Assembly (NCBI RefSeq): GCF_003298505.1
Contig: NZ_QNGB01000014.1
Coordinates: 1 to 64,000, forward strand
Origin: Roseovarius sp. TE539
GTDB taxonomy: Bacteria; Pseudomonadota; Alphaproteobacteria; Rhodobacterales; Rhodobacteraceae
Length of the DNA stretch: 64,000 nucleotides
Direction of reading: 5' to 3'
In this document: one piece after another, positions 1 to 64,000 of the stretch
Layout: the number at the start of each line of letters is the position of its first letter
Numbering within the stretch: position 1 is the stretch's first letter
Made by a program: the position numbers and the translations under genes
The notes under the pieces: generated by a model
The model's database searches: none
What the model was told of the DNA's origin: nothing
Seen by the model: only the letters and a program-made list of their open reading frames with translations

Positions 1-48
1 CTGCAGGATCCCGACAATCTGTTCTTCGGTGAAGCGTGATTTGCGCAT
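1..48 (-). CDS. IS3-family transposase OrfA, N-terminal fragment
   Basis: Only the first 16 codons are present: MRKSRFTEEQIVGILQ. This is the standard opening of IS3-family OrfA proteins (HTH_Tnp_1, the DNA-binding half of the two-frame transposase). A GAGGAG ribosome-binding site lies about 8 bases before the ATG at 46-48. The reading frame runs off the window edge, so whether the transposase is intact cannot be judged. Confidence 0.75.
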   Translation of the reverse strand, partial: MRKSRFTEEQIVGILQ

Positions 49-70
49 CGTCTGTTCTCCTCGTCGCTTT

Positions 71-85
71 GAACGTTACGAGAAC
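71..85 (-). promoter_or_regulatory. LexA-type SOS box in the IS promoter
   Basis: On the minus strand the sequence reads GTTC-N7-GTTC exactly (GTTC, TCGTAAC, GTTC). This is the consensus for LexA boxes in alphaproteobacteria such as Rhodobacter. It lies 23-37 bp upstream of the orfA start and inside the element, so it would place the transposase under SOS control. The match is seen directly; function is inferred, and a 4+4 match can occur by chance. Confidence 0.4.
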
Positions 86-149
86 AAACTCTACTTTTGA
101 ATGGCCCGGTTTTGCGGGGGCAGGTCACACCGAAAGAAATCCGAAATCT

Positions 150-173
150 GCTAACCACCCCAATCAGGTTAGC
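150..173 (-). terminator. possible terminator after tRNA-Glu
   Basis: An inverted repeat with 7-bp arms (GCTAACC / GGTTAGC) and a 10-base loop lies about 48 bases beyond the 3' end of the tRNA. On the minus strand it is followed by a T-rich stretch (AGATTTCGGATTTCTTT). There is no uninterrupted T run, so this is a weak candidate. Confidence 0.3.
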
Positions 174-220
174 AACACGATGGAGTAACCAAATGGGACA
201 CAACAAAAATCTGGAAGAAG

Positions 221-295
221 TGGTAGCCCGTAGGGGAATCGAACCCCTCTTTCCAGGTTGAAAACCTGGCGTCCTAACCGATAGACGAACGGGCC
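221..295 (-). tRNA. tRNA-Glu (anticodon UUC)
   Basis: On the minus strand a full cloverleaf can be drawn. The acceptor arm GGCCCGT pairs with ACGGGCT (with one G-U). The anticodon stem CCAGG/CCTGG encloses the loop TTTTCAA with anticodon TTC. The T-arm is GGGG-TTCGATT-CCCC, followed by discriminator A and an encoded CCA. UUC decodes GAA/GAG glutamate codons. The gene lies 89 bp downstream of the end of recJ on the same strand. Confidence 0.95.
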
Positions 296-384
296 ACGTT
301 CAAGCGTGAGGCGTTTCCTAGGCAAAAGCCGCCGATGACGCAAGAGGGATTCGTGCAAAATTCGCTTCCTACGGTTACCGGCTT

Positions 385-2142
385 TCAGATCGCGCCGGCC
401 GGCCTCGCAGGCGCGGCATCTTCCAGGCGCAATTGTACGGTGCGGCGTCCGCCCCAAGTGTTGACTTCGAGCTTTCCGGCAACGTGGAAGCGTGCGCCGC
501 CATGGTCTTCCAGTGCGGGTCCGAGGGCCGTTTCGAAGGCGCCGAAGGCAATTGCATCGAGGTGCGTGCCGATGCCGTCATCAAGGCGCAGTTTCAGGTG
601 GTTGTCACCCACCCGCCGGGCGAACCCGACGCGCAGGTCCGAGATCGCGTAGCGCGGGGCGGGTGCCCCGGCACCGAAGGGACCCGCCCCCTCGATCTGC
701 TCTATGGTCGCGACATCCGCGGCACCGGGCATGAGCAAACCGTCGATCTTCAGGTCCGCAGGTCCGGTGCGGCCGGCGCCCTGCCGTTCCAGCAGTTCGG
801 AAAGGCGTATCATGGCACCGTCGAGCCTGTCGCGCGAGACCGTCAGGCCCGCGGCCATGCGATGCCCGCCACCCTTGATGAGCCAGCCTTCGGCGGTGAG
901 TTTCTGCACGCAGGCGCCAAGGTCCACGCCGCTCACCGACCGGCCGGAGCCCTTGCCCTCGTCCCCGTCCAGCCCGATGACGACGGCGGGCCGGTTCGTG
1001 GCCTCCTTGAGCCGCGCCGCGACGATCCCCACCACCCCGGCGTGCCAGCCTTCACCGGCCGCCCAGACAAGCGGAGCCTCCAGTCCGCGCGTCTCGGCCT
1101 GGGCAAGAGCCGCTGCGCGTACGCCCGCCTCGATCTCGCGGCGCTCGGAGTTGAGTGTCTCCAGGCGCTCGGCCATCGCGCGGGCTTCATCGGGGTCGTC
1201 GCAGGCCAGCAGGCGCGCGCCAAGGTCGGCACGTCCGATACGGCCCCCGGCATTGACCCGCGGCCCGAGCAGAAACCCGAGGTGGTGGCTGTCGGGCGCG
1301 CTGTCGAGCTTCGCGACGTCCGCAAGCGCCACGAGTCCGGGCCGTGCCCGTCGGGCCATGACCTTAAGACCCTGGCGCACGAAGGCGCGGTTGACGCCCT
1401 TGAGCGGGGCCACGTCGGCCACTGTCGCCAAGGCCACCAGATCGAGCATCGCCATCAGGTCGGGGCCCTGATGCCCGGCCTCCCGGAGTTGGCGCCCGGC
1501 CTCGACCAGCATCAGGAACACGACCGCGGCGGCGCACAGATGCGCAAGGTCCCCGGTTTCATCCTGGCGGTTGGGATTGACCACGGCGAGGGCGCGGGGC
1601 AGGGTCTCTCCGCCCAGATGATGGTCAAGGATCACCACGTCGGCGCCCTGCGCGGCGGCCACTGCCGCATGGCTGAGGGTTCCGCAATCGACGCACAGGA
1701 TAAGATCGTGCCGTGCGGCCAGGTCGGCCATGGCCGGCTCGTTGGGGCCGTAGCCCTCGTCGATGCGGTCCGGTACATAGAGCGTGGCCGTCCGGCCCAT
1801 CTGCCGCAGCCAGTCAACGAGAAGGGCCGCGCTGGCGCCGCCATCCACGTCGTAATCGGCGAAGATCGCGATACGCTCGCGGTTCGTGACAGCGCAAAGA
1901 AAACGGGCGGCGGCATTTTCCATGTCCAGAAGGCGACGCGGGTCCGGCATGAGATCGCGCAGTTGTGGTTGCAGGTATGCCCGGGCGTCCGCGGGAGGGA
2001 CACCCAGCCGCGCCAGCGTCTGGCACAGCGGGCGCGGCAACCCGGTATCCTGCGCGATCGCCTCCGCCATCCGGTCGGTTTCGGGCGACGGCCCGCACCA
2101 GCGCCGTCCGGTCAGTGATGCGTCAACTCCGAGAAAGCTCAT
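385..2142 (-). CDS. recJ: single-stranded-DNA-specific exonuclease RecJ
   Basis: RecJ degrades single-stranded DNA 5' to 3' in recombinational and mismatch repair, using Mn2+/Mg2+ in a DHH active site. The 585-residue protein shows DYDVD at 96-100, the DHH signature at 173-175 and the DHHA1 motif GGGHRMAAG at 424-432, followed by an OB-like C-terminal region. Length fits the family. The start overlaps the stop of the upstream isochorismatase-like gene by 4 bp (ATGA), indicating translational coupling at the end of the hom-glpX operon. Confidence 0.96.
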   Translation of the reverse strand: MSFLGVDASLTGRRWCGPSPETDRMAEAIAQDTGLPRPLCQTLARLGVPPADARAYLQPQLRDLMPDPRRLLDMENAAARFLCAVTNRERIAIFADYDVDGGASAALLVDWLRQMGRTATLYVPDRIDEGYGPNEPAMADLAARHDLILCVDCGTLSHAAVAAAQGADVVILDHHLGGETLPRALAVVNPNRQDETGDLAHLCAAAVVFLMLVEAGRQLREAGHQGPDLMAMLDLVALATVADVAPLKGVNRAFVRQGLKVMARRARPGLVALADVAKLDSAPDSHHLGFLLGPRVNAGGRIGRADLGARLLACDDPDEARAMAERLETLNSERREIEAGVRAAALAQAETRGLEAPLVWAAGEGWHAGVVGIVAARLKEATNRPAVVIGLDGDEGKGSGRSVSGVDLGACVQKLTAEGWLIKGGGHRMAAGLTVSRDRLDGAMIRLSELLERQGAGRTGPADLKIDGLLMPGAADVATIEQIEGAGPFGAGAPAPRYAISDLRVGFARRVGDNHLKLRLDDGIGTHLDAIAFGAFETALGPALEDHGGARFHVAGKLEVNTWGGRRTVQLRLEDAAPARPAGAI

Positions 2143-2699
2143 GATCCGGCAGTCAGAATGTGGTCGCAGCTCCTGGCCCGGGCAAACTCGCCGTGAAGCT
2201 GCGAAACCGCAGCCTCATGCACGGAGGTGGCCGATTGCGGCGAAAGGGATCTGTTCCAGCTGGTATCTGCATTTTCCGGGAACGCGGCACAGGCATCGTG
2301 CGCCAGGGTTACGAGGAAGCCCAGATTGGCGGCCATTCTCACGGTGCTCGACACGCAGTGTGGTGTCGTCAGTCCGCAGACCACCAGCTTGCCGATCCCT
2401 TCCCGCCGCAGATGCGCTTCCAGTGCTGTCCCGACAAAGGCCGCGTTGACGGATTTCTCGAATATAGGTTCGCTGCTCCGTGGCAGGACCTCGGGCTTGA
2501 AATCGGTGCCTCCGTTGGCCCGCGACAGCGGGCTTTGCGGCTCGGTACTGAGGTGGCGGACATGGATCACCGGCGCATCCGTCTCGCGCCATCGCGCAAG
2601 CAACCGCGCGGCCTGCGCCTCGGCATGGGGATTGTTGCGCGCGCCCCACAGGGGGGCGTCAAACCCGGTCTGAATGTCGATGAGCAGCAACCCGGCCAT
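2139..2699 (-). CDS. isochorismatase-family cysteine hydrolase
   Basis: This 186-residue cytosolic alpha/beta hydrolase belongs to the isochorismatase/nicotinamidase superfamily. The catalytic triad is visible: Asp8 in LLLIDIQTGFD, Lys82 in EKSVNAAF and Cys115 in TTPHCVSSTV. Members hydrolyse amides or isochorismate, and the sequence does not tell which. The gene sits between glpX and recJ and overlaps recJ by 4 bp. A copy of a dispersed 22-bp repeat lies 12 bp before its ATG, in the same orientation. Confidence 0.85.
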   Translation of the reverse strand: MAGLLLIDIQTGFDAPLWGARNNPHAEAQAARLLARWRETDAPVIHVRHLSTEPQSPLSRANGGTDFKPEVLPRSSEPIFEKSVNAAFVGTALEAHLRREGIGKLVVCGLTTPHCVSSTVRMAANLGFLVTLAHDACAAFPENADTSWNRSLSPQSATSVHEAAVSQLHGEFARARSCDHILTAGS

Positions 2700-2710
2700 C
2701 GCGGCCCCTC

Positions 2711-2732
2711 TTCATCTTTCCCGAAATACTCC
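2711..2732 (-). repeat. dispersed 22-bp intergenic repeat, copy 1
   Basis: Read on the minus strand this is GGAGTATTTC, a variable G, then GGAAAGATGAA. It matches copies at 27969-27990 and 51762-51783 except for one or two bases. It lies in the 78-bp gap between glpX and the isochorismatase-like gene, sense-oriented to the latter. Confidence 0.7.
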
Positions 2733-2777
2733 GGGGGGTCGTTGGTGTTGCGCCGTTGGTCCGCGCCTGTTCCGGCC

Positions 2778-3743
2778 CTACTCCAGGCGGCTGCGATAGG
2801 TCATCCGCCGCAGGGATCCGGTGCGCGAGCGCATGAGCATCGTCTCGGTTTCGACGTAACCGGGGCGCCGCTTGACGCCCGCGACCACGGACCCGTCGGT
2901 CACCCCGGTGGCGGCAATGATCACCTGGTCGGTCACCATGTCGTCACGGGCGTAGATCCGGTCCAGATCGGTAATGCCGGCATTGGCCGCGCGGGTGCGT
3001 TCGTCGTCGTTGCGGAATGTCAGGCGTCCCCACATCTGACCTCCCATGCATTTGAGTGCGCCGGCGGCCAATACCCCTTCGGGCGCGCCTCCGAGCCCCA
3101 TGTACATGTCGATCCCCGTCAGCCGCGACTCCGCGCAGTGCATGACCGCAGCCACATCGCCGTCGGTGATCAGGAAGACAGCCGCGCCGGTGCCGCGGAT
3201 ATCGTCGATGATTTCCTGGTGGCGGGGGCGTTCCAGCACGCAGACAGTGATCTGAGAGGGTTTGCATCCCTTTGCGTCGGCCAGTGCCTCGACCCGTTCC
3301 CGGGGGCTCATCTCCAGGGAAACGGCGTCATCGGGAAACCCCGGGCCGATGGCCAGCTTGTCCATGTAGACATCCGGCGCATGGAGCAGTGTCCCGCGCG
3401 GGGCCATGGCGATGATCGTCAGCGCATTGGGCATCGCCTTTGCCGTCAGGGTCGTCCCTTCCAGAGGATCCAGCGCGATGTCCACGGCAGGGCCATCGCG
3501 GCGGCCCACCTGCTCGCCGATGAAGAGCATCGGCGCCTCGTCGCGCTCTCCCTCGCCGATGACCACCGTGCCCTTGATATTGAGCAGGTTGAGCTGTTCG
3601 CGCATGGCGTTGACCGCCGCCTGGTCCGCCGCCTTCTCGTCGCCGCGCCCGATCAGGTCGGCGCAGGCCAGAGCGGCGGCCTCCGAGACGCGGGCCAGGC
3701 CAAGCGAAAGCATGCGGTCATTGAAATCAATCGTTTCGGCCAT
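2778..3743 (-). CDS. glpX: class II fructose-1,6-bisphosphatase GlpX
   Basis: GlpX hydrolyses fructose 1,6-bisphosphate to fructose 6-phosphate in gluconeogenesis and, in autotrophs, the Calvin cycle. The 321-residue protein carries the metal-binding motifs GEGERDEAPM (63-72) and DPLEGT (92-97), plus AVMHCAESRL and GGAPEGVLAAGALKCMGG near the substrate site. It follows hom with a 62-bp gap. The hom-glpX-recJ neighbourhood is one I recognise from Rhodobacterales. The only FBPase in the window, it fits growth on C2/C4 acids together with ccr and ecm. Confidence 0.96.
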   Translation of the reverse strand: MAETIDFNDRMLSLGLARVSEAAALACADLIGRGDEKAADQAAVNAMREQLNLLNIKGTVVIGEGERDEAPMLFIGEQVGRRDGPAVDIALDPLEGTTLTAKAMPNALTIIAMAPRGTLLHAPDVYMDKLAIGPGFPDDAVSLEMSPRERVEALADAKGCKPSQITVCVLERPRHQEIIDDIRGTGAAVFLITDGDVAAVMHCAESRLTGIDMYMGLGGAPEGVLAAGALKCMGGQMWGRLTFRNDDERTRAANAGITDLDRIYARDDMVTDQVIIAATGVTDGSVVAGVKRRPGYVETETMLMRSRTGSLRRMTYRSRLE

Positions 3744-3805
3744 ACGAAAATCCCTCCATCCCTCAAGAAGCTCTAGCCGCGCATGTGCGGCGGTACAAGT
3801 GCGGC

Positions 3806-5092
3806 TCAGACGCTTTCGATCCTCAGCGCGACCGGGGCGTAGGCCATGACGTCAAGCTTGCGCATCGCGACCAGAGCGGTGTCAAGGGCATTGCGCGTGG
3901 TCTTGTGCGTCACGATCAGCACCGGCGCGGTGCTGGCGTCATGCCGGTACTGTCGCATCCGGTCGATCGAGACGCCCGCCTCGCCCAGGACGGTGGCGAC
4001 CTTGGCCAATGCGCCCGGCTTGTCCTGCAAGGCCATCCGCAGGTAGAAAGGCGCGGGCGTGGCGGCCTGGGCGGGACGCGCCTGCGCCAGGGATGCGGCC
4101 GGCTGACCGAACGTTGAAATGCGCATGCCGCGGGCGATGTCCATGACATCACCCATCACCGCGCTTGCGGTCGGGCCTTCGCCGGCACCGGGGCCGCGCA
4201 GCACGATCTGTTCCACGCGGTCACCTTCGATCACGCACATGTTGGTACCGCCTTCCAGTTGTCCCAGAGGGCTGTCGGCGGGCACCAGGCAGGGCGACAT
4301 GCGTTGTTCCAGTCCGCGGCCGGTCATCTGGCTGACACCCAGAAGCTTGATGCGGAATCCCATGTCGGCGGCGTGACGTATGTCCTCGATGGTGATGCGC
4401 TCGATCCCCTCCAGTTCGACAGCATCGAAGTCCACCCGGCAGCCAAAGGCGATGGCCGCCATCAGGGCAAGCTTGTGACCGGCGTCGATTCCGCCCACGT
4501 CCAGCGTCGGGTCCGCCTCGAGAAAGCCCAGTTGCCGTGCCTCCTCGAAGACGTCCGCGTAAGGCAGGCCGGTCGCTTGCATGCGGGTCAGGATGTAGTT
4601 GCAGGTGCCGTTCATAACCCCCATGACGCGGGTGATGTCGTTGCCTGCCAACCCCTCGGTCAGGACCTTGATCACGGGGATGCCACCGGCGACCGCTCCC
4701 TCGAACCGGATCAACCGGCCGGCGGCCTCGGCGGCCTCGGCGAGGGCCTGACCATGATGCGCCAGCATTGCCTTGTTGGCGGTAACCACATCTTTTCCTG
4801 CCGCGATCGCTGCCTCGGTCGCCGCCTTGGCGGGCCCGTCGCTGCCACCCATCAGTTCAACCAGAACGTCGACGTCGTCGCGCCGTGCCAGCGCCACCGG
4901 GTCGTCTTCCCAGTCGTATTCCGAAAGCGGCACACCCCGGTCGGTATCGCGTGTGCGGGCCGAAACCGCGGTGATCGTGACGGGCCGGCCAGCGCGGGCC
5001 GCAAGCAGGTCGGCCTTCTGGCGCACGATCCGCACGACGCCGGTGCCGACAGTGCCCAAACCGGCGAGTCCGAGGCGCAAGGGTTGGGTCAT
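3806..5092 (-). CDS. hom: homoserine dehydrogenase
   Basis: The enzyme reduces aspartate semialdehyde to homoserine with NAD(P)H, feeding threonine, methionine and isoleucine synthesis. The 428-residue protein has the nucleotide-binding motif GLAGLGTVG (8-16), the catalytic-domain signature GVMNGTCNYIL, and a C-terminal ACT domain (about 350-428) that normally gives threonine feedback. The open frame extends 41 codons upstream, but the ATG at 5092 is preceded by CGGAG at good spacing and begins the family-typical MTQPLRLGLAG. Confidence 0.96.
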   Translation of the reverse strand: MTQPLRLGLAGLGTVGTGVVRIVRQKADLLAARAGRPVTITAVSARTRDTDRGVPLSEYDWEDDPVALARRDDVDVLVELMGGSDGPAKAATEAAIAAGKDVVTANKAMLAHHGQALAEAAEAAGRLIRFEGAVAGGIPVIKVLTEGLAGNDITRVMGVMNGTCNYILTRMQATGLPYADVFEEARQLGFLEADPTLDVGGIDAGHKLALMAAIAFGCRVDFDAVELEGIERITIEDIRHAADMGFRIKLLGVSQMTGRGLEQRMSPCLVPADSPLGQLEGGTNMCVIEGDRVEQIVLRGPGAGEGPTASAVMGDVMDIARGMRISTFGQPAASLAQARPAQAATPAPFYLRMALQDKPGALAKVATVLGEAGVSIDRMRQYRHDASTAPVLIVTHKTTRNALDTALVAMRKLDVMAYAPVALRIESV

Positions 5093-5186
5093 CAATAAAC
5101 TCCGATCATCCGCGAAACAGGGGTATGGGATGGCGATGTAACGGGTTCGGACCGGCCTTGCAACGCGGGTTTTCCGGCCCGTGGCG

Positions 5187-5486
5187 CTACTCCACGCCGG
5201 CCTCCATGCGGGCACGGGTCTCCTGGTCGATCACCCCGCCGCGCAGCCGTGCCGCGCGGGCCTTCAGGCGCGCGATCCGCGCATCCGGGGTTTCCGGGGC
5301 CGTGGTCTTGCCCGGGGTCGCGCCGGTCTCGGCGGAAAGGGCCGCGAGTTCATCCACGGTCAGAAGCGAGGGGTAGCCGGCCGTCCGCGCTTGTGGTTCG
5401 ATCGTCCCCGCAAGTTCGGGGAACCTGGTGCATCCCGCAAGGAGCACCGCAACGCAGATCAGGAGGGCGGGCAGCGATCGGGGCAT
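5187..5486 (-). CDS. small predicted lipoprotein
   Basis: This 99-residue protein begins with a hydrophobic signal sequence ending in the lipobox VLLAGC (Cys19), so it should be a lipid-anchored periplasmic protein. The rest is Ala/Arg/Glu-rich, with DARIARLKARAARLRGGVID near the C terminus, probably helical. I do not recognise a domain. It lies 94 bp upstream of hom on the same strand. The TetR-type palindrome at 5564-5579 is 78 bp upstream of its start. Confidence 0.7.
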   Translation of the reverse strand: MPRSLPALLICVAVLLAGCTRFPELAGTIEPQARTAGYPSLLTVDELAALSAETGATPGKTTAPETPDARIARLKARAARLRGGVIDQETRARMEAGVE

Positions 5487-5563
5487 GGGCCGTTAACTCC
5501 GGGAGTTGCTTGCGCGACATACATCGCATTGATTCCCGCCCCGGGGCAAGGCGGGGCTTTGAT

Positions 5564-5579
5564 CTGAACATACGTTCAG
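5564..5579. promoter_or_regulatory. perfect palindrome, probable TetR operator
   Basis: CTGAAC-ATAC-GTTCAG is a perfect 6+6 inverted repeat with a 4-base centre, ending 13 bp before the tetR ATG. TetR-family repressors commonly bind such a palindrome at their own start, so autorepression is the simplest reading. It also lies between the divergent lipoprotein/hom genes and tetR and could serve both. Confidence 0.6.
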
Positions 5580-5592
5580 TTAAATCTGACGG

Positions 5593-6180
5593 ATGGCACG
5601 CACCCATGGCTCCCATTCCGATATCACCGGACCGCGCGTCAGAGAGGCGGCGCTGGCCCTGTTCGCGCGGCATGGATACGCGGCGGTATCAATGCGGCGC
5701 ATCGCGACGGAGGTCGGTTTGCAGGCAGGGGCGCTCTACAACTACACACCCGACAAGCAAAGCCTGCTTTTTGACTTGATGAAACAGCACATGGACACGC
5801 TCCTGCAGGCTTTGGAGGCGCAGCCACAGCCGTCGCAGCCGGTCAGGGCGCTCGAGACGTTTACGCGGTTTCACATCCGGTTCCATGCCGAACGGCCCGA
5901 GGCCGTCTTCATCTCTTACATGGAACTGCGTAACCTGGAGGCGGCGAATTTCGAGGTCATAGAGGGGCTTCGACGCCGTTACGAGGATCATCTGGCCGAT
6001 ATCCTGCGGCGCGGCGTGACGTCCGGCGTATTCGGCGTAAGCGAACCCAGGATCGCCGCGATGGCGTTGATCGCGATGCTGACAGGGGTGAACACCTGGT
6101 TCCGCCCCGAAGGCCGGTTGAGCCTGCCAGAGGTGGAGGAGGTGTACTGGCCGATGGTGCGCAAGGCGGTCGCGGCGTGA
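5593..6180 (+). CDS. TetR-family transcriptional regulator
   Basis: This 195-residue protein has an N-terminal TetR helix-turn-helix at about 14-60 (REAALALFARHGYAAVSMRR and the YNYTPDKQSLLFDLM recognition region). The C-terminal ligand domain shows GVTSGVFGVSEPRIAAMALI and a WFRPEGRLS segment, as in acyl-CoA-responsive TetR regulators. Its ligand and regulon are not evident: no obvious target enzyme lies adjacent apart from the divergent lipoprotein gene. The palindrome at 5564-5579 is the likely operator. Confidence 0.9.
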   Translation: MARTHGSHSDITGPRVREAALALFARHGYAAVSMRRIATEVGLQAGALYNYTPDKQSLLFDLMKQHMDTLLQALEAQPQPSQPVRALETFTRFHIRFHAERPEAVFISYMELRNLEAANFEVIEGLRRRYEDHLADILRRGVTSGVFGVSEPRIAAMALIAMLTGVNTWFRPEGRLSLPEVEEVYWPMVRKAVAA

Positions 6181-6301
6181 TCTGCGCGTGGCCGTCAACC
6201 GGGGTCAGGGGTCAATGCGCCGACGCCCTTCGAGGATCGCGTCGCGCATCGGCTCGCCCCCTTCGTTCGTTGGGATCCGCAGCGCGGTCACATGCGGGCC
6301 A

Positions 6302-6348
6302 TGCCCGTCGCAAGTGCGACGGGCGGGAGGCTCCGACCCGGTGCAACG
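6302..6348 (+). repeat. dispersed 47-bp GC-rich repeat, copy 1
   Basis: This 47-bp stretch aligns without gaps to the reverse complement of 43391-43437 at 41 of 47 positions. Its 5' part is a perfect 10-bp inverted repeat (GCCCGTCGCA, AG, TGCGACGGGC at 6303-6324). It lies in the gap between the convergent tetR and glnD genes. No T run follows, so it is not an ordinary terminator. Confidence 0.65.
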
Positions 6349-6371
6349 CAGTCTAGAACGCGCCTGCCGGC

Positions 6372-9137
6372 TCAGGCGGTGGCGCGTTCGACGCCCTGTT
6401 CGATCGCTTCGCGCAGTTTGCGTTCCAGTGCCTTCTGCTTGGCTTCGGAATGGAACTTCAGCCCGAACATGTCCTTGACGTAGAAGGTATCCACCACCTG
6501 CTCACCATAGGTCGCGATGACGGCGGAATTGATGTAGACATGCGCGTTTGCCAGCGTGCGGGCGAGATCGTAGAGCAGCCCGGGGCGGTCGCGGGTATCG
6601 ACCTCTATGATCGTGTAGATTTCGGAGCCTTCGTTGTCGAAGGTTATGTGGGTGGGTACCCGGAAAGCGCGCTCGCGTTTGCGGATGCGGTCGCGATCCT
6701 TGATGGCGGTGGCGGCCACGACCTCGCCGCGCAGGGTCTTGAGGATCACCTCGCGGAGCCGCGGAAGACGGTCGGCTTCGTAGGGGTGGCCGTCGGCATC
6801 CTGGATCCAGAAAGCCGCGGTGGCGAAACCATCCTTTGAAGTATAAGTGCGGGCATCGACCACGTTCGCCCCGACCAGCGCCAGGGCGCCGGCGAGACGT
6901 GCGAAGATGCCGGGATGATCGGCAAGCGCGAAACAGGCGCGAGTGGCGTCACGGTCCTCGTCTATGGCCAGATCAATGGCGATTTCGTCGGCCTCCAGAT
7001 CGCGCAACAGCCGCGCAAAAACCACGTGGGCCGTGACGTGCAGCCCCTGCCAGTAAGGTGGATAGTGGCGCGCGGTCTCTGCCTTGAGCGCCTTCGCGTC
7101 CCAGTCTGACAGGGCCTCGCGCAGGTTGCGCTTGGCGTCCGAGCCGCGCTGTTCGCGGTTCAGATCCTCCAGCCCGCCCTCCAGCGCCCGGCGGGTCTGG
7201 CGGTACAGGGCACGCAGCAGCGAGGCTTTCCAGTTGTTCCAGGTGTTCGGTCCGACGCCGCGAATATCGCAGACGGTAAGCACACACAGAAGGTCGAGCC
7301 TCTCCCTGGTCTGGACCGCCTTGGCAAAGTCGCGCACCGTGCGGGGATCCGCGATATCACGTTTCTGGGCCATGTCCGACATCAGCAGATGATAGCGCAC
7401 CAGCCATTCCACCGTGTCAACTTCGCGGGGCTTCAGCCCCATCCGCATCGACACCTTGCGCGCGATCCGGGCACCGAGAATGGAATGATCCTCGTCACGG
7501 CCCTTGCCGATATCATGCAGGAGCATCGCCACGTAGAGCACCCTGCGGTTCACGCCCTCCCCGAGTATTGAGGAGGCAACGGGCAATTCCTCCTCGAGGC
7601 GTCCGCGTTCGATCCGCGACAGGTGGCTGATGCACTGGATGATATGCTCGTCCACCGTATAGCTGTGATACATGTTGAACTGCATCATCGCGCGCACGGG
7701 TTCGAACTCCGGGATGAAGGCCGACAAAACCCCGAGTTCGTTCATGCGGCGCAGCGCCCGCTCCGGGTTGCCATGCCTGAGGAGCAGATCGAGGAAAAGT
7801 TTCTGCGCCCGGGCATCGTTGCGCAGCGCGTCGTCGATCAGGTTCAGATTGGCAGTCACGAGGCGCATCGCGTCAGGGTGGATCAAAAGGCCGGTGCGCA
7901 GCCCTTCCTCGAAGATGCGCAACAGGTTCAGCCTGTCCGTCAGGAATGCGGTGTCATCCGTGATCGCAAGACGGCCGTGGATTTCCGTGTAGCCCTGTTT
8001 GAGCTTCTTCTTGCGACGGAAGAGACGTTGCAACAGTGGTTCCGACTTGACATGAGCGGCCTCCAGCTTGGTGAGGAATATACGGGTCAGGTCGCCCACA
8101 GCGGTCGCGTGACGGAAATAGTCCTGCATGAAGTGTTCGACCCCGCGGCGTCCGGCCGTATCGCGGTAGCCCATACGCTCGGCCACCTCCACCTGCAGGT
8201 CGAAGGTAAGCTGATCGCCGGGGCGCCCGGTGACCAGGTGAAGATGGCACCGCACCGCCCAGAGGAAACTTTCGGCCCGCGCGAAGGTATCGAACTCCTC
8301 TTCGGTGAACATGCCCAGTTCCACCAGCTCGCGCACATGGCGGACATGGTGCAGGTACTTGGCGATCCAGAACAGCGATTGCAGGTCGCGCAGCCCGCCC
8401 TTGCCTTCCTTCACATTGGGTTCGACCACATAGCGCTGGCCTTGCTTTTCATGCCTTGTGTCGCGCTCTGCGAGCTTGGCCTCGATGAAGGCGCGCTCGC
8501 TTCCCTTGAAGAGGTCGTCGCGCAGCTTGGCATCCAGCTCTGCGGCCAGGTCGGCATCGCCGGCGAGAAATCGGTGCTCCAGGAGCGCGGTGCGTATGGT
8601 GAAATCGCTGCCGCCCAGCCTCAGGCAATCGGCGATGGTACGGCTGGAATGTCCCACCTTGAGGCGCAGATCCCAAAGTATATAGAGCATACTCTCGATC
8701 ACACTCTCGGCCCAGGGGGTGATCTTCCAGGGGGTAAGGAACAGAAGGTCCACATCCGAATGCGGTGCCATCTCGCCGCGCCCGTATCCGCCGACCGCAA
8801 GCACCGCGATGCGTTCGGAGTCGGTGGGCGTGGGCAACGGGTGCATGTGCCGGGTGACGCAGTCGAGTGCGGTCAGGATCACGCAATCCGTCAGCCAGGT
8901 ATAGGCACGGGTGGTCGGCCGGGCCGCGAAGGGCTTGTCCGCGAAGCCTTTCGCGATGGCGGCGCGTCCCTCCCCGAGTGCGTTGCCCAGAACAGATACG
9001 ATTCCGCGGCGCAGCGCGGCCGCATCACCTGCATGGCTTTGCGCGGCGTCCTGCAATTGATCATGAATCGCGTCGGCATCGAAGATCTCGGCGGCGGGGC
9101 AAATCAGATTTTCCGGACCGCGGGTAAGGTCTTTCAT
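6372..9137 (-). CDS. glnD: [protein-PII] uridylyltransferase / uridylyl-removing enzyme
   Basis: GlnD senses glutamine and uridylylates or de-uridylylates PII proteins, setting nitrogen regulation. The 921-residue protein has the nucleotidyltransferase motif GGYGRGEMAPHSDVD (116-130), a PII-UTase domain, an HD domain (LLHDIGKGRDEDHS, near 520) and two C-terminal ACT domains (starting near IFARLAGALALVGAN and DRPGLLYDLARTLANAH). All domains look complete and the length is normal. The downstream partner glnB is not in this window. Confidence 0.97.
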   Translation of the reverse strand: MKDLTRGPENLICPAAEIFDADAIHDQLQDAAQSHAGDAAALRRGIVSVLGNALGEGRAAIAKGFADKPFAARPTTRAYTWLTDCVILTALDCVTRHMHPLPTPTDSERIAVLAVGGYGRGEMAPHSDVDLLFLTPWKITPWAESVIESMLYILWDLRLKVGHSSRTIADCLRLGGSDFTIRTALLEHRFLAGDADLAAELDAKLRDDLFKGSERAFIEAKLAERDTRHEKQGQRYVVEPNVKEGKGGLRDLQSLFWIAKYLHHVRHVRELVELGMFTEEEFDTFARAESFLWAVRCHLHLVTGRPGDQLTFDLQVEVAERMGYRDTAGRRGVEHFMQDYFRHATAVGDLTRIFLTKLEAAHVKSEPLLQRLFRRKKKLKQGYTEIHGRLAITDDTAFLTDRLNLLRIFEEGLRTGLLIHPDAMRLVTANLNLIDDALRNDARAQKLFLDLLLRHGNPERALRRMNELGVLSAFIPEFEPVRAMMQFNMYHSYTVDEHIIQCISHLSRIERGRLEEELPVASSILGEGVNRRVLYVAMLLHDIGKGRDEDHSILGARIARKVSMRMGLKPREVDTVEWLVRYHLLMSDMAQKRDIADPRTVRDFAKAVQTRERLDLLCVLTVCDIRGVGPNTWNNWKASLLRALYRQTRRALEGGLEDLNREQRGSDAKRNLREALSDWDAKALKAETARHYPPYWQGLHVTAHVVFARLLRDLEADEIAIDLAIDEDRDATRACFALADHPGIFARLAGALALVGANVVDARTYTSKDGFATAAFWIQDADGHPYEADRLPRLREVILKTLRGEVVAATAIKDRDRIRKRERAFRVPTHITFDNEGSEIYTIIEVDTRDRPGLLYDLARTLANAHVYINSAVIATYGEQVVDTFYVKDMFGLKFHSEAKQKALERKLREAIEQGVERATA

Positions 9138-9193
9138 GAGTCTCCAGGCTCGGTCTCTTGCTGTGGCGACGCTTGCGCGACCGGAATCGCGGA

Positions 9194-10372
9194 TCAGAAC
9201 CCGCTCCGGCCGAAGCCTTGTGGCGCCGGGTCGATCACCTCGACCTTCCGGTCAATCACGGTGGCCACCGCGAGCCCGCGTTCGTTGGTGCCGTCGGCAC
9301 GCAGGCGGAAAACCCCTTCGACCCCCTGGAAGCCGGCGGGCTGGGTGAGGCCACCATGCGTGAGGGCATCGCGCCGGCCCTGCCTGACAAGCGCGCCGAT
9401 GGCGGCGATCCCGTCATAGGCCAGACCGGCAATGGCATGCGGCGCAGCCCCGTGCGCCTCCTTGAAGCGGGCCTGGAACGCGGCACTCTTGGCCGGGTCG
9501 GGCAACGCGAACCAGCCCCCCTGAACGCCGGGCAGGGCCAGGGTCTGTGGCGGTTTGTCCCAGCGGGTGAGCCCGATATACTGCACCTCGTCGGGGTCGA
9601 GCCCGCTTTCGGGAAGCATCTGGGTGAAGAGCGGCAACGCCCCGGCCGTGTTGGACGCCAGGAAAACGGCATCTGCCTCGCCTGCCTCGGCTTCCTCGAC
9701 GATTCGGGGCACGGCGCCGATCACGTCATCCTGATTGAAAGCGTGGCTGACAGAGCCGACAAGCTGCGCCCCGGTATCCAGAACCGCAGTTTCGATCGCA
9801 GCGCGTCCCACATCACCGGCGAGATTTTCGGCATGCACCGCGAGGAAACGCGACTTGCCCCGGCTCACGGCATACCGGGTCAGGCGGCGGGCGGAATTTT
9901 CGAAGGTGTGGCCGAGCACGAAGAGGTTGCCGCCGGCAATCCGGGTATTGTTCGAAAAGGCCAGCACATTGACACCCCGCCCCGCCGCGGCGGCCGCGGC
10001 ACGGGCGGCTTCGGCGTGAAGGGGACCAACGATGATCCGTGCGCCGTCGGAGACGGCGGCAAGGGCTGCTTCGCGGGCCTTTTCAGGCTGTCCCGCGGTT
10101 CCATAAATACGCAGGTCGATCTGCACGCCCTGAAGATCAGAGGCCGCCATGCGCGCGGCATTCTCCAGGTCCCGGGCGAGTTTCTGCTCGTTTTCGTCAG
10201 CCGCCCCGTGCGGCACCAGAAGCGCCACCGGCACTGGCGCGGACGGGTTGATCGAGGGGCCGCCGCCGGTACCGGTCAGGCCGGTCGGCTGACAGGCTGC
10301 AAGCCAGGTGAGGGCAAGCAGGATCGTCAGGCGGCTTAACAGCTTGCGGGCGGTGGGCAAAACGGCAAACAT
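9194..10372 (-). CDS. penicillin-binding protein activator, LpoA-like lipoprotein
   Basis: This 392-residue predicted outer-membrane lipoprotein has a signal sequence with lipobox WLAAC (Cys27) and a periplasmic-binding-protein-like fold (type I, Leu/Ile/Val-binding type), from VPVALLVPHGA through AIAGLAYDGIAAIGALV. It resembles the C-terminal domain of E. coli LpoA, which activates PBP1A. It is divergent from rsmI with yraN following, mirroring the E. coli rsmI-lpoA-yraN cluster. The N-terminal TPR part of E. coli LpoA is absent, as in other alphaproteobacteria. Confidence 0.85.
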   Translation of the reverse strand: MFAVLPTARKLLSRLTILLALTWLAACQPTGLTGTGGGPSINPSAPVPVALLVPHGAADENEQKLARDLENAARMAASDLQGVQIDLRIYGTAGQPEKAREAALAAVSDGARIIVGPLHAEAARAAAAAAGRGVNVLAFSNNTRIAGGNLFVLGHTFENSARRLTRYAVSRGKSRFLAVHAENLAGDVGRAAIETAVLDTGAQLVGSVSHAFNQDDVIGAVPRIVEEAEAGEADAVFLASNTAGALPLFTQMLPESGLDPDEVQYIGLTRWDKPPQTLALPGVQGGWFALPDPAKSAAFQARFKEAHGAAPHAIAGLAYDGIAAIGALVRQGRRDALTHGGLTQPAGFQGVEGVFRLRADGTNERGLAVATVIDRKVEVIDPAPQGFGRSGF

Positions 10373-10458
10373 GGGCTTGTACTACTCCGTTGTCGGCAGG
10401 TGCGCCAAGGCGCCCCCGCAATCGGAGGCGATAATAAACGTCATGCGGGGCGGGTCCA

Positions 10459-11325
10459 GTGATGAATCCAGAAACACAGGCGCTGGCACCGGGATTGTAC
10501 CTGGTGGCGACACCGATCGGCGCTGCGCGGGACATCACGCTCAGGGCGCTGGACATCCTTGCCGGCGCGGAGGTCATCGCAGCCGAGGACACGCGCAGCT
10601 TGCGGCGCCTTATGGAACTTCACGGGATCGCGCCAGGCCAGCGACCGATGATCGCCTATCACGATCACAACGGTCCCCGGGCACGGCCGCGTTTGCTGGC
10701 GGCGCTGGAGGCGGGAAAATCGGTTGTCTACGCGGCCGAGGCGGGTACGCCGATGGTGGCTGATCCGGGTTTTGATCTTGTGCGCGCGGCGGTTGCCGGC
10801 GGCCATGCCGTGGTGTCTGCGCCGGGACCGTCGGCGGCGATTGCCGCGCTGACATTGTCGGGCCTGCCTACTGACCGGTTCCTTTTCGCGGGGTTTCTGC
10901 CTGCCGCCGTCTCCCGGCGGAAAACCGCCCTTTCCGAACTTGCCGCGGTGCCGGCGACACTGATCTTTTTCGAATCGCCCAAGCGTGCGGCGGCGATGCT
11001 GCGCGACGCCGCGGCGGTACTGGGCGGCAACCGGCAGGCGGCGTTGTGCCGCGAACTGACCAAGAAATTCGAGGAAGTACTGCGCGGCACGCTTGAGGAT
11101 CTGGCCGCGCAATGCGCCGAGCGCACCCTCAAGGGCGAGATCGTGGTGTTGGTGGACAGGCCGGATTCATTGAGCGTTAAAGATTCCGACCTAGAAGCGA
11201 GATTGAGCGAAGCCCTCGCGACGCGTTCGGTGCGCGATGCGGCCGATCGCGTGTCGGCTGATCTGGGGCTGCCGCGGCGACGGGTCTACCAGCTTGCCCT
11301 CAAGCTGGCGGATGATCAGGGTTGA
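10459..11325 (+). CDS. rsmI: 16S rRNA (cytidine-1402-2'-O)-methyltransferase RsmI
   Basis: RsmI methylates the 2'-OH of C1402 in the 16S rRNA decoding centre using SAM. The 288-residue protein has the tetrapyrrole-methylase fold. Visible are LYLVATPIGAARDITLRAL near the N terminus, AEDTRSLRRL, the SAM-binding stretch AEAGTPMVADPG and FFESPKRAAAML. Start is GTG at 10459 or the adjacent ATG at 10462; neither has a strong Shine-Dalgarno. Divergent from the LpoA-like gene, with yraN directly downstream. Confidence 0.95.
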   Translation: MMNPETQALAPGLYLVATPIGAARDITLRALDILAGAEVIAAEDTRSLRRLMELHGIAPGQRPMIAYHDHNGPRARPRLLAALEAGKSVVYAAEAGTPMVADPGFDLVRAAVAGGHAVVSAPGPSAAIAALTLSGLPTDRFLFAGFLPAAVSRRKTALSELAAVPATLIFFESPKRAAAMLRDAAAVLGGNRQAALCRELTKKFEEVLRGTLEDLAAQCAERTLKGEIVVLVDRPDSLSVKDSDLEARLSEALATRSVRDAADRVSADLGLPRRRVYQLALKLADDQG

Positions 11326-11406
11326 CCTTTGCAGGTGCTCTCCTTGTGGCAGGGCGGGACCGTAGCTGGCTCCGGCCGACCGGGGTGCGGCGCGGCGAAT
11401 GAGGGG

Positions 11407-11844
11407 ATGGATGATGGATACGGCATGACGTCACGCAGGGAGGTGAATTTCAGCAACGCCGGGGTGCCGGCGGGGACGCCACGAAGCTGGGCCGGCCGGC
11501 GTGCCTGGCTGTCGGGCGACTGCGCCGAGAGGTCCGTGGCGGCGGAATACATTGCAGGCGGTGCCGAAGTGCTGGCAAGACGCTGGCGCGGGCAGGGCGG
11601 CGAGATCGACCTGATCCTGTGCCGAGACGGGATATACATCTTCTGCGAAGTCAAGAAAGCGCGCAGTTTCGAGGAGGCCATGAAACGGCTGCAAACGACG
11701 CAGAAGCGCCGCATCCGGGCCGCTGCGGCAGAGTACCTGGGCCATGTGCCCGAAGGGCAGCTGGCCGACGTCCGGTTCGATATGGCGGTGGTGAACGGGC
11801 AGGGCGTGGTCCGTGTGCTGGAAAATGCCTTCGGTCATTTCTGA
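11407..11844 (+). CDS. YraN family protein (UPF0102)
   Basis: YraN proteins have a restriction-endonuclease-like fold with an E-D-EVK active-site pattern, seen here as GGEIDLILCRDGIYIFCEVK. Their physiological role is not settled. About 145 residues from the ATG at 11407. An ATG at 11425 (MTSRREV) is an equally good start, and the frame is open back to the end of rsmI. The first 40 residues are poorly conserved. Position after rsmI is the usual one for this family. Confidence 0.85.
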   Translation: MDDGYGMTSRREVNFSNAGVPAGTPRSWAGRRAWLSGDCAERSVAAEYIAGGAEVLARRWRGQGGEIDLILCRDGIYIFCEVKKARSFEEAMKRLQTTQKRRIRAAAAEYLGHVPEGQLADVRFDMAVVNGQGVVRVLENAFGHF

Positions 11845-11913
11845 ATTGCGCCCGTCGCCCGCTTGGACCATTTAGGACTGGCAAGGAAAATCACCGGGGG
11901 CGCAGGTGCAGCC

Positions 11914-12849
11914 ATGAAGATTGCCTTTCAAATGGACCCGATCGAACCCGTCGACATTGATGCCGACAGCACGTTCCGACTGGCGGAGGAGGCGCAGGCG
12001 CGCGGCCATGAGCTTTTCTACTACACGCCTGACATGCTGGCCTATGATGAGGGCCGGATCACCGCGCGAGGCCGGTCCCTGAACGTGCGCCGTGTGAAGG
12101 GCGATCATTTCACTCTCGGGGATGAGGTGGTCGTTGATCTTGCGGATTTCGATGTGGTGTGGCTCAGGCAGGATCCCCCCTTCGACATGCATTACATCAC
12201 CACCACCCATCTGCTTCAGCGGCTCGGGCCGGGAACCCTGGTTGTCAATGATCCGTTCTGGGTGCGCAACTTCCCCGAGAAGCTTCTGATCCTCGATTTT
12301 CCGGAGTTGATGCCCCCCACGACCATCGCCCGTGATCTGGCCACCATCCGGGCGTTCCGCGACCGCTATGGCGACGTGATCCTGAAACCGCTTTACGGCA
12401 ATGGCGGGGCCGGTGTCTTTCACCTGGCTGAATCCGATCGCAATCTGAGCTCACTGCACGAAATGTTCACCGGCTTCTCGCGCGAGCCGCTTATCGTGCA
12501 GAAATACCTGCCCGAAATCAGCAGGGGCGACAAACGCGTCATCCTCGTGGATGGCAAGCCCGCCGGCGCCATCAACCGTATTCCCGGTGCCGGCGAGACC
12601 CGGTCGAACATGCATGTGGGTGGCCGGCCCGAGAAGGTCACGATGACCGACCGCGATCACGAGATCTGCGCCGCGATTGGTCCGCGGCTGCGCGACAAGG
12701 GGCAGGTGTTCGTCGGGATCGACGTGATCGGCGACTACCTGACCGAGATAAACGTGACGTCACCGACAGGCATACAGGAACTCGAACGATTCGACGGCAT
12801 CAACGTGGCCGGGCAGATCTGGAACTCGATCGAGAAAAAGCGCGCGTGA
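11914..12849 (+). CDS. gshB: glutathione synthase
   Basis: GshB joins gamma-glutamylcysteine and glycine with ATP, the second step of glutathione synthesis. The 311-residue protein has the N-terminal prokaryotic GSH synthetase domain ([20 protein letters not shown]) and an ATP-grasp domain ([16 protein letters not shown], and [18 protein letters not shown] at the Mg/ATP site). The frame is open 17 codons further upstream, but MKIAFQMDP is the conserved start. Its stop overlaps the GTG of the next gene by 4 bp. Confidence 0.97.
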
Positions 12850-13736
12850 GCATCGTCGCTGGCCTGCTCAACACCTGGTTGCGGCTTGTCGAGAAGCCGT
12901 TCCTGGCCCGGGTTGAGGATCCGATCCGGGTGAGGCGTGGATTCGAGCGGAAATCGCGGCTCTATTTCCACGCCCCGCGCGGCACGATCTTCGAGGCGCG
13001 GCCGGTGGCGGGCATTCCGGCCCAATGGGTGCGCGCCCGCGGCGTTGCGGAGGATGCCGGGCCGCTGCTTCTCTATTTCCATGGGGGTGCCTTCGTTTTC
13101 GGCTCACCCGGGACCCATCGGGCGATGCTGGCCGCCCTTTCACGGTTCAGCGGCCTGCCCGCATGCCTGCCGGATTATCGAAAGGCACCCGAAGATCCCT
13201 TTCCCGCGGCGGTGGATGATGTTGTGGCCGCCTATCGTGCGGTGGCCGAACGTCCCGGCGGCGTGGTGATCGGAGGTGACAGTGCCGGTGGCGGGCTGGC
13301 CCTGTCGGCCTTGCTGGAGATCACGCGGCAGGGCCTGACCAAACCGCGCGGCTGCGTGTTGTTCTCGCCGCTGACCGATCTGACCTTCTCGGGCCGGAGT
13401 GTATCCGGTAACGCGCGTGCCGACGCGCTGCTGCCCGCGGACCGTGCCGAGGAAATGGTGGGGCTGTATCTTGGTGACTATGATCCACGCGATCCGCGCG
13501 CATCGCCGCTGTTCGGCGATTTCACCGGTGCGCCGCCGGTTTGGGTGACGGCAGGCGATACCGAAATCCTCCTGGACGACACCCGGCGACTGGCCGAACG
13601 GCTGCGCGAATGCGGCGTAGACGTCTCTTGCTTGATCGAGCACGACTTGCCGCATGTCTGGCCGATCTTCCATAATATCCTTCCCGAAGCCCGCACGAGC
13701 CTGCGGACAGCGGCGGCCTGGATCAGGCATCTCTGA
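12846..13736 (+). CDS. alpha/beta hydrolase, HSL-type esterase
   Basis: This 296-residue esterase of the hormone-sensitive-lipase family has the oxyanion motif HGGAF at 79-83, nucleophile Ser146 in GDSAGG, an Asp near 240 ([10 protein letters not shown]) and the catalytic His near 267 (HDLPHVWPI). Substrate cannot be deduced; the family acts on short acyl esters. GTG start, translationally coupled to gshB by GTGA. Its last 14 bp overlap the 3' end of the convergent comM gene. Confidence 0.88.
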
Positions 13737-15237
13737 GAGCGGGCAGGCGAAAGCTTACCGCTTCGGCCACGTGGGGCTGGCGCAAATCTTCCGATCCATC
13801 GAGATCAGCGATGGTGCGCGCCACGCGCAGAACCCGGTGATAGCCACGGGCCGAAAGCCCGAAGCGTTCCGCGACCCGGTTGATCAGGGCCCGCCCTTCG
13901 GCGTCGGGAGCGGCGATTTTCTCAAGCGCCGCGCCTTCGGAATCCGCATTCAGCCGCGGTGTCGGTGATGCACTGAAACGGGCCGTCTGGTGGTTTCGGG
14001 CGGCGTCGATTCGCGCGGCCACAGTCATGGAGTCTTCGCCCGTGGCAGGCATGTCGAGATCGGAAAACGCGACCGGGGGCACCTCGACACGCAGATCGAA
14101 GCGGTCCATCAAGGGGCCACTGATACGGCCCATGTAATCCTCTCCGCACTGGGGCGCGCGGGCGCAGGCGCGGGCGGGGTCGGGCAGGTAGCCGCATTTG
14201 CAGGGGTTGGCGGCGGCCACCAGCATGAAGCGGCAGGGATATTTCACATGTGCATTGGCGCGGGCGACCATGACTTCGCCGGTCTCGATCGGCTGGCGCA
14301 GGGTTTCCAGCACGGTGCGCGGAAATTCGGGAAACTCGTCCATGAAGAGCACGCCGTTATGCGCGAGGCTTATCTCCCCCGGTGAGGCGCGCCGCCCGCC
14401 GCCGACGATCGCAGCCATCGATGCGGTATGGTGCGGTTCCCGGAAGGGGCGCGCGCGGCTGATCCCGCCTTCGTCCAGAAGGCCCGCGAGAGAATGGATC
14501 ATCGAGGTCTCGAGCGCCTCGGCGGCACTCAGAGGGGGCAGGATGCCGGGCAGGCGCGCGGCAAGCATGGACTTGCCCGAACCGGGGGTGCCAACCATCA
14601 TCAGGTGGTGGCGCCCGGCGGCCGCGATTTCAAGTGCGCGCTTGGCGCGTTCCTGACCCTTGACGTCGGAGAGGTCGCGTGTGCCCGCATCGCCTGTCAC
14701 CTCTCCCGGTTCAGCGGGCGGCAGGGGCGATTGTCCCGTGTAATGGCGCACGACATCCGTCAGGGTGCCCGCCCCCAGAACCTGCGCGGCGCCGACCCAG
14801 GCCGCCTCCGCCCCGGATGCACGGGGGCACAAGAGCGTGCGTGCGTCTTCGGCGGCGGCCATCGCGGCGGGCAGGGCGCCAACGACAGGTATCAACGTGC
14901 CGTCGAGTGACAACTCGCCAAGGGAGGTGGTGCCCTCGACCGCGTCCTCGGGAATGATCTCGAGCGCGGCCAGGAGGGCAAGCGCGATCGGCAGGTCGAA
15001 ATGGCTGCCCTCCTTGGGCAGATCGGCGGGACTCAGGTTGATGGTGATGCGCTTGGAGGGCAGCGCGATGGCCATCGCGCTGAGCGCCGTGCGCACCCGG
15101 TCCCGCGCCTCGCTGACCGCCTTGTCGGGCAAACCGACGACGGAAAATGCCGGAAGACCGGGGTTCACCGCGCATTGCACCTCGACCGGGCGCGCCTCCA
15201 CCCCTTCGAATGCCACCGTATAGGCGCGCGCGACCAT
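13723..15237 (-). CDS. comM: YifB/ComM family Mg-chelatase-like AAA ATPase
   Basis: ComM is a hexameric helicase that promotes branch migration during natural transformation; in Rhodobacter capsulatus it is needed by recipients of gene transfer agents. The 504-residue protein has an N-terminal Lon-protease-like domain (about 1-170), Walker A GTPGSGKSM, the Mg-chelatase segment MDEFPEFPRTVLETLRQP and a C-terminal MCM/chelatase helix domain with a Cys cluster (CKCGYLPDPARACARAPQC). The ATG at 15237 has AGGGG at good spacing; a frame-open ATG at 15285 lacks this. Confidence 0.93.
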   Translation of the reverse strand: MVARAYTVAFEGVEARPVEVQCAVNPGLPAFSVVGLPDKAVSEARDRVRTALSAMAIALPSKRITINLSPADLPKEGSHFDLPIALALLAALEIIPEDAVEGTTSLGELSLDGTLIPVVGALPAAMAAAEDARTLLCPRASGAEAAWVGAAQVLGAGTLTDVVRHYTGQSPLPPAEPGEVTGDAGTRDLSDVKGQERAKRALEIAAAGRHHLMMVGTPGSGKSMLAARLPGILPPLSAAEALETSMIHSLAGLLDEGGISRARPFREPHHTASMAAIVGGGRRASPGEISLAHNGVLFMDEFPEFPRTVLETLRQPIETGEVMVARANAHVKYPCRFMLVAAANPCKCGYLPDPARACARAPQCGEDYMGRISGPLMDRFDLRVEVPPVAFSDLDMPATGEDSMTVAARIDAARNHQTARFSASPTPRLNADSEGAALEKIAAPDAEGRALINRVAERFGLSARGYHRVLRVARTIADLDGSEDLRQPHVAEAVSFRLPALRDA

Positions 15238-15277
15238 GATCTTTCCCCTTGCCGACGGACCCTGCCGACCCGTGTCG

Positions 15278-15314
15278 TTAACCATTAACGCGCGGCTGGT
15301 TTAGGAATGGTTAA
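15278..15314. promoter_or_regulatory. pair of inverted CtrA-like half-sites upstream of comM
   Basis: TTAACCAT (15278-15285, running on as TAACG) and ATGGTTAA (15307-15314) form an inverted pair 21 bp apart, 41 bp upstream of the comM start. TTAACCAT is the half-site of the CtrA response regulator in Rhodobacterales. CtrA control of comM is known in R. capsulatus. The match is seen; binding is inferred. Confidence 0.5.
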
Positions 15315-15431
15315 TGCCCCTTTCCCGCTGCTGCCCGCACGCACCCGGAAACGGGGCCGGCCCGTCTGGTATCGGCGCCATCGTGCCGGGCTGGCACGCC
15401 TTGCTTTGGAATGTCTCCGTCGCCGAGGCGG

Positions 15432-17066
15432 TCAATCCGGGGTCTTGAGCGGGCTTTTCTGCACCACGAGGATAGCCAGGAGAGGCGCCGCGACGGTGAT
15501 TGTCAGAACCGTGACAAGGAGCATCCCGAGTTCCGAGTAATCAGCGGGTGTCATGATCTGTCCGCTGTCGCGGTCCCTGACCTCGCGGGTAATGGTGAAG
15601 ATCTGGTTGAGGTATTTCGTGGCCAGGCTGCTGGCTGAAAGCGCGAGGTTCATGAACGACGCCATCACGGCGAAGAAGGTGGCCTTGAGGTTCGCGGGCG
15701 CGTTGCGGGCGATCCATGCCAACATCGGGATCATTGCGATCTGTCCAAGCGGCGACTCGATCGCGGTGTCGATGATCGCGATGAAACGCGCGTCGACCAC
15801 ACCGGCGGTCATCGGTGCCGTGATCTCGTGGAATCCGTAGTAGAGCCCGATATTCGGCAGAAGCATGATGCCGCCCGCCACGGTCAGAATTATGACGATG
15901 AAGGTCAGTGGCCGTGTCGCCATCAGCGGACGCAACACGAACATACCCACAAGCGTGAGAACCGAGGCGATGAGCGACAGCACCGAGAGGAATTGCTGAT
16001 CGAAGCCCAACTCGTCGATGCTGAACCACGTCGCGCCGGGGCCAGGCAGGGGCACGGCGCGGAAAACGAAGATGATCACCGCGGTGCCGATCAGCGCGCT
16101 GCCCTTTTCGGGCGGCAGGAACTGTACGAGCTGTCGCATGAGAAAGACGATGATCGCGAAGGACCCGGCGAAGACGATTTCCTGACTGAAAGGAATGCCG
16201 GACAACCCGACGGCAAGCGACAGTGCCACGAAAGCGCCGCCGCCGATGAAATACCACTGGTTCGGTTCGGTTGGTTCGCCGGGACGTTCGAAAAGCAGGG
16301 CGATTTCGTTCGCGTCCGCCCCGCGCTGTCGCAGGCGACGTGCGGCCAGACGTTTCTGTAGTGCCGCCAGGATAACGCCTGAAACCGAAATCACCGGGAT
16401 TGCCAGAGCCAGGAGGTAGATGTCGGCATAAACCTCGGCCTTTTCGGGCTGGGTCAAACTCTCGACACCGGAGAACATGTAGATATTCAGAAGCGACACG
16501 CCGACGCCGCCGGTGATTATCGCGACCCGTCCGAGCATCTGCATGGTGGTGTGAAGTTCGCGGGCACGCTCTTCGTCCAGCGGTTCGCCGTTTTCGTCGA
16601 AGCGCGGTACCGCTTCGACGGACATGGCGTCGGCCACCGCGTCCTGAACCACGTAGCCCGAGGGCGCCAGGATCACGCTTGTCACGTACCAGGCAGGGAT
16701 CGGGGCGATCGTCTCCATCATGTCGGGATCGCTGATCAGCAGGACCATGATGATCATCGATGTCGCGATGAGACCGGCGCCGACCCAGACAAGCATCCAT
16801 TTCCATCGCCAGATGATATCCACAAGATGGCCCATCGGCATCTTCAGCGCCCAGGGCAGACCCGCCCAGAAGGTGAGCCCGGCGAGAAAAGCGGCAGACA
16901 GGCCCAGATACTCCTTGACGAAGAACGTGCCGACGATTGCGGTAAGCCCCTGAATCCCGGCGGCGAAATACACCATCAGCGGCGGCAGGAAGGACCATCG
17001 CAATTCCCGCACGAGGTCGAACACCACCGCGTCGAGCCATCCATATGCCTTTTTGGCCAACGTCAT
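15432..17066 (-). CDS. BT1-like folate/biopterin family MFS transporter
   Basis: This integral membrane protein of 544 residues has about 12-14 hydrophobic helices. The N-terminal pattern FVKEYLGLS...LTFWAGLPWALKMPMGHLVD matches the folate-biopterin transporter (BT1) branch of the major facilitator superfamily. The transported compound is not certain. The ATG at 17066 has GGGAGG six bases upstream; an upstream extension in the same frame (to 17396) overlaps pyrD and lacks membrane character, so I exclude it. It lies 121 bp downstream of pyrD on the same strand. Confidence 0.75.
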   Translation of the reverse strand: MTLAKKAYGWLDAVVFDLVRELRWSFLPPLMVYFAAGIQGLTAIVGTFFVKEYLGLSAAFLAGLTFWAGLPWALKMPMGHLVDIIWRWKWMLVWVGAGLIATSMIIMVLLISDPDMMETIAPIPAWYVTSVILAPSGYVVQDAVADAMSVEAVPRFDENGEPLDEERARELHTTMQMLGRVAIITGGVGVSLLNIYMFSGVESLTQPEKAEVYADIYLLALAIPVISVSGVILAALQKRLAARRLRQRGADANEIALLFERPGEPTEPNQWYFIGGGAFVALSLAVGLSGIPFSQEIVFAGSFAIIVFLMRQLVQFLPPEKGSALIGTAVIIFVFRAVPLPGPGATWFSIDELGFDQQFLSVLSLIASVLTLVGMFVLRPLMATRPLTFIVIILTVAGGIMLLPNIGLYYGFHEITAPMTAGVVDARFIAIIDTAIESPLGQIAMIPMLAWIARNAPANLKATFFAVMASFMNLALSASSLATKYLNQIFTITREVRDRDSGQIMTPADYSELGMLLVTVLTITVAAPLLAILVVQKSPLKTPD

Positions 17067-17187
17067 CGGATACCTCCCTGATCGGTCCGAACCGGCCGTA
17101 CCCTGCCTTTTACAGGAAGGGCATGGCGTGCCGGTTTCAACCCCGTGCAGCGCGCTTGTGAGGGGCCGTGGCGGCCCCGCCCTCCGG

Positions 17188-18246
17188 TCACAGCCATGCG
17201 TCGCGGAGGGTGCCGACAGCGGCGGTGACATCGGCGAACCCATCGGAAGCGAGCCGGCGATCGAGACCGCGGGCGATTTCCGGAACCAGCGAAAGCCCGC
17301 GGTATCCGAGCGCGGTATAAAGCTGGACCGCGCTTGCTCCGGCACGGATCTTGGCATAGGCGTCTGCCGCGGAGGCGATGCCACCCACCCCGACAAGCGG
17401 CATTTTGCCGTCGGTCAGCCGGGACAGGCGCGCAATGACCCGCGTGGAACGTTCGAAAAGTGGCGCCCCTGACAGCCCGCCGGCCTGATCCCGCGCGCGG
17501 TCCTTCAGCCCATCCCGTGACAACGTGGTGTTGGTGGCGATGATGCCGTTCACCCCGGCCTCCTGTGCGACACCGGCGATATCCGCAAGATCCGCATCCG
17601 ACAGGTCCGGAGCGATCTTCAGAAAGATCGGGATCGGGGTCGCCAGCCAGTCGCGCGCTTCCAGCACTCCGGCCAGCAGTTTCGCCAGTGCCGCAGGCCC
17701 CTGCAGATCGCGGAGACTCTCGGTGTTGGGTGACGAGACGTTGACGGTGGCAAAATCCAGTCTCGTGCCGCAGCGGGCCAGCACGCGGGCGAAATCCTCG
17801 GCCCGGTCGGGGCTATCCTTGTTGGCGCCAAGGTTGAGCCCGATCACCGCATCGCGGGGTCGGTTGGTCAGACGCGCGGCCACTGCCTCCATCCCGTCAT
17901 TGTTGAAGCCGAAGCGATTTATCACCGCGTGATCTTCGGGCAGGCGAAAGAGGCGGGGGCGCGGGTTTCCGGATTGTGGACGGGGGGTGACGGCGCCGGC
18001 TTCGATGAATCCGAAACCGGCGCGCGACAGCGGTGCAAGGGCGACAGCGTTCTTGTCGAATCCGGCCGCGAGCCCGACGGGATTGGACAGGTTCAGCCCC
18101 GCCAGCCGGCAGCGCAGCCGCGGCGAGGTCACCAGGCCGGGCAGTGGGACCAGGCCCGCGCGCAACGCCAGAAGCGCCACGTTGTGAGCATTTTCCGGGT
18201 CCATCCGGCTCAGGGCCGACAGGCCAAGGCTTTCGGTCCACCTCAT
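17188..18246 (-). CDS. pyrD: dihydroorotate dehydrogenase (quinone)
   Basis: PyrD oxidises dihydroorotate to orotate in pyrimidine synthesis, passing electrons to membrane quinones (class 2, FMN). The 352-residue protein shows the N-terminal amphipathic helix region typical of class 2, then [54 protein letters not shown] with the catalytic Ser, and [20 protein letters not shown]. The ATG at 18246 overlaps the stop of the upstream DUF952 gene (ATGA). Confidence 0.96.
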
Positions 18247-19004
18247 CCGAAGGCATCCCCGGCCTCGGCGGGGTGGCAGCGGATCAGCCGCGACGTTCGC
18301 ACCGCTGCTTGCCGATGGGTGACGGCGGCGCGATAGGCCGGATCGGTGATCATCTCCAGAAACGCGTGCGCGGTGGGGTAGCGGGCAACGAAGATGTGAT
18401 CCCACGATTCCGAGGCCGGACCGATCAGCGTGGCCTCGAACCCGCCGCGCCACGCGATCGAAGCACCGACACGCTTGAGAACAGGGGCGCTTTCGGCGCT
18501 GTATCGGCGGTAGGCGTCAGCCCCGTCCAGGCCCTCGCCGGCGAGGGGGTGCTCGGACGGGTAGGCCGCGTGGGTCCGCAGGCGCACGAGATTGAGCATC
18601 TCGACGGGTCGGTCGCGGTCGAGCGATTTGAACGCGTCGAAGGCAGGACGGGTCGGATCGACATGGCCGCTGACCTCCTCGGGGATGTCATGGGCGCCGT
18701 CGAGAAGGGGCAGCGGCCGGATCCATTCGAGATCCGCAATCCGCAAATCCCGGTAGAGATGTGGAAAAAGCGCCCCGCCGCGCGACGGTTCCCACATCAG
18801 GGCCGTGCCAAGGCCGTCAGCCTCCACCGCAGCAAGCATCAGGCCCTCGGCGCCGGCGAAATGCTTGCCGGCGGTGCCCGGGATCTGCTCGGCGGTGGAG
18901 AAGTGGATGAACCCGTCGGCCAGATCGACCGGTGCGCCCTTTGTGCGTCCGATGTCGCGCAGGGCCTCCCATTCTTGGCGGCGGAATATCTTGTAGATCA
19001 GCAT
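18243..19004 (-). CDS. DUF952-DUF1330 fusion protein
   Basis: This 253-residue protein has two halves. Residues 1-111 match DUF952 ([55 protein letters not shown]). Residues about 130-245 resemble DUF1330, a ferredoxin-like dimeric alpha-beta barrel ([57 protein letters not shown] in sections). Neither domain has a firmly assigned function. DUF952 genes next to pyrD usually stop after the first domain. ATG at 19004 is the domain start; 4-bp overlap with pyrD. Confidence 0.8.
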
Positions 19005-19113
19005 GGCAGGGTGATGCACGGGGTCGGCGGGACGGTCAAGCGCGCTTTGACATGCCGGCTTGGCCAAGGCACCATTCCCGCAACAGCCCGCGACAGCACC
19101 GAAAGGCCCCGTG

Positions 19114-19835
19114 ATGATCCTGCGTTCCGTCTGCTTGGGTGCGATACTCATGTTGTGCGCATTGAGCACCCGGGCAGAAGATCGCCTCACCATCCTGCAC
19201 ACCAATGATTTTCATGCGCGGTTCGAGCCGGTGAACCGCTTTGATTCCCCGTGCGGCAAGAAAGCCCGGGACGCGAAGGAATGCTTTGGCGGCTCGGCGA
19301 GGCTGATCACGGCAATCCGGGCTGCACGGTCAAGGGCCGGAGACGCCGTCCTCCTGCTGGATGGGGGCGATCAGTTCCAGGGCACGCTTTTTTACAACCA
19401 CTACAAGGGGCAACTGGCCGCAGAGATGATGAATCGGCTCGGCTATGACGCGATGACAGTGGGCATCACGAGTTCGCTGAAGATGCACGTGTGATCCGGG
19501 CTGTTGGAGCGCAATCGACGATGGATGCGACCGTGGCCGCGGATGCCCATGATACCGGACCGTTCCTCGCGGGTTTGGTGGCCGGGTATCCGGCGGTGCG
19601 GGAACCCTTTTCACCTTGTACCGGCGGGCGCAGACGCGCGCGGGCGGCCCTATCTGGCCGTGGCTCGCTTTTCGCGTCATGATCACCCGCCCTTTGCATC
19701 CCTCCCCGACCGGGGCGGAAAGAACGCCTGGCCATGGAACGCACCTCAGGATGGGTGCTTGCACCGATTGCGGAGTCCCGCCCGGCCCCTTGCCGGGGGC
19801 GTTCGCGCCCGGCCGCGTCGCTGGGCCGGTTTCGC
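19114..19835 (+). pseudogene. disrupted 5'-nucleotidase / metallophosphatase
   Basis: A secreted metallophosphatase begins normally: signal peptide MILRSVCLGAILMLCALSTRA, then LTILHTNDFHARFEPV, the CGKKARDAKECFGG loop, LLDGGDQFQGTLFY and GYDAMTVG. It should continue into the NHEF metal-binding motif, but bases are missing, so HEF appears in another frame and the first frame stops at 19494. In the shifted frame HEF joins almost directly to RAVGAQSTMDATVAADAHDT, resembling the later GGHTH region, so about 90 residues also seem deleted. Intact enzymes are about 520 residues. The 3' part to 19835 is decayed and holds no other gene. Confidence 0.7.
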
Positions 19836-20414
19836 TCAGGCCCCGGGCCCGGTGTCGGTAACGCTGGCGCCGAAGGCGGTATAGGAGGTGCCCGCCTCAC
19901 CCGGCGCGCTGCCGCGGGCGGGGTGGGCCCCCGGGTTGGCGGCGTAATCGAAATTGATCCCGGTCCCCTCGATGATCCTGTTCATCATGTTGAACAGCGC
20001 ACAGACCTGCACCGCCTCAAAGAGCGCGGCCTCGGACCAGCCGGCATCATAGACGGACTGCGCGTCAGCGGCCACCAGCCGCGAGGGCAGGGTGTTGAGC
20101 TTGGCCACATAGGCCAGCAGCGGGCGCATCGCCGGCTCCACCGGCGCCGTGCCGGGATCGTCAAGCAGCGCCTCGATCAGTGCCGGGTCCTGGCCGAATA
20201 CCTCCACATACACAAGATGTGACCCGGTGCAGAACCGGCAGGCATTCAGCGCCGAAACATAGGTGGCGATCAACTCGCGATCCGCTATGGTGAGCGCGCC
20301 GTCGCCGCGCAGAAGACCTTCGTGGTAGTCCATGAGCGGTTGTACGTTCTCGGGATAAATTCGGTAAAGATCACGCAGGTGGGCCGGATCGGGCAGGCTT
20401 GGAAGGAATGGCAT
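19836..20414 (-). CDS. carboxymuconolactone decarboxylase-family, peroxidase-related enzyme
   Basis: This 192-residue AhpD-like all-helical protein has the redox motif CRFC in LNACRFCTGSHLVYV, typical of uncharacterised peroxidase-related enzymes that reduce peroxides using two cysteines and a nearby His. N-terminal FLPSLPDPAHLRDLYRIYPE is the family opening. It stands alone, divergent from the DMT transporter with a 148-bp gap in which I see no recognisable site. Substrate and reductant are unknown. Confidence 0.85.
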   Translation of the reverse strand: MPFLPSLPDPAHLRDLYRIYPENVQPLMDYHEGLLRGDGALTIADRELIATYVSALNACRFCTGSHLVYVEVFGQDPALIEALLDDPGTAPVEPAMRPLLAYVAKLNTLPSRLVAADAQSVYDAGWSEAALFEAVQVCALFNMMNRIIEGTGINFDYAANPGAHPARGSAPGEAGTSYTAFGASVTDTGPGA

Positions 20415-20562
20415 TGAACTACCTCTTGGAGATGAACGCGCCGCAACCTGTCACGAGGGCGCTGCGCGCCGCAACTCAGCTTTGCGTGATCGCCGATTTG
20501 CGACAGGCAGGAATGTCGGGGATGGAACAGCCCGGGCGTGGCCGGGATGATCGGATGGCCCG

Positions 20563-21441
20563 ATGACGGTGCGGGACCCCATCGCCAAGACCGGCCTCGG
20601 CTGGATCGACCTTGCACTTGGTGTGGCCGTTGCGCTGACCTGGGGTATGGGGCTGGTTTTTGCCAAGGCGGCCATCGGGCACTTTCCGCCGATCCTTCTC
20701 ATGGCGCTCAGATTCACGGTGACCGCGCTGGCGCTGGTTTGGTTCGTGCGGGTGCCGGCGGGGCAATTTCGGATACTTTTCCTTATCGCGCTGATTTCGG
20801 CAGCGGTGCAATACAGCCTGACCTATACCGGGCTCGTGCGGCTGGATGCAGGGGCGGCGGCGCTGATCGTGCAACTCGAAGTGCCGTTCCTGACGCTGAT
20901 CGGGGCGCTGGTTCTGGGTGAGCGGACAGGATGGCGCAAGTGGACGGGGATCGCGCTCGCCTTCATCGGGGTCTGGCAGATCACGGGCGCGCCGCGCATC
21001 GCCGCGGAGTGGGGCGCCGTGCTGCTGGTCATCGGAGGCGCCGCGACATGGGCGGTGGGCCAGGCGATGATCCGGCAGCTGCGTGGCATCGACGGGCTGA
21101 CCGTGACCGCCTGGGTGGCGGTAATGGCCGCGCCGCAGCTTTTCGTGATGTCGGGCCTGTTCGAAAGCGGGCATGTCGCCGCGTTGCGCAGTGCCGGGCC
21201 GGTGGTGTGGGGGGCGGTCCTGTACATGGGGCTGGTGATGACGGCGCTTGGCTATGGTATCTGGTACACGCTGGTGCGGCGCAACCCGGTGAGTCTGGTG
21301 GCGCCATTTCTCTTGCTTCTGCCGATTTTTTCGGTCCTGGGCGGGGCCGTATTCCTGGGTGAGATTCTCAGCCCGCAGGTTCTGTTGGGTGGCGGCGTGG
21401 TGCTCGCCGGGGTCGCCCTGATCCTGACCGAACGGAGTTGA
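20563..21441 (+). CDS. DMT-family (EamA) transporter
   Basis: This 292-residue inner-membrane protein has ten hydrophobic helices in two EamA repeats (about 15-140 and 155-290). The repeats show WGMGLVFAKAAIGHFPP, EVPFLTLIGALVLGERTG, LGYGIWYTLVRRNPVS and FLLLLPIFSVLGGAVFLGE. It resembles drug/metabolite exporters such as RhtA/YdcZ-type amino-acid effluxers. The substrate cannot be predicted from sequence. Confidence 0.88.
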   Translation: MTVRDPIAKTGLGWIDLALGVAVALTWGMGLVFAKAAIGHFPPILLMALRFTVTALALVWFVRVPAGQFRILFLIALISAAVQYSLTYTGLVRLDAGAAALIVQLEVPFLTLIGALVLGERTGWRKWTGIALAFIGVWQITGAPRIAAEWGAVLLVIGGAATWAVGQAMIRQLRGIDGLTVTAWVAVMAAPQLFVMSGLFESGHVAALRSAGPVVWGAVLYMGLVMTALGYGIWYTLVRRNPVSLVAPFLLLLPIFSVLGGAVFLGEILSPQVLLGGGVVLAGVALILTERS

Positions 21442-21534
21442 GTCAGACAAGCGGCTCGCGGGAATGTCATTTGTCTTGACAGGATCGGAAAGCGGATAGT
21501 TCCGGGGCAGGGAAATCGACCGAGAGGCGAGGGA

Positions 21535-21933
21535 ATGACACTGTTTCTTGCACTTCTTGGCGGCGTGGCCGCGCTCGCGGCGCTGGTGTCGGGCGGGGCG
21601 ATGGCTGCCGCCGGCCTGGTGCACCCCTTCTGGCAGATGCAGGCAACGCTCGTGGGCGGCGGGGCCGGGGTCATCCTGGCGGCCGCGTTGCTGTGGCTGG
21701 GCCGGCGGCGCCCCGGGGCCGGCCGCGCGATGGCCGCCGGGGCCGGGCTGTCCCTGGCCGCGGCGCTGTGGGTGACCTGGCGCGCGGCGCGCATCTTCAT
21801 TTCCTCGACAGAATTCGAGCCGATGGCCGGGCAGGTCTGGTTTCTGGGCTATCACGCGGTGGCGGCCCTGGTTGTCCTGACCGTTGCCATGACCATCGCG
21901 CAGTTGCGCCGCGATTTCGTCCGGCGATCGTGA
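21535..21933 (+). CDS. small integral membrane protein, unknown function
   Basis: This 132-residue protein has four predicted membrane helices (about 4-26, 34-55, 64-82 and 100-122) and ends in a positively charged tail RRDFVRRS. I recognise no family. A GAGGCGAGGGA ribosome-binding region lies just before the ATG. It is convergent with sdhB, with a 6-bp gap, and 93 bp after the DMT transporter, so it may be co-transcribed with that gene. Confidence 0.6.
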   Translation: MTLFLALLGGVAALAALVSGGAMAAAGLVHPFWQMQATLVGGGAGVILAAALLWLGRRRPGAGRAMAAGAGLSLAAALWVTWRAARIFISSTEFEPMAGQVWFLGYHAVAALVVLTVAMTIAQLRRDFVRRS

Positions 21934-21939
21934 GCCCGT

Positions 21940-22719
21940 TCAGACCGTACGCTCGACCATCATCTTCTTGATCTTTGAGATCGCCTTGGCCGGGTTGAGG
22001 CCCTTCGGGCAGGTCTTGGTGCAGTTCATGATCGTGTGGCAGCGGTAGAGCTTGAACGGATCCTCCAGATCGTCCAGCCGCTCCCCTGTCGCCTCGTCGC
22101 GGCTGTCGATGATCCAGCGATAGGCATGCAGCAGTGCGGCGGGCCCGAGATACTTGTCACCGTTCCACCAGTAGGAGGGGCAGGCGGTGGAGCAGCAGGC
22201 GCACATCACGCACTCGTAGAGGCCGTCCAGTTTCTCGCGGTCCTCGATAGACTGCTTCCATTCCTTGGCGGGGGCGTTGGTCTTCGTCTCCAGCCACGGC
22301 ATGATCGAGGCGTGCTGCGCATAGAAATGCGTGAGGTCCGGGATCAGATCCTTCACAACCGGCATGTGTGGCAACGGGTAAATCTTCACGTCGCCCTTGA
22401 CCTCGTCCATACCGTAAATGCAGGCCAGCGTATTGATACCGTCGATGTTCATCGCACAGGAGCCGCATATCCCCTCGCGGCAGGACCGGCGGAAGGTCAG
22501 GGTCGGGTCGATTTCGGTCTTGATCTTGATCAGCGCGTCCAGAACCATCGGACCGCAGGTGTCCATGTCGACGAAGTAGGTATCGACCCGCGGGTTTTCG
22601 CCATCGTCGGGATTCCAGCGGTAGATCTGGAACTTGCGAATGTTGCCGGCCCCCTCCGGTTTGGGCCAGGTCTTGCCACGGGTCATCCGGGAGTTCTTGG
22701 GCAGTGCGAGTTCCACCAT
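21940..22719 (-). CDS. sdhB: succinate dehydrogenase iron-sulfur subunit
   Basis: SdhB carries electrons from the FAD of SdhA to membrane quinone through three Fe-S clusters. The 259-residue protein shows the 2Fe-2S ligands in [15 protein letters not shown], 4Fe-4S ligands in [16 protein letters not shown] and 3Fe-4S ligands in [17 protein letters not shown]. It is the last gene of the sdh operon but is separated from sdhA by a sulfotransferase-like gene. Confidence 0.97.
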
Positions 22720-22762
22720 GTCTGTCGTCCTTTGCTGCGGCGCGTGCGGGCGGGGGAGACCC

Positions 22763-23590
22763 CTAGCCCGAGGCGAAGAGTTGCTGGTTTCTTGTCACGA
22801 GACGGGCCACCCTGGTGCGGGCCTGCCGGTTAAGATCGAGGGTATTGAGAAGTCGCATGAATTCAAGGGCCCCGGCGTTCAGGCTCTGATTGCGGGTTCC
22901 GGAAACGGGGCTGAGCGTGGCAAGGTCGCAACCCTCAAGGCCGGCATGATGCAGAAGCTGCTGACCGGGGCGTGCCGGATCGGGTTCGTCCTCCAGCCGG
23001 AAGATCGCCAGCCGTGCGGCCCCCAGATGCGTGGAAAGACGCGATTCCAGATCGGCCCAGCTGCCGCAGTTTTCGGTCTCGCACAGGAACTCGGCCTCGC
23101 TGCGCGGGTAGCTGTCGGTCTTGACGGCCTGATTGTAGACGCTCTTTTTCCAGGCTGCCATATCGCGGGTGTAAAAGACGTATTCCGGCGCAAGTGGCGC
23201 CATCGCGCGGTCGATCGTGTCGAGTATGCGGGTGACATGAGGATAGAGCCGCGTCTCACCGGCGCGTCCGATCATCGCGCCGGGCAGGTTTTCATGCGAG
23301 ACAAGGCACGTGCCGGACGCCGGCAGGCTGTTGCGCAGCTCGGTGGCGGCCTTCTCCAGAAGCTCCTCGTTTTCCCGTGTCGGATCGACCGAGAAATGCG
23401 CCGCCGTTCGACCGAGAACCCGCGTGGGCGTGCCCTTGAGCGGGGTCAGAACATGCACTCCACGCGCCTCCAGTGCGGCCCGGTTGCGACCCAGGAAATG
23501 GTGCAGAGAGGTCGAGCCGGTTTTCTGCACACCGCAATGGATGATCAGTCGCGCCGGTCCGGCGCGGGAGGCATGGGGCGCGGCCATCAC
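22763..23590 (-). CDS. sulfotransferase-like protein within the sdh operon
   Basis: This 275-residue protein has an N-terminal phosphosulfate-binding loop, [13 protein letters not shown] (18-30), as in PAPS-dependent sulfotransferases. Later segments are compatible with that fold: [30 protein letters not shown] (a 3'-phosphate-binding R/S-type region) and IFRLEDEP. The acceptor is unknown. It lies 46 bp after sdhA and 43 bp before sdhB on the same strand, so it must be transcribed with the operon. A second ATG at 23587 could be the start. Confidence 0.75.
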
Positions 23591-23636
23591 CGGACTTTCC
23601 GCAAGCCACCACGAGCTATGACGGGCGTCGCGGTCA

Positions 23637-25442
23637 TCAGAACGTGCGTTCCTTCGGAGCGATCTTCTTGATCGCGATTCCGCCCTCCTTTTCGGGGGTC
23701 AACGGATCCTCGATGATGGGTCTATAGCCAAGGTCGACGCTGTTGCCATCCACGCGGGCCACGGTGTGCACGCGCCAGCTCTTGTCATCGCGCTTGGTGA
23801 AATCCTCGTGGGCGTGGGCGCCGCGACTTTCCTTGCGCGCCTCGGCTCCGGCGATGGTCGCCAGCGCGTTGGGCATCAGATTGGTCAGCTCCAGCGTTTC
23901 CATCAGGTCCGAGTTCCAGATCATGGAACGGTCAGTCACGTGCAGGTCGTCAAGCTTGGCCGCGACGCCGGTCATTTTCTCGAGCCCCGCAGCGAGGGTT
24001 TTCGAGGTCCGGAAGACGGCGGCGTCCTCCTGCATGGTTTTCTGCATTTCGAGGCGAAGTTCGGCCGTGGGTGTGCTGCCCGCGGCATGGCGCAGCCCGT
24101 CGAAGCGGTCCAGGGCCTTGTCCACTTGTGCACTGTTGGTTTCCGGCACTGCGCTTTCGGCATCCACCACGCGGCCGGCGCGGATCGCGGCGGCGCGGCC
24201 GAACACCACGAGGTCGATCAACGAGTTGGAGCCCAGCCGGTTGGCGCCGTGAACGCTGGCGCAGCCGGCCTCGCCCACGGCCATGAGCCCGGGAACGATG
24301 GCGTTGGGATCCTCGGCGGTGGGGTTGAGCACCTCGCCCCAGTAATTGGTGGGCACACCGCCCATGTTGTAATGCACCGTGGGCAACACCGGGATCGGTT
24401 CCTTGGTGACATCGACCCCGGCAAAGATCTTTGCCGACTCCGATATTCCCGGCAGGCGCAGGTTGAGCGCCTCGGCAGGCAGGTGGCTGAGGTTGAGGTG
24501 TATATGGTCCCCGTTCGGCCCGACGCCGCGGCCTTCGCGGATCTCCATGGTCATCGAGCGGCTGACATAATCGCGTGGTGCCAGATCCTTGTATTGTGGC
24601 GCGTAGCGTTCCATGAAGCGTTCGCCCTCGGAATTGGTCAGGTAACCACCCTCGCCGCGCGCGCCCTCGGTGATCAGGCAGCCGGCACCGAAAATGCCGG
24701 TGGGGTGGAACTGCACGAATTCCATGTCCTGAAGCGGCAATCCCGCGCGGGCCACCATGCCGCCGCCGTCGCCGGTGCAGGTATGCGCCGAGGTCGCGCT
24801 GAAATAGGCCCGGCCGTAGCCGCCGGTGGCCAGCACGACCATCTTGGCGTTGAAGACATGGATCGTCCCGTCATCGAGTTTCCAACACACCACGCCGGTG
24901 CAGGCGCCATCATCGGACATGATCAGGTCAATCGCGAAATACTCGATATAGAACTCGGCATTGTTCTTCAGGCTCTGCCCGTAGAGCGTGTGCAGGATGG
25001 CGTGGCCGGTGCGGTCCGCGGCGGCACAGGTGCGCTGCACGGCCGGGCCTTCCCCGAACTCGGTTGTGTGGCCACCGAAGGGGCGCTGATAGATCCTGCC
25101 TTCCTCGGTCCGCGAGAAGGGCACGCCATAATGTTCCAGCTCGTAAACGGCCTTGGGCGCCTCGCGGGCAAGATACTCCATGGCGTCGGTATCGCCCAGC
25201 CAGTCCGAGCCCTTGACCGTGTCGTACATGTGCCATTGCCAGTGGTCCGGACCCATGTTGGACAGACTTGCCGCGATCCCGCCCTGAGCGGCCACGGTGT
25301 GCGACCGGGTCGGAAAGACCTTGGTCACGCAGGCGGTGCGCAGGCCCTGTTCGGCCATGCCCAGCGTTGCACGCAGACCGGCCCCGCCGGCGCCGACAAC
25401 CACCACATCGTAATCATGTGTCTCGAATTCGTATGCAGCCAT
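23637..25442 (-). CDS. sdhA: succinate dehydrogenase flavoprotein subunit
   Basis: SdhA oxidises succinate to fumarate with covalently bound FAD. The 601-residue protein has the FAD-binding motif [15 protein letters not shown], the FAD-attachment His region [13 protein letters not shown], the active-site segments [17 protein letters not shown] and [16 protein letters not shown], and [14 protein letters not shown] at 25442 ([12 protein letters not shown]) is the conserved start; the open frame extends 21 codons into the intergenic space before sdhD. Confidence 0.97.
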
Positions 25443-25455
25443 GTTATTCAGCTCC

Positions 25456-25827
25456 TCAAAGCGCGATCTTGGCAAGGGCGAAAAGCCCCGTGGCCATGAT
25501 GGCATAGCTCAGCGCGGTGGCCAGGACGATCGTCACCTTGCGGGTGGACCCGTGGGTGTAATCCTCCAAAAGGGTTTGCACACCGCTTCGGAAATGCTGC
25601 ATGCCGACAACCACCACCAGGCCGGAAAGGATCGCAACGGCCGGGTGGGCAAAGGTTTCGAGCACTGCATCGCGACCTTGTCCGAGGGTGCTTCCGAAAA
25701 TGTAGAGGAAGGCCGGCACAACGAGTGCCAGGCCGACGCCGCTGACGATCATGTGCCAGTGATGCCCGGTTCCGGCATGGGCCGCGCCCTTGCCTTCGGC
25801 GCGCTTGCGGTCGGTCAGAAAACGCAT
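25456..25827 (-). CDS. sdhD: succinate dehydrogenase membrane anchor subunit
   Basis: This 123-residue hydrophobic anchor has three membrane helices (about 25-47, 62-80 and 97-119), with the conserved [11 protein letters not shown] segment near the quinone/haem site and HWHMIVSG before the first helix. It lies between sdhC (13-bp gap) and sdhA (13-bp gap). It anchors the SdhAB dimer to the inner membrane and helps bind haem b and ubiquinone. Confidence 0.93.
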
Positions 25828-25840
25828 GGCTTGCCTCGCT

Positions 25841-26224
25841 TCAGATGATGACGATGGTGATCACGGTCAGGATGACCGAGCCGATGACGCAGACCCAGCC
25901 CAGCTTCTCGGCGGTCGCAAGCTCCAGGCCACGGCCTGAATCCCAGAGCAGATGGCGTAGCCCGGCAAGGTAATGATACCAAACCGCCCACAATGAAAGG
26001 GTCATCACGATATCGCCGAACCAGGAGGTGAGAACCGCGTCCGCCGTAGCAAAATAGGCCTCCGAGGTCGCGGCGGCCAGAAGCCACCAGACGATCAGAA
26101 GCGCGGCGACGATCAGCGCGTTTCCGGTAATCCGCGTCAGGATCGAACTTATCGATGTCATTTGCGGACGATAGATTGTCAGATGTGGCGAAAGTGGGCG
26201 ATTGCCCCTGTTCACGTCTGCCAT
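25841..26224 (-). CDS. sdhC: succinate dehydrogenase cytochrome b556 subunit
   Basis: SdhC is a 127-residue membrane subunit with three helices. It has the family opening RPLSPHLTIYRPQMTSISSI (Ser and Arg near the quinone site) and the haem-ligand motif HYLAGLRHLLWDSG. First gene of the operon. The frame is open to 26272, but MADVNRGNRPLSPHL at 26224, preceded by AGAAGGG, is the likely start. Confidence 0.94.
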   Translation of the reverse strand: MADVNRGNRPLSPHLTIYRPQMTSISSILTRITGNALIVAALLIVWWLLAAATSEAYFATADAVLTSWFGDIVMTLSLWAVWYHYLAGLRHLLWDSGRGLELATAEKLGWVCVIGSVILTVITIVII

Positions 26225-26354
26225 TGGGTCTGTCCCTTCTGCTGCCTCGCCCTGGTTGCTCGTCGACGACACTCGTGGAATCTTTTAGCGCGCATGTCAC
26301 GCCTTCACACCCCAAAAGCCGCAATCCAGGTCCATTTTTCCGGAAAATTCCAGT

Positions 26355-26386
26355 TTGTGATCACGTAGGAAAGGCCGTGATCACAA
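26355..26386. promoter_or_regulatory. two GTGATCAC palindromes, operator pair upstream of sdhC
   Basis: TTGTGATCACG (26355-26365) and CGTGATCACAA (26376-26386) share the perfect 8-bp palindrome GTGATCAC. Their centres are 20 bp apart, two helical turns, so dimers would sit on the same face. With the flanking T/A the half-site TTGTGA...TCACAA resembles sites of FCD-type GntR regulators. The regulator is not identified. Confidence 0.5.
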
Positions 26387-26488
26387 ATTCACTTCAACAG
26401 GGAAGCGCGCCTTTCCGGATATCCGCAGGGCAACTTCACGCAGCAGCCTGTCCTGCATGGGTGCGGTATTTTCGGGTTACGTGCTGGC

Positions 26489-26499
26489 CGTGATCACAA
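26489..26499. promoter_or_regulatory. third GTGATCAC palindrome upstream of sdhC
   Basis: CGTGATCACAA repeats the second copy exactly, including flanking GGC before and AAT-T after. It lies 113 bp further from sdhC. Three 11-base matches within 145 bp are very unlikely by chance, which supports a real operator set with possible looping. Confidence 0.5.
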
Positions 26500-26827
26500 T
26501 TTTGCCCGGCCCCTGCCGGCCGGCATGTTTCCCCGGTCCCGGGGTGCAGCACGGCGGTGGCAAGGCCATGCATCCGTGCACGGCACCCGGCGCGATCGTC
26601 CGGGTCCGTCACGTTGTCCGTCAAGCACCAGCGTGACCGTTGCGCGCCTGTGCCGTCATTGGGCTGATGACGGTGGTCAGACGGCCCGGCGCACGGGAAA
26701 GACGGTATCTTGCGCCCGGTTTTGGGGTCACGATGCCGTTGGTGGTGGCGGTTGCCCGCCCGGCGGACGGACGGTATATGGCGGCTGGGCCGTGGTGGCC
26801 GCGGCATCGGACCGGGGGGCGATACCG

Positions 26828-27040
26828 ATGATTGTTGTGGCGGGCCTGCTGCTGGCCTTCGTTCTGGTCCTGGTATTCTCGAACCCCGCGACGCGGGCCT
26901 GCCGGTGGCGCGAGGACCGGCGTGGTGACCGCGACGGGCTGAAGAAGTTCAGATGCATGGCCTGCGGTGCGGAGGGCTTTACAAGCACCGGGAAACCGCC
27001 TTTGGATTGTCGGGCCGACCAGACGCCGCCAGACAAGTAG
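26828..27040 (+). CDS. small membrane-anchored zinc-ribbon-like protein
   Basis: This 70-residue protein starts with a single hydrophobic helix (MIVVAGLLLAFVLVLVF). A cytoplasmic tail follows with CMAC and a later lone Cys (PPLDC), plus Cys26 in TRACRWRED, giving a possible zinc-binding knuckle. I recognise no named family. An open frame extends far upstream, but only the part from 26828 has protein-like character. It ends 8 bp before the DUF1989 gene, probably one transcript. Confidence 0.6.
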   Translation: MIVVAGLLLAFVLVLVFSNPATRACRWREDRRGDRDGLKKFRCMACGAEGFTSTGKPPLDCRADQTPPDK

Positions 27041-27048
27041 AGAGGCCC

Positions 27049-27903
27049 ATGTCCGAACCAGCCGATGCCGATTCCCGCCGTGCCGTCCCCCCGGTCATAT
27101 GCTACCCGACCGAGACGCTGCCGCAGCCCGACCTTGCGTTATACGCCGCGGCGCGGGCCGATGCGGAAAGGGTCGGCGAGGTAACCGTGCCGCCGCGCGA
27201 GGCGGCCGCGTTTCGGGTCCGGGCCGGGCAGTTCTTTCGCATCACCAGCGTGGAGGGGCCGCAGGTGGGCGATCTCAACCTGTGGAACGCGCATGACCTG
27301 TCGGAACGCTTCCATTCAGGCAAGACACGGGCCCTGCACGGCACCCACCTGAGCACCGGCGACAGGATGTGGTCCTGTTTTCCGCATCTGCGTCCGATGG
27401 CCACGATCGTTGCCGACACCCTGGACTGGTACGGAATCGACGGGTTCGGCGGGGCGGTTCACGACGTGATCGGCACCCGATGCGATCCCTATACCGGCAA
27501 CCTGCTGGCCGGGAGCCAGTATCACCACTGCTGCCATTCAAACCTGACACGGGCGGTGGCCGATACGCTGGACACCGGGCTGACGGCGGCCGAAGCCCAT
27601 GTGCATGACGTGTTGAACGTTTTCATGTGCACCGGTTTCACCCGGGACACCGGGCAGTATTTCATGAAGGCGAGCCCGGTGCGCCCCGGTGACCATCTGG
27701 AGTTCTTTGCCGAAATCGACCTTCTGGGTGCATTGAGCGCATGCCCCGGTGGGGACTGCTCGGCGGAGCATTCAAGCGACGCGGCCGCCTGTCACCCGCT
27801 GCTGGTCGAGATCCATGCGCCGCGCATGGGCGCGCTGGAAGGATGGCAGAGCCCGCCGGTCAATGGCTATGACCGCAGCCACGGACGCGGGGATGGCGCC
27901 TGA
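27049..27903 (+). CDS. DUF1989 (urea carboxylase-associated) family protein
   Basis: This 284-residue protein of the DUF1989/urea-carboxylase-associated family (annotated elsewhere near urea amidolyase or as aminomethyltransferase-like) has His/Cys-rich segments HGTHLSTGD, YHHCCHSNL and CPGGDCSAEHSSDAACHP, suggesting a metal site. No urea carboxylase genes are nearby, so its substrate is open. The ATG at 27049 is preceded by AGAGG. Confidence 0.82.
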   Translation: MSEPADADSRRAVPPVICYPTETLPQPDLALYAAARADAERVGEVTVPPREAAAFRVRAGQFFRITSVEGPQVGDLNLWNAHDLSERFHSGKTRALHGTHLSTGDRMWSCFPHLRPMATIVADTLDWYGIDGFGGAVHDVIGTRCDPYTGNLLAGSQYHHCCHSNLTRAVADTLDTGLTAAEAHVHDVLNVFMCTGFTRDTGQYFMKASPVRPGDHLEFFAEIDLLGALSACPGGDCSAEHSSDAAACHPLLVEIHAPRMGALEGWQSPPVNGYDRSHGRGDGA

Positions 27904-27968
27904 TCGGGAAGGGCCGTGAAGACCCTGCCGGGAATTGCCTCCCGGACGGCTTTCAAGGGCCTCCGGCG

Positions 27969-27990
27969 GGAGTATTTCTGGAAAGATGAA
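27969..27990 (+). repeat. dispersed 22-bp intergenic repeat, copy 2
   Basis: GGAGTATTTC, a variable T, then GGAAAGATGAA, preceded by CCTCCGGC. It lies in the 96-bp gap between the convergent DUF1989 and deoD genes, unlike copies 1 and 3, which sit immediately upstream of genes. A gene-start role is therefore not general. Confidence 0.7.
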
Positions 27991-27999
27991 CGGGGGGCG

Positions 28000-28707
28000 T
28001 CAGCCGGCAAAGGCGGCGGCAAGGGCGATGTCGAACATCGCCGACAATCCCTGTTCGCGGTCCGCGGGTGGCATTGCGGCGCCGGTGACGAGATTGTCGC
28101 TGACCGTGAGGATGGAGAGCGCCCGCACGCCGTGGCGGGCCGCGATGGTATAGAGTTCGGCGGTTTCCATCTCGACCGCCAGGGTGCGGTGGCGGCGGAG
28201 TTGCTCGGTCAGGTCGGGGCGTTCGTCATAAAAGCTGTCGGTGGAGTGGATGCCGCCCACATGGGGGGTGATCCCGCGCGACTCGGCGGCGCGCACGGCG
28301 GCACGCAGGAGCGGCCAGTCCGCGCAGGGGGCGAACTGCATTTCCCGGAAGAGGCTCGAGGAAGGGGAATTTGTGCTGCTGGCGGTCATCGCGAGGATCA
28401 CGTCATTCAGTCCCAGACCGGCCTGCATACCACCGCATGAGCCGACACGGATCAGGGTCCGGGCGCCGTGATCGCGGATCAACTCGGTGGCGTAGATCGC
28501 GAGGCTGGGCATGCCCATGCCGCTGCCGTGGATAGTCACCGGGGTGTCCTGCCAGCTGCCGGTCAAGCCGGACATCCCGCGCAGGTCATTGACGCGGCGT
28601 GGATTGGTGAGAAAGCGTTCCGCGGCCCACTCGGCTCGTCTGGGGTCGCCCGGCAATAGGACGGTTTCCGCGATATCGCCCGGTGCGGCACCGACATGCA
28701 GGCTCAT
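28000..28707 (-). CDS. deoD: purine-nucleoside phosphorylase
   Basis: The enzyme cleaves purine (deoxy)nucleosides with phosphate to base and ribose-1-phosphate. The 235-residue hexameric-type (DeoD) protein starts at [20 protein letters not shown] and shows [35 protein letters not shown] and [20 protein letters not shown]. The open frame extends upstream, but the ATG at 28707 overlaps the GNAT stop by 4 bp and gives normal DeoD length. Confidence 0.95.
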
Positions 28708-29150
28708 GGCCGGGCGTACTTGATGAAAGGGGTGAGTTTGCCGACCCGGTCGTAGAGCCGACGTGCCGGCGTGTTGAAATCCTGCGTCAGCCAGTAAACC
28801 GATGGGGTGCCGTTCGCGTCGGCGGCGGCATAGACCGCTTCGATCAGGGCACGCCCCACGCCGAGACCGCGCATGTCGGGCGCGGTATAAAGATCCTGTA
28901 GGTAGCAGGTGTCCTCGATGCGCCAATTGTGGGCATGGAAGACGAAATGCACCAAGCCCGCGATGCGTCCGCCGACGCGCGCGACAAACGCGGCGCGCTC
29001 GGGGTGGTCCGCGGAGGTCAGACGTTCGAAGGTGGTTTCGAAGATTTCGGCCGGCAATTCGGTTTCGTAGAAATGCAGGTAGTCTCGCCAAAGCGCGACC
29101 CAGTCATCGTGATCCTCCGGAGCCAGGGGGTGGATTTCGATTTCCGTCAC
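28704..29150 (-). CDS. GNAT-family N-acetyltransferase
   Basis: This 148-residue acetyltransferase contains the acetyl-CoA-binding motif in [19 protein letters not shown] and the later [19 protein letters not shown]. The start is GTG at 29150, preceded by CGGAGG at ideal spacing; ATG starts further up lack this. It overlaps deoD by ATGA. The acceptor is unknown. Confidence 0.88.
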
Positions 29151-29227
29151 GTAACCTCCGATCAACGGGGCGATGCCGGAAGGCAAGTCCGGTCGCCGTG
29201 TTTCGTCCTTCGGGAGAATGCCCGGCG

Positions 29228-29536
29228 TCAGATTTCCAGATCGGAGATCGACATGCCCTTTTCGAGCGCCGCATTCACCCATTTCGGCTTGCGGCCCCGA
29301 CCCGTCCAGGTCTGGGTGGGATCGTTGGGGTTGCGGTATTTCGGGGCGCCTTTCGGGCCTTTTCCGCTGGTGGCCTGCAAATCATTGAGAGAAAAACCAA
29401 ATTCCTTGACAGCTTCTTCCGCGGCACGAAGGGCTTCCGCCTTTCGGCGGCTCTCGACTGTTTTCAACGCCCGATCCACATCCTTTCGCAGGGCCAGGAG
29501 TTCTTCTTTCGACATCTTGTCCAGATCCATGTTCAT
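29228..29536 (-). CDS. H-NS family nucleoid-associated protein (HvrA-like)
   Basis: This 102-residue protein has an N-terminal coiled-coil oligomerisation segment (MDLDKMSKEELLALRKDVDR onward). Its C-terminal DNA-binding region is YRNPNDPTQTWTGRGRKPKW, the canonical H-NS core. In Rhodobacter such proteins (HvrA, Spb) modulate photosynthesis, nitrogen and xenogeneic genes. ATG at 29536 or 29530; GGAAA lies before the first. Upstream DNA is AT-richer than its surroundings. Confidence 0.9.
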   Translation of the reverse strand: MNMDLDKMSKEELLALRKDVDRALKTVESRRKAEALRAAEEAVKEFGFSLNDLQATSGKGPKGAPKYRNPNDPTQTWTGRGRKPKWVNAALEKGMSISDLEI

Positions 29537-29682
29537 TGCGTGTTTCCAATCCGGTTTTTTCCGATCAGGATTTACTGGACCAGAACCGGGAATCATTCAA
29601 GTTACATTTTGAGACAGTCAACGCATGGATCGGGCGCCTCCACGACCGCGGAGACGAAATCGCGCGGGAAAATCAGGGGTGT

Positions 29683-31695
29683 CTATTGTGCCGCGACCGC
29701 ACCGGGATCGGCAAGCTCGACGATATCGGTCATGATGGTGTTCAATTCGAAATCCTTGGGCGTGTAGACCCGCGCCACGCCCATTGCCCTGAGCCGATCG
29801 GCGTCATCCTCGGGGATGATACCGCCAACGACGACCGGGATGTCGCGGAGGCCCGCGGCGCGCAGCCGTGCCATCAGATCCTCGATCAGGGGCATGTGAC
29901 TGCCCGACAGGATCGACAGGCCGATCACGTGCGGGCGGTCCTCGGTGGCGGCGGTCACGATTTCCTGAGGAGTCAGACGGATGCCCTCGTAGCCGATATC
30001 CATGCCGCAGTCCCGGGCGCGCACCGCGATCTGTTCGGCACCGTTGGAATGCCCGTCGAGGCCCGGTTTGCCCATCAGGAGCCTCAGGCGGCGGCCCAGG
30101 CGGTCGCTGGCGGCATCCACGGCTGCGCGGAGATCGTCCAGGCCCTCGGTGCGGTTCGAAGGGCTGGAGGAAACGCCGGTGGGGCCCCTGTATTCCCCAT
30201 GCACGGCCCGCATCTGAGCGGCCCATTCACCCGTCGTGACGCCGGCGCGGGCAGCCTCGATGGAGGCAGGCATGATGTTGCGCCCGCCGGCAGCGGCGCT
30301 GCGCAGCGCCCGGAGCGCGGCCTCCACGGCGGTTTCGTCGCGCTGGTCCCGCCAGGCGTCAAGCCGGGCGATCTGTTCGGCCTCGACCTGTGGATCGACG
30401 GTCATGATGCCTCCATCCTCTGACATCAGGGGGCTGGGTTCGCAGTCCGTCCAGCGGTTGACGCCGACGACGACGGTTTCACCCCGCTCGATCCCGCCAA
30501 GACGCTCGGCGTTGCTGTCGACGAGGCGCGATTTCATGTAGTCAATGGCAGACACCGCGCCGCCCATGCTGTCGAGATTGGCCAGTTCGTGGCGGGCGCC
30601 GTCCTTGAGCGCCTCGACCTTGGCATCCACTGCCGGGTTGCCGTCGAAGAGATCCTCGAATTCCAGAAGATCGGTCTCGTAGGCCAGTATCTGCTGCATG
30701 CGCATCGACCATTGCTGATCCCACGGGCGGGGCAGGCCCAGGGCCTCGTTCCAGGCGGGCAGTTGCACGGCGCGCGCACGTGCCTTCTTGCTGAGCGTGA
30801 CCGCCAGCATTTCCAGGAGGATCCGGTAGACATTGTTTTCGGGCTGCTGTTCGGTCAGTCCCAGTGAATTGACCTGCACGCCGTAACGAAAACGGCGGAA
30901 TTTCGGATCGTCGACACCGTAACGGGTTTGCAGGATCTCATCCCAGAGATCGACGAAGGCGCGCATCTTGCACATTTCGGTGACAAAGCGGATACCTGCA
31001 TTCACGAAGAACGAGATACGGCCCGCCAGAACCGGAAAATCCGTCTCCGGCACCCGAGGGCGCAGCTCGTCCAGCACTGCGGTGGCGGTGGCAAGCGCAA
31101 ATGCCAGTTCCTGTTCCGGCGTCGCGCCGGCCTCCTGCAAGTGATAGGAGCAGACATTCATCGGGTTCCATTTGGGCACGTTCTTGTAACAATACTCGGC
31201 CACGTCGCCGATCATCCGCAGCGACGGTTCGGGCGGGCAGATATATGTGCCGCGTGAAAGGTATTCCTTGATCAGATCGTTCTGTACGGTGCCCGAAAGC
31301 CTGGAGATGTCGGCGCCCTGTTCCTCGGCCACGGCGATATAGAGCGAGAGCAGCCACGGCGCGGTGGCGTTGATCGTCATCGAGGTGTTCATCTGCTCCA
31401 GGGGGATTTCTTCGAAAAGGGTCCGCATGTCGCCGAGATGGCAGACCGGCACCCCGACTTTGCCAACCTCGCCGCGGCTGAGGACATGATCACTGTCATA
31501 ACCCGTTTGCGTGGGCAGATCGAACGCCACCGAAAGCCCCGTCTGTCCGCGTGCCAGGTTGGAGCGGTAGAGCGCGTTCGAGGCGGCCGCGGTTGAGTGG
31601 CCCGCATAGGTCCGGATCAGCCAGGGCCGGTCCGCCCTGCGTTCTGGCCGCTCGGCCGTGCCGTCCCGGTCCTGGTCTTGCTGGTTCTGCGACAT
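29683..31695 (-). CDS. ecm: (2R)-ethylmalonyl-CoA mutase
   Basis: Ecm rearranges ethylmalonyl-CoA to methylsuccinyl-CoA with adenosylcobalamin, a step specific to the ethylmalonyl-CoA pathway for acetate assimilation. The 670-residue protein has an N-terminal mutase barrel (YAGHSTAAASNALYRSNL, GLSVAFDLPTQTGYDSDH) and a C-terminal B12 domain with the DxHxxG motif in GLDGHSNGAEQ, then GLSILSGSHMPL. It resembles MeaA rather than methylmalonyl-CoA mutase. Divergent from the PlsB-like gene. ATG at 31695 preceded by GAGG. Confidence 0.94.
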   Translation of the reverse strand: MSQNQQDQDRDGTAERPERRADRPWLIRTYAGHSTAAASNALYRSNLARGQTGLSVAFDLPTQTGYDSDHVLSRGEVGKVGVPVCHLGDMRTLFEEIPLEQMNTSMTINATAPWLLSLYIAVAEEQGADISRLSGTVQNDLIKEYLSRGTYICPPEPSLRMIGDVAEYCYKNVPKWNPMNVCSYHLQEAGATPEQELAFALATATAVLDELRPRVPETDFPVLAGRISFFVNAGIRFVTEMCKMRAFVDLWDEILQTRYGVDDPKFRRFRYGVQVNSLGLTEQQPENNVYRILLEMLAVTLSKKARARAVQLPAWNEALGLPRPWDQQWSMRMQQILAYETDLLEFEDLFDGNPAVDAKVEALKDGARHELANLDSMGGAVSAIDYMKSRLVDSNAERLGGIERGETVVVGVNRWTDCEPSPLMSEDGGIMTVDPQVEAEQIARLDAWRDQRDETAVEAALRALRSAAAGGRNIMPASIEAARAGVTTGEWAAQMRAVHGEYRGPTGVSSSPSNRTEGLDDLRAAVDAASDRLGRRLRLLMGKPGLDGHSNGAEQIAVRARDCGMDIGYEGIRLTPQEIVTAATEDRPHVIGLSILSGSHMPLIEDLMARLRAAGLRDIPVVVGGIIPEDDADRLRAMGVARVYTPKDFELNTIMTDIVELADPGAVAAQ

Positions 31696-31830
31696 GGTGG
31701 GCCTCGTGAATCGGTTGCGCAATTTTGTTACGTCACGGGACTAATAAGTGGAATATTGTGCCGGTGTCAATTCGCTGCATTGCGGCATGGGGCCATTTAC
31801 CCGGGGACCGAAGCCTGCTTTGGTGCCCCG

Positions 31831-33216
31831 ATGGGCAAGATGGTCGAAATGCCGCTTTGGGCACTGATCCTGCTGGTGGCGTTCGCGGCGGTCACCTTTG
31901 CGTCGCATTTCCTGTTGCCTTCGGTGCGCTGGTTCTTTCGCAAACGGGCCGAACGTGTGATCGCCCGCCTCAACCAAAGGCTTGCCCGGCCCATCGAGCC
32001 TTTCAAGCTGGCCCGGCGTTACGACATGATACAGCGGTTGATCTACGACCCCGAGGTGAGCCGGGCGATAGCCGAACATGCCAGAACCGAAGGCATCCCC
32101 GAGAACGTGGCCTTCGAACAGGCGCGCCGCTATGCGCGGGAGATCGTGCCGGGCTTTTCGGCCAGTGCCTATTTCGGCGTGGCGATCCGACTGTCCAAGT
32201 GGCTGAGCCAGGCACTTTACCGGGTCCGTCTCGGACATTTCGACGAGTCGGCACTGAATGCCGTGGATCGCGATGCCACGGTGGTCTTCGTGATGAATCA
32301 TCGCTCCAACATGGATTATGTTCTTGTGACATGGCTGGCCGCGGACCGGTCCGCGTTGAGTTACGCAGTGGGAGAGTGGGCGCAGGTCTGGCCGCTGAGC
32401 GGCTTGCTCAAGTCCATGGGGGCGTATTTCATTCGCCGCAAGGCGCGCGACGCGCTCTACCGCAGGGTGCTGGCCCTCTATGTTCATCTGGCGACCGAGG
32501 GCGGGGTGACGCAGGCGGTCTTTCCCGAAGGCGGGCTGAGCCTGAACGGGGCATTGCAGCCGCCCAAACTGGGCATTCTGAAATACATCGTGGAGGGGCG
32601 CGGGCTGGAAGGTCGCGATGTGGTGTTCGTCCCGGTGGCGCTGAACTACGACAGGGTGCTGGAGGACCGGATACTGATCGCCGCGGCACAGGCGGGCACC
32701 CGACGTTTCCGGGCCCGGATCAGCGTTGTGGCACTGCGGATCCTGCGCCAGATATGGAAGCGGCTGCGCGGGCGGTTCCACCGATATGGCTATGCCGCGG
32801 TGAGTTTTGGTGCACCGATGTCCTTGGCGACGTTCCGGCGCGAAAATCCCGGCGCATCGGTGCAGGATCTGGCAAATGCGCTGATGTGCCGGATCGGAGA
32901 GGAGGTGCCGGTGCTGCCGGTACCAATGGTGGCCCGCGCTTTGCTGGCTTCCGAAGCTCCGATGGGCGTGCATGACGTTGAGGCTGCGCTGGTGCGGATG
33001 ACCGCGCAATTGCCGCAGGCGCATGTCCATTTGCCGCGCGGCGACAATGCCTATGCCACGGAAGTCGGCCTGCGCGGGCTGCGGGTGCGCGGACTCATCC
33101 TTGAAGAGGCGGGACAGATCACCGTACCCGACGAAGCACGCCCCCTTTTGGAATTCTATTCCGGCTCCATCGCGCATCTTTTCAAAACCCCGAAAGACCC
33201 GCAGCACCAGGCTTGA
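31831..33216 (+). CDS. 1-acyl/glycerol-3-phosphate acyltransferase-like (PlsB-like) protein
   Basis: This 461-residue protein has one N-terminal membrane helix (PLWALILLVAFAAVTFASHF) and acyltransferase motifs: NHRSNMDYVLV (H-x4-D, catalytic), the FIRRKARDALYRRVL block and FPEGGLSLNGALQPPKLG. It is shorter than E. coli PlsB (about 800) but carries the same catalytic blocks, so it probably acylates glycerol-3-phosphate at the inner membrane. Start could be ATG 31831, 31840 or 31849; none has a clear Shine-Dalgarno. Confidence 0.82.
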   Translation: MGKMVEMPLWALILLVAFAAVTFASHFLLPSVRWFFRKRAERVIARLNQRLARPIEPFKLARRYDMIQRLIYDPEVSRAIAEHARTEGIPENVAFEQARRYAREIVPGFSASAYFGVAIRLSKWLSQALYRVRLGHFDESALNAVDRDATVVFVMNHRSNMDYVLVTWLAADRSALSYAVGEWAQVWPLSGLLKSMGAYFIRRKARDALYRRVLALYVHLATEGGVTQAVFPEGGLSLNGALQPPKLGILKYIVEGRGLEGRDVVFVPVALNYDRVLEDRILIAAAQAGTRRFRARISVVALRILRQIWKRLRGRFHRYGYAAVSFGAPMSLATFRRENPGASVQDLANALMCRIGEEVPVLPVPMVARALLASEAPMGVHDVEAALVRMTAQLPQAHVHLPRGDNAYATEVGLRGLRVRGLILEEAGQITVPDEARPLLEFYSGSIAHLFKTPKDPQHQA

Positions 33217-33305
33217 TCACGACGATCGGGCCCGGTGAAATGAGGTGGGAAACCTGGGCTCCAGCAGGGATGAGCGTACGCCCTGACGACATTGCCAGCC
33301 CGCGA

Positions 33306-34259
33306 TCAGCCGAGAAGCCAGGCGAGATACCCCAGATAGCAGACGAGCATTGCTCCGCCTTCCCGCCGCCCGACATGCCAGCCGGTTCGCGCAAACACCA
33401 GGAGCAGGACGGTCGCAGCACACATGACCCAGATATCGAGGCGGATAATCTCGGGGGGTACGGCCATCGGTTGAACAAGCGCGGTAATGCCAAGAATGCC
33501 AAGGATATTGAAAATGTTGCTGCCAAGAACGTTGCCCAGGGCGACGTCACCCTGCCCCTTGCGTACGGCGATGATGGATGTGACGAATTCCGGCATCGAA
33601 GTGCCGATCGCCACGATCGTCAAGCCGATCACCGTCTCTGAAATGCCGGCGGCCTGAGCAATGGATACAGCCCCGGAAACCAGCAGCCGCGCGCCGAGAA
33701 TCGTGAAGACGAGCCCGGTCAAGGTGATGGCAAGGGATGCCCCGAGCGCGTGATCGGGCCCGGGCACCGCTTCTGCCTCCGCTTCGTAAACCGCTGCGGC
33801 GGCCGAGTTGGTCTTGCCCTTCTCGGACCAGAACGTGAACGCCAGATAGGCAAGGAGGGTCAGGACGAACACGACACCTGTCAGATGTCCGGCATCGCCG
33901 ACCAGAACCACGGCAAGACACATGAGAGTGGCAACAATCATTACAAGTCCGTCGCGCCGGAACGCCCTAGCATCCACTGCCACCGGCGCCAGCAGAGCGG
34001 TAAAGCCGAGTATCAGCAGTATGTTTCCGATATTGCTTCCGATCACATTTCCGAGGGCGATCCCGGGCGAGCCGGACAAGGCGGCCTGAAGGCTCGTGAC
34101 AAGTTCGGGCGTCGAGGTCCCGAAGCCGACCAAAGTCAGGCCGATCACCATTGGCGGAACGTTGAAGGACCTGGCCGCGGAAACTGCACCGCGAACCAGC
34201 ATCTCACCACCAATGACCAGCCCGGCAAGACCGGCGATTACCAGGACGACAGTGTTCAT
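33306..34259 (-). CDS. calcium/sodium antiporter (YrbG family)
   Basis: This 317-residue CaCA-superfamily exchanger has about ten helices in two inverted halves, each with an alpha-repeat: GFGTSTPELVTS in the first half and AIGTSMPEFVTS in the second, each followed by GNV(I/L)GSNI.NI. It exports Ca2+ using Na+ (or K+) gradients across the inner membrane. ATG at 34259 (MNTVVLVIAG). Convergent with the PlsB-like gene and divergent from ccr. Confidence 0.93.
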   Translation of the reverse strand: MNTVVLVIAGLAGLVIGGEMLVRGAVSAARSFNVPPMVIGLTLVGFGTSTPELVTSLQAALSGSPGIALGNVIGSNIGNILLILGFTALLAPVAVDARAFRRDGLVMIVATLMCLAVVLVGDAGHLTGVVFVLTLLAYLAFTFWSEKGKTNSAAAAVYEAEAEAVPGPDHALGASLAITLTGLVFTILGARLLVSGAVSIAQAAGISETVIGLTIVAIGTSMPEFVTSIIAVRKGQGDVALGNVLGSNIFNILGILGITALVQPMAVPPEIIRLDIWVMCAATVLLLVFARTGWHVGRREGGAMLVCYLGYLAWLLG

Positions 34260-34584
34260 TCGTTGAAAATCTCTATTTGGTGTGTCTGTGCGGGCGTCTG
34301 TACACTCGGAAACGGTGCCGGGCACCCGTCCCTGAGATAATCTCTTGTTGACCCGACGAAAAGTGGCGACCCGTGAAAGTTGCTGCACCCGGCGCGTTGC
34401 CTTCGATCAGAGGGTTGCCGCGCATGCATGGTGGTTTTTCTGCGACTGCGCGGTCATAAAATTACAAATTGGGGCCGCAACGCATTGCATTGTTGCGCAT
34501 AGCTGGATAGATCGGGGCGAATGTGGCGATTCTGCATCGCGGCAAGAAGCGCTTGAAACAGGTTGGAGAACAAGGAGGCTAATG
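34260..34584. other. 325-bp intergenic promoter region of ccr
   Basis: No gene is supported. The stretch lies between the divergent antiporter gene and ccr and is AT-richer near 34450-34500. A TGC-rich inverted repeat at 34477-34496 is listed separately. AAGGAGG at 34572-34578 is the ccr ribosome-binding site. The upstream open frame leading into ccr carries no recognisable peptide. Confidence 0.5.
34477..34496. promoter_or_regulatory. TGC-rich inverted repeat upstream of ccr
   Basis: GCAAC...GTTGC arms flank GCATTGCATT about 90 bp before the ccr start. The mixture of GCATTGCA and TTGC elements resembles binding sites described for the polyhydroxybutyrate-responsive regulator PhaR in Rhodobacterales, and a similar CTGCATTGCGG lies in the ecm/PlsB divergent gap (about 31770). 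Function is inferred only. Confidence 0.3.
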
Positions 34585-35874
34585 ATGGCTCTGGATACGG
34601 AAACCGGGATTGCCCAATACGAGGCCCCCGAAAAGGATCTCTACGAGGTCGGTGAAATGCCTCCGATGGGCTACGTGCCGGCGAAAATGCATGCCTGGGC
34701 GATCCGCCGCGAACGTCATGGAGAGCCGGACAAATCCATGCAGCTTGAAGTGGTCGACGTGCCGCGCCCGGACAGCCACGAGGTGCTGGTCCTGGTGATG
34801 GCGGCGGGTGTCAACTACAACGGCGTCTGGGCCGGGCTGGGCAAGCCGATCAGCCCCTTTGACGTGCACAAGGCAGAGTTTCACATCGCCGGATCTGACG
34901 CCTCGGGCATCGTGTGGGCGGTTGGTGACAAGGTGACACGCTGGAAGGTCGGCGACGAGGTTGTGATCCATTGCAACCAGGACGATGGCGAAGACGAGGA
35001 ATGCAACGGCGGTGACCCGATGTTCAGCCCCTCCCAGCGGATCTGGGGCTACGAGACGCCGGACGGATCATTCGCACAGTTCACCTGCGTGCAGGCACAG
35101 CAACTGATGCCGCGTCCGCGTCACCTGACATGGGAGGAAAGCGCCTGCTACACGCTCACGCTGGCCACCGCCTACCGGATGCTCTTCGGGCACGAGCCGC
35201 ACGATCTGAAGCCGGGACAGAACGTCCTGGTCTGGGGCGCCTCGGGGGGCCTTGGCTCTTATGCGATCCAGCTCATCAACACCGCGGGGGCCAACGCGAT
35301 CGGGGTGATCAGCGACGAGGACAAGCGCCAGTTCGTGATGGATCTGGGCGCCAAGGGCGTGATCAATCGCCGCGATTTCAAGTGCTGGGGCCAGCTGCCG
35401 ACGGTCAATACCGAGGAATACAACACCTGGCTCAAGGAGGCGCGGCGCTTCGGCAAGGCGATCTGGGACATTACCGGCAAGGGCGTGAGTGTCGACATGG
35501 TGTTCGAGCATCCCGGCGAGGCGACATTCCCGGTTTCGGCGCTGGTGTGCAAGAAGGGCGGCATGGTCGTGATCTGCGCCGGCACCACCGGCTTCAACTG
35601 CACCTTTGACGTGCGCTACATGTGGATGCACCAGAAGCGTCTTCAGGGGAGCCATTTCGCGCATCTGAAACAGGCCAGTTCGGCGAACCGTTTGATGATC
35701 GAACGACGGCTCGATCCGTGCATGTCAGAGGTGTTCCCATGGGCCGAGGTGCCGGGCGCGCACATGAAGATGCTGCGCAACGAGCACAAGCCCGGCAACA
35801 TGTCGGTGCTCGTGCAGGCCCCGCGCACCGGGCTGCGCACCGTCGAGGACGTGGTCGAGGCCGGACGCGGCTGA
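34585..35874 (+). CDS. ccr: crotonyl-CoA carboxylase/reductase
   Basis: Ccr reductively carboxylates crotonyl-CoA with NADPH and CO2 to (2S)-ethylmalonyl-CoA, the key reaction of the ethylmalonyl-CoA pathway. The 429-residue medium-chain dehydrogenase/reductase protein shows MGYVPAKMHAWAIRRERHG, VMAAGVNYNGVWAGLGKPIS, the nucleotide-binding VWGASGGLGSYAIQL and VFEHPGEATFPVS. ATG 34585 (or 34582) follows AAGGAGG. It shares a locus with ecm, but the two are separately promoted on opposite strands. Confidence 0.96.
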   Translation: MALDTETGIAQYEAPEKDLYEVGEMPPMGYVPAKMHAWAIRRERHGEPDKSMQLEVVDVPRPDSHEVLVLVMAAGVNYNGVWAGLGKPISPFDVHKAEFHIAGSDASGIVWAVGDKVTRWKVGDEVVIHCNQDDGEDEECNGGDPMFSPSQRIWGYETPDGSFAQFTCVQAQQLMPRPRHLTWEESACYTLTLATAYRMLFGHEPHDLKPGQNVLVWGASGGLGSYAIQLINTAGANAIGVISDEDKRQFVMDLGAKGVINRRDFKCWGQLPTVNTEEYNTWLKEARRFGKAIWDITGKGVSVDMVFEHPGEATFPVSALVCKKGGMVVICAGTTGFNCTFDVRYMWMHQKRLQGSHFAHLKQASSANRLMIERRLDPCMSEVFPWAEVPGAHMKMLRNEHKPGNMSVLVQAPRTGLRTVEDVVEAGRG

Positions 35875-35910
35875 GCGAAGACAGACCGGCGCGGCCCGGC
35901 CCGGCCCGGA

Positions 35911-36774
35911 TCAGGCCGACGCCGCCCAGTCCCAGTACATATCGCGGACCCGGCGGGTGACCGGCCCGATCTGGTAATGTGTATCCTCGAAGGCGCTGAC
36001 CGGGGTCACCTTCATCATGTTGCCCGAAAGGAACACCTCGTCGGCGTCATGAAAATCCTCGAAGGTCATGACGGTTTCGTGCACGGCCGTGCCGTCCGCG
36101 CGCAGATTCTCGATATGCCGGGCGCGAGTGATGCCGGCGAGGAAGGTGCCGTTGGGCACCGGGGTAAACACCTCGCCGTCCTTCACGGCAAAAACGTTGG
36201 CAGTGGCGGTTTCGGCCACGTTGCCCATGGCGTCGGCCACCAAGGCGTTGCCGAAACCCCTGTCGCGGGCCTCGGCCAGCATCCTCGCGTTGTTGGGGTA
36301 AAGGCAGGCCGCCTTGGCGTTGACCACCGCGTTCTCGAGCGTGGGGCGGCGGAACCGCGTTCGGGAGAGGGTGGTCGTGGTCTCGGGCGCGGCCATCGGG
36401 ATTTCCTCGAGGCTGATGGCGAAGCCGGTGGCCCCGCCCTCCTTCGGCACGATCGCGGACATGCCCCCGTCGATGGCCCAGTACATCGGCCGGATATAGA
36501 CGGCCGCGTCCGCGGGGTAGGCTTTCAGCCCCTCGTGGATGATCGCGACCATCTCCTCGGTCGTCACGGTGGGCGTGACCATCAGCGCCGCGGCGGAGGC
36601 GTTGACCCGGGCGCAATGCCGGTCCAGGTCCGGCGTGAGGCCATGCGCGTAACGCGCTCCGTCGAAGACATTGCTGCCCAGCCACATGCCGTGATCGGCG
36701 GCGTTCATCACCGCGATGTCGCCGTCATGCCAGGCGCCGTTGAAATAGGTGCGGATATTCGTGCCCGTCGGCAT
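35911..36774 (-). CDS. class IV aminotransferase, branched-chain amino acid type
   Basis: This 287-residue PLP enzyme of fold type IV has the catalytic Lys in AVVNAKAACLYPNNARM and the cofactor-phosphate segment AMGNVAETATANVFAVKDG, with TFLAGITRARHI. It is annotated in this group as a branched-chain-amino-acid aminotransferase transferring amino groups between Val/Leu/Ile and 2-oxoglutarate; D-amino-acid or 4-amino-4-deoxychorismate specificity cannot be excluded. The ATG at 36774 follows GGGAGG. Convergent with ccr. Confidence 0.88.
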   Translation of the reverse strand: MPTGTNIRTYFNGAWHDGDIAVMNAADHGMWLGSNVFDGARYAHGLTPDLDRHCARVNASAAALMVTPTVTTEEMVAIIHEGLKAYPADAAVYIRPMYWAIDGGMSAIVPKEGGATGFAISLEEIPMAAPETTTTLSRTRFRRPTLENAVVNAKAACLYPNNARMLAEARDRGFGNALVADAMGNVAETATANVFAVKDGEVFTPVPNGTFLAGITRARHIENLRADGTAVHETVMTFEDFHDADEVFLSGNMMKVTPVSAFEDTHYQIGPVTRRVRDMYWDWAASA

Positions 36775-36844
36775 GGTTTCCCTCCCGTTGATCCGGGTGC
36801 AGGTTAGGCCGGGCGCACGGAAGGGTCCAGAGCAAGCGTGCGGA

Positions 36845-37471
36845 TCACGGCCCCTTCGGATGCCGGTGGACGGTGGCGCGAAATTCCTCGGTGCTGTTGT
36901 CCCTCGGGAAGGGCGTGGCGGGAATCGCGGTGCCCAGGAATTCACACAGAGGCGCCCAGCCGCTTCCGATCTCGTGGATCAGCAGCCGGTCGGCGGGGAC
37001 GTGCCGTTTCACCGCTTCGACATTGGCCTTGTAGGCGGCGATGCCGTGATCCCGCTGCATCGGCTTGCCCGAGAAGACTTGGCGGGGGATCAGCATCCCC
37101 CCGGCTGTTTCCGTCCCGGCCTCCTGATCGGATTGCAGCACCGGCAGGATGGTTCTCTCGAAACTCGTCCACCAGCTTTCGGGCGTGCGCCATGTCAGCA
37201 CGATCTTCGCGTCGGGAAACTCCGTCATCAGTTCGGGCCAGAAATGCGCCGATGGCCAGTCGAGGCAGGAACGGTACCCGCCAAGCAGGCTGTTCCAGTC
37301 GGCGGGACCGCCGGCGATGAACCGGCGCCAGGCATCCCGTTGCCCGGGATCCTCGTTCAGGGTGCGCATGTGGTGGCAGGGGCCGAAGCCTAGGATTTCC
37401 AGTGCCGCGCGCATCGAATCGGTTCCCGTGCGACCGAACCCCGCGCCGATGATCCGGATATCGGGCTTCAT
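36845..37471 (-). CDS. sulfotransferase family protein (Sulfotransfer_4 type)
   Basis: This 208-residue protein has the phosphosulfate-binding loop GAGFGRTGTDSM (9-20), then ALEILGFGPCHHM and KIVLTWRTPESWWTSFERT (the second PAPS-binding region), a pattern typical of the short bacterial/fungal Sulfotransfer_4 group. ATG at 37471 (MKPDIRIIGAG) has AAGGG upstream; an in-frame ATG at 37537 overlaps the VOC stop by 4 bp and is an alternative. Acceptor unknown. Confidence 0.83.
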   Translation of the reverse strand: MKPDIRIIGAGFGRTGTDSMRAALEILGFGPCHHMRTLNEDPGQRDAWRRFIAGGPADWNSLLGGYRSCLDWPSAHFWPELMTEFPDAKIVLTWRTPESWWTSFERTILPVLQSDQEAGTETAGGMLIPRQVFSGKPMQRDHGIAAYKANVEAVKRHVPADRLLIHEIGSGWAPLCEFLGTAIPATPFPRDNSTEEFRATVHRHPKGP

Positions 37472-37533
37472 CGCGTGCCCTTGCGGGTGCGGCCCCTCGC
37501 GCGGCGGTTCCCGCCCGGTCGGGCAGGTCGGGG

Positions 37534-38034
37534 TCATCGCGGCGCCTGCGCCGGCGCCTCGGCCAGCAGCGCCTCCAGGTCCAGCGGGTCGTTGACCATG
37601 GCGAGATTTCCATCGGCGTCGCGCGGCCAGTCGGCCTGCGCGCGGTCACGGTAGAGTTCCACGCCGTTGCCGTCCGGATCGGAAATGTAGATGGCTTCGC
37701 TCACGCCGTGGTCGGCGGCCCCTTCCACAGGTATGCCGGCATCGACCACGCGGCGCAGTGCATCCGCAAGTTGAGCGCGGTCGGGATAAAGGAAAGCAGT
37801 GTGAAACAAGCCGGTATGGCCCTCGGGAGGTGGTGTGCCGTTCAGGGATTCCCACGTGTTGAGGCCGATATGGTGATGATAATCCCCGGCCGCCAGGAAT
37901 GCCGCCCGGGTGCCGAATTTCTGTTGCAGTGCGAACCCCAGAACGCCGGAATAGAAAGCGATGGCACGGTCGAGATCGGCCACCTTCAGGTGAACATGGC
38001 CGATGCGGGTCGCAGGATGGACAGGGGTGGTCAT
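37534..38034 (-). CDS. VOC-family glyoxalase/dioxygenase-like protein
   Basis: This 166-residue vicinal-oxygen-chelate protein is made of paired beta-alpha-beta-beta-beta modules. Metal-ligand positions are His in IGHVHLKVADLDRAI, His in HHIGLNTWES and Glu in YISDPDGNGVELYRDR. This matches the CatE/glyoxalase-like group. Substrate is unknown. It is the first gene of a two-gene unit with the sulfotransferase. Confidence 0.85.
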   Translation of the reverse strand: MTTPVHPATRIGHVHLKVADLDRAIAFYSGVLGFALQQKFGTRAAFLAAGDYHHHIGLNTWESLNGTPPPEGHTGLFHTAFLYPDRAQLADALRRVVDAGIPVEGAADHGVSEAIYISDPDGNGVELYRDRAQADWPRDADGNLAMVNDPLDLEALLAEAPAQAPR

Positions 38035-38135
38035 GGCGCCGCCTTTGCAAGTGTTTCACGCCACGATAGGCGAACATTTATTTTCCGCGCAATTGCGAAC
38101 ATTTCACAGGGCTTCGTGCGCTGGCGCACTGAAAC

Positions 38136-38717
38136 TCAGTAGGGGTCCGCTGGCCCACGATCCCGCGAGAGGCTGGACGCCCGGTGCGAGATCAGGCTTT
38201 CGATGGCGTCGGCGAGGTGGATCTCGGCGATGTTGTGATCACCCCGTTCAGTGCGCAGGCGGTGTGCTTCGATCATCACGTCCGCATGGGTGCAGCCCGT
38301 CGGCGGCTCGAATCTGTAGCAGGCAAGCTCGATCAGCAGTCCGAGGGGATCGCGAAAATAGATCGAATCCATGAAGCCGCGATCCTTGGGCCCGGAATGT
38401 GGGATACCGCGCTCATCGAGGCGTTCGACCGTTTGACTGAACGTTGCGTGGCTCACGGCGAAGGCAAGGTGATGCACGCAGCCCGGATCGGCCGGGGTGC
38501 TGCGGTGTACGCGGCTGCGGGTTTCGTCGGTGAATATGGTGATCAGACGTCCGTCACCCGGATCGAAATAGAGATGCCCCTCGTCCGGGTTGTCGAGATT
38601 GGGCTGTTCGAAAACGAACGGCATGCCGAGCACCCCTTCCCAGAAGTCGATGGACGTCTGGCGTCCGGCTCCGGTCAGCGTCACGTGATGTAGGCCCTGG
38701 CTTTGCAGTTTGCGCAT
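38136..38717 (-). CDS. VOC-family ring-cleaving dioxygenase-like protein
   Basis: This 193-residue protein is of the vicinal oxygen chelate superfamily, with LHHVTLTGAGRQTSIDFWEG (first His ligand), GCVHHLAFAV (second His) and FRDPLGLLIELACYRF (Glu ligand). Resembles MhqO/ring-cleaving extradiol dioxygenases but its substrate cannot be assigned. The ATG at 38717 is preceded by AGGGGGG. It is separated from the other VOC gene by 101 bp, in which I see no site. Confidence 0.85.
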   Translation of the reverse strand: MRKLQSQGLHHVTLTGAGRQTSIDFWEGVLGMPFVFEQPNLDNPDEGHLYFDPGDGRLITIFTDETRSRVHRSTPADPGCVHHLAFAVSHATFSQTVERLDERGIPHSGPKDRGFMDSIYFRDPLGLLIELACYRFEPPTGCTHADVMIEAHRLRTERGDHNIAEIHLADAIESLISHRASSLSRDRGPADPY

Positions 38718-38963
38718 GGAATCCCCCCTTGATTTCGGGCGATTATGGAAAGGATGGCATTCCATGCGCAAGGCTTGCGCTTGGGCGGGCACGGGTTTGC
38801 GGTGCCGCGTGATACGCCCGTCCCTTCAGGGATGACCGGATTGCACGGTAGCGAATCGTTGCCATCGCGGGGTCGGGGCGGCATTCTGTCCTTTCAACAA
38901 CCAAGACGTTTTACAGTGTCTCATTTCGGTCCTTCGAACGGGCTCAATGACGGGGGTAACACC

Positions 38964-39812
38964 GTGTTCAATCCAACGGCGGTCACAGCGGCCGCGTTCG
39001 GCGATCACCTGGCCGAAACCTACCTTGAATATTTCTCAGGCCGCGTCCGCGAGCATGCCGCTTACCTCAAGGGGGCCGCACGTCTGGGGCTGGAACGGCA
39101 AAGCAATTCCGACGCGCTTTACCACAATGCCGAACACACGATGATGGTGACGCTGGTCGGACAGCAAATTCTGCGCGGACGGCTTCTTTCGGAGGCTTTG
39201 CAACCCGAAGACTGGCTGCATTACATCCTCGCGTTGCTGGTTCACGATATAGGCTACACCCGCGGTGCCTGCCCCGGCGACACGCCGGACAGCCTCGTGA
39301 TCGACGCCGACGGAAACACCGTCACGCCGCCGCGCGGGGCGTCGGACGCATGGCTGACGCCGTGGCATGTGGACCGCGGCATGATATACGTGCGCCACCG
39401 CTTCGGCCCTTCGGCGACCGTGGACGAAGAGCGGATCGCGCGCGCTGTCGATTACACCCGCTTTCCGGTGCCCGATGATCCGGCATATCACGAAACCCGA
39501 AGCGAGGCCGCGCTGGTGCGCGCGGCCGACCTGATTGGGCAGATGGCTGATCCTTTTTATCATCGCAAGATAAACGCGCTCTTTCACGAATTCACCGAGA
39601 CCGGTGCCGCGGAGAAGTTGGGCTACGAGAACCCTATGGACCTGATGGAACGCTATCCCGATTTCTTCTGGTCGCAGGTCCAGCCTTTGATCCAGCCGGC
39701 ACTCGGGCACCTGGAGCAGACGATGGAAGGCAAGCAATGGGTGGCACAGCTCTACAACCAGGTTTTCCAGGTTGAACGGCGCACTTCCATCCTCGGGCCG
39801 TTCGCGGGCTGA
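38964..39812 (+). CDS. HD-domain phosphohydrolase-like protein
   Basis: This protein of about 282 residues has the HD metal-binding pattern H54-H58 (YHNAEHTM) and HD at 94-95 (LLVHDIGYTRG), with a later D in ARAVDYTRFPV. Such proteins hydrolyse (cyclic) nucleotides or related phosphates. The target is unknown. Start is uncertain: GTG at 38964 follows GACGGGGG; the frame is open to 38745 and GTG 38916 is another option. Confidence 0.78.
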   Translation: MFNPTAVTAAAFGDHLAETYLEYFSGRVREHAAYLKGAARLGLERQSNSDALYHNAEHTMMVTLVGQQILRGRLLSEALQPEDWLHYILALLVHDIGYTRGACPGDTPDSLVIDADGNTVTPPRGASDAWLTPWHVDRGMIYVRHRFGPSATVDEERIARAVDYTRFPVPDDPAYHETRSEAALVRAADLIGQMADPFYHRKINALFHEFTETGAAEKLGYENPMDLMERYPDFFWSQVQPLIQPALGHLEQTMEGKQWVAQLYNQVFQVERRTSILGPFAG

Positions 39813-39894
39813 GGCCGCCAGGTGCGTGTTGCCTGCATCGGTCGCGTTTGCGATGCTGAGCGGATCAGTCAACCACGCAAGGGGCTTGCGGAGG

Positions 39895-40941
39895 TCATGC
39901 TCCGGCGCCGACCATGCCCAGGATATCGTAGGTGCGGCGGAGGATCGGCGCGGCGATGGCACGGGCGCGCGCGGCTCCGGCCGACAGGGTGCGGTCGATC
40001 TCGTCGGGATCTTCCATCAGGCGCCCCATCTCCGCCGAGATGGGGGCGATCCTGTCCACCGCCAGATCGGCGAGCCGCGGCTTGAATACGGAAAACGATT
40101 GTCCGCCCGCCTCGGCCATGACCTGATCGAGGCTCATGTCGGCCAATGCGGCGTAGATGTTGACCAGATTGCGGGCCTCCGGGCGCTCGGCCAACCCGTC
40201 GGCGTCGAGTGGTAGCGGCTCGGGGTCGGTCTTGGCCTTGCGGATCTTTTTCGCGATCGTATCGGCATCATCCGTCAGGTTGATGCGGCTCATGTCCGAC
40301 GGATCGGACTTGGACATCTTCTTCGTGCCGTCGCGCAGGTTCATCACCCGGGTCGCGGTGCCTTCGATAACCGGTTCCGTGACAGGGAAGAATTCGACCC
40401 CGTAGTCGTGGTTGAACTTGCGGGCGATTTCCTGGGTCAGTTCCAGGTGCTGTTTCTGATCCTCGCCCACGGGCACATGGGTCGCATGGTAGACAAGGAT
40501 GTCCGCCGCCATCAGCGCGGGATACCCGAACAACCCCAGGCTCGCTTGCTCGGCGTTCTTGCCGGCCTTGTCCTTGAACTGCGTCATGCGCTTCATCCAG
40601 CCCATCCGCGCCACGCAGTTGAAGACCCATGCCATCTGCGTGTGTTCGGCCACCTGACTCTGATTGAAAAGTATGGATTTATCGGGGTCGAGGCCGGAGG
40701 CGATGAACCCGGCTGCCAGTTCCCGGGTGGCATGGCGCAGCTCCGCAGGATCCTGCCACACAGTGATGGCATGCAGGTCGACCATGCAATAGATCGACTC
40801 GACACCCGCGTCCTGCGTTTCGGCAAACCGCTTCAGGGCGCCGAGGTAATTCCCGAGATGCAGGTCGCCCGAGGGCTGTATGCCCGAAAAGACCCTAGGT
40901 GCGAATTTGGCGCCGCCGGCACCTGTGCCCGCCTCGGTCAT
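39895..40941 (-). CDS. trpS: tryptophanyl-tRNA synthetase
   Basis: TrpS charges tRNA-Trp with tryptophan. The 348-residue class I synthetase has the HIGH-type motif PSGDLHLGN (23-31), the dimer/ATP segments [21 protein letters not shown] and the KMSKS motif in [11 protein letters not shown]. Divergent from the rhomboid-like gene with a 72-bp gap. Length and motifs are normal. Confidence 0.97.
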
Positions 40942-41013
40942 TTTGTTTCTCCGTCTGGAATTCCGTGCCTGCCTCGCTTACCCATGGGCCACTGCCCCGT
41001 CAAGGAGAGCCAG

Positions 41014-41703
41014 ATGCAGAACGATCCCCGGCCCCAGAGCCCTGTCAATCCGCTTCCGCCAGTGGTGGCGGCGCTGTTTCTGCTGATCGTCGTAGTCGAG
41101 CTTGCTTTCTCGGCCGGGGCCCGGGGCCTGATCGGCGGGCCCGGCGCCGTCGGCTGGCGACAGCAAGCGATTCAGACCTACGCCTTCAACAGTGATATCT
41201 TCAGCTGGATGATACAGAATGGAATCTATCCCCTCGAGCATGTCATGCGGTTGCTGAGCTTCCCTTTCCTGCATGGTGGTTTCACTCACGCGCTGTTTTC
41301 CGGGGTCTTGTTGCTGGCCCTGGGCAAGTTCGTGGGCGACGTGTTCAGCCAGCTCGCGGTGCTGGCGGTATTCATCCTGTCCGCAATGGCCGGGGCGGTG
41401 GTCTACGGGCTGCTCAATCCGGCACAACCGTGGCTGATGGGCGCTTTTCCGGGGGTCTACGGGCTGATCGGGGCATTCACCTATCTCATGTGGTTGAAGC
41501 TGGGACAGGCCGGTGCGCAGAAGCTGCGCGCCTTCACCCTGATCGGCGTGCTCATGGGCCTGCAACTGACCTTCGGGCTTCTTTTCGGCGCCAATACGAA
41601 TTGGGTCGCCGATGTATCGGGTTTCGTGGCCGGGTTCGCTTTGTCGGTCTTCGTGGCGCCCGGCGGCTGGCGCAACCTGCGCGAACGGATTCGACACCGA
41701 TAG
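41014..41703 (+). CDS. rhomboid-family membrane protein lacking catalytic residues
   Basis: This 229-residue protein has six or so membrane helices and a clear rhomboid layout, but its active site is lost. Active rhomboids need Ser in GxSG and His in a late helix. Here the GxSG position is GAFPG (Pro146), the catalytic-His position in NWVADVSGF is Asp200, and the oxyanion Asn after the conserved His92 is Ser96 (FLHGGFTHALFSG). It may be a pseudoprotease or chaperone-like binder. ATG at 41014 follows AAGGAG. Divergent from trpS, convergent with murJ (10-bp gap). Confidence 0.85.
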   Translation: MQNDPRPQSPVNPLPPVVAALFLLIVVVELAFSAGARGLIGGPGAVGWRQQAIQTYAFNSDIFSWMIQNGIYPLEHVMRLLSFPFLHGGFTHALFSGVLLLALGKFVGDVFSQLAVLAVFILSAMAGAVVYGLLNPAQPWLMGAFPGVYGLIGAFTYLMWLKLGQAGAQKLRAFTLIGVLMGLQLTFGLLFGANTNWVADVSGFVAGFALSVFVAPGGWRNLRERIRHR

Positions 41704-41713
41704 CGCGCCGGCT

Positions 41714-43252
41714 TCAACGGCGCAGCGCTTCGCGGAATTCGTGCATCCGGAACGCCCCCAGAAGGTGTCCGGCGCCGAAGTAGCTGACCAGACCAGCGCC
41801 CACGAGCACGAGCAGCGCGATCCATCGCAGTCCGGCCAGGGCGAAAAAAGGGGCAAGCGGCAGAACGAGCATCCAAAGAACCACGCCCATCAACGCGGCC
41901 GCGGCGATGATCCGCCATATCCGGCGCTTCAGCCTGTCGTCGAAGCGTGCCACTTCGCCCATCGGTCGCGCCCCCCGGGCCAGCAGGCCCACCATCGCCC
42001 AGCCTGCGAGGGTCGTGCCGACGGCGGCGGCGGCCCATCCGATCAGCACCGAAAGACCGACTGCCGCGACCGCGTTCACGATCATCCCGAAGACGGCATA
42101 GCGGAACGGACTGCGCGTGTCCTCGCGTGCGAAGTAGAGCGGTTGAAGGATCTTCTGCAACACGAAGGCCGGCAGGCCGACACCATAGATTGCCGCCGCC
42201 AGCGCGGTTGCGGCGCTGTCGTCGCTTCCGAAGGCACCGCGTTCGAACAGGACTGAGACCAGCGGCAGCGGCACGATCACCAGCGCGACGGCAGCCGGCA
42301 CGGTGAGGGCCAGCGAAATCTCGGTGGCCCGCGACAGCGCCTCGCGTGCGCCGGTATCGTCAGCGGCCTTGAGGCGGCGGGACAGGTCCGGCAGCAGGAC
42401 GATCCCGACCGCGATCCCCACCGCACCGAGAGGCAGCTGGTAGAGCCGGTCGGCGGCATAGAGCCAGCTGACCGCGTTGTCATAGTTGGATGCCACCAGC
42501 TGCCCGACCAGAAGATTGACCTGCATGACCCCGCCGGCGAGGGCGGCGGGGATGGCGATACGCACCAGCCTTGCGATCTCTGGGGTCCAGCGCGGGCGCG
42601 AGGGGCGGATGCGAAGACCGGCCCTGTCGGCGGCGATCCAGACCAGCACCAGCTGCGCCACGCCTCCGATCGGGATGGTCCAGACCAGAGCCTGCGCGAC
42701 CGCCCCGGTGGTCAGGGCTGCGGCCGTCATGGCGCTGACCAGCAGAACATTGAGAAGCACGGGAGCGGCAGCGGCGGCGGCAAAACGCCCCGCGGCGTTC
42801 AGGGCTCCTGAAAGCAGCGCGGCCAGAGAGATGAAGAGGATGTAGGGAAAGGCGATCCGGCCGAACTCCACCGCCAGGCCGAAGCGTTCGTCCCCCGCGA
42901 AGCCCTCGGCAGTGGCCCAGACCAGCGCCGGCATGAAGATCATCGCAAGCGCCGTGAGGATCAGCAGCACGAAGCCCAGCCCGCCGAAGGCCAGGCCCGC
43001 GAAGCCTTCGGCGTCTTCACCCGCCTCCAGCCGCTTGGAGAACATCGGAACGAAAGCAGCATTGAAAGCGCCTTCGGCGAAGAAACGGCGGAACATGTTG
43101 GGCAGCCGGAATGCCGCCACGAAAGCGTCCATGACCGGGCCAGGGCCGATGAAATTGGCGATCAGGACGTCGCGGACAAACCCCAGAACCCGGCTCATCA
43201 GAGTCCAGAAGCTGACTGTGAGCACGCCCGTGAGCAGACGGATTGGTTTCAT
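41714..43252 (-). CDS. murJ: lipid II flippase MurJ
   Basis: MurJ flips undecaprenyl-linked peptidoglycan precursor across the inner membrane. The 512-residue MOP-superfamily protein has about 14 helices, with the N-terminal signature SRVLGFVRDVLIANFIG and the conserved RLPNMFRRFFAEGAFNAAFVP. The internal LFERGAFGSDDSAATA is also typical. ATG at 43252 (MKPIRLLTGV) is the conserved start; the open frame upstream runs through a repeat-bearing intergenic space. Confidence 0.95.
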   Translation of the reverse strand: MKPIRLLTGVLTVSFWTLMSRVLGFVRDVLIANFIGPGPVMDAFVAAFRLPNMFRRFFAEGAFNAAFVPMFSKRLEAGEDAEGFAGLAFGGLGFVLLILTALAMIFMPALVWATAEGFAGDERFGLAVEFGRIAFPYILFISLAALLSGALNAAGRFAAAAAAPVLLNVLLVSAMTAAALTTGAVAQALVWTIPIGGVAQLVLVWIAADRAGLRIRPSRPRWTPEIARLVRIAIPAALAGGVMQVNLLVGQLVASNYDNAVSWLYAADRLYQLPLGAVGIAVGIVLLPDLSRRLKAADDTGAREALSRATEISLALTVPAAVALVIVPLPLVSVLFERGAFGSDDSAATALAAAIYGVGLPAFVLQKILQPLYFAREDTRSPFRYAVFGMIVNAVAAVGLSVLIGWAAAAVGTTLAGWAMVGLLARGARPMGEVARFDDRLKRRIWRIIAAAALMGVVLWMLVLPLAPFFALAGLRWIALLVLVGAGLVSYFGAGHLLGAFRMHEFREALRR

Positions 43253-43390
43253 GGACCGGCCTCGGACAGGGGTGGCTGATCGAGAAGTAGCGGATCGCAC
43301 CGGACGGTGGAAGGGAGAGTTCGGTGATCCTTGCCGGTCCGCGCGAGGGAGGTGCCGCTGAGTGATCTTTTGGCGGTTCGGACAAGAGCA

Positions 43391-43437
43391 CGTTGCGCCG
43401 GATCGGAGCCACCCGCCCGGCGCACCCGCGACGGGCA
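43391..43437 (-). repeat. dispersed 47-bp GC-rich repeat, copy 2
   Basis: The minus strand aligns to 6302-6348 with 41 of 47 identities and no gaps. Copy 1 sits between convergent genes and copy 2 between divergent genes, so the element is not tied to gene ends. Its end merges with a perfect 14-bp inverted repeat. Confidence 0.65.
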
Positions 43438-43466
43438 CGCGCCCGTCCGGGTGGGCGCGTGCCCGT
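43431..43466. repeat. perfect 14-bp inverted repeat
   Basis: ACGGGCACGCGCCC (43431-43444) and GGGCGCGTGCCCGT (43453-43466) are exact reverse complements around an 8-base loop. The RNA hairpin would be very stable on either strand. There is no T tract, and no gene end is close, so it is unlikely to be a simple terminator. Confidence 0.7.
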
Positions 43467-43590
43467 CTCCGGACCGTTTCGGATTGAATGCAACAACCTT
43501 TAAACCGCAAGGATTGCGAAAGGGCGTGACAACCCGGGCGAATCCCGAAACGGTGACGCCGATTGCGGCGCCGGATTGAGGGAGAGGCAT

Positions 43591-44535
43591 ATGCAGGTTG
43601 GTTTCGTAGGGCTGGGAAATGTTGGCGGCAAGCTGTCTGGCAGCCTGCTTCGCAACGATATTGGAATAAGCGTCCATGATCTGGACCCCGAACTCGTCAA
43701 GACGTTCGTGGCGCGTGGTGCGATACCCGGCACCAGTCCGGCACGAATGATGCGAGATTGCGACGTGGTCATAACGTGTCTGCCAAACCCCGCGGCAAGC
43801 GCGGCGGTGATGGACGAGATGCTGCCCGAGATCGGCCCAGGCAAGATATGGATGGAAATGTCGACCACCGATGAAACCGAGGTCCGGCGGCTTGGCGCGC
43901 TCGTATCGGAGCGTGGCGGCGCGGCTGTGGATTGTCCGGTTTCCGGCGGGTGCCACCGGGCTGATACGGGCAATATCAGCATTTTCGCCGGCTGTGACAG
44001 GGAGGTTTTCGACCGCATTCTCCCGCTTCTTACCGTCATGGGACGGCGGGTTCTGCATACCGGTGAACTCGGCAGTGCCAGCGTCCTGAAAGTGCTGACC
44101 AATTTCCTGGCGACAGCCAATCTGGTGGCCGTGGCCGAGGCGCTTTCGGTTGCGGACTCGGCCGGGATGGATCTCAATGTCGCTTACGAGGCGATACGGA
44201 TATCTTCGGGCAATTCCTTCGTGCACGAGACCGAGAGTCAGGTGATCCTGAACGGGAGCCGTGATATTTCCTTCACGATGGATCTTGTCGCCAAGGATAT
44301 CGGCCTGTTTCAGGGCGTCGCGGACCGTGCCGGCGTGCCGCTGGAGCTGAACCCGCTTCTCGTAGACCTTTTCCAGGATGGCATTGCCCGGTATGGTCCG
44401 CGGGAATGGTCGTCGAACATCATTCGCCGTCTGGAGGATGCGACCGGACGCAGTGTGACAGCACCGGGATTTCCCCCGATCCTGTCCGATGAGGAGCCCG
44501 AAGAGGCGGGTGCTGAGGTTTATCCGCGCCGTTGA
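43591..44535 (+). CDS. NAD(P)-dependent beta-hydroxyacid dehydrogenase
   Basis: This 314-residue protein belongs to the 3-hydroxyisobutyrate/6-phosphogluconate dehydrogenase-like family. It has the nucleotide-binding GFVGLGNVGGKLSG near the N terminus, the substrate signature DCPVSGGCHRADTGNISIF, and Lys in LKVLTNFLATANLVA at the catalytic position. Substrate may be 3-hydroxyisobutyrate, tartronate semialdehyde or similar. ATG at 43591 follows GAGGGAGAGG. Confidence 0.88.
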   Translation: MQVGFVGLGNVGGKLSGSLLRNDIGISVHDLDPELVKTFVARGAIPGTSPARMMRDCDVVITCLPNPAASAAVMDEMLPEIGPGKIWMEMSTTDETEVRRLGALVSERGGAAVDCPVSGGCHRADTGNISIFAGCDREVFDRILPLLTVMGRRVLHTGELGSASVLKVLTNFLATANLVAVAEALSVADSAGMDLNVAYEAIRISSGNSFVHETESQVILNGSRDISFTMDLVAKDIGLFQGVADRAGVPLELNPLLVDLFQDGIARYGPREWSSNIIRRLEDATGRSVTAPGFPPILSDEEPEEAGAEVYPRR

Positions 44536-44590
44536 CGGCACGGCGCCAGGGACGCGGATGGCGGACAGGGTGCCGACAGGGAGACAACGA

Positions 44591-45061
44591 ATGCAGGGTC
44601 AGGTGCTGATCACTATCGGCGCATCGGCGCCGAGGCGCGTTTTCGGCGTGGTCACGCTGGTGCTTCTGGGCGGTCTTCTGATCTGGCTGGCACTGGCACA
44701 TCCCCCCGCCGGCCCGGTCTGGCAGGCTTTCCTCGTCCTGACCGGGTTGCTGGCACTTTGGGGGGGCGAACGGATGCGGCGTGCGACGGCGGGCCGGCTG
44801 ATCCTGACCGATGAAGGGCTTCATGCCGGGGATGGCAGTGTCATCGCGCCGATCGGGCGGATCCGGTCGCTGGATCGGGGCATGTTCGCGTTCAAACCCT
44901 CGAACGGATTCATCCTGAGGCTCGATCAGGCCGTGCCCGCACGCTGGGAGCCGGGCATGTGGTGGTGTCTGGGCCGGCGAATTGGGGTGGGCGGCGTCAC
45001 CTCGCGGGCACAGACGAAGGCAATGGCCGATGCTCTTGGCGCCCTTTTGGCACAACGATGA
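44591..45061 (+). CDS. conserved membrane protein, unknown function
   Basis: This 156-residue protein has two membrane helices (about 17-36 and 45-60) followed by a beta-rich soluble part (LILTDEGLHAGDGSVIAPIG, FAFKPSNGFILRLDQ, WWCLGRRIGVGG) that resembles a PH-like membrane-associated fold. No named function. GGGAG lies 8 bases before the ATG. It follows the dehydrogenase gene by 55 bp, likely co-transcribed. Confidence 0.7.
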   Translation: MQGQVLITIGASAPRRVFGVVTLVLLGGLLIWLALAHPPAGPVWQAFLVLTGLLALWGGERMRRATAGRLILTDEGLHAGDGSVIAPIGRIRSLDRGMFAFKPSNGFILRLDQAVPARWEPGMWWCLGRRIGVGGVTSRAQTKAMADALGALLAQR

Positions 45062-45080
45062 GGTCTGCCGTGATGCGCCC

Positions 45081-45641
45081 TCAGCCGTCGTCGAAAAGGA
45101 TCTGCGGCGCAAAGCGGGGACTGGTGACCACCCTCGTGCCAACCGTGATATCGTCGATCCCGACATCGAAGATGGATGGATAGGACGAAACCGATTCGAT
45201 CACGATGACTTCTTCACCGTCATCCATGATGGGCAGTTCCGCGTGGTCGTTCTCGACGTCCGCGTCGCGCAGCGGCGTCATCGCGCCCGATCCGCGCACC
45301 TGTGACCATCCGATGAAGTACTCGTCGTCCTCGGCATCGTACTTGATCACGGATATGCGCAACTGGTTGACACCGTCATCGTTGGTGATCCTGTCGAACA
45401 GTTCCTTGGTGTTGTCGATATAGGTCGGCGTGACGGTGCCCATCTCGCGCGAGATCATGTCGGCGACGGTATAGCTTGCCTTGTCTCTGGCGCTGTTGTA
45501 GCGGTGGACCTCGAAGAACTCGTAGGTCGCGGCCAGCACCCAGATCAGCAATGGCAGCGTGACCACGGCTTCGATCATGATCGAGCCTTCGTCATCCTCG
45601 CGGAAGCCCCGCAGGCGGTTTATGAAGCGGTTCAGGATCAT
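45081..45641 (-). CDS. TadE-type pseudopilin-like protein
   Basis: This 186-residue protein has a short basic N-terminus, then EDDEGSIMIEAVVTLPLLIWVL, the TadE/F pseudopilin pattern (Gly-Ser before a hydrophobic helix with a Glu at position +5). The rest is a periplasmic domain. Such proteins are minor pilins of Tad (Flp) tight-adherence systems. It is the last of three adjacent genes, 1 bp after the preceding stop. Confidence 0.8.
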   Translation of the reverse strand: MILNRFINRLRGFREDDEGSIMIEAVVTLPLLIWVLAATYEFFEVHRYNSARDKASYTVADMISREMGTVTPTYIDNTKELFDRITNDDGVNQLRISVIKYDAEDDEYFIGWSQVRGSGAMTPLRDADVENDHAELPIMDDGEEVIVIESVSSYPSIFDVGIDDITVGTRVVTSPRFAPQILFDDG

Positions 45642-45642
45642 G

Positions 45643-46179
45643 TCAGAGCGGCTCCTGCACGAAGGCGGTCATAGACACGATCGCGGCTTGACCGCTGGAA
45701 TCGGTGTCGAGTGCCCGTCCCAGCCGCCACGTCGGAAAGAGCGGATCGTATTTCACGCAGGCCCGCAACAGCATCAGCTGGTTCTGCTGGCCCGGCGTGA
45801 ACTGGCGGACCGGCTTGGTGGGTTCCTCCTGATCGGTGCAATCCGTGCCATCGGGCAGCCCGCCGAGGCTGCGGATGTCGGTGGGCATCATTTCAAGCCG
45901 CAGGTTCTTGTTGCAATTGGCTATGATCAGGGTCTGGTCGCAGATCGTGGCCTTGATCTCGTCATGCTTGGGGGCGGTCCCCGTACCGAGGCGGATGTCA
46001 CGCACGGCGATGTCGAGCCCGCGTTCCAGCATCGTGTGACGCAGGGTGATGAGACTCAGTTCCAGCGACATCCCCAGCAGCGCCAGGTAGACCGGGAAGA
46101 TCAGCATGAACTCCATGGCGAAGCTGCCGTCCTCGTCGCCCCAGAGCCTTGAAAACATTTTACGGATGCGCGCGATCAT
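45643..46179 (-). CDS. TadE/TadF-type pseudopilin-like protein
   Basis: This 178-residue protein has the prepilin-like segment DEDGSFAMEFMLIFPVYLALLG at residues about 15-36 (Gly-Ser, then a hydrophobic helix with Glu at +5). The periplasmic part contains three or four Cys (ATICDQTL, IANCNKN, GTDCTDQ, LRACVKY), suggesting disulfides. It overlaps the TadG-like gene by 4 bp and is followed directly by the second TadE-like gene. Confidence 0.8.
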   Translation of the reverse strand: MIARIRKMFSRLWGDEDGSFAMEFMLIFPVYLALLGMSLELSLITLRHTMLERGLDIAVRDIRLGTGTAPKHDEIKATICDQTLIIANCNKNLRLEMMPTDIRSLGGLPDGTDCTDQEEPTKPVRQFTPGQQNQLMLLRACVKYDPLFPTWRLGRALDTDSSGQAAIVSMTAFVQEPL

Positions 46180-47954
46180 TGAGTCAGCCTCAGGTTGACG
46201 ACGTTCGCGGCGATGGAGCTGAAGGCGTCGGTGATGTTGATGCCGTCGGCGCGGTAGTAATGCGCGTGCGATGAGGCGCAGGTTTCCAGCACGGTTTCAG
46301 CGGTACCTCCGCGACTGATCTCGAAGCCGATGGTGAAGACGACCACGCCCTCGGTCTTGGTGGCGGCACATGTATCGAGCATCCGGCTGTTCTTTTCCCC
46401 GCCGTTCAGCCTTTCGGAACTCACGTAATCGTTCCAGGGGCCCCAGTTGCCGGTGGTTTCGCCGTAAAAGCGCGGCGACATCATGCCCCAGGCTTCTTCC
46501 CAATCGAGACGTTCCTTGTCGATGAAGCCGCTCTGGTCCTCGAGGTCGTCGAATTCCGATGCCGAGATCCAGTCGTCATCTTCGAGGTCATAGTAGCGTT
46601 CCGGGCTGGGATCGCGGAGGTAGTAGGACGAAACCACCGGCCCGTCCACGCGATAGACGCATTCGAGCCAGGACAGGTGGCAGTACTGCTCTACCCAGTC
46701 TTCGTGCCATTCCCGCGAGGGGTTGTAGATGTCGAACGCGTAGTCGAATTCCTGTTCCTGGTGGGTCACGCGGTAAAGATCGGAGTTCGGGCCGCGGTAT
46801 TGCGGGGAACTCTTGTCGAAGAAGTAAGATGTGGTGTTCTGGCCGTCGCCCATCATCACGATGACCTTGAGCGTTTCGGGCTCGTCGTAGTCGGCGGGCA
46901 CGTCGTCCAGAGAGCCGTCCATCTCGTTGGCGGAACGAAGATTATTGCTGACCGTGCGGAATGTCGGGTCCAGCATCGCCGCGCCCCAGTTCATGCCCTG
47001 GTGGCCGGAGGTGTTGCCGTCGGCGCGCAGCGCGTCGATCTTGCTGTGAAGGTCCGATTCGCTGATCGAGTAGGGCAGGATCTCCATGTAGTCGTCGGTG
47101 AAGCAGGAGCGCCAGCCGGATGTCAGATCCTGCCAATCGCCGTAAAGGGAGGTATACACCATCTGGTCCACCGGCACGCCGTTGCTGGTGGCCGAGGCGC
47201 CCGATGTGAGCGTGGCGTGCCCGAAATCGTTCGTTTTGAAACGCAGGCAGGTTGAATAGGTGTGCGTCTGGTCCACGGCTAGGGCGTTGAACATCGTTTC
47301 GGTCGGGGTGACGGACCAGCTGAAGGGCACCACCGAAACCACCGTGTCGCCGATTTCCGAGGCCCCGAGGATTGTGGATACGAAATCCTTGGCCGCGGTC
47401 TTGAGGTTGCCGAGCTTGTTGTTGCTGCCCATCGAGCCGGAGACGTCGAGCACCAGCGCCACCTCGAGCTTGGGCACCCGCATTTCCGCGGTGGAGGCTG
47501 CCGCGGCGCCGAGCGTCTTGACGCCCGAAAGTTTCATCAGGTAGGTACTCAGCTGCATGCTGGCGTTGGCCGAAACCTTGGTCGAATTGAGGGTGGTGAT
47601 GATGTCATCCTCGCCCTCGCCGTCATCGTCGATCTCGTGCAGGTACTGGGCCATGTTGGCCTTGAGAAAATAATCCTCGACGATTGCCTTGGCGTCCGAG
47701 CCGAAGGGTGCGCCGGCCCCGGCCAGAACCGCGCTGTCCAGCGTGTTCTGAAGCTTGGCGCGGCTCATCTCGTGGCGCATCGTGTCTATGGCCAGACCGC
47801 CTGCGGCAAGCATCAGCAGGAGCAGAAAGAGTGTAAGGGCGATCACCGCCCCGTCCTCGCCACGCAGGAACGCGGCAGAGTGCTTTCGCAATATGCGGAA
47901 CGCTCCGCCCGCTGCCGGGAAATGTCCGGTGGTATGGCGTTTTTCAATGCTCAC
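46176..47954 (-). CDS. TadG-like protein with von Willebrand factor A domain
   Basis: This 592-residue protein has an N-terminal prepilin-like helix (GEDGAVIALTLFLLLLMLAAGG, residues 32-53, TadG/TadE type). A large extracytoplasmic VWA domain follows, with the metal-ion-dependent adhesion motif DVSGSM (170-175) and later TFGIGF-type TIGFEISRGG. TadG proteins belong to the Tad/Flp pilus and are thought to mediate surface attachment. First gene of the three-gene unit. Confidence 0.88.
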   Translation of the reverse strand: MSIEKRHTTGHFPAAGGAFRILRKHSAAFLRGEDGAVIALTLFLLLLMLAAGGLAIDTMRHEMSRAKLQNTLDSAVLAGAGAPFGSDAKAIVEDYFLKANMAQYLHEIDDDGEGEDDIITTLNSTKVSANASMQLSTYLMKLSGVKTLGAAAASTAEMRVPKLEVALVLDVSGSMGSNNKLGNLKTAAKDFVSTILGASEIGDTVVSVVPFSWSVTPTETMFNALAVDQTHTYSTCLRFKTNDFGHATLTSGASATSNGVPVDQMVYTSLYGDWQDLTSGWRSCFTDDYMEILPYSISESDLHSKIDALRADGNTSGHQGMNWGAAMLDPTFRTVSNNLRSANEMDGSLDDVPADYDEPETLKVIVMMGDGQNTTSYFFDKSSPQYRGPNSDLYRVTHQEQEFDYAFDIYNPSREWHEDWVEQYCHLSWLECVYRVDGPVVSSYYLRDPSPERYYDLEDDDWISASEFDDLEDQSGFIDKERLDWEEAWGMMSPRFYGETTGNWGPWNDYVSSERLNGGEKNSRMLDTCAATKTEGVVVFTIGFEISRGGTAETVLETCASSHAHYYRADGINITDAFSSIAANVVNLRLTQ

Positions 47955-48300
47955 GTCTGTAACCTCTCTGGCCTCTGATGCCCCCGAACGTGTGAGTCGG
48001 ATGCAAGATCAGGCCGGACTTGCAGAACGTAGATTAACGTTTGCTATGGCGAAATTAGGGCAGGATTTGGGGAAATTGCGGCGATTCACGTTGTCCCGGC
48101 AATGATCCGGAGCCGTGCGCCGGATTGTTTCCCCCTGGTGTCAGATGCCGCGTTCGGGATGATGAATTTCAATGCGATACGGCAGTATTACGGCAATGGG
48201 TGGACAAAATTGTCGCATCATTTAACGATGCTCACACAAGTCCGGCGAAAATGAAACGAACCGCCGGGCGGCGCTGTGCGCCGGTCAAGGGAGGAATACG
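47955..48300. other. 346-bp divergent intergenic region
   Basis: No gene or RNA recognised. It carries the promoters for the Tad unit (minus) and glutamate dehydrogenase (plus). The latter has AGGGAGG six bases before its ATG. A fairly AT-rich stretch at about 48165-48240 may hold the gdh promoter. I find no full CtrA site. Confidence 0.5.
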
Positions 48301-49731
48301 ATGAACGCAGTGAAAGAGCCGAGTTTCCGCGAAAGTGTGGACCTGATGTTCAACCGCGCTGTCGCGCTGATGGACTTGCCGCCGGGGCTGGAGGAAAAGA
48401 TCCGCGTCTGCAATGCCACCTATACGGTGCGTTTCGGAGTACGGCTGCGCGGGCAGATTCATACCTTCGTCGGCTATCGCAGTGTCCACTCGGAACATAT
48501 GGAGCCGGTGAAGGGCGGCATCCGATATTCACTGGCGGTCAATCAGGATGAAGTCGAGGCGCTGGCGGCGCTGATGACCTACAAGTGTGCTCTTGTCGAA
48601 GCGCCTTTCGGTGGCTCCAAGGGCGGGTTGTGCGTGGACCCCCGCGAGTGGGACGAGCACGAGATGGAACAGATCACCCGCCGGTTCGCTTATGAGCTGG
48701 CCAAGCGCGATCTCATCCATCCCAGCCAGAACGTGCCGGCGCCCGACATGGGCACAGGCGAACGCGAGATGGCGTGGATTGCCGACCAGTACCGGCGCAT
48801 GAACACCACGGACATCAACGCCCGCGCCTGTGTGACGGGCAAGCCCGTCAATGCCGGCGGAATCGCCGGCCGGACCGAGGCCACGGGGCGCGGCGTGCAA
48901 TACGCCCTGCAGGAATTTTTCCGCCACAAGGAGGACGTGAAGGCGGCGGGAATGAAGGGCACGCTGGACGGAAAGCGCGTGATCGTGCAGGGGCTGGGCA
49001 ACGTGGGTTATCACGCGGCCAAGTTCCTTGCGGATCAGGACGGCTGCAAGATTACCGCTGTCATCGAACGCGACGGCGGGCTGATGTCCGAGGACGGCCT
49101 GGATGTGGATGATGTGCGCGCATGGATCGCCAAGCATGGCGGCGTGGACGGCTACCCTTCCGGACGATACGTGCGCGACGGTTCGAAATACCTCGAGAAC
49201 GAATGCGACATCCTGATCCCCGCGGCCCTTGAGGGGGTTATCAACATATCGAATGCCGAGCGGATCAAGGCACCGCTGATCATCGAGGCGGCCAACGGCC
49301 CGGTCACGGCAGGTGCCAACGAAATCCTGCGCGAGAAAGGCTGTGTGATCATACCGGACATGTATGCCAACGCCGGCGGTGTGACGGTATCCTACTTCGA
49401 ATGGGTCAAGAACCTCAGCCATATCCGCTTCGGTCGCATGGGCCGGCGTCAGGAAGAGGCGCGCCACGAACTTATCGTCGGTGAACTGGAGAAACTCGAC
49501 GAACATCTTGGCGATGCATGGGGCATGTCGCCCGATTTCAAGCAGAAATACCTGCGCGGGGCGGGTGAACTGGAACTGGTTCGTTCGGGGCTGGATGACA
49601 CGATGCGAAACGCATACCAGCAGATCCGCGAGGTCTGGCACGAGCGCGAGGATGTGCAAGACCTGCGGACCGCGGCCTATCTGGTCTCGATCGACAAGGT
49701 CGCGGCAAGCTATCGGGCGCTCGGACTCTGA
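48301..49731 (+). CDS. Glu/Leu/Phe/Val-family dehydrogenase, probably NAD-glutamate dehydrogenase
   Basis: The enzyme interconverts glutamate and 2-oxoglutarate plus ammonia. The 476-residue protein has the catalytic segment MTYKCALVEAPFGGSKGGLC (catalytic Lys follows), PAPDMGTGEREMAWI, GRTEATGRG and the nucleotide-binding GLGNVGYHAAKFL. The combination fits GdhA/GDH; leucine or valine specificity is less likely given the length. It is a stand-alone gene. Confidence 0.92.
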   Translation: MNAVKEPSFRESVDLMFNRAVALMDLPPGLEEKIRVCNATYTVRFGVRLRGQIHTFVGYRSVHSEHMEPVKGGIRYSLAVNQDEVEALAALMTYKCALVEAPFGGSKGGLCVDPREWDEHEMEQITRRFAYELAKRDLIHPSQNVPAPDMGTGEREMAWIADQYRRMNTTDINARACVTGKPVNAGGIAGRTEATGRGVQYALQEFFRHKEDVKAAGMKGTLDGKRVIVQGLGNVGYHAAKFLADQDGCKITAVIERDGGLMSEDGLDVDDVRAWIAKHGGVDGYPSGRYVRDGSKYLENECDILIPAALEGVINISNAERIKAPLIIEAANGPVTAGANEILREKGCVIIPDMYANAGGVTVSYFEWVKNLSHIRFGRMGRRQEEARHELIVGELEKLDEHLGDAWGMSPDFKQKYLRGAGELELVRSGLDDTMRNAYQQIREVWHEREDVQDLRTAAYLVSIDKVAASYRALGL

Positions 49732-49744
49732 ATTCTTGGCGGGC

Positions 49745-50335
49745 GTGGTCGGCCTGACCTGCTCATGCGGGGCCGTGTCGGCCCGACTGCATGTGCCGGG
49801 AAAAAGTGCCGGCGCGCGCGCCGTCTGCTACTGTTCCGATTGCCAGAGCGCGGCGGGCTTTCTCGGGGTGGCGGAAGATGTGCTCGATCCGGCTGGCGGC
49901 ACTGACATCTACCAGACCACGCCGGACCGCTTGGAGATCCTGGCCGGGGCGCGGCACCTGGCCATCCTGAGACTGTCGCCGAAAGGACTCATGCGATGGC
50001 ACGCGGGCTGTTGCGGGACGCCGCTTTTCAACACACTGCCACGCTTGTCACTGCCTTTTCTGGGGGTCGTGCTGCGGCCCGGTGGCACGGACGGGCAGGC
50101 GGATGAACTTGAGTCACGCCTCGGGCCGGTGCGGGCGCGTGTCTTTACCGCGTCGGCCCGGGGGCCCGATGCGCCGGCCCGCGACGAGGGCTTTGCCCGG
50201 ACCGGGGCCGGAATCATGTCACGGATGATCATGGCATGGCTTTCGCGACGGGCCGCGCGCAACCCGCTTTCCGGGCTCGATGCACCGGTTCGGGTTCTCA
50301 CGCGGGAGGAGCGGCGCAAGGCGCGGCCGGGTTAG
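49745..50335 (+). CDS. Cys-rich DUF6151/GFA-like protein
   Basis: This protein of about 196 residues has zinc-type cysteine motifs: CSCG near the N terminus, CYCSDCQSAAGFL in the middle and CCGTPLFNT, reminiscent of glutathione-dependent formaldehyde-activating (GFA) enzymes and DUF6151. Its C-terminal half is variable. The start is uncertain: GTG at 49745 and TTG at 49736 both lack a clear ribosome-binding site. It follows glutamate dehydrogenase by 13 bp. Confidence 0.68.
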   Translation: MVGLTCSCGAVSARLHVPGKSAGARAVCYCSDCQSAAGFLGVAEDVLDPAGGTDIYQTTPDRLEILAGARHLAILRLSPKGLMRWHAGCCGTPLFNTLPRLSLPFLGVVLRPGGTDGQADELESRLGPVRARVFTASARGPDAPARDEGFARTGAGIMSRMIMAWLSRRAARNPLSGLDAPVRVLTREERRKARPG

Positions 50336-50481
50336 CACCGGTTCACAGGCTTTTCCGGATCTCTTGCTGTCGAAAAATCCGGTGGAGGGCCAATGCCCCA
50401 TTGCTATCACCGATGCGAGTTGGTTCACTCCGCGCGGCGCCGCCGCGGGGGCGGGCCGCTGGCCAGCAGGGAGATCATTGA

Positions 50482-51735
50482 ATGCGCTTTTCGGGACTGC
50501 GCGTTATCAAGGAAGGCCTGACGGGCAACCGGGGATGGACTCCGCACTGGCGTGACGCCACGCCGAAGGATGCCTATGACGTGGTGATCATCGGTGGCGG
50601 TGGTCATGGTCTTGCCACGGCCTACTACCTTGCCCGCAACCATGGTATCACCAATGTCGCGGTACTCGAGAAAGGTTATCTGGGCGGAGGAAACGTGGGG
50701 CGCAACACCACGATCGTCCGTGCCAATTATTTCCTGCCGGGCAATTCGGAGTTCTATTCGCACTCCCTGAAGCTGTGGGAGGGGCTGGAGCAGGATCTGA
50801 ACTACAATGTCATGCATTCGCAGCGCGGACAGATCGCGCTTTTTCACAACGACGCGCAGCGCGATGCGGCGATCCGGCGCGGCAACGCGATCCGCAATCA
50901 GGGCGACGATGCGGACCTTCTGACCCCGGACGATCTCAGGCGCGTCCTGCCCTATCTCGACTACGAGCAGACGCGCTTTCCCATTTATGGCGGGCTGCTG
51001 CAGCGCCGGGCCGGCACCGCGCGCCATGACGCGGTGGCATGGGGGTTCGCCCGCGGCGCGTCGGATCGCGGCGTGGACCTGATCCAGAATTGCGAAGTGA
51101 CGGGCATCGACATCGACGCCGGAAAGGTCAGGGGCGTGCAGACGACCCGCGGCGCGATCCGGGCCGGCAAGGTGGCGATTGTCGTCGCCGGACGCTCCAG
51201 CCAGGTGGCGGCCATGGCCGGCATGCGCCTTCCGATCGAATCCCATGTCCTGCAGGCCTTCGTGACCGAGGGGCTGAAACCCTGCATCGACCACGTGGTC
51301 AGCTTCGGGATGGGACATTTCTACATCAGCCAGTCCGACAAGGGCGGGCTGGTCTTCGGGGGGGATCTGGATTTTCATGCTTCATATGCCGCCCGAGGCA
51401 ATCTGCCGATGGCCGAGCACGTCATGGAGGCGGGCATGACCCTGATGCCGATGATCGGCAAGGCCAAGCTTCTTCGCAGCTGGGGCGGAATCATGGACAT
51501 GACCCCTGATGGCAGCCCGATCATCGACCGCACCGACGTTGACGGGCTCTATTTCAACGGCGGATGGTGCTACGGCGGGTTCAAGGCGGTGCCGGGGTCG
51601 GGCTATTCCATGGCGCATCTGGTGGCGACAGGCCGGCATCACGAACCGGCGGCCCGGTTCAGGCTGGACCGTTTCCTCACCGGGCGCGGCCTCATGGACG
51701 AGGAAGGCACCGGTGCCCAGCACAACCTGCATTGA
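50482..51735 (+). CDS. soxB: sarcosine oxidase beta subunit
   Basis: Heterotetrameric sarcosine oxidase oxidises sarcosine to glycine, producing formaldehyde (passed to tetrahydrofolate) and H2O2. The beta subunit is the FAD enzyme. 417 residues; dinucleotide-binding GGGGHG at 38-43 within VVIIGGGGHGLATAYYLA, then NVGRNTTIVRANYFLPG (FMN/FAD vicinity) and GGDLDFHASY near the C terminus. AGGGAG lies before the ATG. First of four operon genes in order B-D-A-G. Confidence 0.95.
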   Translation: MRFSGLRVIKEGLTGNRGWTPHWRDATPKDAYDVVIIGGGGHGLATAYYLARNHGITNVAVLEKGYLGGGNVGRNTTIVRANYFLPGNSEFYSHSLKLWEGLEQDLNYNVMHSQRGQIALFHNDAQRDAAIRRGNAIRNQGDDADLLTPDDLRRVLPYLDYEQTRFPIYGGLLQRRAGTARHDAVAWGFARGASDRGVDLIQNCEVTGIDIDAGKVRGVQTTRGAIRAGKVAIVVAGRSSQVAAMAGMRLPIESHVLQAFVTEGLKPCIDHVVSFGMGHFYISQSDKGGLVFGGDLDFHASYAARGNLPMAEHVMEAGMTLMPMIGKAKLLRSWGGIMDMTPDGSPIIDRTDVDGLYFNGGWCYGGFKAVPGSGYSMAHLVATGRHHEPAARFRLDRFLTGRGLMDEEGTGAQHNLH

Positions 51736-51761
51736 GGCGCCCTAGGCGGAGGACGGGATGA

Positions 51762-51783
51762 TGAGTATTTCCGGAAAGATGAA
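51762..51783 (+). repeat. dispersed 22-bp intergenic repeat, copy 3
   Basis: TGAGTATTTC, a variable C, then GGAAAGATGAA. It lies in the 75-bp gap between soxB and soxD, 27 bp before the soxD ATG and in the same orientation. It matches copies at 2711-2732 (minus) and 27969-27990 except for one or two bases. Confidence 0.7.
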
Positions 51784-51810
51784 GCCCGCGACGGGGCGAG
51801 GAGGGCGGCA

Positions 51811-52107
51811 ATGAGGATCACCTGTCCCGTATGCGGAGAGCGCGATCGGCGCGAGTTCCATTACAAGGGCGATGCAGTGGCCCTGAACCGGCCGGACCCG
51901 GATGCGGGCGATGCTGCCTGGGATGATTATATCCACACGCGCGACAATCCCGCGGGGGAGACGCGCGATCTGTGGTATCACGAAACCGGCTGTGCGGCCT
52001 GGATCGTGGTCACCCGCAACACCGTGAGCCACGAGGTGCTCGATACCCGGCTGGCCAGTGACGTTGTCCGCGGTGCCGGGAAACGTGGCGGGGGGGTGCG
52101 GAAATGA
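51811..52107 (+). CDS. soxD: sarcosine oxidase delta subunit
   Basis: This 98-residue subunit binds a zinc ion. Visible ligands are the Cys pair in RITCPVCGERDRREF and a later His. Segments DPDAGDAAWDDYIHTRDNPAG and DLWYHETGCAAWIVVTRNTVS are typical of the family. GAGGAGGGCGG precedes the ATG. It overlaps soxA by 4 bp. Confidence 0.93.
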   Translation: MRITCPVCGERDRREFHYKGDAVALNRPDPDAGDAAWDDYIHTRDNPAGETRDLWYHETGCAAWIVVTRNTVSHEVLDTRLASDVVRGAGKRGGGVRK

Positions 52108-55034
52108 GGATCGAGGGCGCGGGCCTCATTGACCGGGACAGGCGGTTGAATTTCCGATTCGACGGCCGCAGCTACGAGGGCCTGGCAGGTGATACACTGG
52201 CCTCGGCGCTTCTCGCCAACGATGTGCGGTTGGTCGGGCGGTCGTTCAAGTATCATCGTCCCCGCGGCATCCTGACCGCCGGCAGCGAGGAACCCAACGC
52301 GCTTGTCACACTTGGCAGCGGGGCCGCGCAGGAACCCAACCTCCGCGCCCCCGCGCTGGAACTTTTCGAGGGGATGGAGGCACGCAGCCAGAACCGGTGG
52401 CCCTCGCTGCAGCGGGATCTGCTGGCGATAAACGACCTGGCCGCGCCGTTCCTGGGGGCCGGGTTCTACTACAAGACGTTCATGTGGCCGAAATCCTTCT
52501 GGGAAAGGGGTTACGAGCCACTGATCCGTCGGGCCGCGGGGCTTGGCGCACTGTCGGGACAGCACAATCGCGATGTCTACGAAAAGGCCTTCGCGCATTG
52601 CGATCTTCTGGTGATCGGGGCGGGGCCTGCCGGTCTGATCTCGGCTTTGACGGCGGCGCGGGCCGGTGCTGATGTGATCCTGGTCGACGAAGACGTGCGC
52701 ACCGGGGGGCGGCTGAATGCCGAGACCCACGAGATCGACGGCATGCCGGGGCGCGAATGGGCCGAAGAAATCACCAACGAGTTGCTGGAGACCGGCAATG
52801 CGCGGGTCATGACACGCACCACCGTCACCGGCGCCCATGACCAGGGCACGTACGGGGCGCTGGAGAAGTTGCCGCCGGACGTGGCGGCGCGCGCTGGCGC
52901 CCCCCTCGAGACGTTCTGGCGCATCGTGGCGCGACGCGCGGTGCTTGCGACGGGCGCCATCGAACGTCCCGTGGCGTTCGCCAACAATGACCGGCCCGGT
53001 GTGATGACGGCCTCGGCGGTGCGGGCTTACGTCAATCGCTGGCGCGTCGCAACGGGGCGCAACGTGGCGGTGTTCGGCAATTCCGACGATGCACACCGTA
53101 CCGCCGCGGATCTGATCGCCGCGGGCGTTCATGTGAGCGCCCTTGTCGACTCGCGACATCACGCCCGGACCGGTCTCGACGTGCCGTTCTATCCCGGCGG
53201 ACAGGTCTGCAACACCGATGGGCGTCACGGTCTGGAGGCGATCACCATCGCCACGGCCGCCGGCACCGAGAAGCTGCAGGCCGAGTGCCTGGCCGTATCC
53301 GGTGGTTGGAACCCGGCGGTGCATCTGAGCTGTCACCTCAACGCGCGGCCGGTCTGGAAACCCGACATTGCCGCGTTCGTGCCAGCCGACGGGGCGGTGC
53401 CCGGCATGTGGCCGGCAGGCGCCTGCCGCGGTGAATTTTCGACCCGTGCCTGCCTGGTTGACGGTATCGGTGCGGCAGTTGACGCGCTGAAGGATCTCGG
53501 CCGTCGTGCACCGCATATGGACGTGCCCCGCGCCGAGGACGCGCCCTGTGGGCTGGCGCCGCTCTGGCATGTACCGGGCAAGGGCCGTGCCTGGCTGGAT
53601 TTCCAGAACGACGTGACCGTGAAGGACGTCAGGCAAGCGGCGATGGAGAATTTCCGCTCTGTCGAACACATGAAGCGCTACACCACGCAGGGGATGGCCC
53701 CCGACCAGGGCAAGAATTCCAACATCGGCGCCCTTGCGGTGCTGGCCGACGCAACCGGGCGCGGCATCCCCGAAACCGGCACCACGACCTTCCGGCCGCC
53801 CTACGTGCCGGTCAGCATCGCGGCCCTTGGCGCGGGCGCGCAGGGGCAGGGGTTCGCACCGCAGCGGCTGACAACCTCGGACAAGGCCAGTCGGCGGCGA
53901 GGCGCCCCGATGATCGAGGTGGGGCTTTGGTACCGGCCGAGCTATTTCCCCGCCCCGGGCGAGACGCATTGGCGACAGGCCTGCGACCGCGAGGTTCGCC
54001 TGGTCCGGGAGGCCGTGGGCATTGCCGATGTCTCGACTCTGGGCAAGATCGACATCCAGGGGCCGGACGCGGGCCGTTTCCTTGATTTCGTCTACACCAA
54101 CACCTTCTCGACGCTGAAGCCGGGGCGCGTGCGCTACGGGCTGATGCTGCGCGAGGACGGGCACGTGATGGATGACGGCACCACCGCGCGGCTGGGCGAT
54201 CAGCACTACCTGATGACCACCACCACCGCCGCCGCCGGCGAGGTGATGCGGCACCTGGAATTCGTCCACCAGGGGTTGCTGCCGGATTGCGACGTGCGCT
54301 TTGTTTCGGTCACCGAGCAATGGGCACAGTTCGCCGTGGCCGGACCGAAATCACGCGACCTGCTCAACGAGGTGCTTGACCATACGATCGACGGGCAGAC
54401 CTGGCCGTTCATGGCCTGCGGTCCGGTGCGTGTCGGTGGCATCGAAGGGCGCCTGTTCCGCATCTCGTTCTCGGGCGAGCACGCCTACGAACTGGCAGTG
54501 CCGGCGCGCTATGGCGAGAGCCTGTTTCGCGATCTGGTTTCGCGTGCGGAAGGGATGGGCGGCGGACCTTACGGCATGGAGGCGCTCAATGTGATGCGGC
54601 TCGAGAAGGGGTTCATCACCCATGCCGAGATCCACGGGCGGACCACGGCCTTCGACATCGGCATGGAGCGTATGGTGAGTCCGAACAAGGACTGCATCGG
54701 CAAGGCCGCCGCCGAGCGGCCGGGGCTGACCGACCCGGAGCGCGAACAACTTGTCGGACTCAAGCCGGTGGGGGCCGTGAAGATGCTGATCGCCGGTGCC
54801 CATCTGTTCGACAAGAATGCATCGGCCGTGCGCGAGAACGATCAGGGCTATATCACCTCGGTCGGGTTCTCGCCCACCTTCGGGCATTTCCTGGGGCTGG
54901 GATTTCTCCGAAACGGTCGGGCACGGCATGGCGAGGTGGTGCGCATGGTCGACCACCTCGGCGAGGTGGAGACACTTTGCGAAGTGCAGGCCCCGGTGCA
55001 GTTCGATCCTGAAGGAGGGCGCACCCGTGACTAG
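52104..55034 (+). CDS. soxA: sarcosine oxidase alpha subunit
   Basis: This 976-residue subunit has an N-terminal Fer2_4-like region (1-90), a dinucleotide-binding domain (GAGPAG at 172-177; LATGAIERPVAF) that binds NAD, and a C-terminal aminomethyltransferase (GcvT-type) half binding tetrahydrofolate (ADVSTLGKIDIQGPDAGRF, YGMEALNVMRLEKG, GKAAAERPGLT). Length fits the family. The stop overlaps the soxG GTG by 8 bp. Confidence 0.96.
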   Translation: MRIEGAGLIDRDRRLNFRFDGRSYEGLAGDTLASALLANDVRLVGRSFKYHRPRGILTAGSEEPNALVTLGSGAAQEPNLRAPALELFEGMEARSQNRWPSLQRDLLAINDLAAPFLGAGFYYKTFMWPKSFWERGYEPLIRRAAGLGALSGQHNRDVYEKAFAHCDLLVIGAGPAGLISALTAARAGADVILVDEDVRTGGRLNAETHEIDGMPGREWAEEITNELLETGNARVMTRTTVTGAHDQGTYGALEKLPPDVAARAGAPLETFWRIVARRAVLATGAIERPVAFANNDRPGVMTASAVRAYVNRWRVATGRNVAVFGNSDDAHRTAADLIAAGVHVSALVDSRHHARTGLDVPFYPGGQVCNTDGRHGLEAITIATAAGTEKLQAECLAVSGGWNPAVHLSCHLNARPVWKPDIAAFVPADGAVPGMWPAGACRGEFSTRACLVDGIGAAVDALKDLGRRAPHMDVPRAEDAPCGLAPLWHVPGKGRAWLDFQNDVTVKDVRQAAMENFRSVEHMKRYTTQGMAPDQGKNSNIGALAVLADATGRGIPETGTTTFRPPYVPVSIAALGAGAQGQGFAPQRLTTSDKASRRRGAPMIEVGLWYRPSYFPAPGETHWRQACDREVRLVREAVGIADVSTLGKIDIQGPDAGRFLDFVYTNTFSTLKPGRVRYGLMLREDGHVMDDGTTARLGDQHYLMTTTTAAAGEVMRHLEFVHQGLLPDCDVRFVSVTEQWAQFAVAGPKSRDLLNEVLDHTIDGQTWPFMACGPVRVGGIEGRLFRISFSGEHAYELAVPARYGESLFRDLVSRAEGMGGGPYGMEALNVMRLEKGFITHAEIHGRTTAFDIGMERMVSPNKDCIGKAAAERPGLTDPEREQLVGLKPVGAVKMLIAGAHLFDKNASAVRENDQGYITSVGFSPTFGHFLGLGFLRNGRARHGEVVRMVDHLGEVETLCEVQAPVQFDPEGGRTRD

Positions 55035-55578
55035 ACTTGCCGCAAGGACGCCCCTGCAGGGGCTTTTGTCGCTGACCGTCGGGGACCAGACCGTCACCGA
55101 AGCCGATTGCGGATTCATGACGTCGATCGCGCCTTGGCGGGGGCAGGATGCGGCATTGTCGGAGGCGTTGAAGGCCGCGCATGGAATGTCGGCGCCCGGG
55201 CCGGGCCGGATTACCGGGCGCGAGGGCGCGCGGGCGATCTGGTTCGGGCAAAGGATGATTCTTCTGGCCGGACCGGCCCCTGATCCATCGCTGGCGGCGC
55301 ATGCCGCGCTGACCGATCAGTCGGATGCCTGGGCCGTGGCGCGGCTTCAGGGGCCGCAGGCCCGCGAGGTTCTCATGCGCCTCACTCCGATCGACTTGCG
55401 CGATGGGGTTTTCAAGAACGGGCACACTGCGCGAACCGATCTCAGGCACATGATGGCCTCGATCACGCGGCTGGGTGGGCAGAGTTACCAGATCATGGTT
55501 TTCCGGGCCTTCGCGCAAACACTCGCCCATGATCTGCAGGTCGCGATGGAGGGGGTTGCCGCGCGGCATGAAGGCTGA
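55027..55578 (+). CDS. soxG: sarcosine oxidase gamma subunit
   Basis: This 183-residue subunit forms part of the tetramer and has a GcvT-like beta fold (LARLQGPQAREVLMRLTPID, FKNGHTARTDLRHM, QIMVFRAFAQTLAHDLQ). The start is taken as GTG at 55027, which overlaps soxA; a longer frame further up is inside soxA. Last gene of the operon. No glyA, purU or folD follows, as is often seen. Confidence 0.88.
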   Translation: MTRLAARTPLQGLLSLTVGDQTVTEADCGFMTSIAPWRGQDAALSEALKAAHGMSAPGPGRITGREGARAIWFGQRMILLAGPAPDPSLAAHAALTDQSDAWAVARLQGPQAREVLMRLTPIDLRDGVFKNGHTARTDLRHMMASITRLGGQSYQIMVFRAFAQTLAHDLQVAMEGVAARHEG

Positions 55579-55632
55579 CAACACTCCGCCACGAGAGGAC
55601 CGACTTTCAGCCCGGTTTCAGGAGGTGCCGCC

Positions 55633-55941
55633 ATGATCCGTCTTGCAATTCTCGGTTTTTGCCTTGCTGCAATGCCTGCGCTGGCCGAAACGGACGCCGA
55701 GCGCGAGGAGCGTTGCGCGGCGCAGGCCGGTATCGTGGAACAGGCGGTTGCGCTGCGTGGCAAGGGGACAGCCAGGGCCGCTGTCACCGAGGCCCTCACG
55801 GACGGCGAAACGGCGGTGCAGGCGCGTTTCAGGCCTTCGGTCAAGCCGCTTGTGGACTGGGTTTTCGCGCTGGAGGAGTCTCAGCTCACACCTGAGGTGG
55901 CCAGCGTGTTCGAGGCATCCTGCCGCGACTACAAGCAGTAA
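55633..55941 (+). CDS. small secreted protein, unknown function
   Basis: This 102-residue protein has an N-terminal signal peptide (MIRLAILGFCLAAMPALAET, cleavage after ALA) and a short helical mature part containing two cysteines (EERCAAQ and EASCRDY) that may pair. No family recognised. AGGAGGTG lies before the ATG. It is between soxG and dnaG, with gaps of 54 and 77 bp, in the same orientation. Confidence 0.7.
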   Translation: MIRLAILGFCLAAMPALAETDAEREERCAAQAGIVEQAVALRGKGTARAAVTEALTDGETAVQARFRPSVKPLVDWVFALEESQLTPEVASVFEASCRDYKQ

Positions 55942-56018
55942 ACCCGCACCACAGCCCCGGGCTGTGCTTGTGGCGTTCCGGGCTTGGCGCGGACGCCGCG
56001 ATGCCCCATATTACCGGA

Positions 56019-57962
56019 ATGAGCTTGCCCCCTGGTTTCCTGGACGATTTACGCACCCGAACCTCGCTTTCGCAGGTGGTCGGGCGCAAGGTCATCTGGG
56101 ACACGCGAAAATCCAACCAGGCCAAGGGCGACATGTGGGCGCCATGCCCGTTCCATCAGGAAAAGACCGCCTCTTTCCACGTCGATGATCGCAAGGGTTT
56201 CTATTACTGTTTCGGTTGTCATGCCAAGGGTGACGCCATCAGCTTCGTCCGCGAGACGGAAAATGTGGATTTCATGGAGGCGGTTCGAATCCTGGCGCAG
56301 GAAGCTGGCATGCCGATGCCCGAACGCGATCCACAGGCGCAAGCGAAGGCCGACCATCGCGATGAATTGGCAGAGGTCATGGAGATGGCTGTGCGCCATT
56401 TCCGGCTGCGCCTGCAAAGTGCGGCCGGTGGCGCAGCGCGCGATTACCTGCAGGGCCGGGGGCTGAACGCCGAAACCCGCGACCGGTTCGAGATCGGTTT
56501 TGCCCCGGCGGCCTGGCAGGATCTGTGGGATCACCTGACCGGGCGTGGCGTGACCGAAAAGCAGATACTCGCCTGTGGTCTGGCCAAGCCCGGCCGCAAG
56601 AACGGCCGGCCATACGACACCTTTCGCGGCCGGATCATGTTCCCGATAAGGGATCCGCGCGGACGTTGCATCGCCTTCGGTGGCCGGGCGCTCGATCCCG
56701 AGGAAGACGCCAAGTATCTGAATTCGCCCGAGACCGAGCTGTTCGACAAGTCGCGAACTCTCTACAATCACGGGCCGGCACGGGAGGCGGCGGGCAAGGG
56801 TCAGCCCCTGATCGTTGCCGAGGGGTACATGGATGTCATCACCCTTGGCGCGGCGGGTTTCGATGCTGCCGTGGCCCCGCTCGGAACCGCGGTGACCGAA
56901 GCGCAGCTTGCGCATCTATGGCGTATCTCGGACGAACCGGTGATCGCGCTCGACGGGGATGAGGCCGGCCTGCGGGCCGCGCATCGGGTGATCGACACGG
57001 CTTTGCCGCTTCTGGAGGCGGGCAAGAGCCTGCGTTTCGCGATCCTGCCCGAGAATACCGATCCCGATGACCTGATCCGCGCCGAAGGACCGGCGGCGGT
57101 GCGGGCGCTTGTCGGGTCCGCGCTGCCGATGGTGCAGTTGCTGTGGCAACGCGAGACCGCCGGGCGCAGCTTTGACAGCCCCGAACGGCGGGCTGCCCTC
57201 GACCAGAAGCTGCGCGCCAAGATCGGGCTGATTCGCGATCCCTCGATCCGCAGCCATTACGGACAGGCGATCAAGGATCTCAGATGGAAGCTCTTCAATC
57301 CGCGGCAGGGTCCTGCGGCGAAGGCGCGGGGCGGCCGCTGGCAACCGATCCCGGGTGCACGCGCCGGAACCAAATCTTCCTTGCTTGTCACGGCAGGGGA
57401 TGGGGTGCGCGACCATCTGCGCGAGGCGGTGATCCTGGCCACACTCGCAGGGACGCCCGAGGCCTGCGGCGGTTTCGAATCCGGGCTCGAGACACTGGAA
57501 TGCCGCGACGCGACCCATGCCCGCCTGCGCGATCTGCTGTTGCTGCATGCGAACGAGGGAAAGGACGCGCTGGAAGCGGCGATCAGTGCTGCGCTCGGGA
57601 CACAAGCCCTTGAAAAGCTCAGGGCTTTGCCCCATGTCGCGATAACGCCCGCAATCCGGCGTCCGGGTGACGCGGAGCTGGCGCACAAGACAGTTGCCGA
57701 GGAGCTGGAGAAGATCGCCGCGGATCGCGGCCTCAAGGCCGAGGTTTCGGAGGCAGCAGAGGATCTTTCGGGGGTTGCGGACGAAGCGGTAACCTGGCGT
57801 TTGAGCGAGGCGGCCAGGGTCCGGGACAATGCCCTGCGGAGCATCGGGGAGGACCGGATCGAGTACGAAACGGGCGACAACGGGGCGCGGATGAACCGCC
57901 GGGAACGCGAAGCCTTCGAAAATCTGCTTGGGCGGATCGGCTTCGACAAGCCGGGTAGTTGA
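56019..57962 (+). CDS. dnaG: DNA primase
   Basis: DnaG makes RNA primers for replication. The 647-residue protein shows the CHC2 zinc finger (CPFHQEKTASFHV, then YYCFGCHAKGD), the TOPRIM catalytic core (VAEGYMDVITLGAAGF, IALDGDEAGLRAAHR) and a C-terminal helicase-binding domain. ATG at 56019 (MSLPPGFLDDLR) is the conserved opening; the frame is open another 17 codons upstream. It precedes rpoD in the usual macromolecular-synthesis order. Confidence 0.96.
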   Translation: MSLPPGFLDDLRTRTSLSQVVGRKVIWDTRKSNQAKGDMWAPCPFHQEKTASFHVDDRKGFYYCFGCHAKGDAISFVRETENVDFMEAVRILAQEAGMPMPERDPQAQAKADHRDELAEVMEMAVRHFRLRLQSAAGGAARDYLQGRGLNAETRDRFEIGFAPAAWQDLWDHLTGRGVTEKQILACGLAKPGRKNGRPYDTFRGRIMFPIRDPRGRCIAFGGRALDPEEDAKYLNSPETELFDKSRTLYNHGPAREAAGKGQPLIVAEGYMDVITLGAAGFDAAVAPLGTAVTEAQLAHLWRISDEPVIALDGDEAGLRAAHRVIDTALPLLEAGKSLRFAILPENTDPDDLIRAEGPAAVRALVGSALPMVQLLWQRETAGRSFDSPERRAALDQKLRAKIGLIRDPSIRSHYGQAIKDLRWKLFNPRQGPAAKARGGRWQPIPGARAGTKSSLLVTAGDGVRDHLREAVILATLAGTPEACGGFESGLETLECRDATHARLRDLLLLHANEGKDALEAAISAALGTQALEKLRALPHVAITPAIRRPGDAELAHKTVAEELEKIAADRGLKAEVSEAAEDLSGVADEAVTWRLSEAARVRDNALRSIGEDRIEYETGDNGARMNRREREAFENLLGRIGFDKPGS

Positions 57963-58030
57963 AGAAATTGGTGAGGAACCAACAAAGAAATCAGGGTAGA
58001 CGGGTGTGCGAATCACTGTGACGCGTTATT

Positions 58031-58049
58031 GATTCGCCTTGGGCGAATC
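58031..58049 (+). promoter_or_regulatory. stem-loop in the rpoD leader
   Basis: GATTCGCC, loop TTG, GGCGAATC is a perfect 8-bp inverted repeat 31 bp before the rpoD ATG; a related GCGAATC lies slightly upstream (about 58008-58014). It could act in the leader RNA or as a binding site. It is too close to the start and lacks T residues to be a terminator of dnaG. Confidence 0.35.
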
Positions 58050-58080
58050 GCCCGATCCGACCATTGCTCAGGAGCACTAC

Positions 58081-60108
58081 ATGGCCGCCAAGGATGCCGA
58101 CGACCAGAAGCCCGAGGAACAGGAGGCCGAGCTTTCGCTGGACATGAGCCAGGCCGCGGTCAAGAAGATGATCAGCGAGGCCCGTGAGAAGGGTTTCATA
58201 ACCTACGACCAGCTCAACAAGGCGCTGCCGCCTGATCAGGTGTCCTCCGAACAGATCGAAGACGTGATGTCGATGCTTTCGGAAATGGGCATCAACATCA
58301 TCGAGTCCGAAGAGGCCGAGGAAGAGGACGGCAAATCCACCGCGGTCGCCGAAATCGGCAAGAAAGGCGAGGTTGCTCTCGGGTCCGGCAAGGAGGAAAA
58401 GCTTGATCGTACCGACGATCCGGTGCGCATGTACCTGCGCGAGATGGGCAGCGTCGAACTCCTGAGCCGTGAGGGCGAGATCGCCATCGCCAAGCGGATC
58501 GAGGCAGGGCGGAACACGATGATCGCCGGGCTGTGCGAAAGCCCGCTGACCTTCCAGGCCATCACCATCTGGCGTGACGAACTTCTGGGCGAGGACATCC
58601 TGCTCAGGGACGTGATCGACCTCGAAACGACATTCGGCGATCAGATTGGTGACGAGGAGGTGGCAGCCACCGATCCGGTGGTGGAGGCGGCCAACGTCGC
58701 CGCGGCACCGGGCGCGGCCGACACCACCGGAGAGTCGCGGGATGCGAAGACCGCCAAGGACGATGACGGACCGGAGCTTGATGCCGACGGCAACCCGATC
58801 GCCAAGGAGGAGGACGACGAGGAGGAAGAACAGGCCAACATGAGCCTCGCGGCGATGGAAGCCGCGCTCAAGCCGAAGGTCCTGGAGACGCTGGACCGGA
58901 TCGCCCAGGATTACGAAAAACTCAGCGAGATGCAGGACAGCCGCATCTCGGCGACACTGAACGAGGACGGGTCGTTTTCCTCCAAGCAGGAGGAGACGTA
59001 TCAGCAACTGCGCTCGGAAATCGTCGAACTAGTCAACTCCCTTCACCTGCACAACAATCGTATCGAGGCGCTGATCGACCAGCTTTACGGGATCAACAAG
59101 CGGATCATGTCGATCGACAGCGCAATGGTGAAGCTGGCCGATCAGGCCCGGATCAACCGCAAGGACTTTGTCGAAGCCTATCGCGGCCGCGAGCTTGATC
59201 CCACATGGCTGGATGACATGGCGCAGAAGCCCGGGCGCGGCTGGCAGATGTTCATGGAACGCTCTCCCGAGAAGGTTGCGGAACTGCGCGCCGACATGGC
59301 CCAGGTGGGGCAGTATGTGGGGCTGGATATCCCCGAATTCCGCCGCATCGTCGCCCAGGTGCAGAAAGGCGAGAAGGAAGCGCGCCAGGCCAAGAAGGAG
59401 ATGGTCGAGGCCAACCTGCGGCTGGTGATCTCCATCGCCAAGAAATACACCAATCGGGGCCTGCAATTCCTTGATCTCATTCAGGAGGGCAACATCGGCC
59501 TGATGAAGGCGGTGGACAAGTTCGAGTATCGCCGCGGCTACAAGTTCAGCACCTATGCCACCTGGTGGATCCGGCAGGCGATCACCCGCTCCATCGCGGA
59601 TCAGGCGCGCACCATCCGTATCCCCGTTCACATGATCGAGACAATCAACAAGCTGGTGCGCACCGGCCGCCAGATGCTCCACGAGATCGGCCGCGAGCCG
59701 ACGCCGGAAGAGCTGGCCGAGAAGCTGCAGATGCCGCTGGAAAAGGTCCGCAAGGTGATGAAGATCGCCAAGGAACCGATCAGCCTGGAAACGCCCATAG
59801 GCGATGAGGAGGACAGCCAGCTCGGCGATTTCATCGAGGACAAGAACGCCGTCCTGCCGCTGGACAGCGCCATCCAGGACAACCTCAAGGAAACCACCAC
59901 GCGGGTCCTCAGCTCGCTCACCCCGCGCGAGGAGCGCGTGCTCAGGATGCGCTTCGGTATCGGCATGAACACCGACCACACGCTCGAGGAGGTGGGCCAG
60001 CAATTCTCGGTGACGCGCGAACGCATCCGGCAGATCGAGGCCAAGGCACTGCGAAAGCTGAAGCATCCGAGCCGGTCGCGGAAGCTGCGGAGTTTCCTGG
60101 ATCAGTGA
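58081..60108 (+). CDS. rpoD: RNA polymerase sigma factor RpoD (sigma-70)
   Basis: RpoD is the housekeeping sigma factor. The 675-residue protein has region 1.1 at the N terminus, region 1.2 around [12 protein letters not shown] and an acidic insert ([14 protein letters not shown]) in the non-essential region. Regions 2-3 include [34 protein letters not shown] and [15 protein letters not shown]. Region 4 includes [18 protein letters not shown] and [18 protein letters not shown] at 58081 follows CAGGAG. Confidence 0.97.
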
Positions 60109-60310
60109 TCTGGAGTGTTGCAAGTGGACTTATTGGAAGAGCAGACAGCATCGCTGGCATCCACGGCCCATACGATGGTGCTTGCACCCATCCACCTCCA
60201 CGCTGATTCAAGAGAAGTCACATTATGCCCGCGGGGCTCCGGGAGTTTACCGGAGAGGAATAATTGCGGCCCCGTTGTCGAAGGAGCCGCCGCGGCGTAG
60301 TCTGGCGCCC

Positions 60311-60730
60311 GTGCGGACCACATTCACCATTTCCACGCGCGGCCCCGCGCTTTACGAGTTCACCGCGGAGGTGAGCGAATGGCTGCGCGCGGCGGGGGCA
60401 GGCGACGGGCTGCTGACGCTGTTCATCCGCCATACCTCCGCGAGCCTGCTGATCCAGGAAAACGCCGATCCGAGGGTGCAGCACGACCTGCAGACATTCT
60501 TTCATCGCCTCGTGCCGCCATCCTCGGACCCGGCGATGGGCTGGATCACCCACACCCAGGAAGGCCCCGACGACATGCCCGCCCATATCAAGGCCGCGAT
60601 GATGCCGGTCAGCCTTCAGATCCCGGTGGTGGGCGGGTGCATGGACCTGGGCACTTGGCAGGGACTCTATGTGGTCGAGCACAGAAATGCGCCGCACACC
60701 CGGCAGGTGGCGGCGCATATCGGACCATGA
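60311..60730 (+). CDS. secondary thiamine-phosphate synthase-like protein (YjbQ/UPF0047)
   Basis: This 139-residue YjbQ-family protein has LLTLFIRHTSASLLIQEN, the His-rich TWITH-type segment GWITHTQEGPDDMPAHIKAAMM, PVVGGCMDLGTWQGLYVVEHR and the C-terminal His in RQVAAHIGP. E. coli YjbQ has weak thiamine-phosphate synthase activity; its real role is unclear. GTG at 60311 gives normal family length; an in-frame extension upstream is a weaker choice. The 202-bp gap after rpoD holds a 6-bp-stem hairpin (60237-60255) but no gene. Confidence 0.85.
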   Translation: MRTTFTISTRGPALYEFTAEVSEWLRAAGAGDGLLTLFIRHTSASLLIQENADPRVQHDLQTFFHRLVPPSSDPAMGWITHTQEGPDDMPAHIKAAMMPVSLQIPVVGGCMDLGTWQGLYVVEHRNAPHTRQVAAHIGP

Positions 60731-60934
60731 GACGGCATTCCTGCTCGAAAGCGTCCCGTCATTCCATGTCGTGATCCGGTCGGATTTTGCCAAGGGGCGC
60801 TGGAAGACGGCATCAACCCGTATCTGGTGGCACGGATTTTGGGCTACCCAAAACCTTGCGGCTGGCCTATAGTGACTGTGGATAAATGGGCATCAGACCC
60901 ATGAGCCGAGGCAGAGAAGAAGAGGGGAAGGCCG

Positions 60935-61423
60935 ATGCGCTGCCCGTTTTGCGGAAATATCGAAACACAGGTGAAAGACTCGCGACCGGCAGAGGAGCAT
61001 GTCTCGATCCGCAGGCGGCGGTTCTGTCCGGCCTGCGCGGGACGGTTCACCACTTATGAACGGGTGCAGTTGCGCGATCTGGTGGTCGTGAAAACCAACG
61101 GGCGGCGCGAGGATTTCGACCGTGACAAGCTGGAACGATCGATCCGCATCGCGCTGCAGAAGCGCCCGGTGGAACCAGAACGCGTCGAGCAGATGATCAG
61201 CGGCATCGTGCGCCGGCTGGAAAGCATGGGCGACACCGACATTCCCTCCAAGACCGTGGGCGAGATCGTGATGGAAAGCCTCGCACGGATCGACACGGTG
61301 GCCTATGTCCGTTTTGCCAGCGTTTACAAGAATTTCCAGGCGGCGGATGATTTCGACAGGTTCGTGAGCGAGCTGCGCCCGGAGCCAGAGGTGGCGGCGG
61401 CCGAAGACAAGCCGGACGCGTGA
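60935..61423 (+). CDS. nrdR: transcriptional repressor NrdR
   Basis: NrdR represses ribonucleotide-reductase genes in response to (d)ATP. The 162-residue protein has the zinc-ribbon cysteines C3, C6, C31 and C34 (MRCPFCGN...RRFCPAC) and an ATP-cone domain from about 46 to 136 ([34 protein letters not shown]). AGGGGAAGG lies before the ATG. It overlaps ribD by 4 bp (GTGA), a conserved pairing. Confidence 0.96.
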
Positions 61424-62514
61424 GCGCGGAAGATGCCCGTTTCATGGCACTGGCGCTGTCATTGGGACGGCGTGGCCAGGGCCAGTGCTGGCCCAACCCG
61501 GCGGTCGGATGTGTCCTCGTGAGGGAGGGCCGGATCGTGGGGCGCGGGCGCACCGCGGCGGGTGGCCGGCCCCATGCCGAAACGGTGGCCCTGGCGCAAG
61601 CGGGCGCGGCGGCGCATGGCGCAACGGCTTATGTAAGCCTCGAACCCTGCGCGCATCACGGACAGACCCCGCCATGTGCCGAAGCCCTGGTGGCCGCCGG
61701 GGTGGCCCGGGTCGTCGCCCCGTTCCGTGATAGCGACCGTCGGGTGGACGGGCGCGGCTTCGACATCCTGCGTGCCTCGGGTGTGGCAGTCCAGACCGGC
61801 GTGATGGAGGCGGAGGCGGCGCGTGATCTGGCCGGGTTCCGCCTCCGCGTGGCCGAGGGGCGCCCCCGGATCACGCTGAAGCTGGCAACATCCTTCGACG
61901 GGCGGATCGCCACCGCATCAGGGCAGAGCCAGTGGATCACCGGGCCACAGGCGCGGCGGACAGTACACGCCTTGCGGGCGCGGCATGATGCCGTGATGGT
62001 GGGGGCGGGTACGGCGCGTGCCGACGATCCGATGCTCACCGCCCGTGGCATGGGGGTGGAGCGCCAGCCGGTGCGTGTCGTGGTGTCGCGGCGGCTGGAC
62101 CTTCCGCCGGACTCGAATCTCGCACGGAGCGCGCATGACGTGCCGCTGTGGCTATGTCACGGGCCGGAGATCGACACCGCGACCGCTGCCACTTGGGAGG
62201 CGGCGGGTGCAACGCTCTTGCCGTGTGAGGTGCGCGCCGGGCAACTGGACCCGGCCTCGGTCCTGAAAATGCTGGGCGCACGCGGTCTGACCAGCGTTCT
62301 GTGCGAGGGGGGCGGGGCCCTGGCCGCGTCTTTGCTGGCGCATGATGCCGTGGACGAGCTGGTGGGCTTCTCGGCCGGTCTGGCGATCGGTGCGGAGGGT
62401 TTGCCGGCGATCGGTGCGTTGGGGCTTGATGCGCTTGAGGCGGCGCCGCGGTTCGATCTTCAGGAGGCCCGACCGTTGGCCGGTGACGTGATGCATCGCT
62501 GGACAAGGGCCTGA
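61420..62514 (+). CDS. ribD: bifunctional riboflavin-specific deaminase/reductase
   Basis: RibD deaminates and then reduces the pyrimidine intermediate of riboflavin synthesis. The 364-residue protein has an N-terminal deaminase with zinc ligands H52-A-E54, C77 and C86 ([12 protein letters not shown]) and a C-terminal reductase ([45 protein letters not shown]). GTG start overlapping nrdR. The usual next gene ribE is not here; kpsC follows convergently. Confidence 0.95.
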
Positions 62515-62578
62515 CTGCCCGGCGGATGCCGCGCCGGCAAGTGGCCGCCGGTGATGTCTTGAGCAGGCGGGTTGCGGG

Positions 62579-64000
62579 TCAGCGCCAGAGTGCGGCGTAC
62601 GAGGCAAATGCGCCCTGGACCTTGGCCAGCAAGCGATTGGCCCGGCCCGGATGCGGGATCGGGCCGGTGGCAAGGCGTTCCGCGGCAAGTTCGGCCGGGC
62701 AGGGCAGGCCGGTCACCGGGTCGCGGTAGCGCGGATAGTCGATCAGGGCGGCGTGGACCAGCCCGGCGAGGGTGGGGCGCGCATTGCGCCGTGCCGGTAC
62801 GCGGCCAAGATCGCGGGTCAGGCCCCAGCCGGCATAGAAGGGTGCGCCGGTGGTGGTCACGGGCACGCCGCGCAGCAGCGCCTCGAACCCCATCAGCGAT
62901 GTCATGGTCCAGACTTCGTCCACCATGGTGAGGAGGGCCGCCGGGTCGGCATGGTTCACTACGGCGTCGGCGAGCCTTTCAAGAGCTTCGGGCGCAACCT
63001 TTCCGGTGCGCAGGCCGGCCTCGACATCCGGGTGCGGCTTGTAGAGGATCGTTGCCCCGGGGTTTTCCGCGCGGACCCGTTCCAGAAGCGCGTGGTTGGT
63101 CACGATGTCGCCCGCACCCAGGCGGATCGAGGCGTCATCCTCAACCTGGCCGGGCACGAGGATGCGGTGGCCGCCGGGCAGGTCGGGCGCCGCATGGCCC
63201 AGATTGTATTTCGACAGCCCGTCACGACGCAGCCTCGCGGTCAGCGCCTCGGCCCGGTCGCGCTGATCCGGGCGCAGGGTGCTGCGCGCGGCGATAAGGT
63301 GTTCCAGGCGGCTGGGTCGCGCGGGATCGTAGTAGATTCCCAGGTCGTCGCAGACCAGCGACAGGGGCGGCACCAGCTCGGCGCCAAGACCGCGCGAACG
63401 CAGGAAGCCGTCCTCGATCCGGACCGCGTCGTCGGGCGCGTCGGACGCCCGGCCCGCCCAGACCATCGCGCGGCGGCCTTTCGCCCGTCCGGCTGTGAAG
63501 GTGACGCGCCGATACCGCCCGAAGAAACGTTGCAAGGGCGCGCGTTTCCACAGACGCATGCCATGCGCGTTCCAGCCGCTGCGATCCTCGCGCCATTCGC
63601 GGGCATGGGCTTCGAGCGTGGCGATCGTCTCTTCAAGGGTGCAGAGCCGGTCGGTGTAAGGATCGTACCAATGCGGGTACAGGATCATCGATGCCGCGAA
63701 AAGCTGCGCAGCACTGAGCCTGCGGCCCCGGCGCGGCAGCGGTGACGGGTGACGGTCTTCGGTCAGGTTCCAGCCGGCATAGAAGGGTTGCCCGAAGACC
63801 TTCGGGCGGTGACCGGCGAAGATCGCCTCGAAGCCGAGTTGCGAGCTGACGGTGTAGACGCCGACCGCCCCGTCAAGCAGCGACCAGGGACTGACCGGAT
63901 CGGAGAAGAGCCGGACGCGGCCGGTGGCATCGGCCGGGCCGAAATGGCCGCGGCGGTGGCCGGCCTGGGTCTCGGGATGCGTCTTGATCAGAACCGGCGC
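62579..64000 (-). CDS. kpsC: capsular polysaccharide export/biosynthesis protein KpsC, C-terminal part
   Basis: The frame runs off the window edge at 64000, so the N terminus is missing; 473 codons are seen. KpsC is a cytoplasmic glycosyltransferase that adds beta-Kdo to the lipid anchor of group 2 capsules, and its two halves are homologous. Both are visible: KTHPE and KPHPD, SSQLGFEAIFAG and TSLMGFEALLRG, PFYAGWNLTEDR and PFYAGWGLTRDL. An internal ATG at 63688 is in frame and is not the start. Convergent with ribD. Confidence 0.9.
   Translation of the reverse strand, partial: APVLIKTHPETQAGHRRGHFGPADATGRVRLFSDPVSPWSLLDGAVGVYTVSSQLGFEAIFAGHRPKVFGQPFYAGWNLTEDRHPSPLPRRGRRLSAAQLFAASMILYPHWYDPYTDRLCTLEETIATLEAHAREWREDRSGWNAHGMRLWKRAPLQRFFGRYRRVTFTAGRAKGRRAMVWAGRASDAPDDAVRIEDGFLRSRGLGAELVPPLSLVCDDLGIYYDPARPSRLEHLIAARSTLRPDQRDRAEALTARLRRDGLSKYNLGHAAPDLPGGHRILVPGQVEDDASIRLGAGDIVTNHALLERVRAENPGATILYKPHPDVEAGLRTGKVAPEALERLADAVVNHADPAALLTMVDEVWTMTSLMGFEALLRGVPVTTTGAPFYAGWGLTRDLGRVPARRNARPTLAGLVHAALIDYPRYRDPVTGLPCPAELAAERLATGPIPHPGRANRLLAKVQGAFASYAALWR

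Follow-up and report, generated by a model that had tools for sequence, protein, structure and literature searches.

A catalytically dead rhomboid kept between trpS and murJ in Rhodobacteraceae and the probable loss of its active site in place

Introduction

Rhomboid proteases (MEROPS family S54) have relatives that no longer cleave, and rhomboid pseudoproteases are an already known kind of protein. Inactive prokaryotic homologues are reportedly mentioned in the surveys of Koonin 2003, Lemberg and Freeman 2007, and Kinch and Grishin 2013, and single inactive bacterial rhomboids may therefore not be new as such. The origin of rhomboid pseudoproteases has been argued mainly from eukaryotic proteins with remote active ancestors.

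Among the described systems, the animal iRhoms (iRhom1 and iRhom2) combine a conserved rhomboid fold with the absence of a working dyad and a proline beside the nucleophile position. The iRhom-type proline before the serine position is by itself enough to disable rhomboids, the bacterial AarA included (PMC3149277, PMC6451368), and iRhoms act on rhomboid substrates (PMC3149277). The Derlins of ER-associated degradation are likewise catalytically dead rhomboid-like membrane proteins (PMC12615303). In Bacillus subtilis, the S288A variant of the rhomboid YqgP still works as an adaptor of FtsH, and this adaptor function needs an unobstructed active site (PMC7231995).

Here we describe a rhomboid gene of Roseovarius sp. 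TE539, located in a stretch of 64,000 nucleotides that was analysed as a whole (the window). A literature search, with most subscription journals outside its scope, returned nothing on this gene, and no family-wide bacterial rhomboid pseudoprotease of apparently single origin whose locus also houses an active form.

Results

The gene, its product and the modelled fold

The gene is located between trpS and murJ. It is preceded by a good ribosome-binding site, as a sequence-only reading of this DNA had stated:

39895..40941, minus strand: trpS, divergent neighbour (PF00579, synteny)
41002..41007, plus strand: ribosome-binding site AAGGAG, 6 nt before the ATG (read from the sequence)
41014..41703, plus strand: coding sequence of the catalytically dead rhomboid (P0001), 229 aa (open reading frame, PF01694, orthologs)
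41714..43252, minus strand: murJ, convergent neighbour, start codon estimated (PF03023, synteny)

A promoter-like pair of trpS (TTGACG, 17 nt, TAAGCG, found by eye; 40975-41003, minus strand) overlaps the ribosome-binding site of the rhomboid gene. Among the 186 distinct orthologs, 170 have a GTCAA within the 70 bp that precede the start of the match.

The sole Pfam match of the window protein at E≤1 is PF01694 (Rhomboid), with 60.2 bits (E 3.4e-16) against a curated cut-off of 22.6 bits, which agrees with the rhomboid-family membership proposed before. A Derlin identity was ruled out, as no Derlin Pfam entry matched at this threshold. The NCBIfam models for the GlpG equivalog and for rhombosortase gave 15.6 bits against cut-offs of 250 and 84, respectively.

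A sequence search against solved structures gave no match at E≤1, and a fold search was needed. An AlphaFold2 model was built from 59 sequences (pLDDT 86.9, pTM 0.82). GlpG structures were the top matches of this model in Foldseek (best E 2.9e-5), and in VIA-align iRhom1 (Z 18.8) and GlpG (Z 18.7) were tied, whereas the structural match to a Derlin, chain 7y4w_W of an ERAD complex, was weaker (Z 9.2). The six-helix rhomboid fold is kept in the model; the layout and membrane segments had been described as intact before. About 15 residues stand ahead of TM1 (helix 16-36), 53 residues lead from TM1 to the helix 90-108, and the TM4 helix begins at residue 145. Judged by this model, two features of the iRhoms are missing from the protein, namely the long cytosolic N-terminus and, between TM1 and TM2, the large iRhom homology domain.

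Residues at the former active site

Residues were mapped by two agreeing alignments, one to the rhomboid profile and one to E. coli GlpG. In the following list, dead segments are the 186 distinct ortholog segments described in the next section:

41098..41100, plus strand: Glu29 in TM1; E in 186 of 186 dead segments (ortholog alignment)
41158..41160, plus strand: Arg49 in loop 1; R in 186 of 186 dead segments (ortholog alignment)
41248..41250, plus strand: Arg79, equivalent to GlpG R137; R in 182 of 186 dead segments (GlpG alignment)
41272..41274, plus strand: His87, equivalent to GlpG H145, retained; H in 173 of 186 dead segments (GlpG alignment)
41299..41301, plus strand: Ser96, codon TCC, at the oxyanion Asn site (GlpG N154; GlpG alignment)
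41446..41448, plus strand: Phe145, codon TTT, at the catalytic Ser site (GlpG S201; profile and GlpG alignments)
41449..41451, plus strand: Pro146, codon CCG, at GlpG G202, the second Gly of GxSG (profile and GlpG alignments)
41611..41613, plus strand: Asp200, codon GAT, at the catalytic His site (GlpG H254; GlpG alignment)

The catalytic serine had earlier been read as replaced by Pro146, which is wrong by one position. Phe145 stands at S201 and Pro146 at G202, and of the 27 outgroup rows, 26 carry serine in the profile column of Phe145 and one is misaligned; the motif has changed from GASG to GAFP. In the alignment with GlpG, Asp200 and Ser96 kept the places assigned to them, at His254 and Asn154 of GlpG, and the serine position moved to 145. 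The earlier statement that all catalytic residues are replaced holds for Ser, His and Asn, but the residue at GlpG His150 is still a histidine (His92). Further equivalences to GlpG are Y149 with Y205 and G153 with G209. The protein has no serine at the start of TM4, no histidine in TM6 and no oxyanion asparagine in TM2.

As a control, the best 27 loci outside the family, from a search of the class, were inspected. Asn is present in all 27, and Ser and His in 26 each; one misaligned row and one truncated row account for the two missing residues. All three residues are also present in each of 34 active rows of the same family (two of them identical) and in the 33 rows of the second rhomboid type described below. 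Since the mapping agrees across two alignments and these controls, chance or misalignment was ruled out. The fold, the GxxxG of TM6 and His145 are common to GlpG, the active same-family rhomboids and the window protein, whereas Ser, the following Gly, His and Asn, which GlpG and the active rhomboids keep, are all four replaced. Arg137 of GlpG recurs in the window protein as Arg79, in contrast to the active same-family rows, where M, S or T is found.

The proline of the iRhoms precedes the serine position (GPx), whereas that of the window protein follows it (GxFP): Ala144 stands directly before the serine position and Pro146 after it. The likeness to the iRhoms at this site thus looks convergent (iRhom motif: PMC3149277, PMC6451368). 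Overall, the window protein is a member of the rhomboid superfamily and is neither a rhomboid protease nor an iRhom nor a Derlin. As all 59 dead-form members that were scanned match PF01694 (E≤0.001), annotation by this domain match alone would take the dead form for a protease.

Conservation among the dead orthologs

Loci were selected for their similarity to the window protein, and the resulting 202 yield the 186 distinct segments. Of these loci, 80 are the best matches of one pattern-based scan; named and unnamed sets overlap and were merged only where segments are identical. Another 69-ortholog set was taken among the family matches listed, which end before the weakest matches. In none of the 186 segments is the Ser145/His200 pair present, and neither His at 200 nor Asn at 96 occurs in any of them. 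Position 145 is F, Y or W in 177 segments and another residue in 9, position 146 is Pro in 180, position 149 is Y or F in 182, and position 200 is D or E in 181; of the five others, four carry A, R, Q and N, respectively, and one is truncated at this position. The replacements thus recur among the orthologs, a comparison that the sequence-only reading had suggested. Serine at 145 was found in two segments (L231, L237), where it is paired with Asp and Asn at 200 and not with His, and Pro at 144 in one. These two divergent members (genomes G059 and G209, respectively) carry GSSPG, perhaps as intermediates or reversions. The deep members vary at the old catalytic site.

When 224 columns were ranked by entropy, G153 came 4th, G150 8th, P146 18th and Y149 36th; counted by exact residue, D200 was 52nd, F145 85th and the old oxyanion position 96 132nd. 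Thus, P146 and its surroundings are tightly kept, while positions 145 and 200, only moderately constrained by exact residue, preserve the type of residue more than its identity. P146 and Y149 are also among the 17 invariant columns of one alignment of 34 orthologs. His92 is kept in only 129 of the 186 segments, and the Ser or Thr residues conserved in more than 60% of segments (T91, S123, T156, S211) include none at the old nucleophile position.

The strongest constraint in the dead copies includes E29, R49, R79, A173-F174 and G217/R227, away from the old site. R79 and A173-F174 differ between dead and active copies, while Glu29 and Arg49 are each shared with 33 of the 34 active same-family rows; the outgroup is not comparable at Glu29 (14 of 16 rows are gaps) or Arg49 (9 of 16), as its matches mostly start later. 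Active and outgroup rows were trimmed to the profile match, and their ends are not comparable.

Distribution and the trpS-murJ slot

The window protein is matched in 237 of 248 genomes of the family (E≤1e-3), in a mixture of dead and active forms, and 11 genomes have no match at this threshold. The weakest matches include genomes whose best match is an active rhomboid. In a sample of the order all 121 genomes with a match, out of 121, belong to the same family, 120 of them at 181 bits or more and G328 at 95 bits. The best 80 named loci fall to Roseovarius (24), Shimia (8), Leisingera (4) and other genera, with 10 lacking a genus. G312, of the same genus as the window genome, and Roseovarius sp. 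EGI FJ00037 encode identical copies of the protein.

trpS is located beside the dead gene in all loci of three sets (69/69, 80/80 and 29/29), and murJ was also seen, within the flanks examined, in 55, 71 and 26 of them, respectively. At 23 deeper dead loci (L211-L232, L237) trpS was found in 21 and murJ in 18 cases. No rhomboid was detected by profile (E≤0.01) in the examined flanks of 23 trpS loci from other families. Both neighbours face the other way and give no operon clue to a client. At every locus where trpS or murJ was seen it runs against the gene, and the idea of deriving a function from these neighbours was given up for this reason.

In at least eight genomes (G328, G122, G083, G101, G162, G598, G630, G586) the same slot holds a same-family rhomboid with Ser, His and Asn. 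The search for such slot-active genomes covered the best 30 loci and the genomes with weak matches, so that eight is a lower bound. Both trpS and murJ were seen for seven of them, and trpS alone for G101.

Two second matches with an in-frame TAG were observed, at G276:C11:50921-51520 and at G279:C2:41658-42257 (L260), L260 being of the active type. At G032:C51:40644-41069 a Rhomboid-domain match contains an in-frame TGA and is possibly a broken slot copy.

Selection on the dead form

Nei-Gojobori estimates over 179 coding segments yielded 4571 pairs with dS 0.05-1. dN/dS is below 1 in every pair (median 0.44, maximum 0.92), the outcome that the sequence-only reading had proposed to look for. 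Among the pairs listed, the closest 12 (dS up to 0.36) have values of 0.02-0.15, two of them with equal values sharing L172 and probably being one pair counted twice; the 13th pair has 0.47. The high dN/dS of distant pairs may come in part from saturation in GC-rich sequence. The 70 rows of one ortholog set are full length (224-239 aa), and a pseudogene was ruled out by the full-length frames together with dN/dS. The earlier view that the gene is not simply decaying is well supported by the full-length orthologs, the purifying selection in the closest pairs and the intact modelled fold.

Phylogeny and the loss of catalysis

In a rhomboid tree built with the catalytic columns left out, the 39 dead rows form one clade (SH-aLRT 98). 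Another clade (97) holds 33 of the 34 active same-family rows, including all nine slot-active copies; the active row L249 falls outside both, and the outgroup root is weak (support 52). A TrpS tree was taken as a proxy for the species. It unites 36 of 37 dead-copy genomes (91) and seven of the eight slot-active genomes (90), with G328 alone beside the latter; in the free tree the dead-copy genome G059 (L231) is placed outside all the remaining genomes (fork 84). Holding all 37 dead-copy genomes together, or all slot-active genomes together, gave likelihoods above that of the free quick tree (p-AU 0.92 and 0.89, respectively), so that neither clade is rejected and neither is proved. Considering the active relatives in the slot, the single dead clade and the low dN/dS in the closest pairs, the probable course of events, as far as sequence comparison can tell, is a single loss of catalysis in the slot itself, after which the dead protein was kept.

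At L220 (G206:C33 171800-173141) an active and a dead rhomboid lie side by side between trpS and murJ. For this reason, a tandem duplication was considered as the origin of the dead copy. However, the active copy of G206 groups with an active copy found elsewhere (support 85), and G206 itself lies inside the TrpS clade of the dead-copy genomes, which a later insertion fits equally well.

A second, intact rhomboid

The window genome encodes one other rhomboid (L001 1324-2070, G000:C26), in which Ser, His and Asn are intact, as they are in all 33 aligned rows of this second type. Among 18 dead-copy genomes that were read, 14 carry an intact second rhomboid that was read, three have an unread PF01694 match above 110 bits, and one (G030) has no other rhomboid match. 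Matches to the second type were obtained in two of the eight slot-active genomes (G162 and G598), where they are more distant than most; the genome of G122 is only 76% complete, and G206 gave no such match. This distribution is compatible with, though no proof of, another gene having provided proteolysis by the time the slot gene gave it up.

Discussion

The marks of a pseudoprotease, namely a fold kept (here in a model), catalytic residues lost and a protein maintained by selection, were all found for the window protein. That it is a dead but maintained rhomboid is well supported by sequence comparison, through the absence of the Ser/His pair from all 186 segments, the purifying selection, the modelled fold and the active relatives in the slot. 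We somewhat favour the fuller reading that it is a rhomboid pseudoprotease which arose by a single in-place loss, was kept by selection and serves as a non-cleaving binder of transmembrane helices. According to this model, the rhomboid fold was retained while the Ser-His dyad and the oxyanion Asn disappeared in the slot, the intact second rhomboid would have covered proteolysis and left the slot gene free to give up cleavage, and the aromatic-Pro pair F/Y145-P146 facing D/E200 would fill the old site and turn it into a non-cleaving binding or structural site. The retained fold could then bind client membrane proteins by their transmembrane helices and hold them uncut; the clients might be handed to a processive protease such as FtsH, or be stabilised or escorted.

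By analogy with the iRhoms, the Derlins and the adaptor function of YqgP, we infer that such non-cleaving binding is the most likely role. The proposed way of working, to bind membrane clients and pass them on, would resemble that of the Derlins. YqgP may serve as a precedent for a catalysis-independent function of a bacterial rhomboid, although YqgP is proteolytically active and carries a metal-binding domain at its N-terminus, whereas the window protein has no dyad and about 15 residues before TM1. Furthermore, the aromatic residue at the old site, set against the unobstructed site needed by the YqgP adaptor, counts against a plain YqgP-like mechanism.

The dead protein might instead antagonise or regulate the active rhomboid that the genome also encodes, shielding its substrates or forming a complex with the enzyme, an effect akin to that of the iRhoms on rhomboid substrates. 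The intact rhomboid in the window genome and in 14 of the 18 dead-copy genomes fits this explanation, but the joint presence may reflect no more than proteolysis being provided by another gene, in G030 the dead copy stands without any further rhomboid match, and iRhoms, as Zettl et al. concluded (PMC3149277), act on substrates and not by inhibiting enzymes; we regard it as unlikely. A new activity at a remodelled site, built from Asp/Glu200 with Tyr149/Tyr145 or with His87/His92, would account for a site that appears rebuilt and not drifting (D/E at 200 in 181 and Y/F at 149 in 182 of 186 segments). Such an activity, be it another hydrolysis or lipid or ion handling, is on the whole quite unlikely, given that residue 145 varies in deep members, that His92 is found in 129 of 186 segments only and that the conserved Ser/Thr residues T91, S123, T156 and S211 lie away from the old nucleophile position.

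Constraint away from the old site (E29, R49, R79, A173-F174, G217/R227), with R79 and A173-F174 differing from the active copies, would fit a structural role for a single client, for example as a subunit or assembly factor of one membrane complex. E29 and R49, being common to the active copies, are not special to the dead form, however, and no co-oriented neighbour names a partner; we regard this role as very unlikely. Least probable of all is a decaying relic of a protease on its way out: the 70 full-length rows, a dN/dS that stays below 1 throughout the 4571 pairs and is 0.02-0.15 among the closest 12 of those listed, and the 17 invariant columns in 34 sequences, P146 and Y149 included, outweigh the 11 of 248 family genomes without a match, the variation of deep members at the old site, the in-frame TGA in the G032 match and the dN/dS of up to 0.92 in some pairs.

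The pseudoprotease reading might be extended to a bacterial counterpart of iRhoms and Derlins: a family-wide pseudoprotease of single origin that acts in membrane-protein quality control, by client holding with handover to FtsH or by escort, whose active ancestral form still occupies the slot in early-branching relatives and whose proline-beside-nucleophile site arose independently of the animal one. Taken as a whole, we consider this possible but hold it only tentatively. With dyad-bearing and dyad-less forms at one locus in one family, the substitutions could be exchanged between real, cultivable relatives, and since a few relatives still have the working form in this slot, it is possible to study directly how a 'dead enzyme' comes about.

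Elsewhere in the window, three adjacent open reading frames (45081-47954, minus strand) presumably encode proteins resembling TadE/TadG-type pilus-assembly proteins, and the region 36845-38792 (minus strand) holds what we take to be a sulfotransferase-like frame followed by two frames of the glyoxalase/dioxygenase fold.
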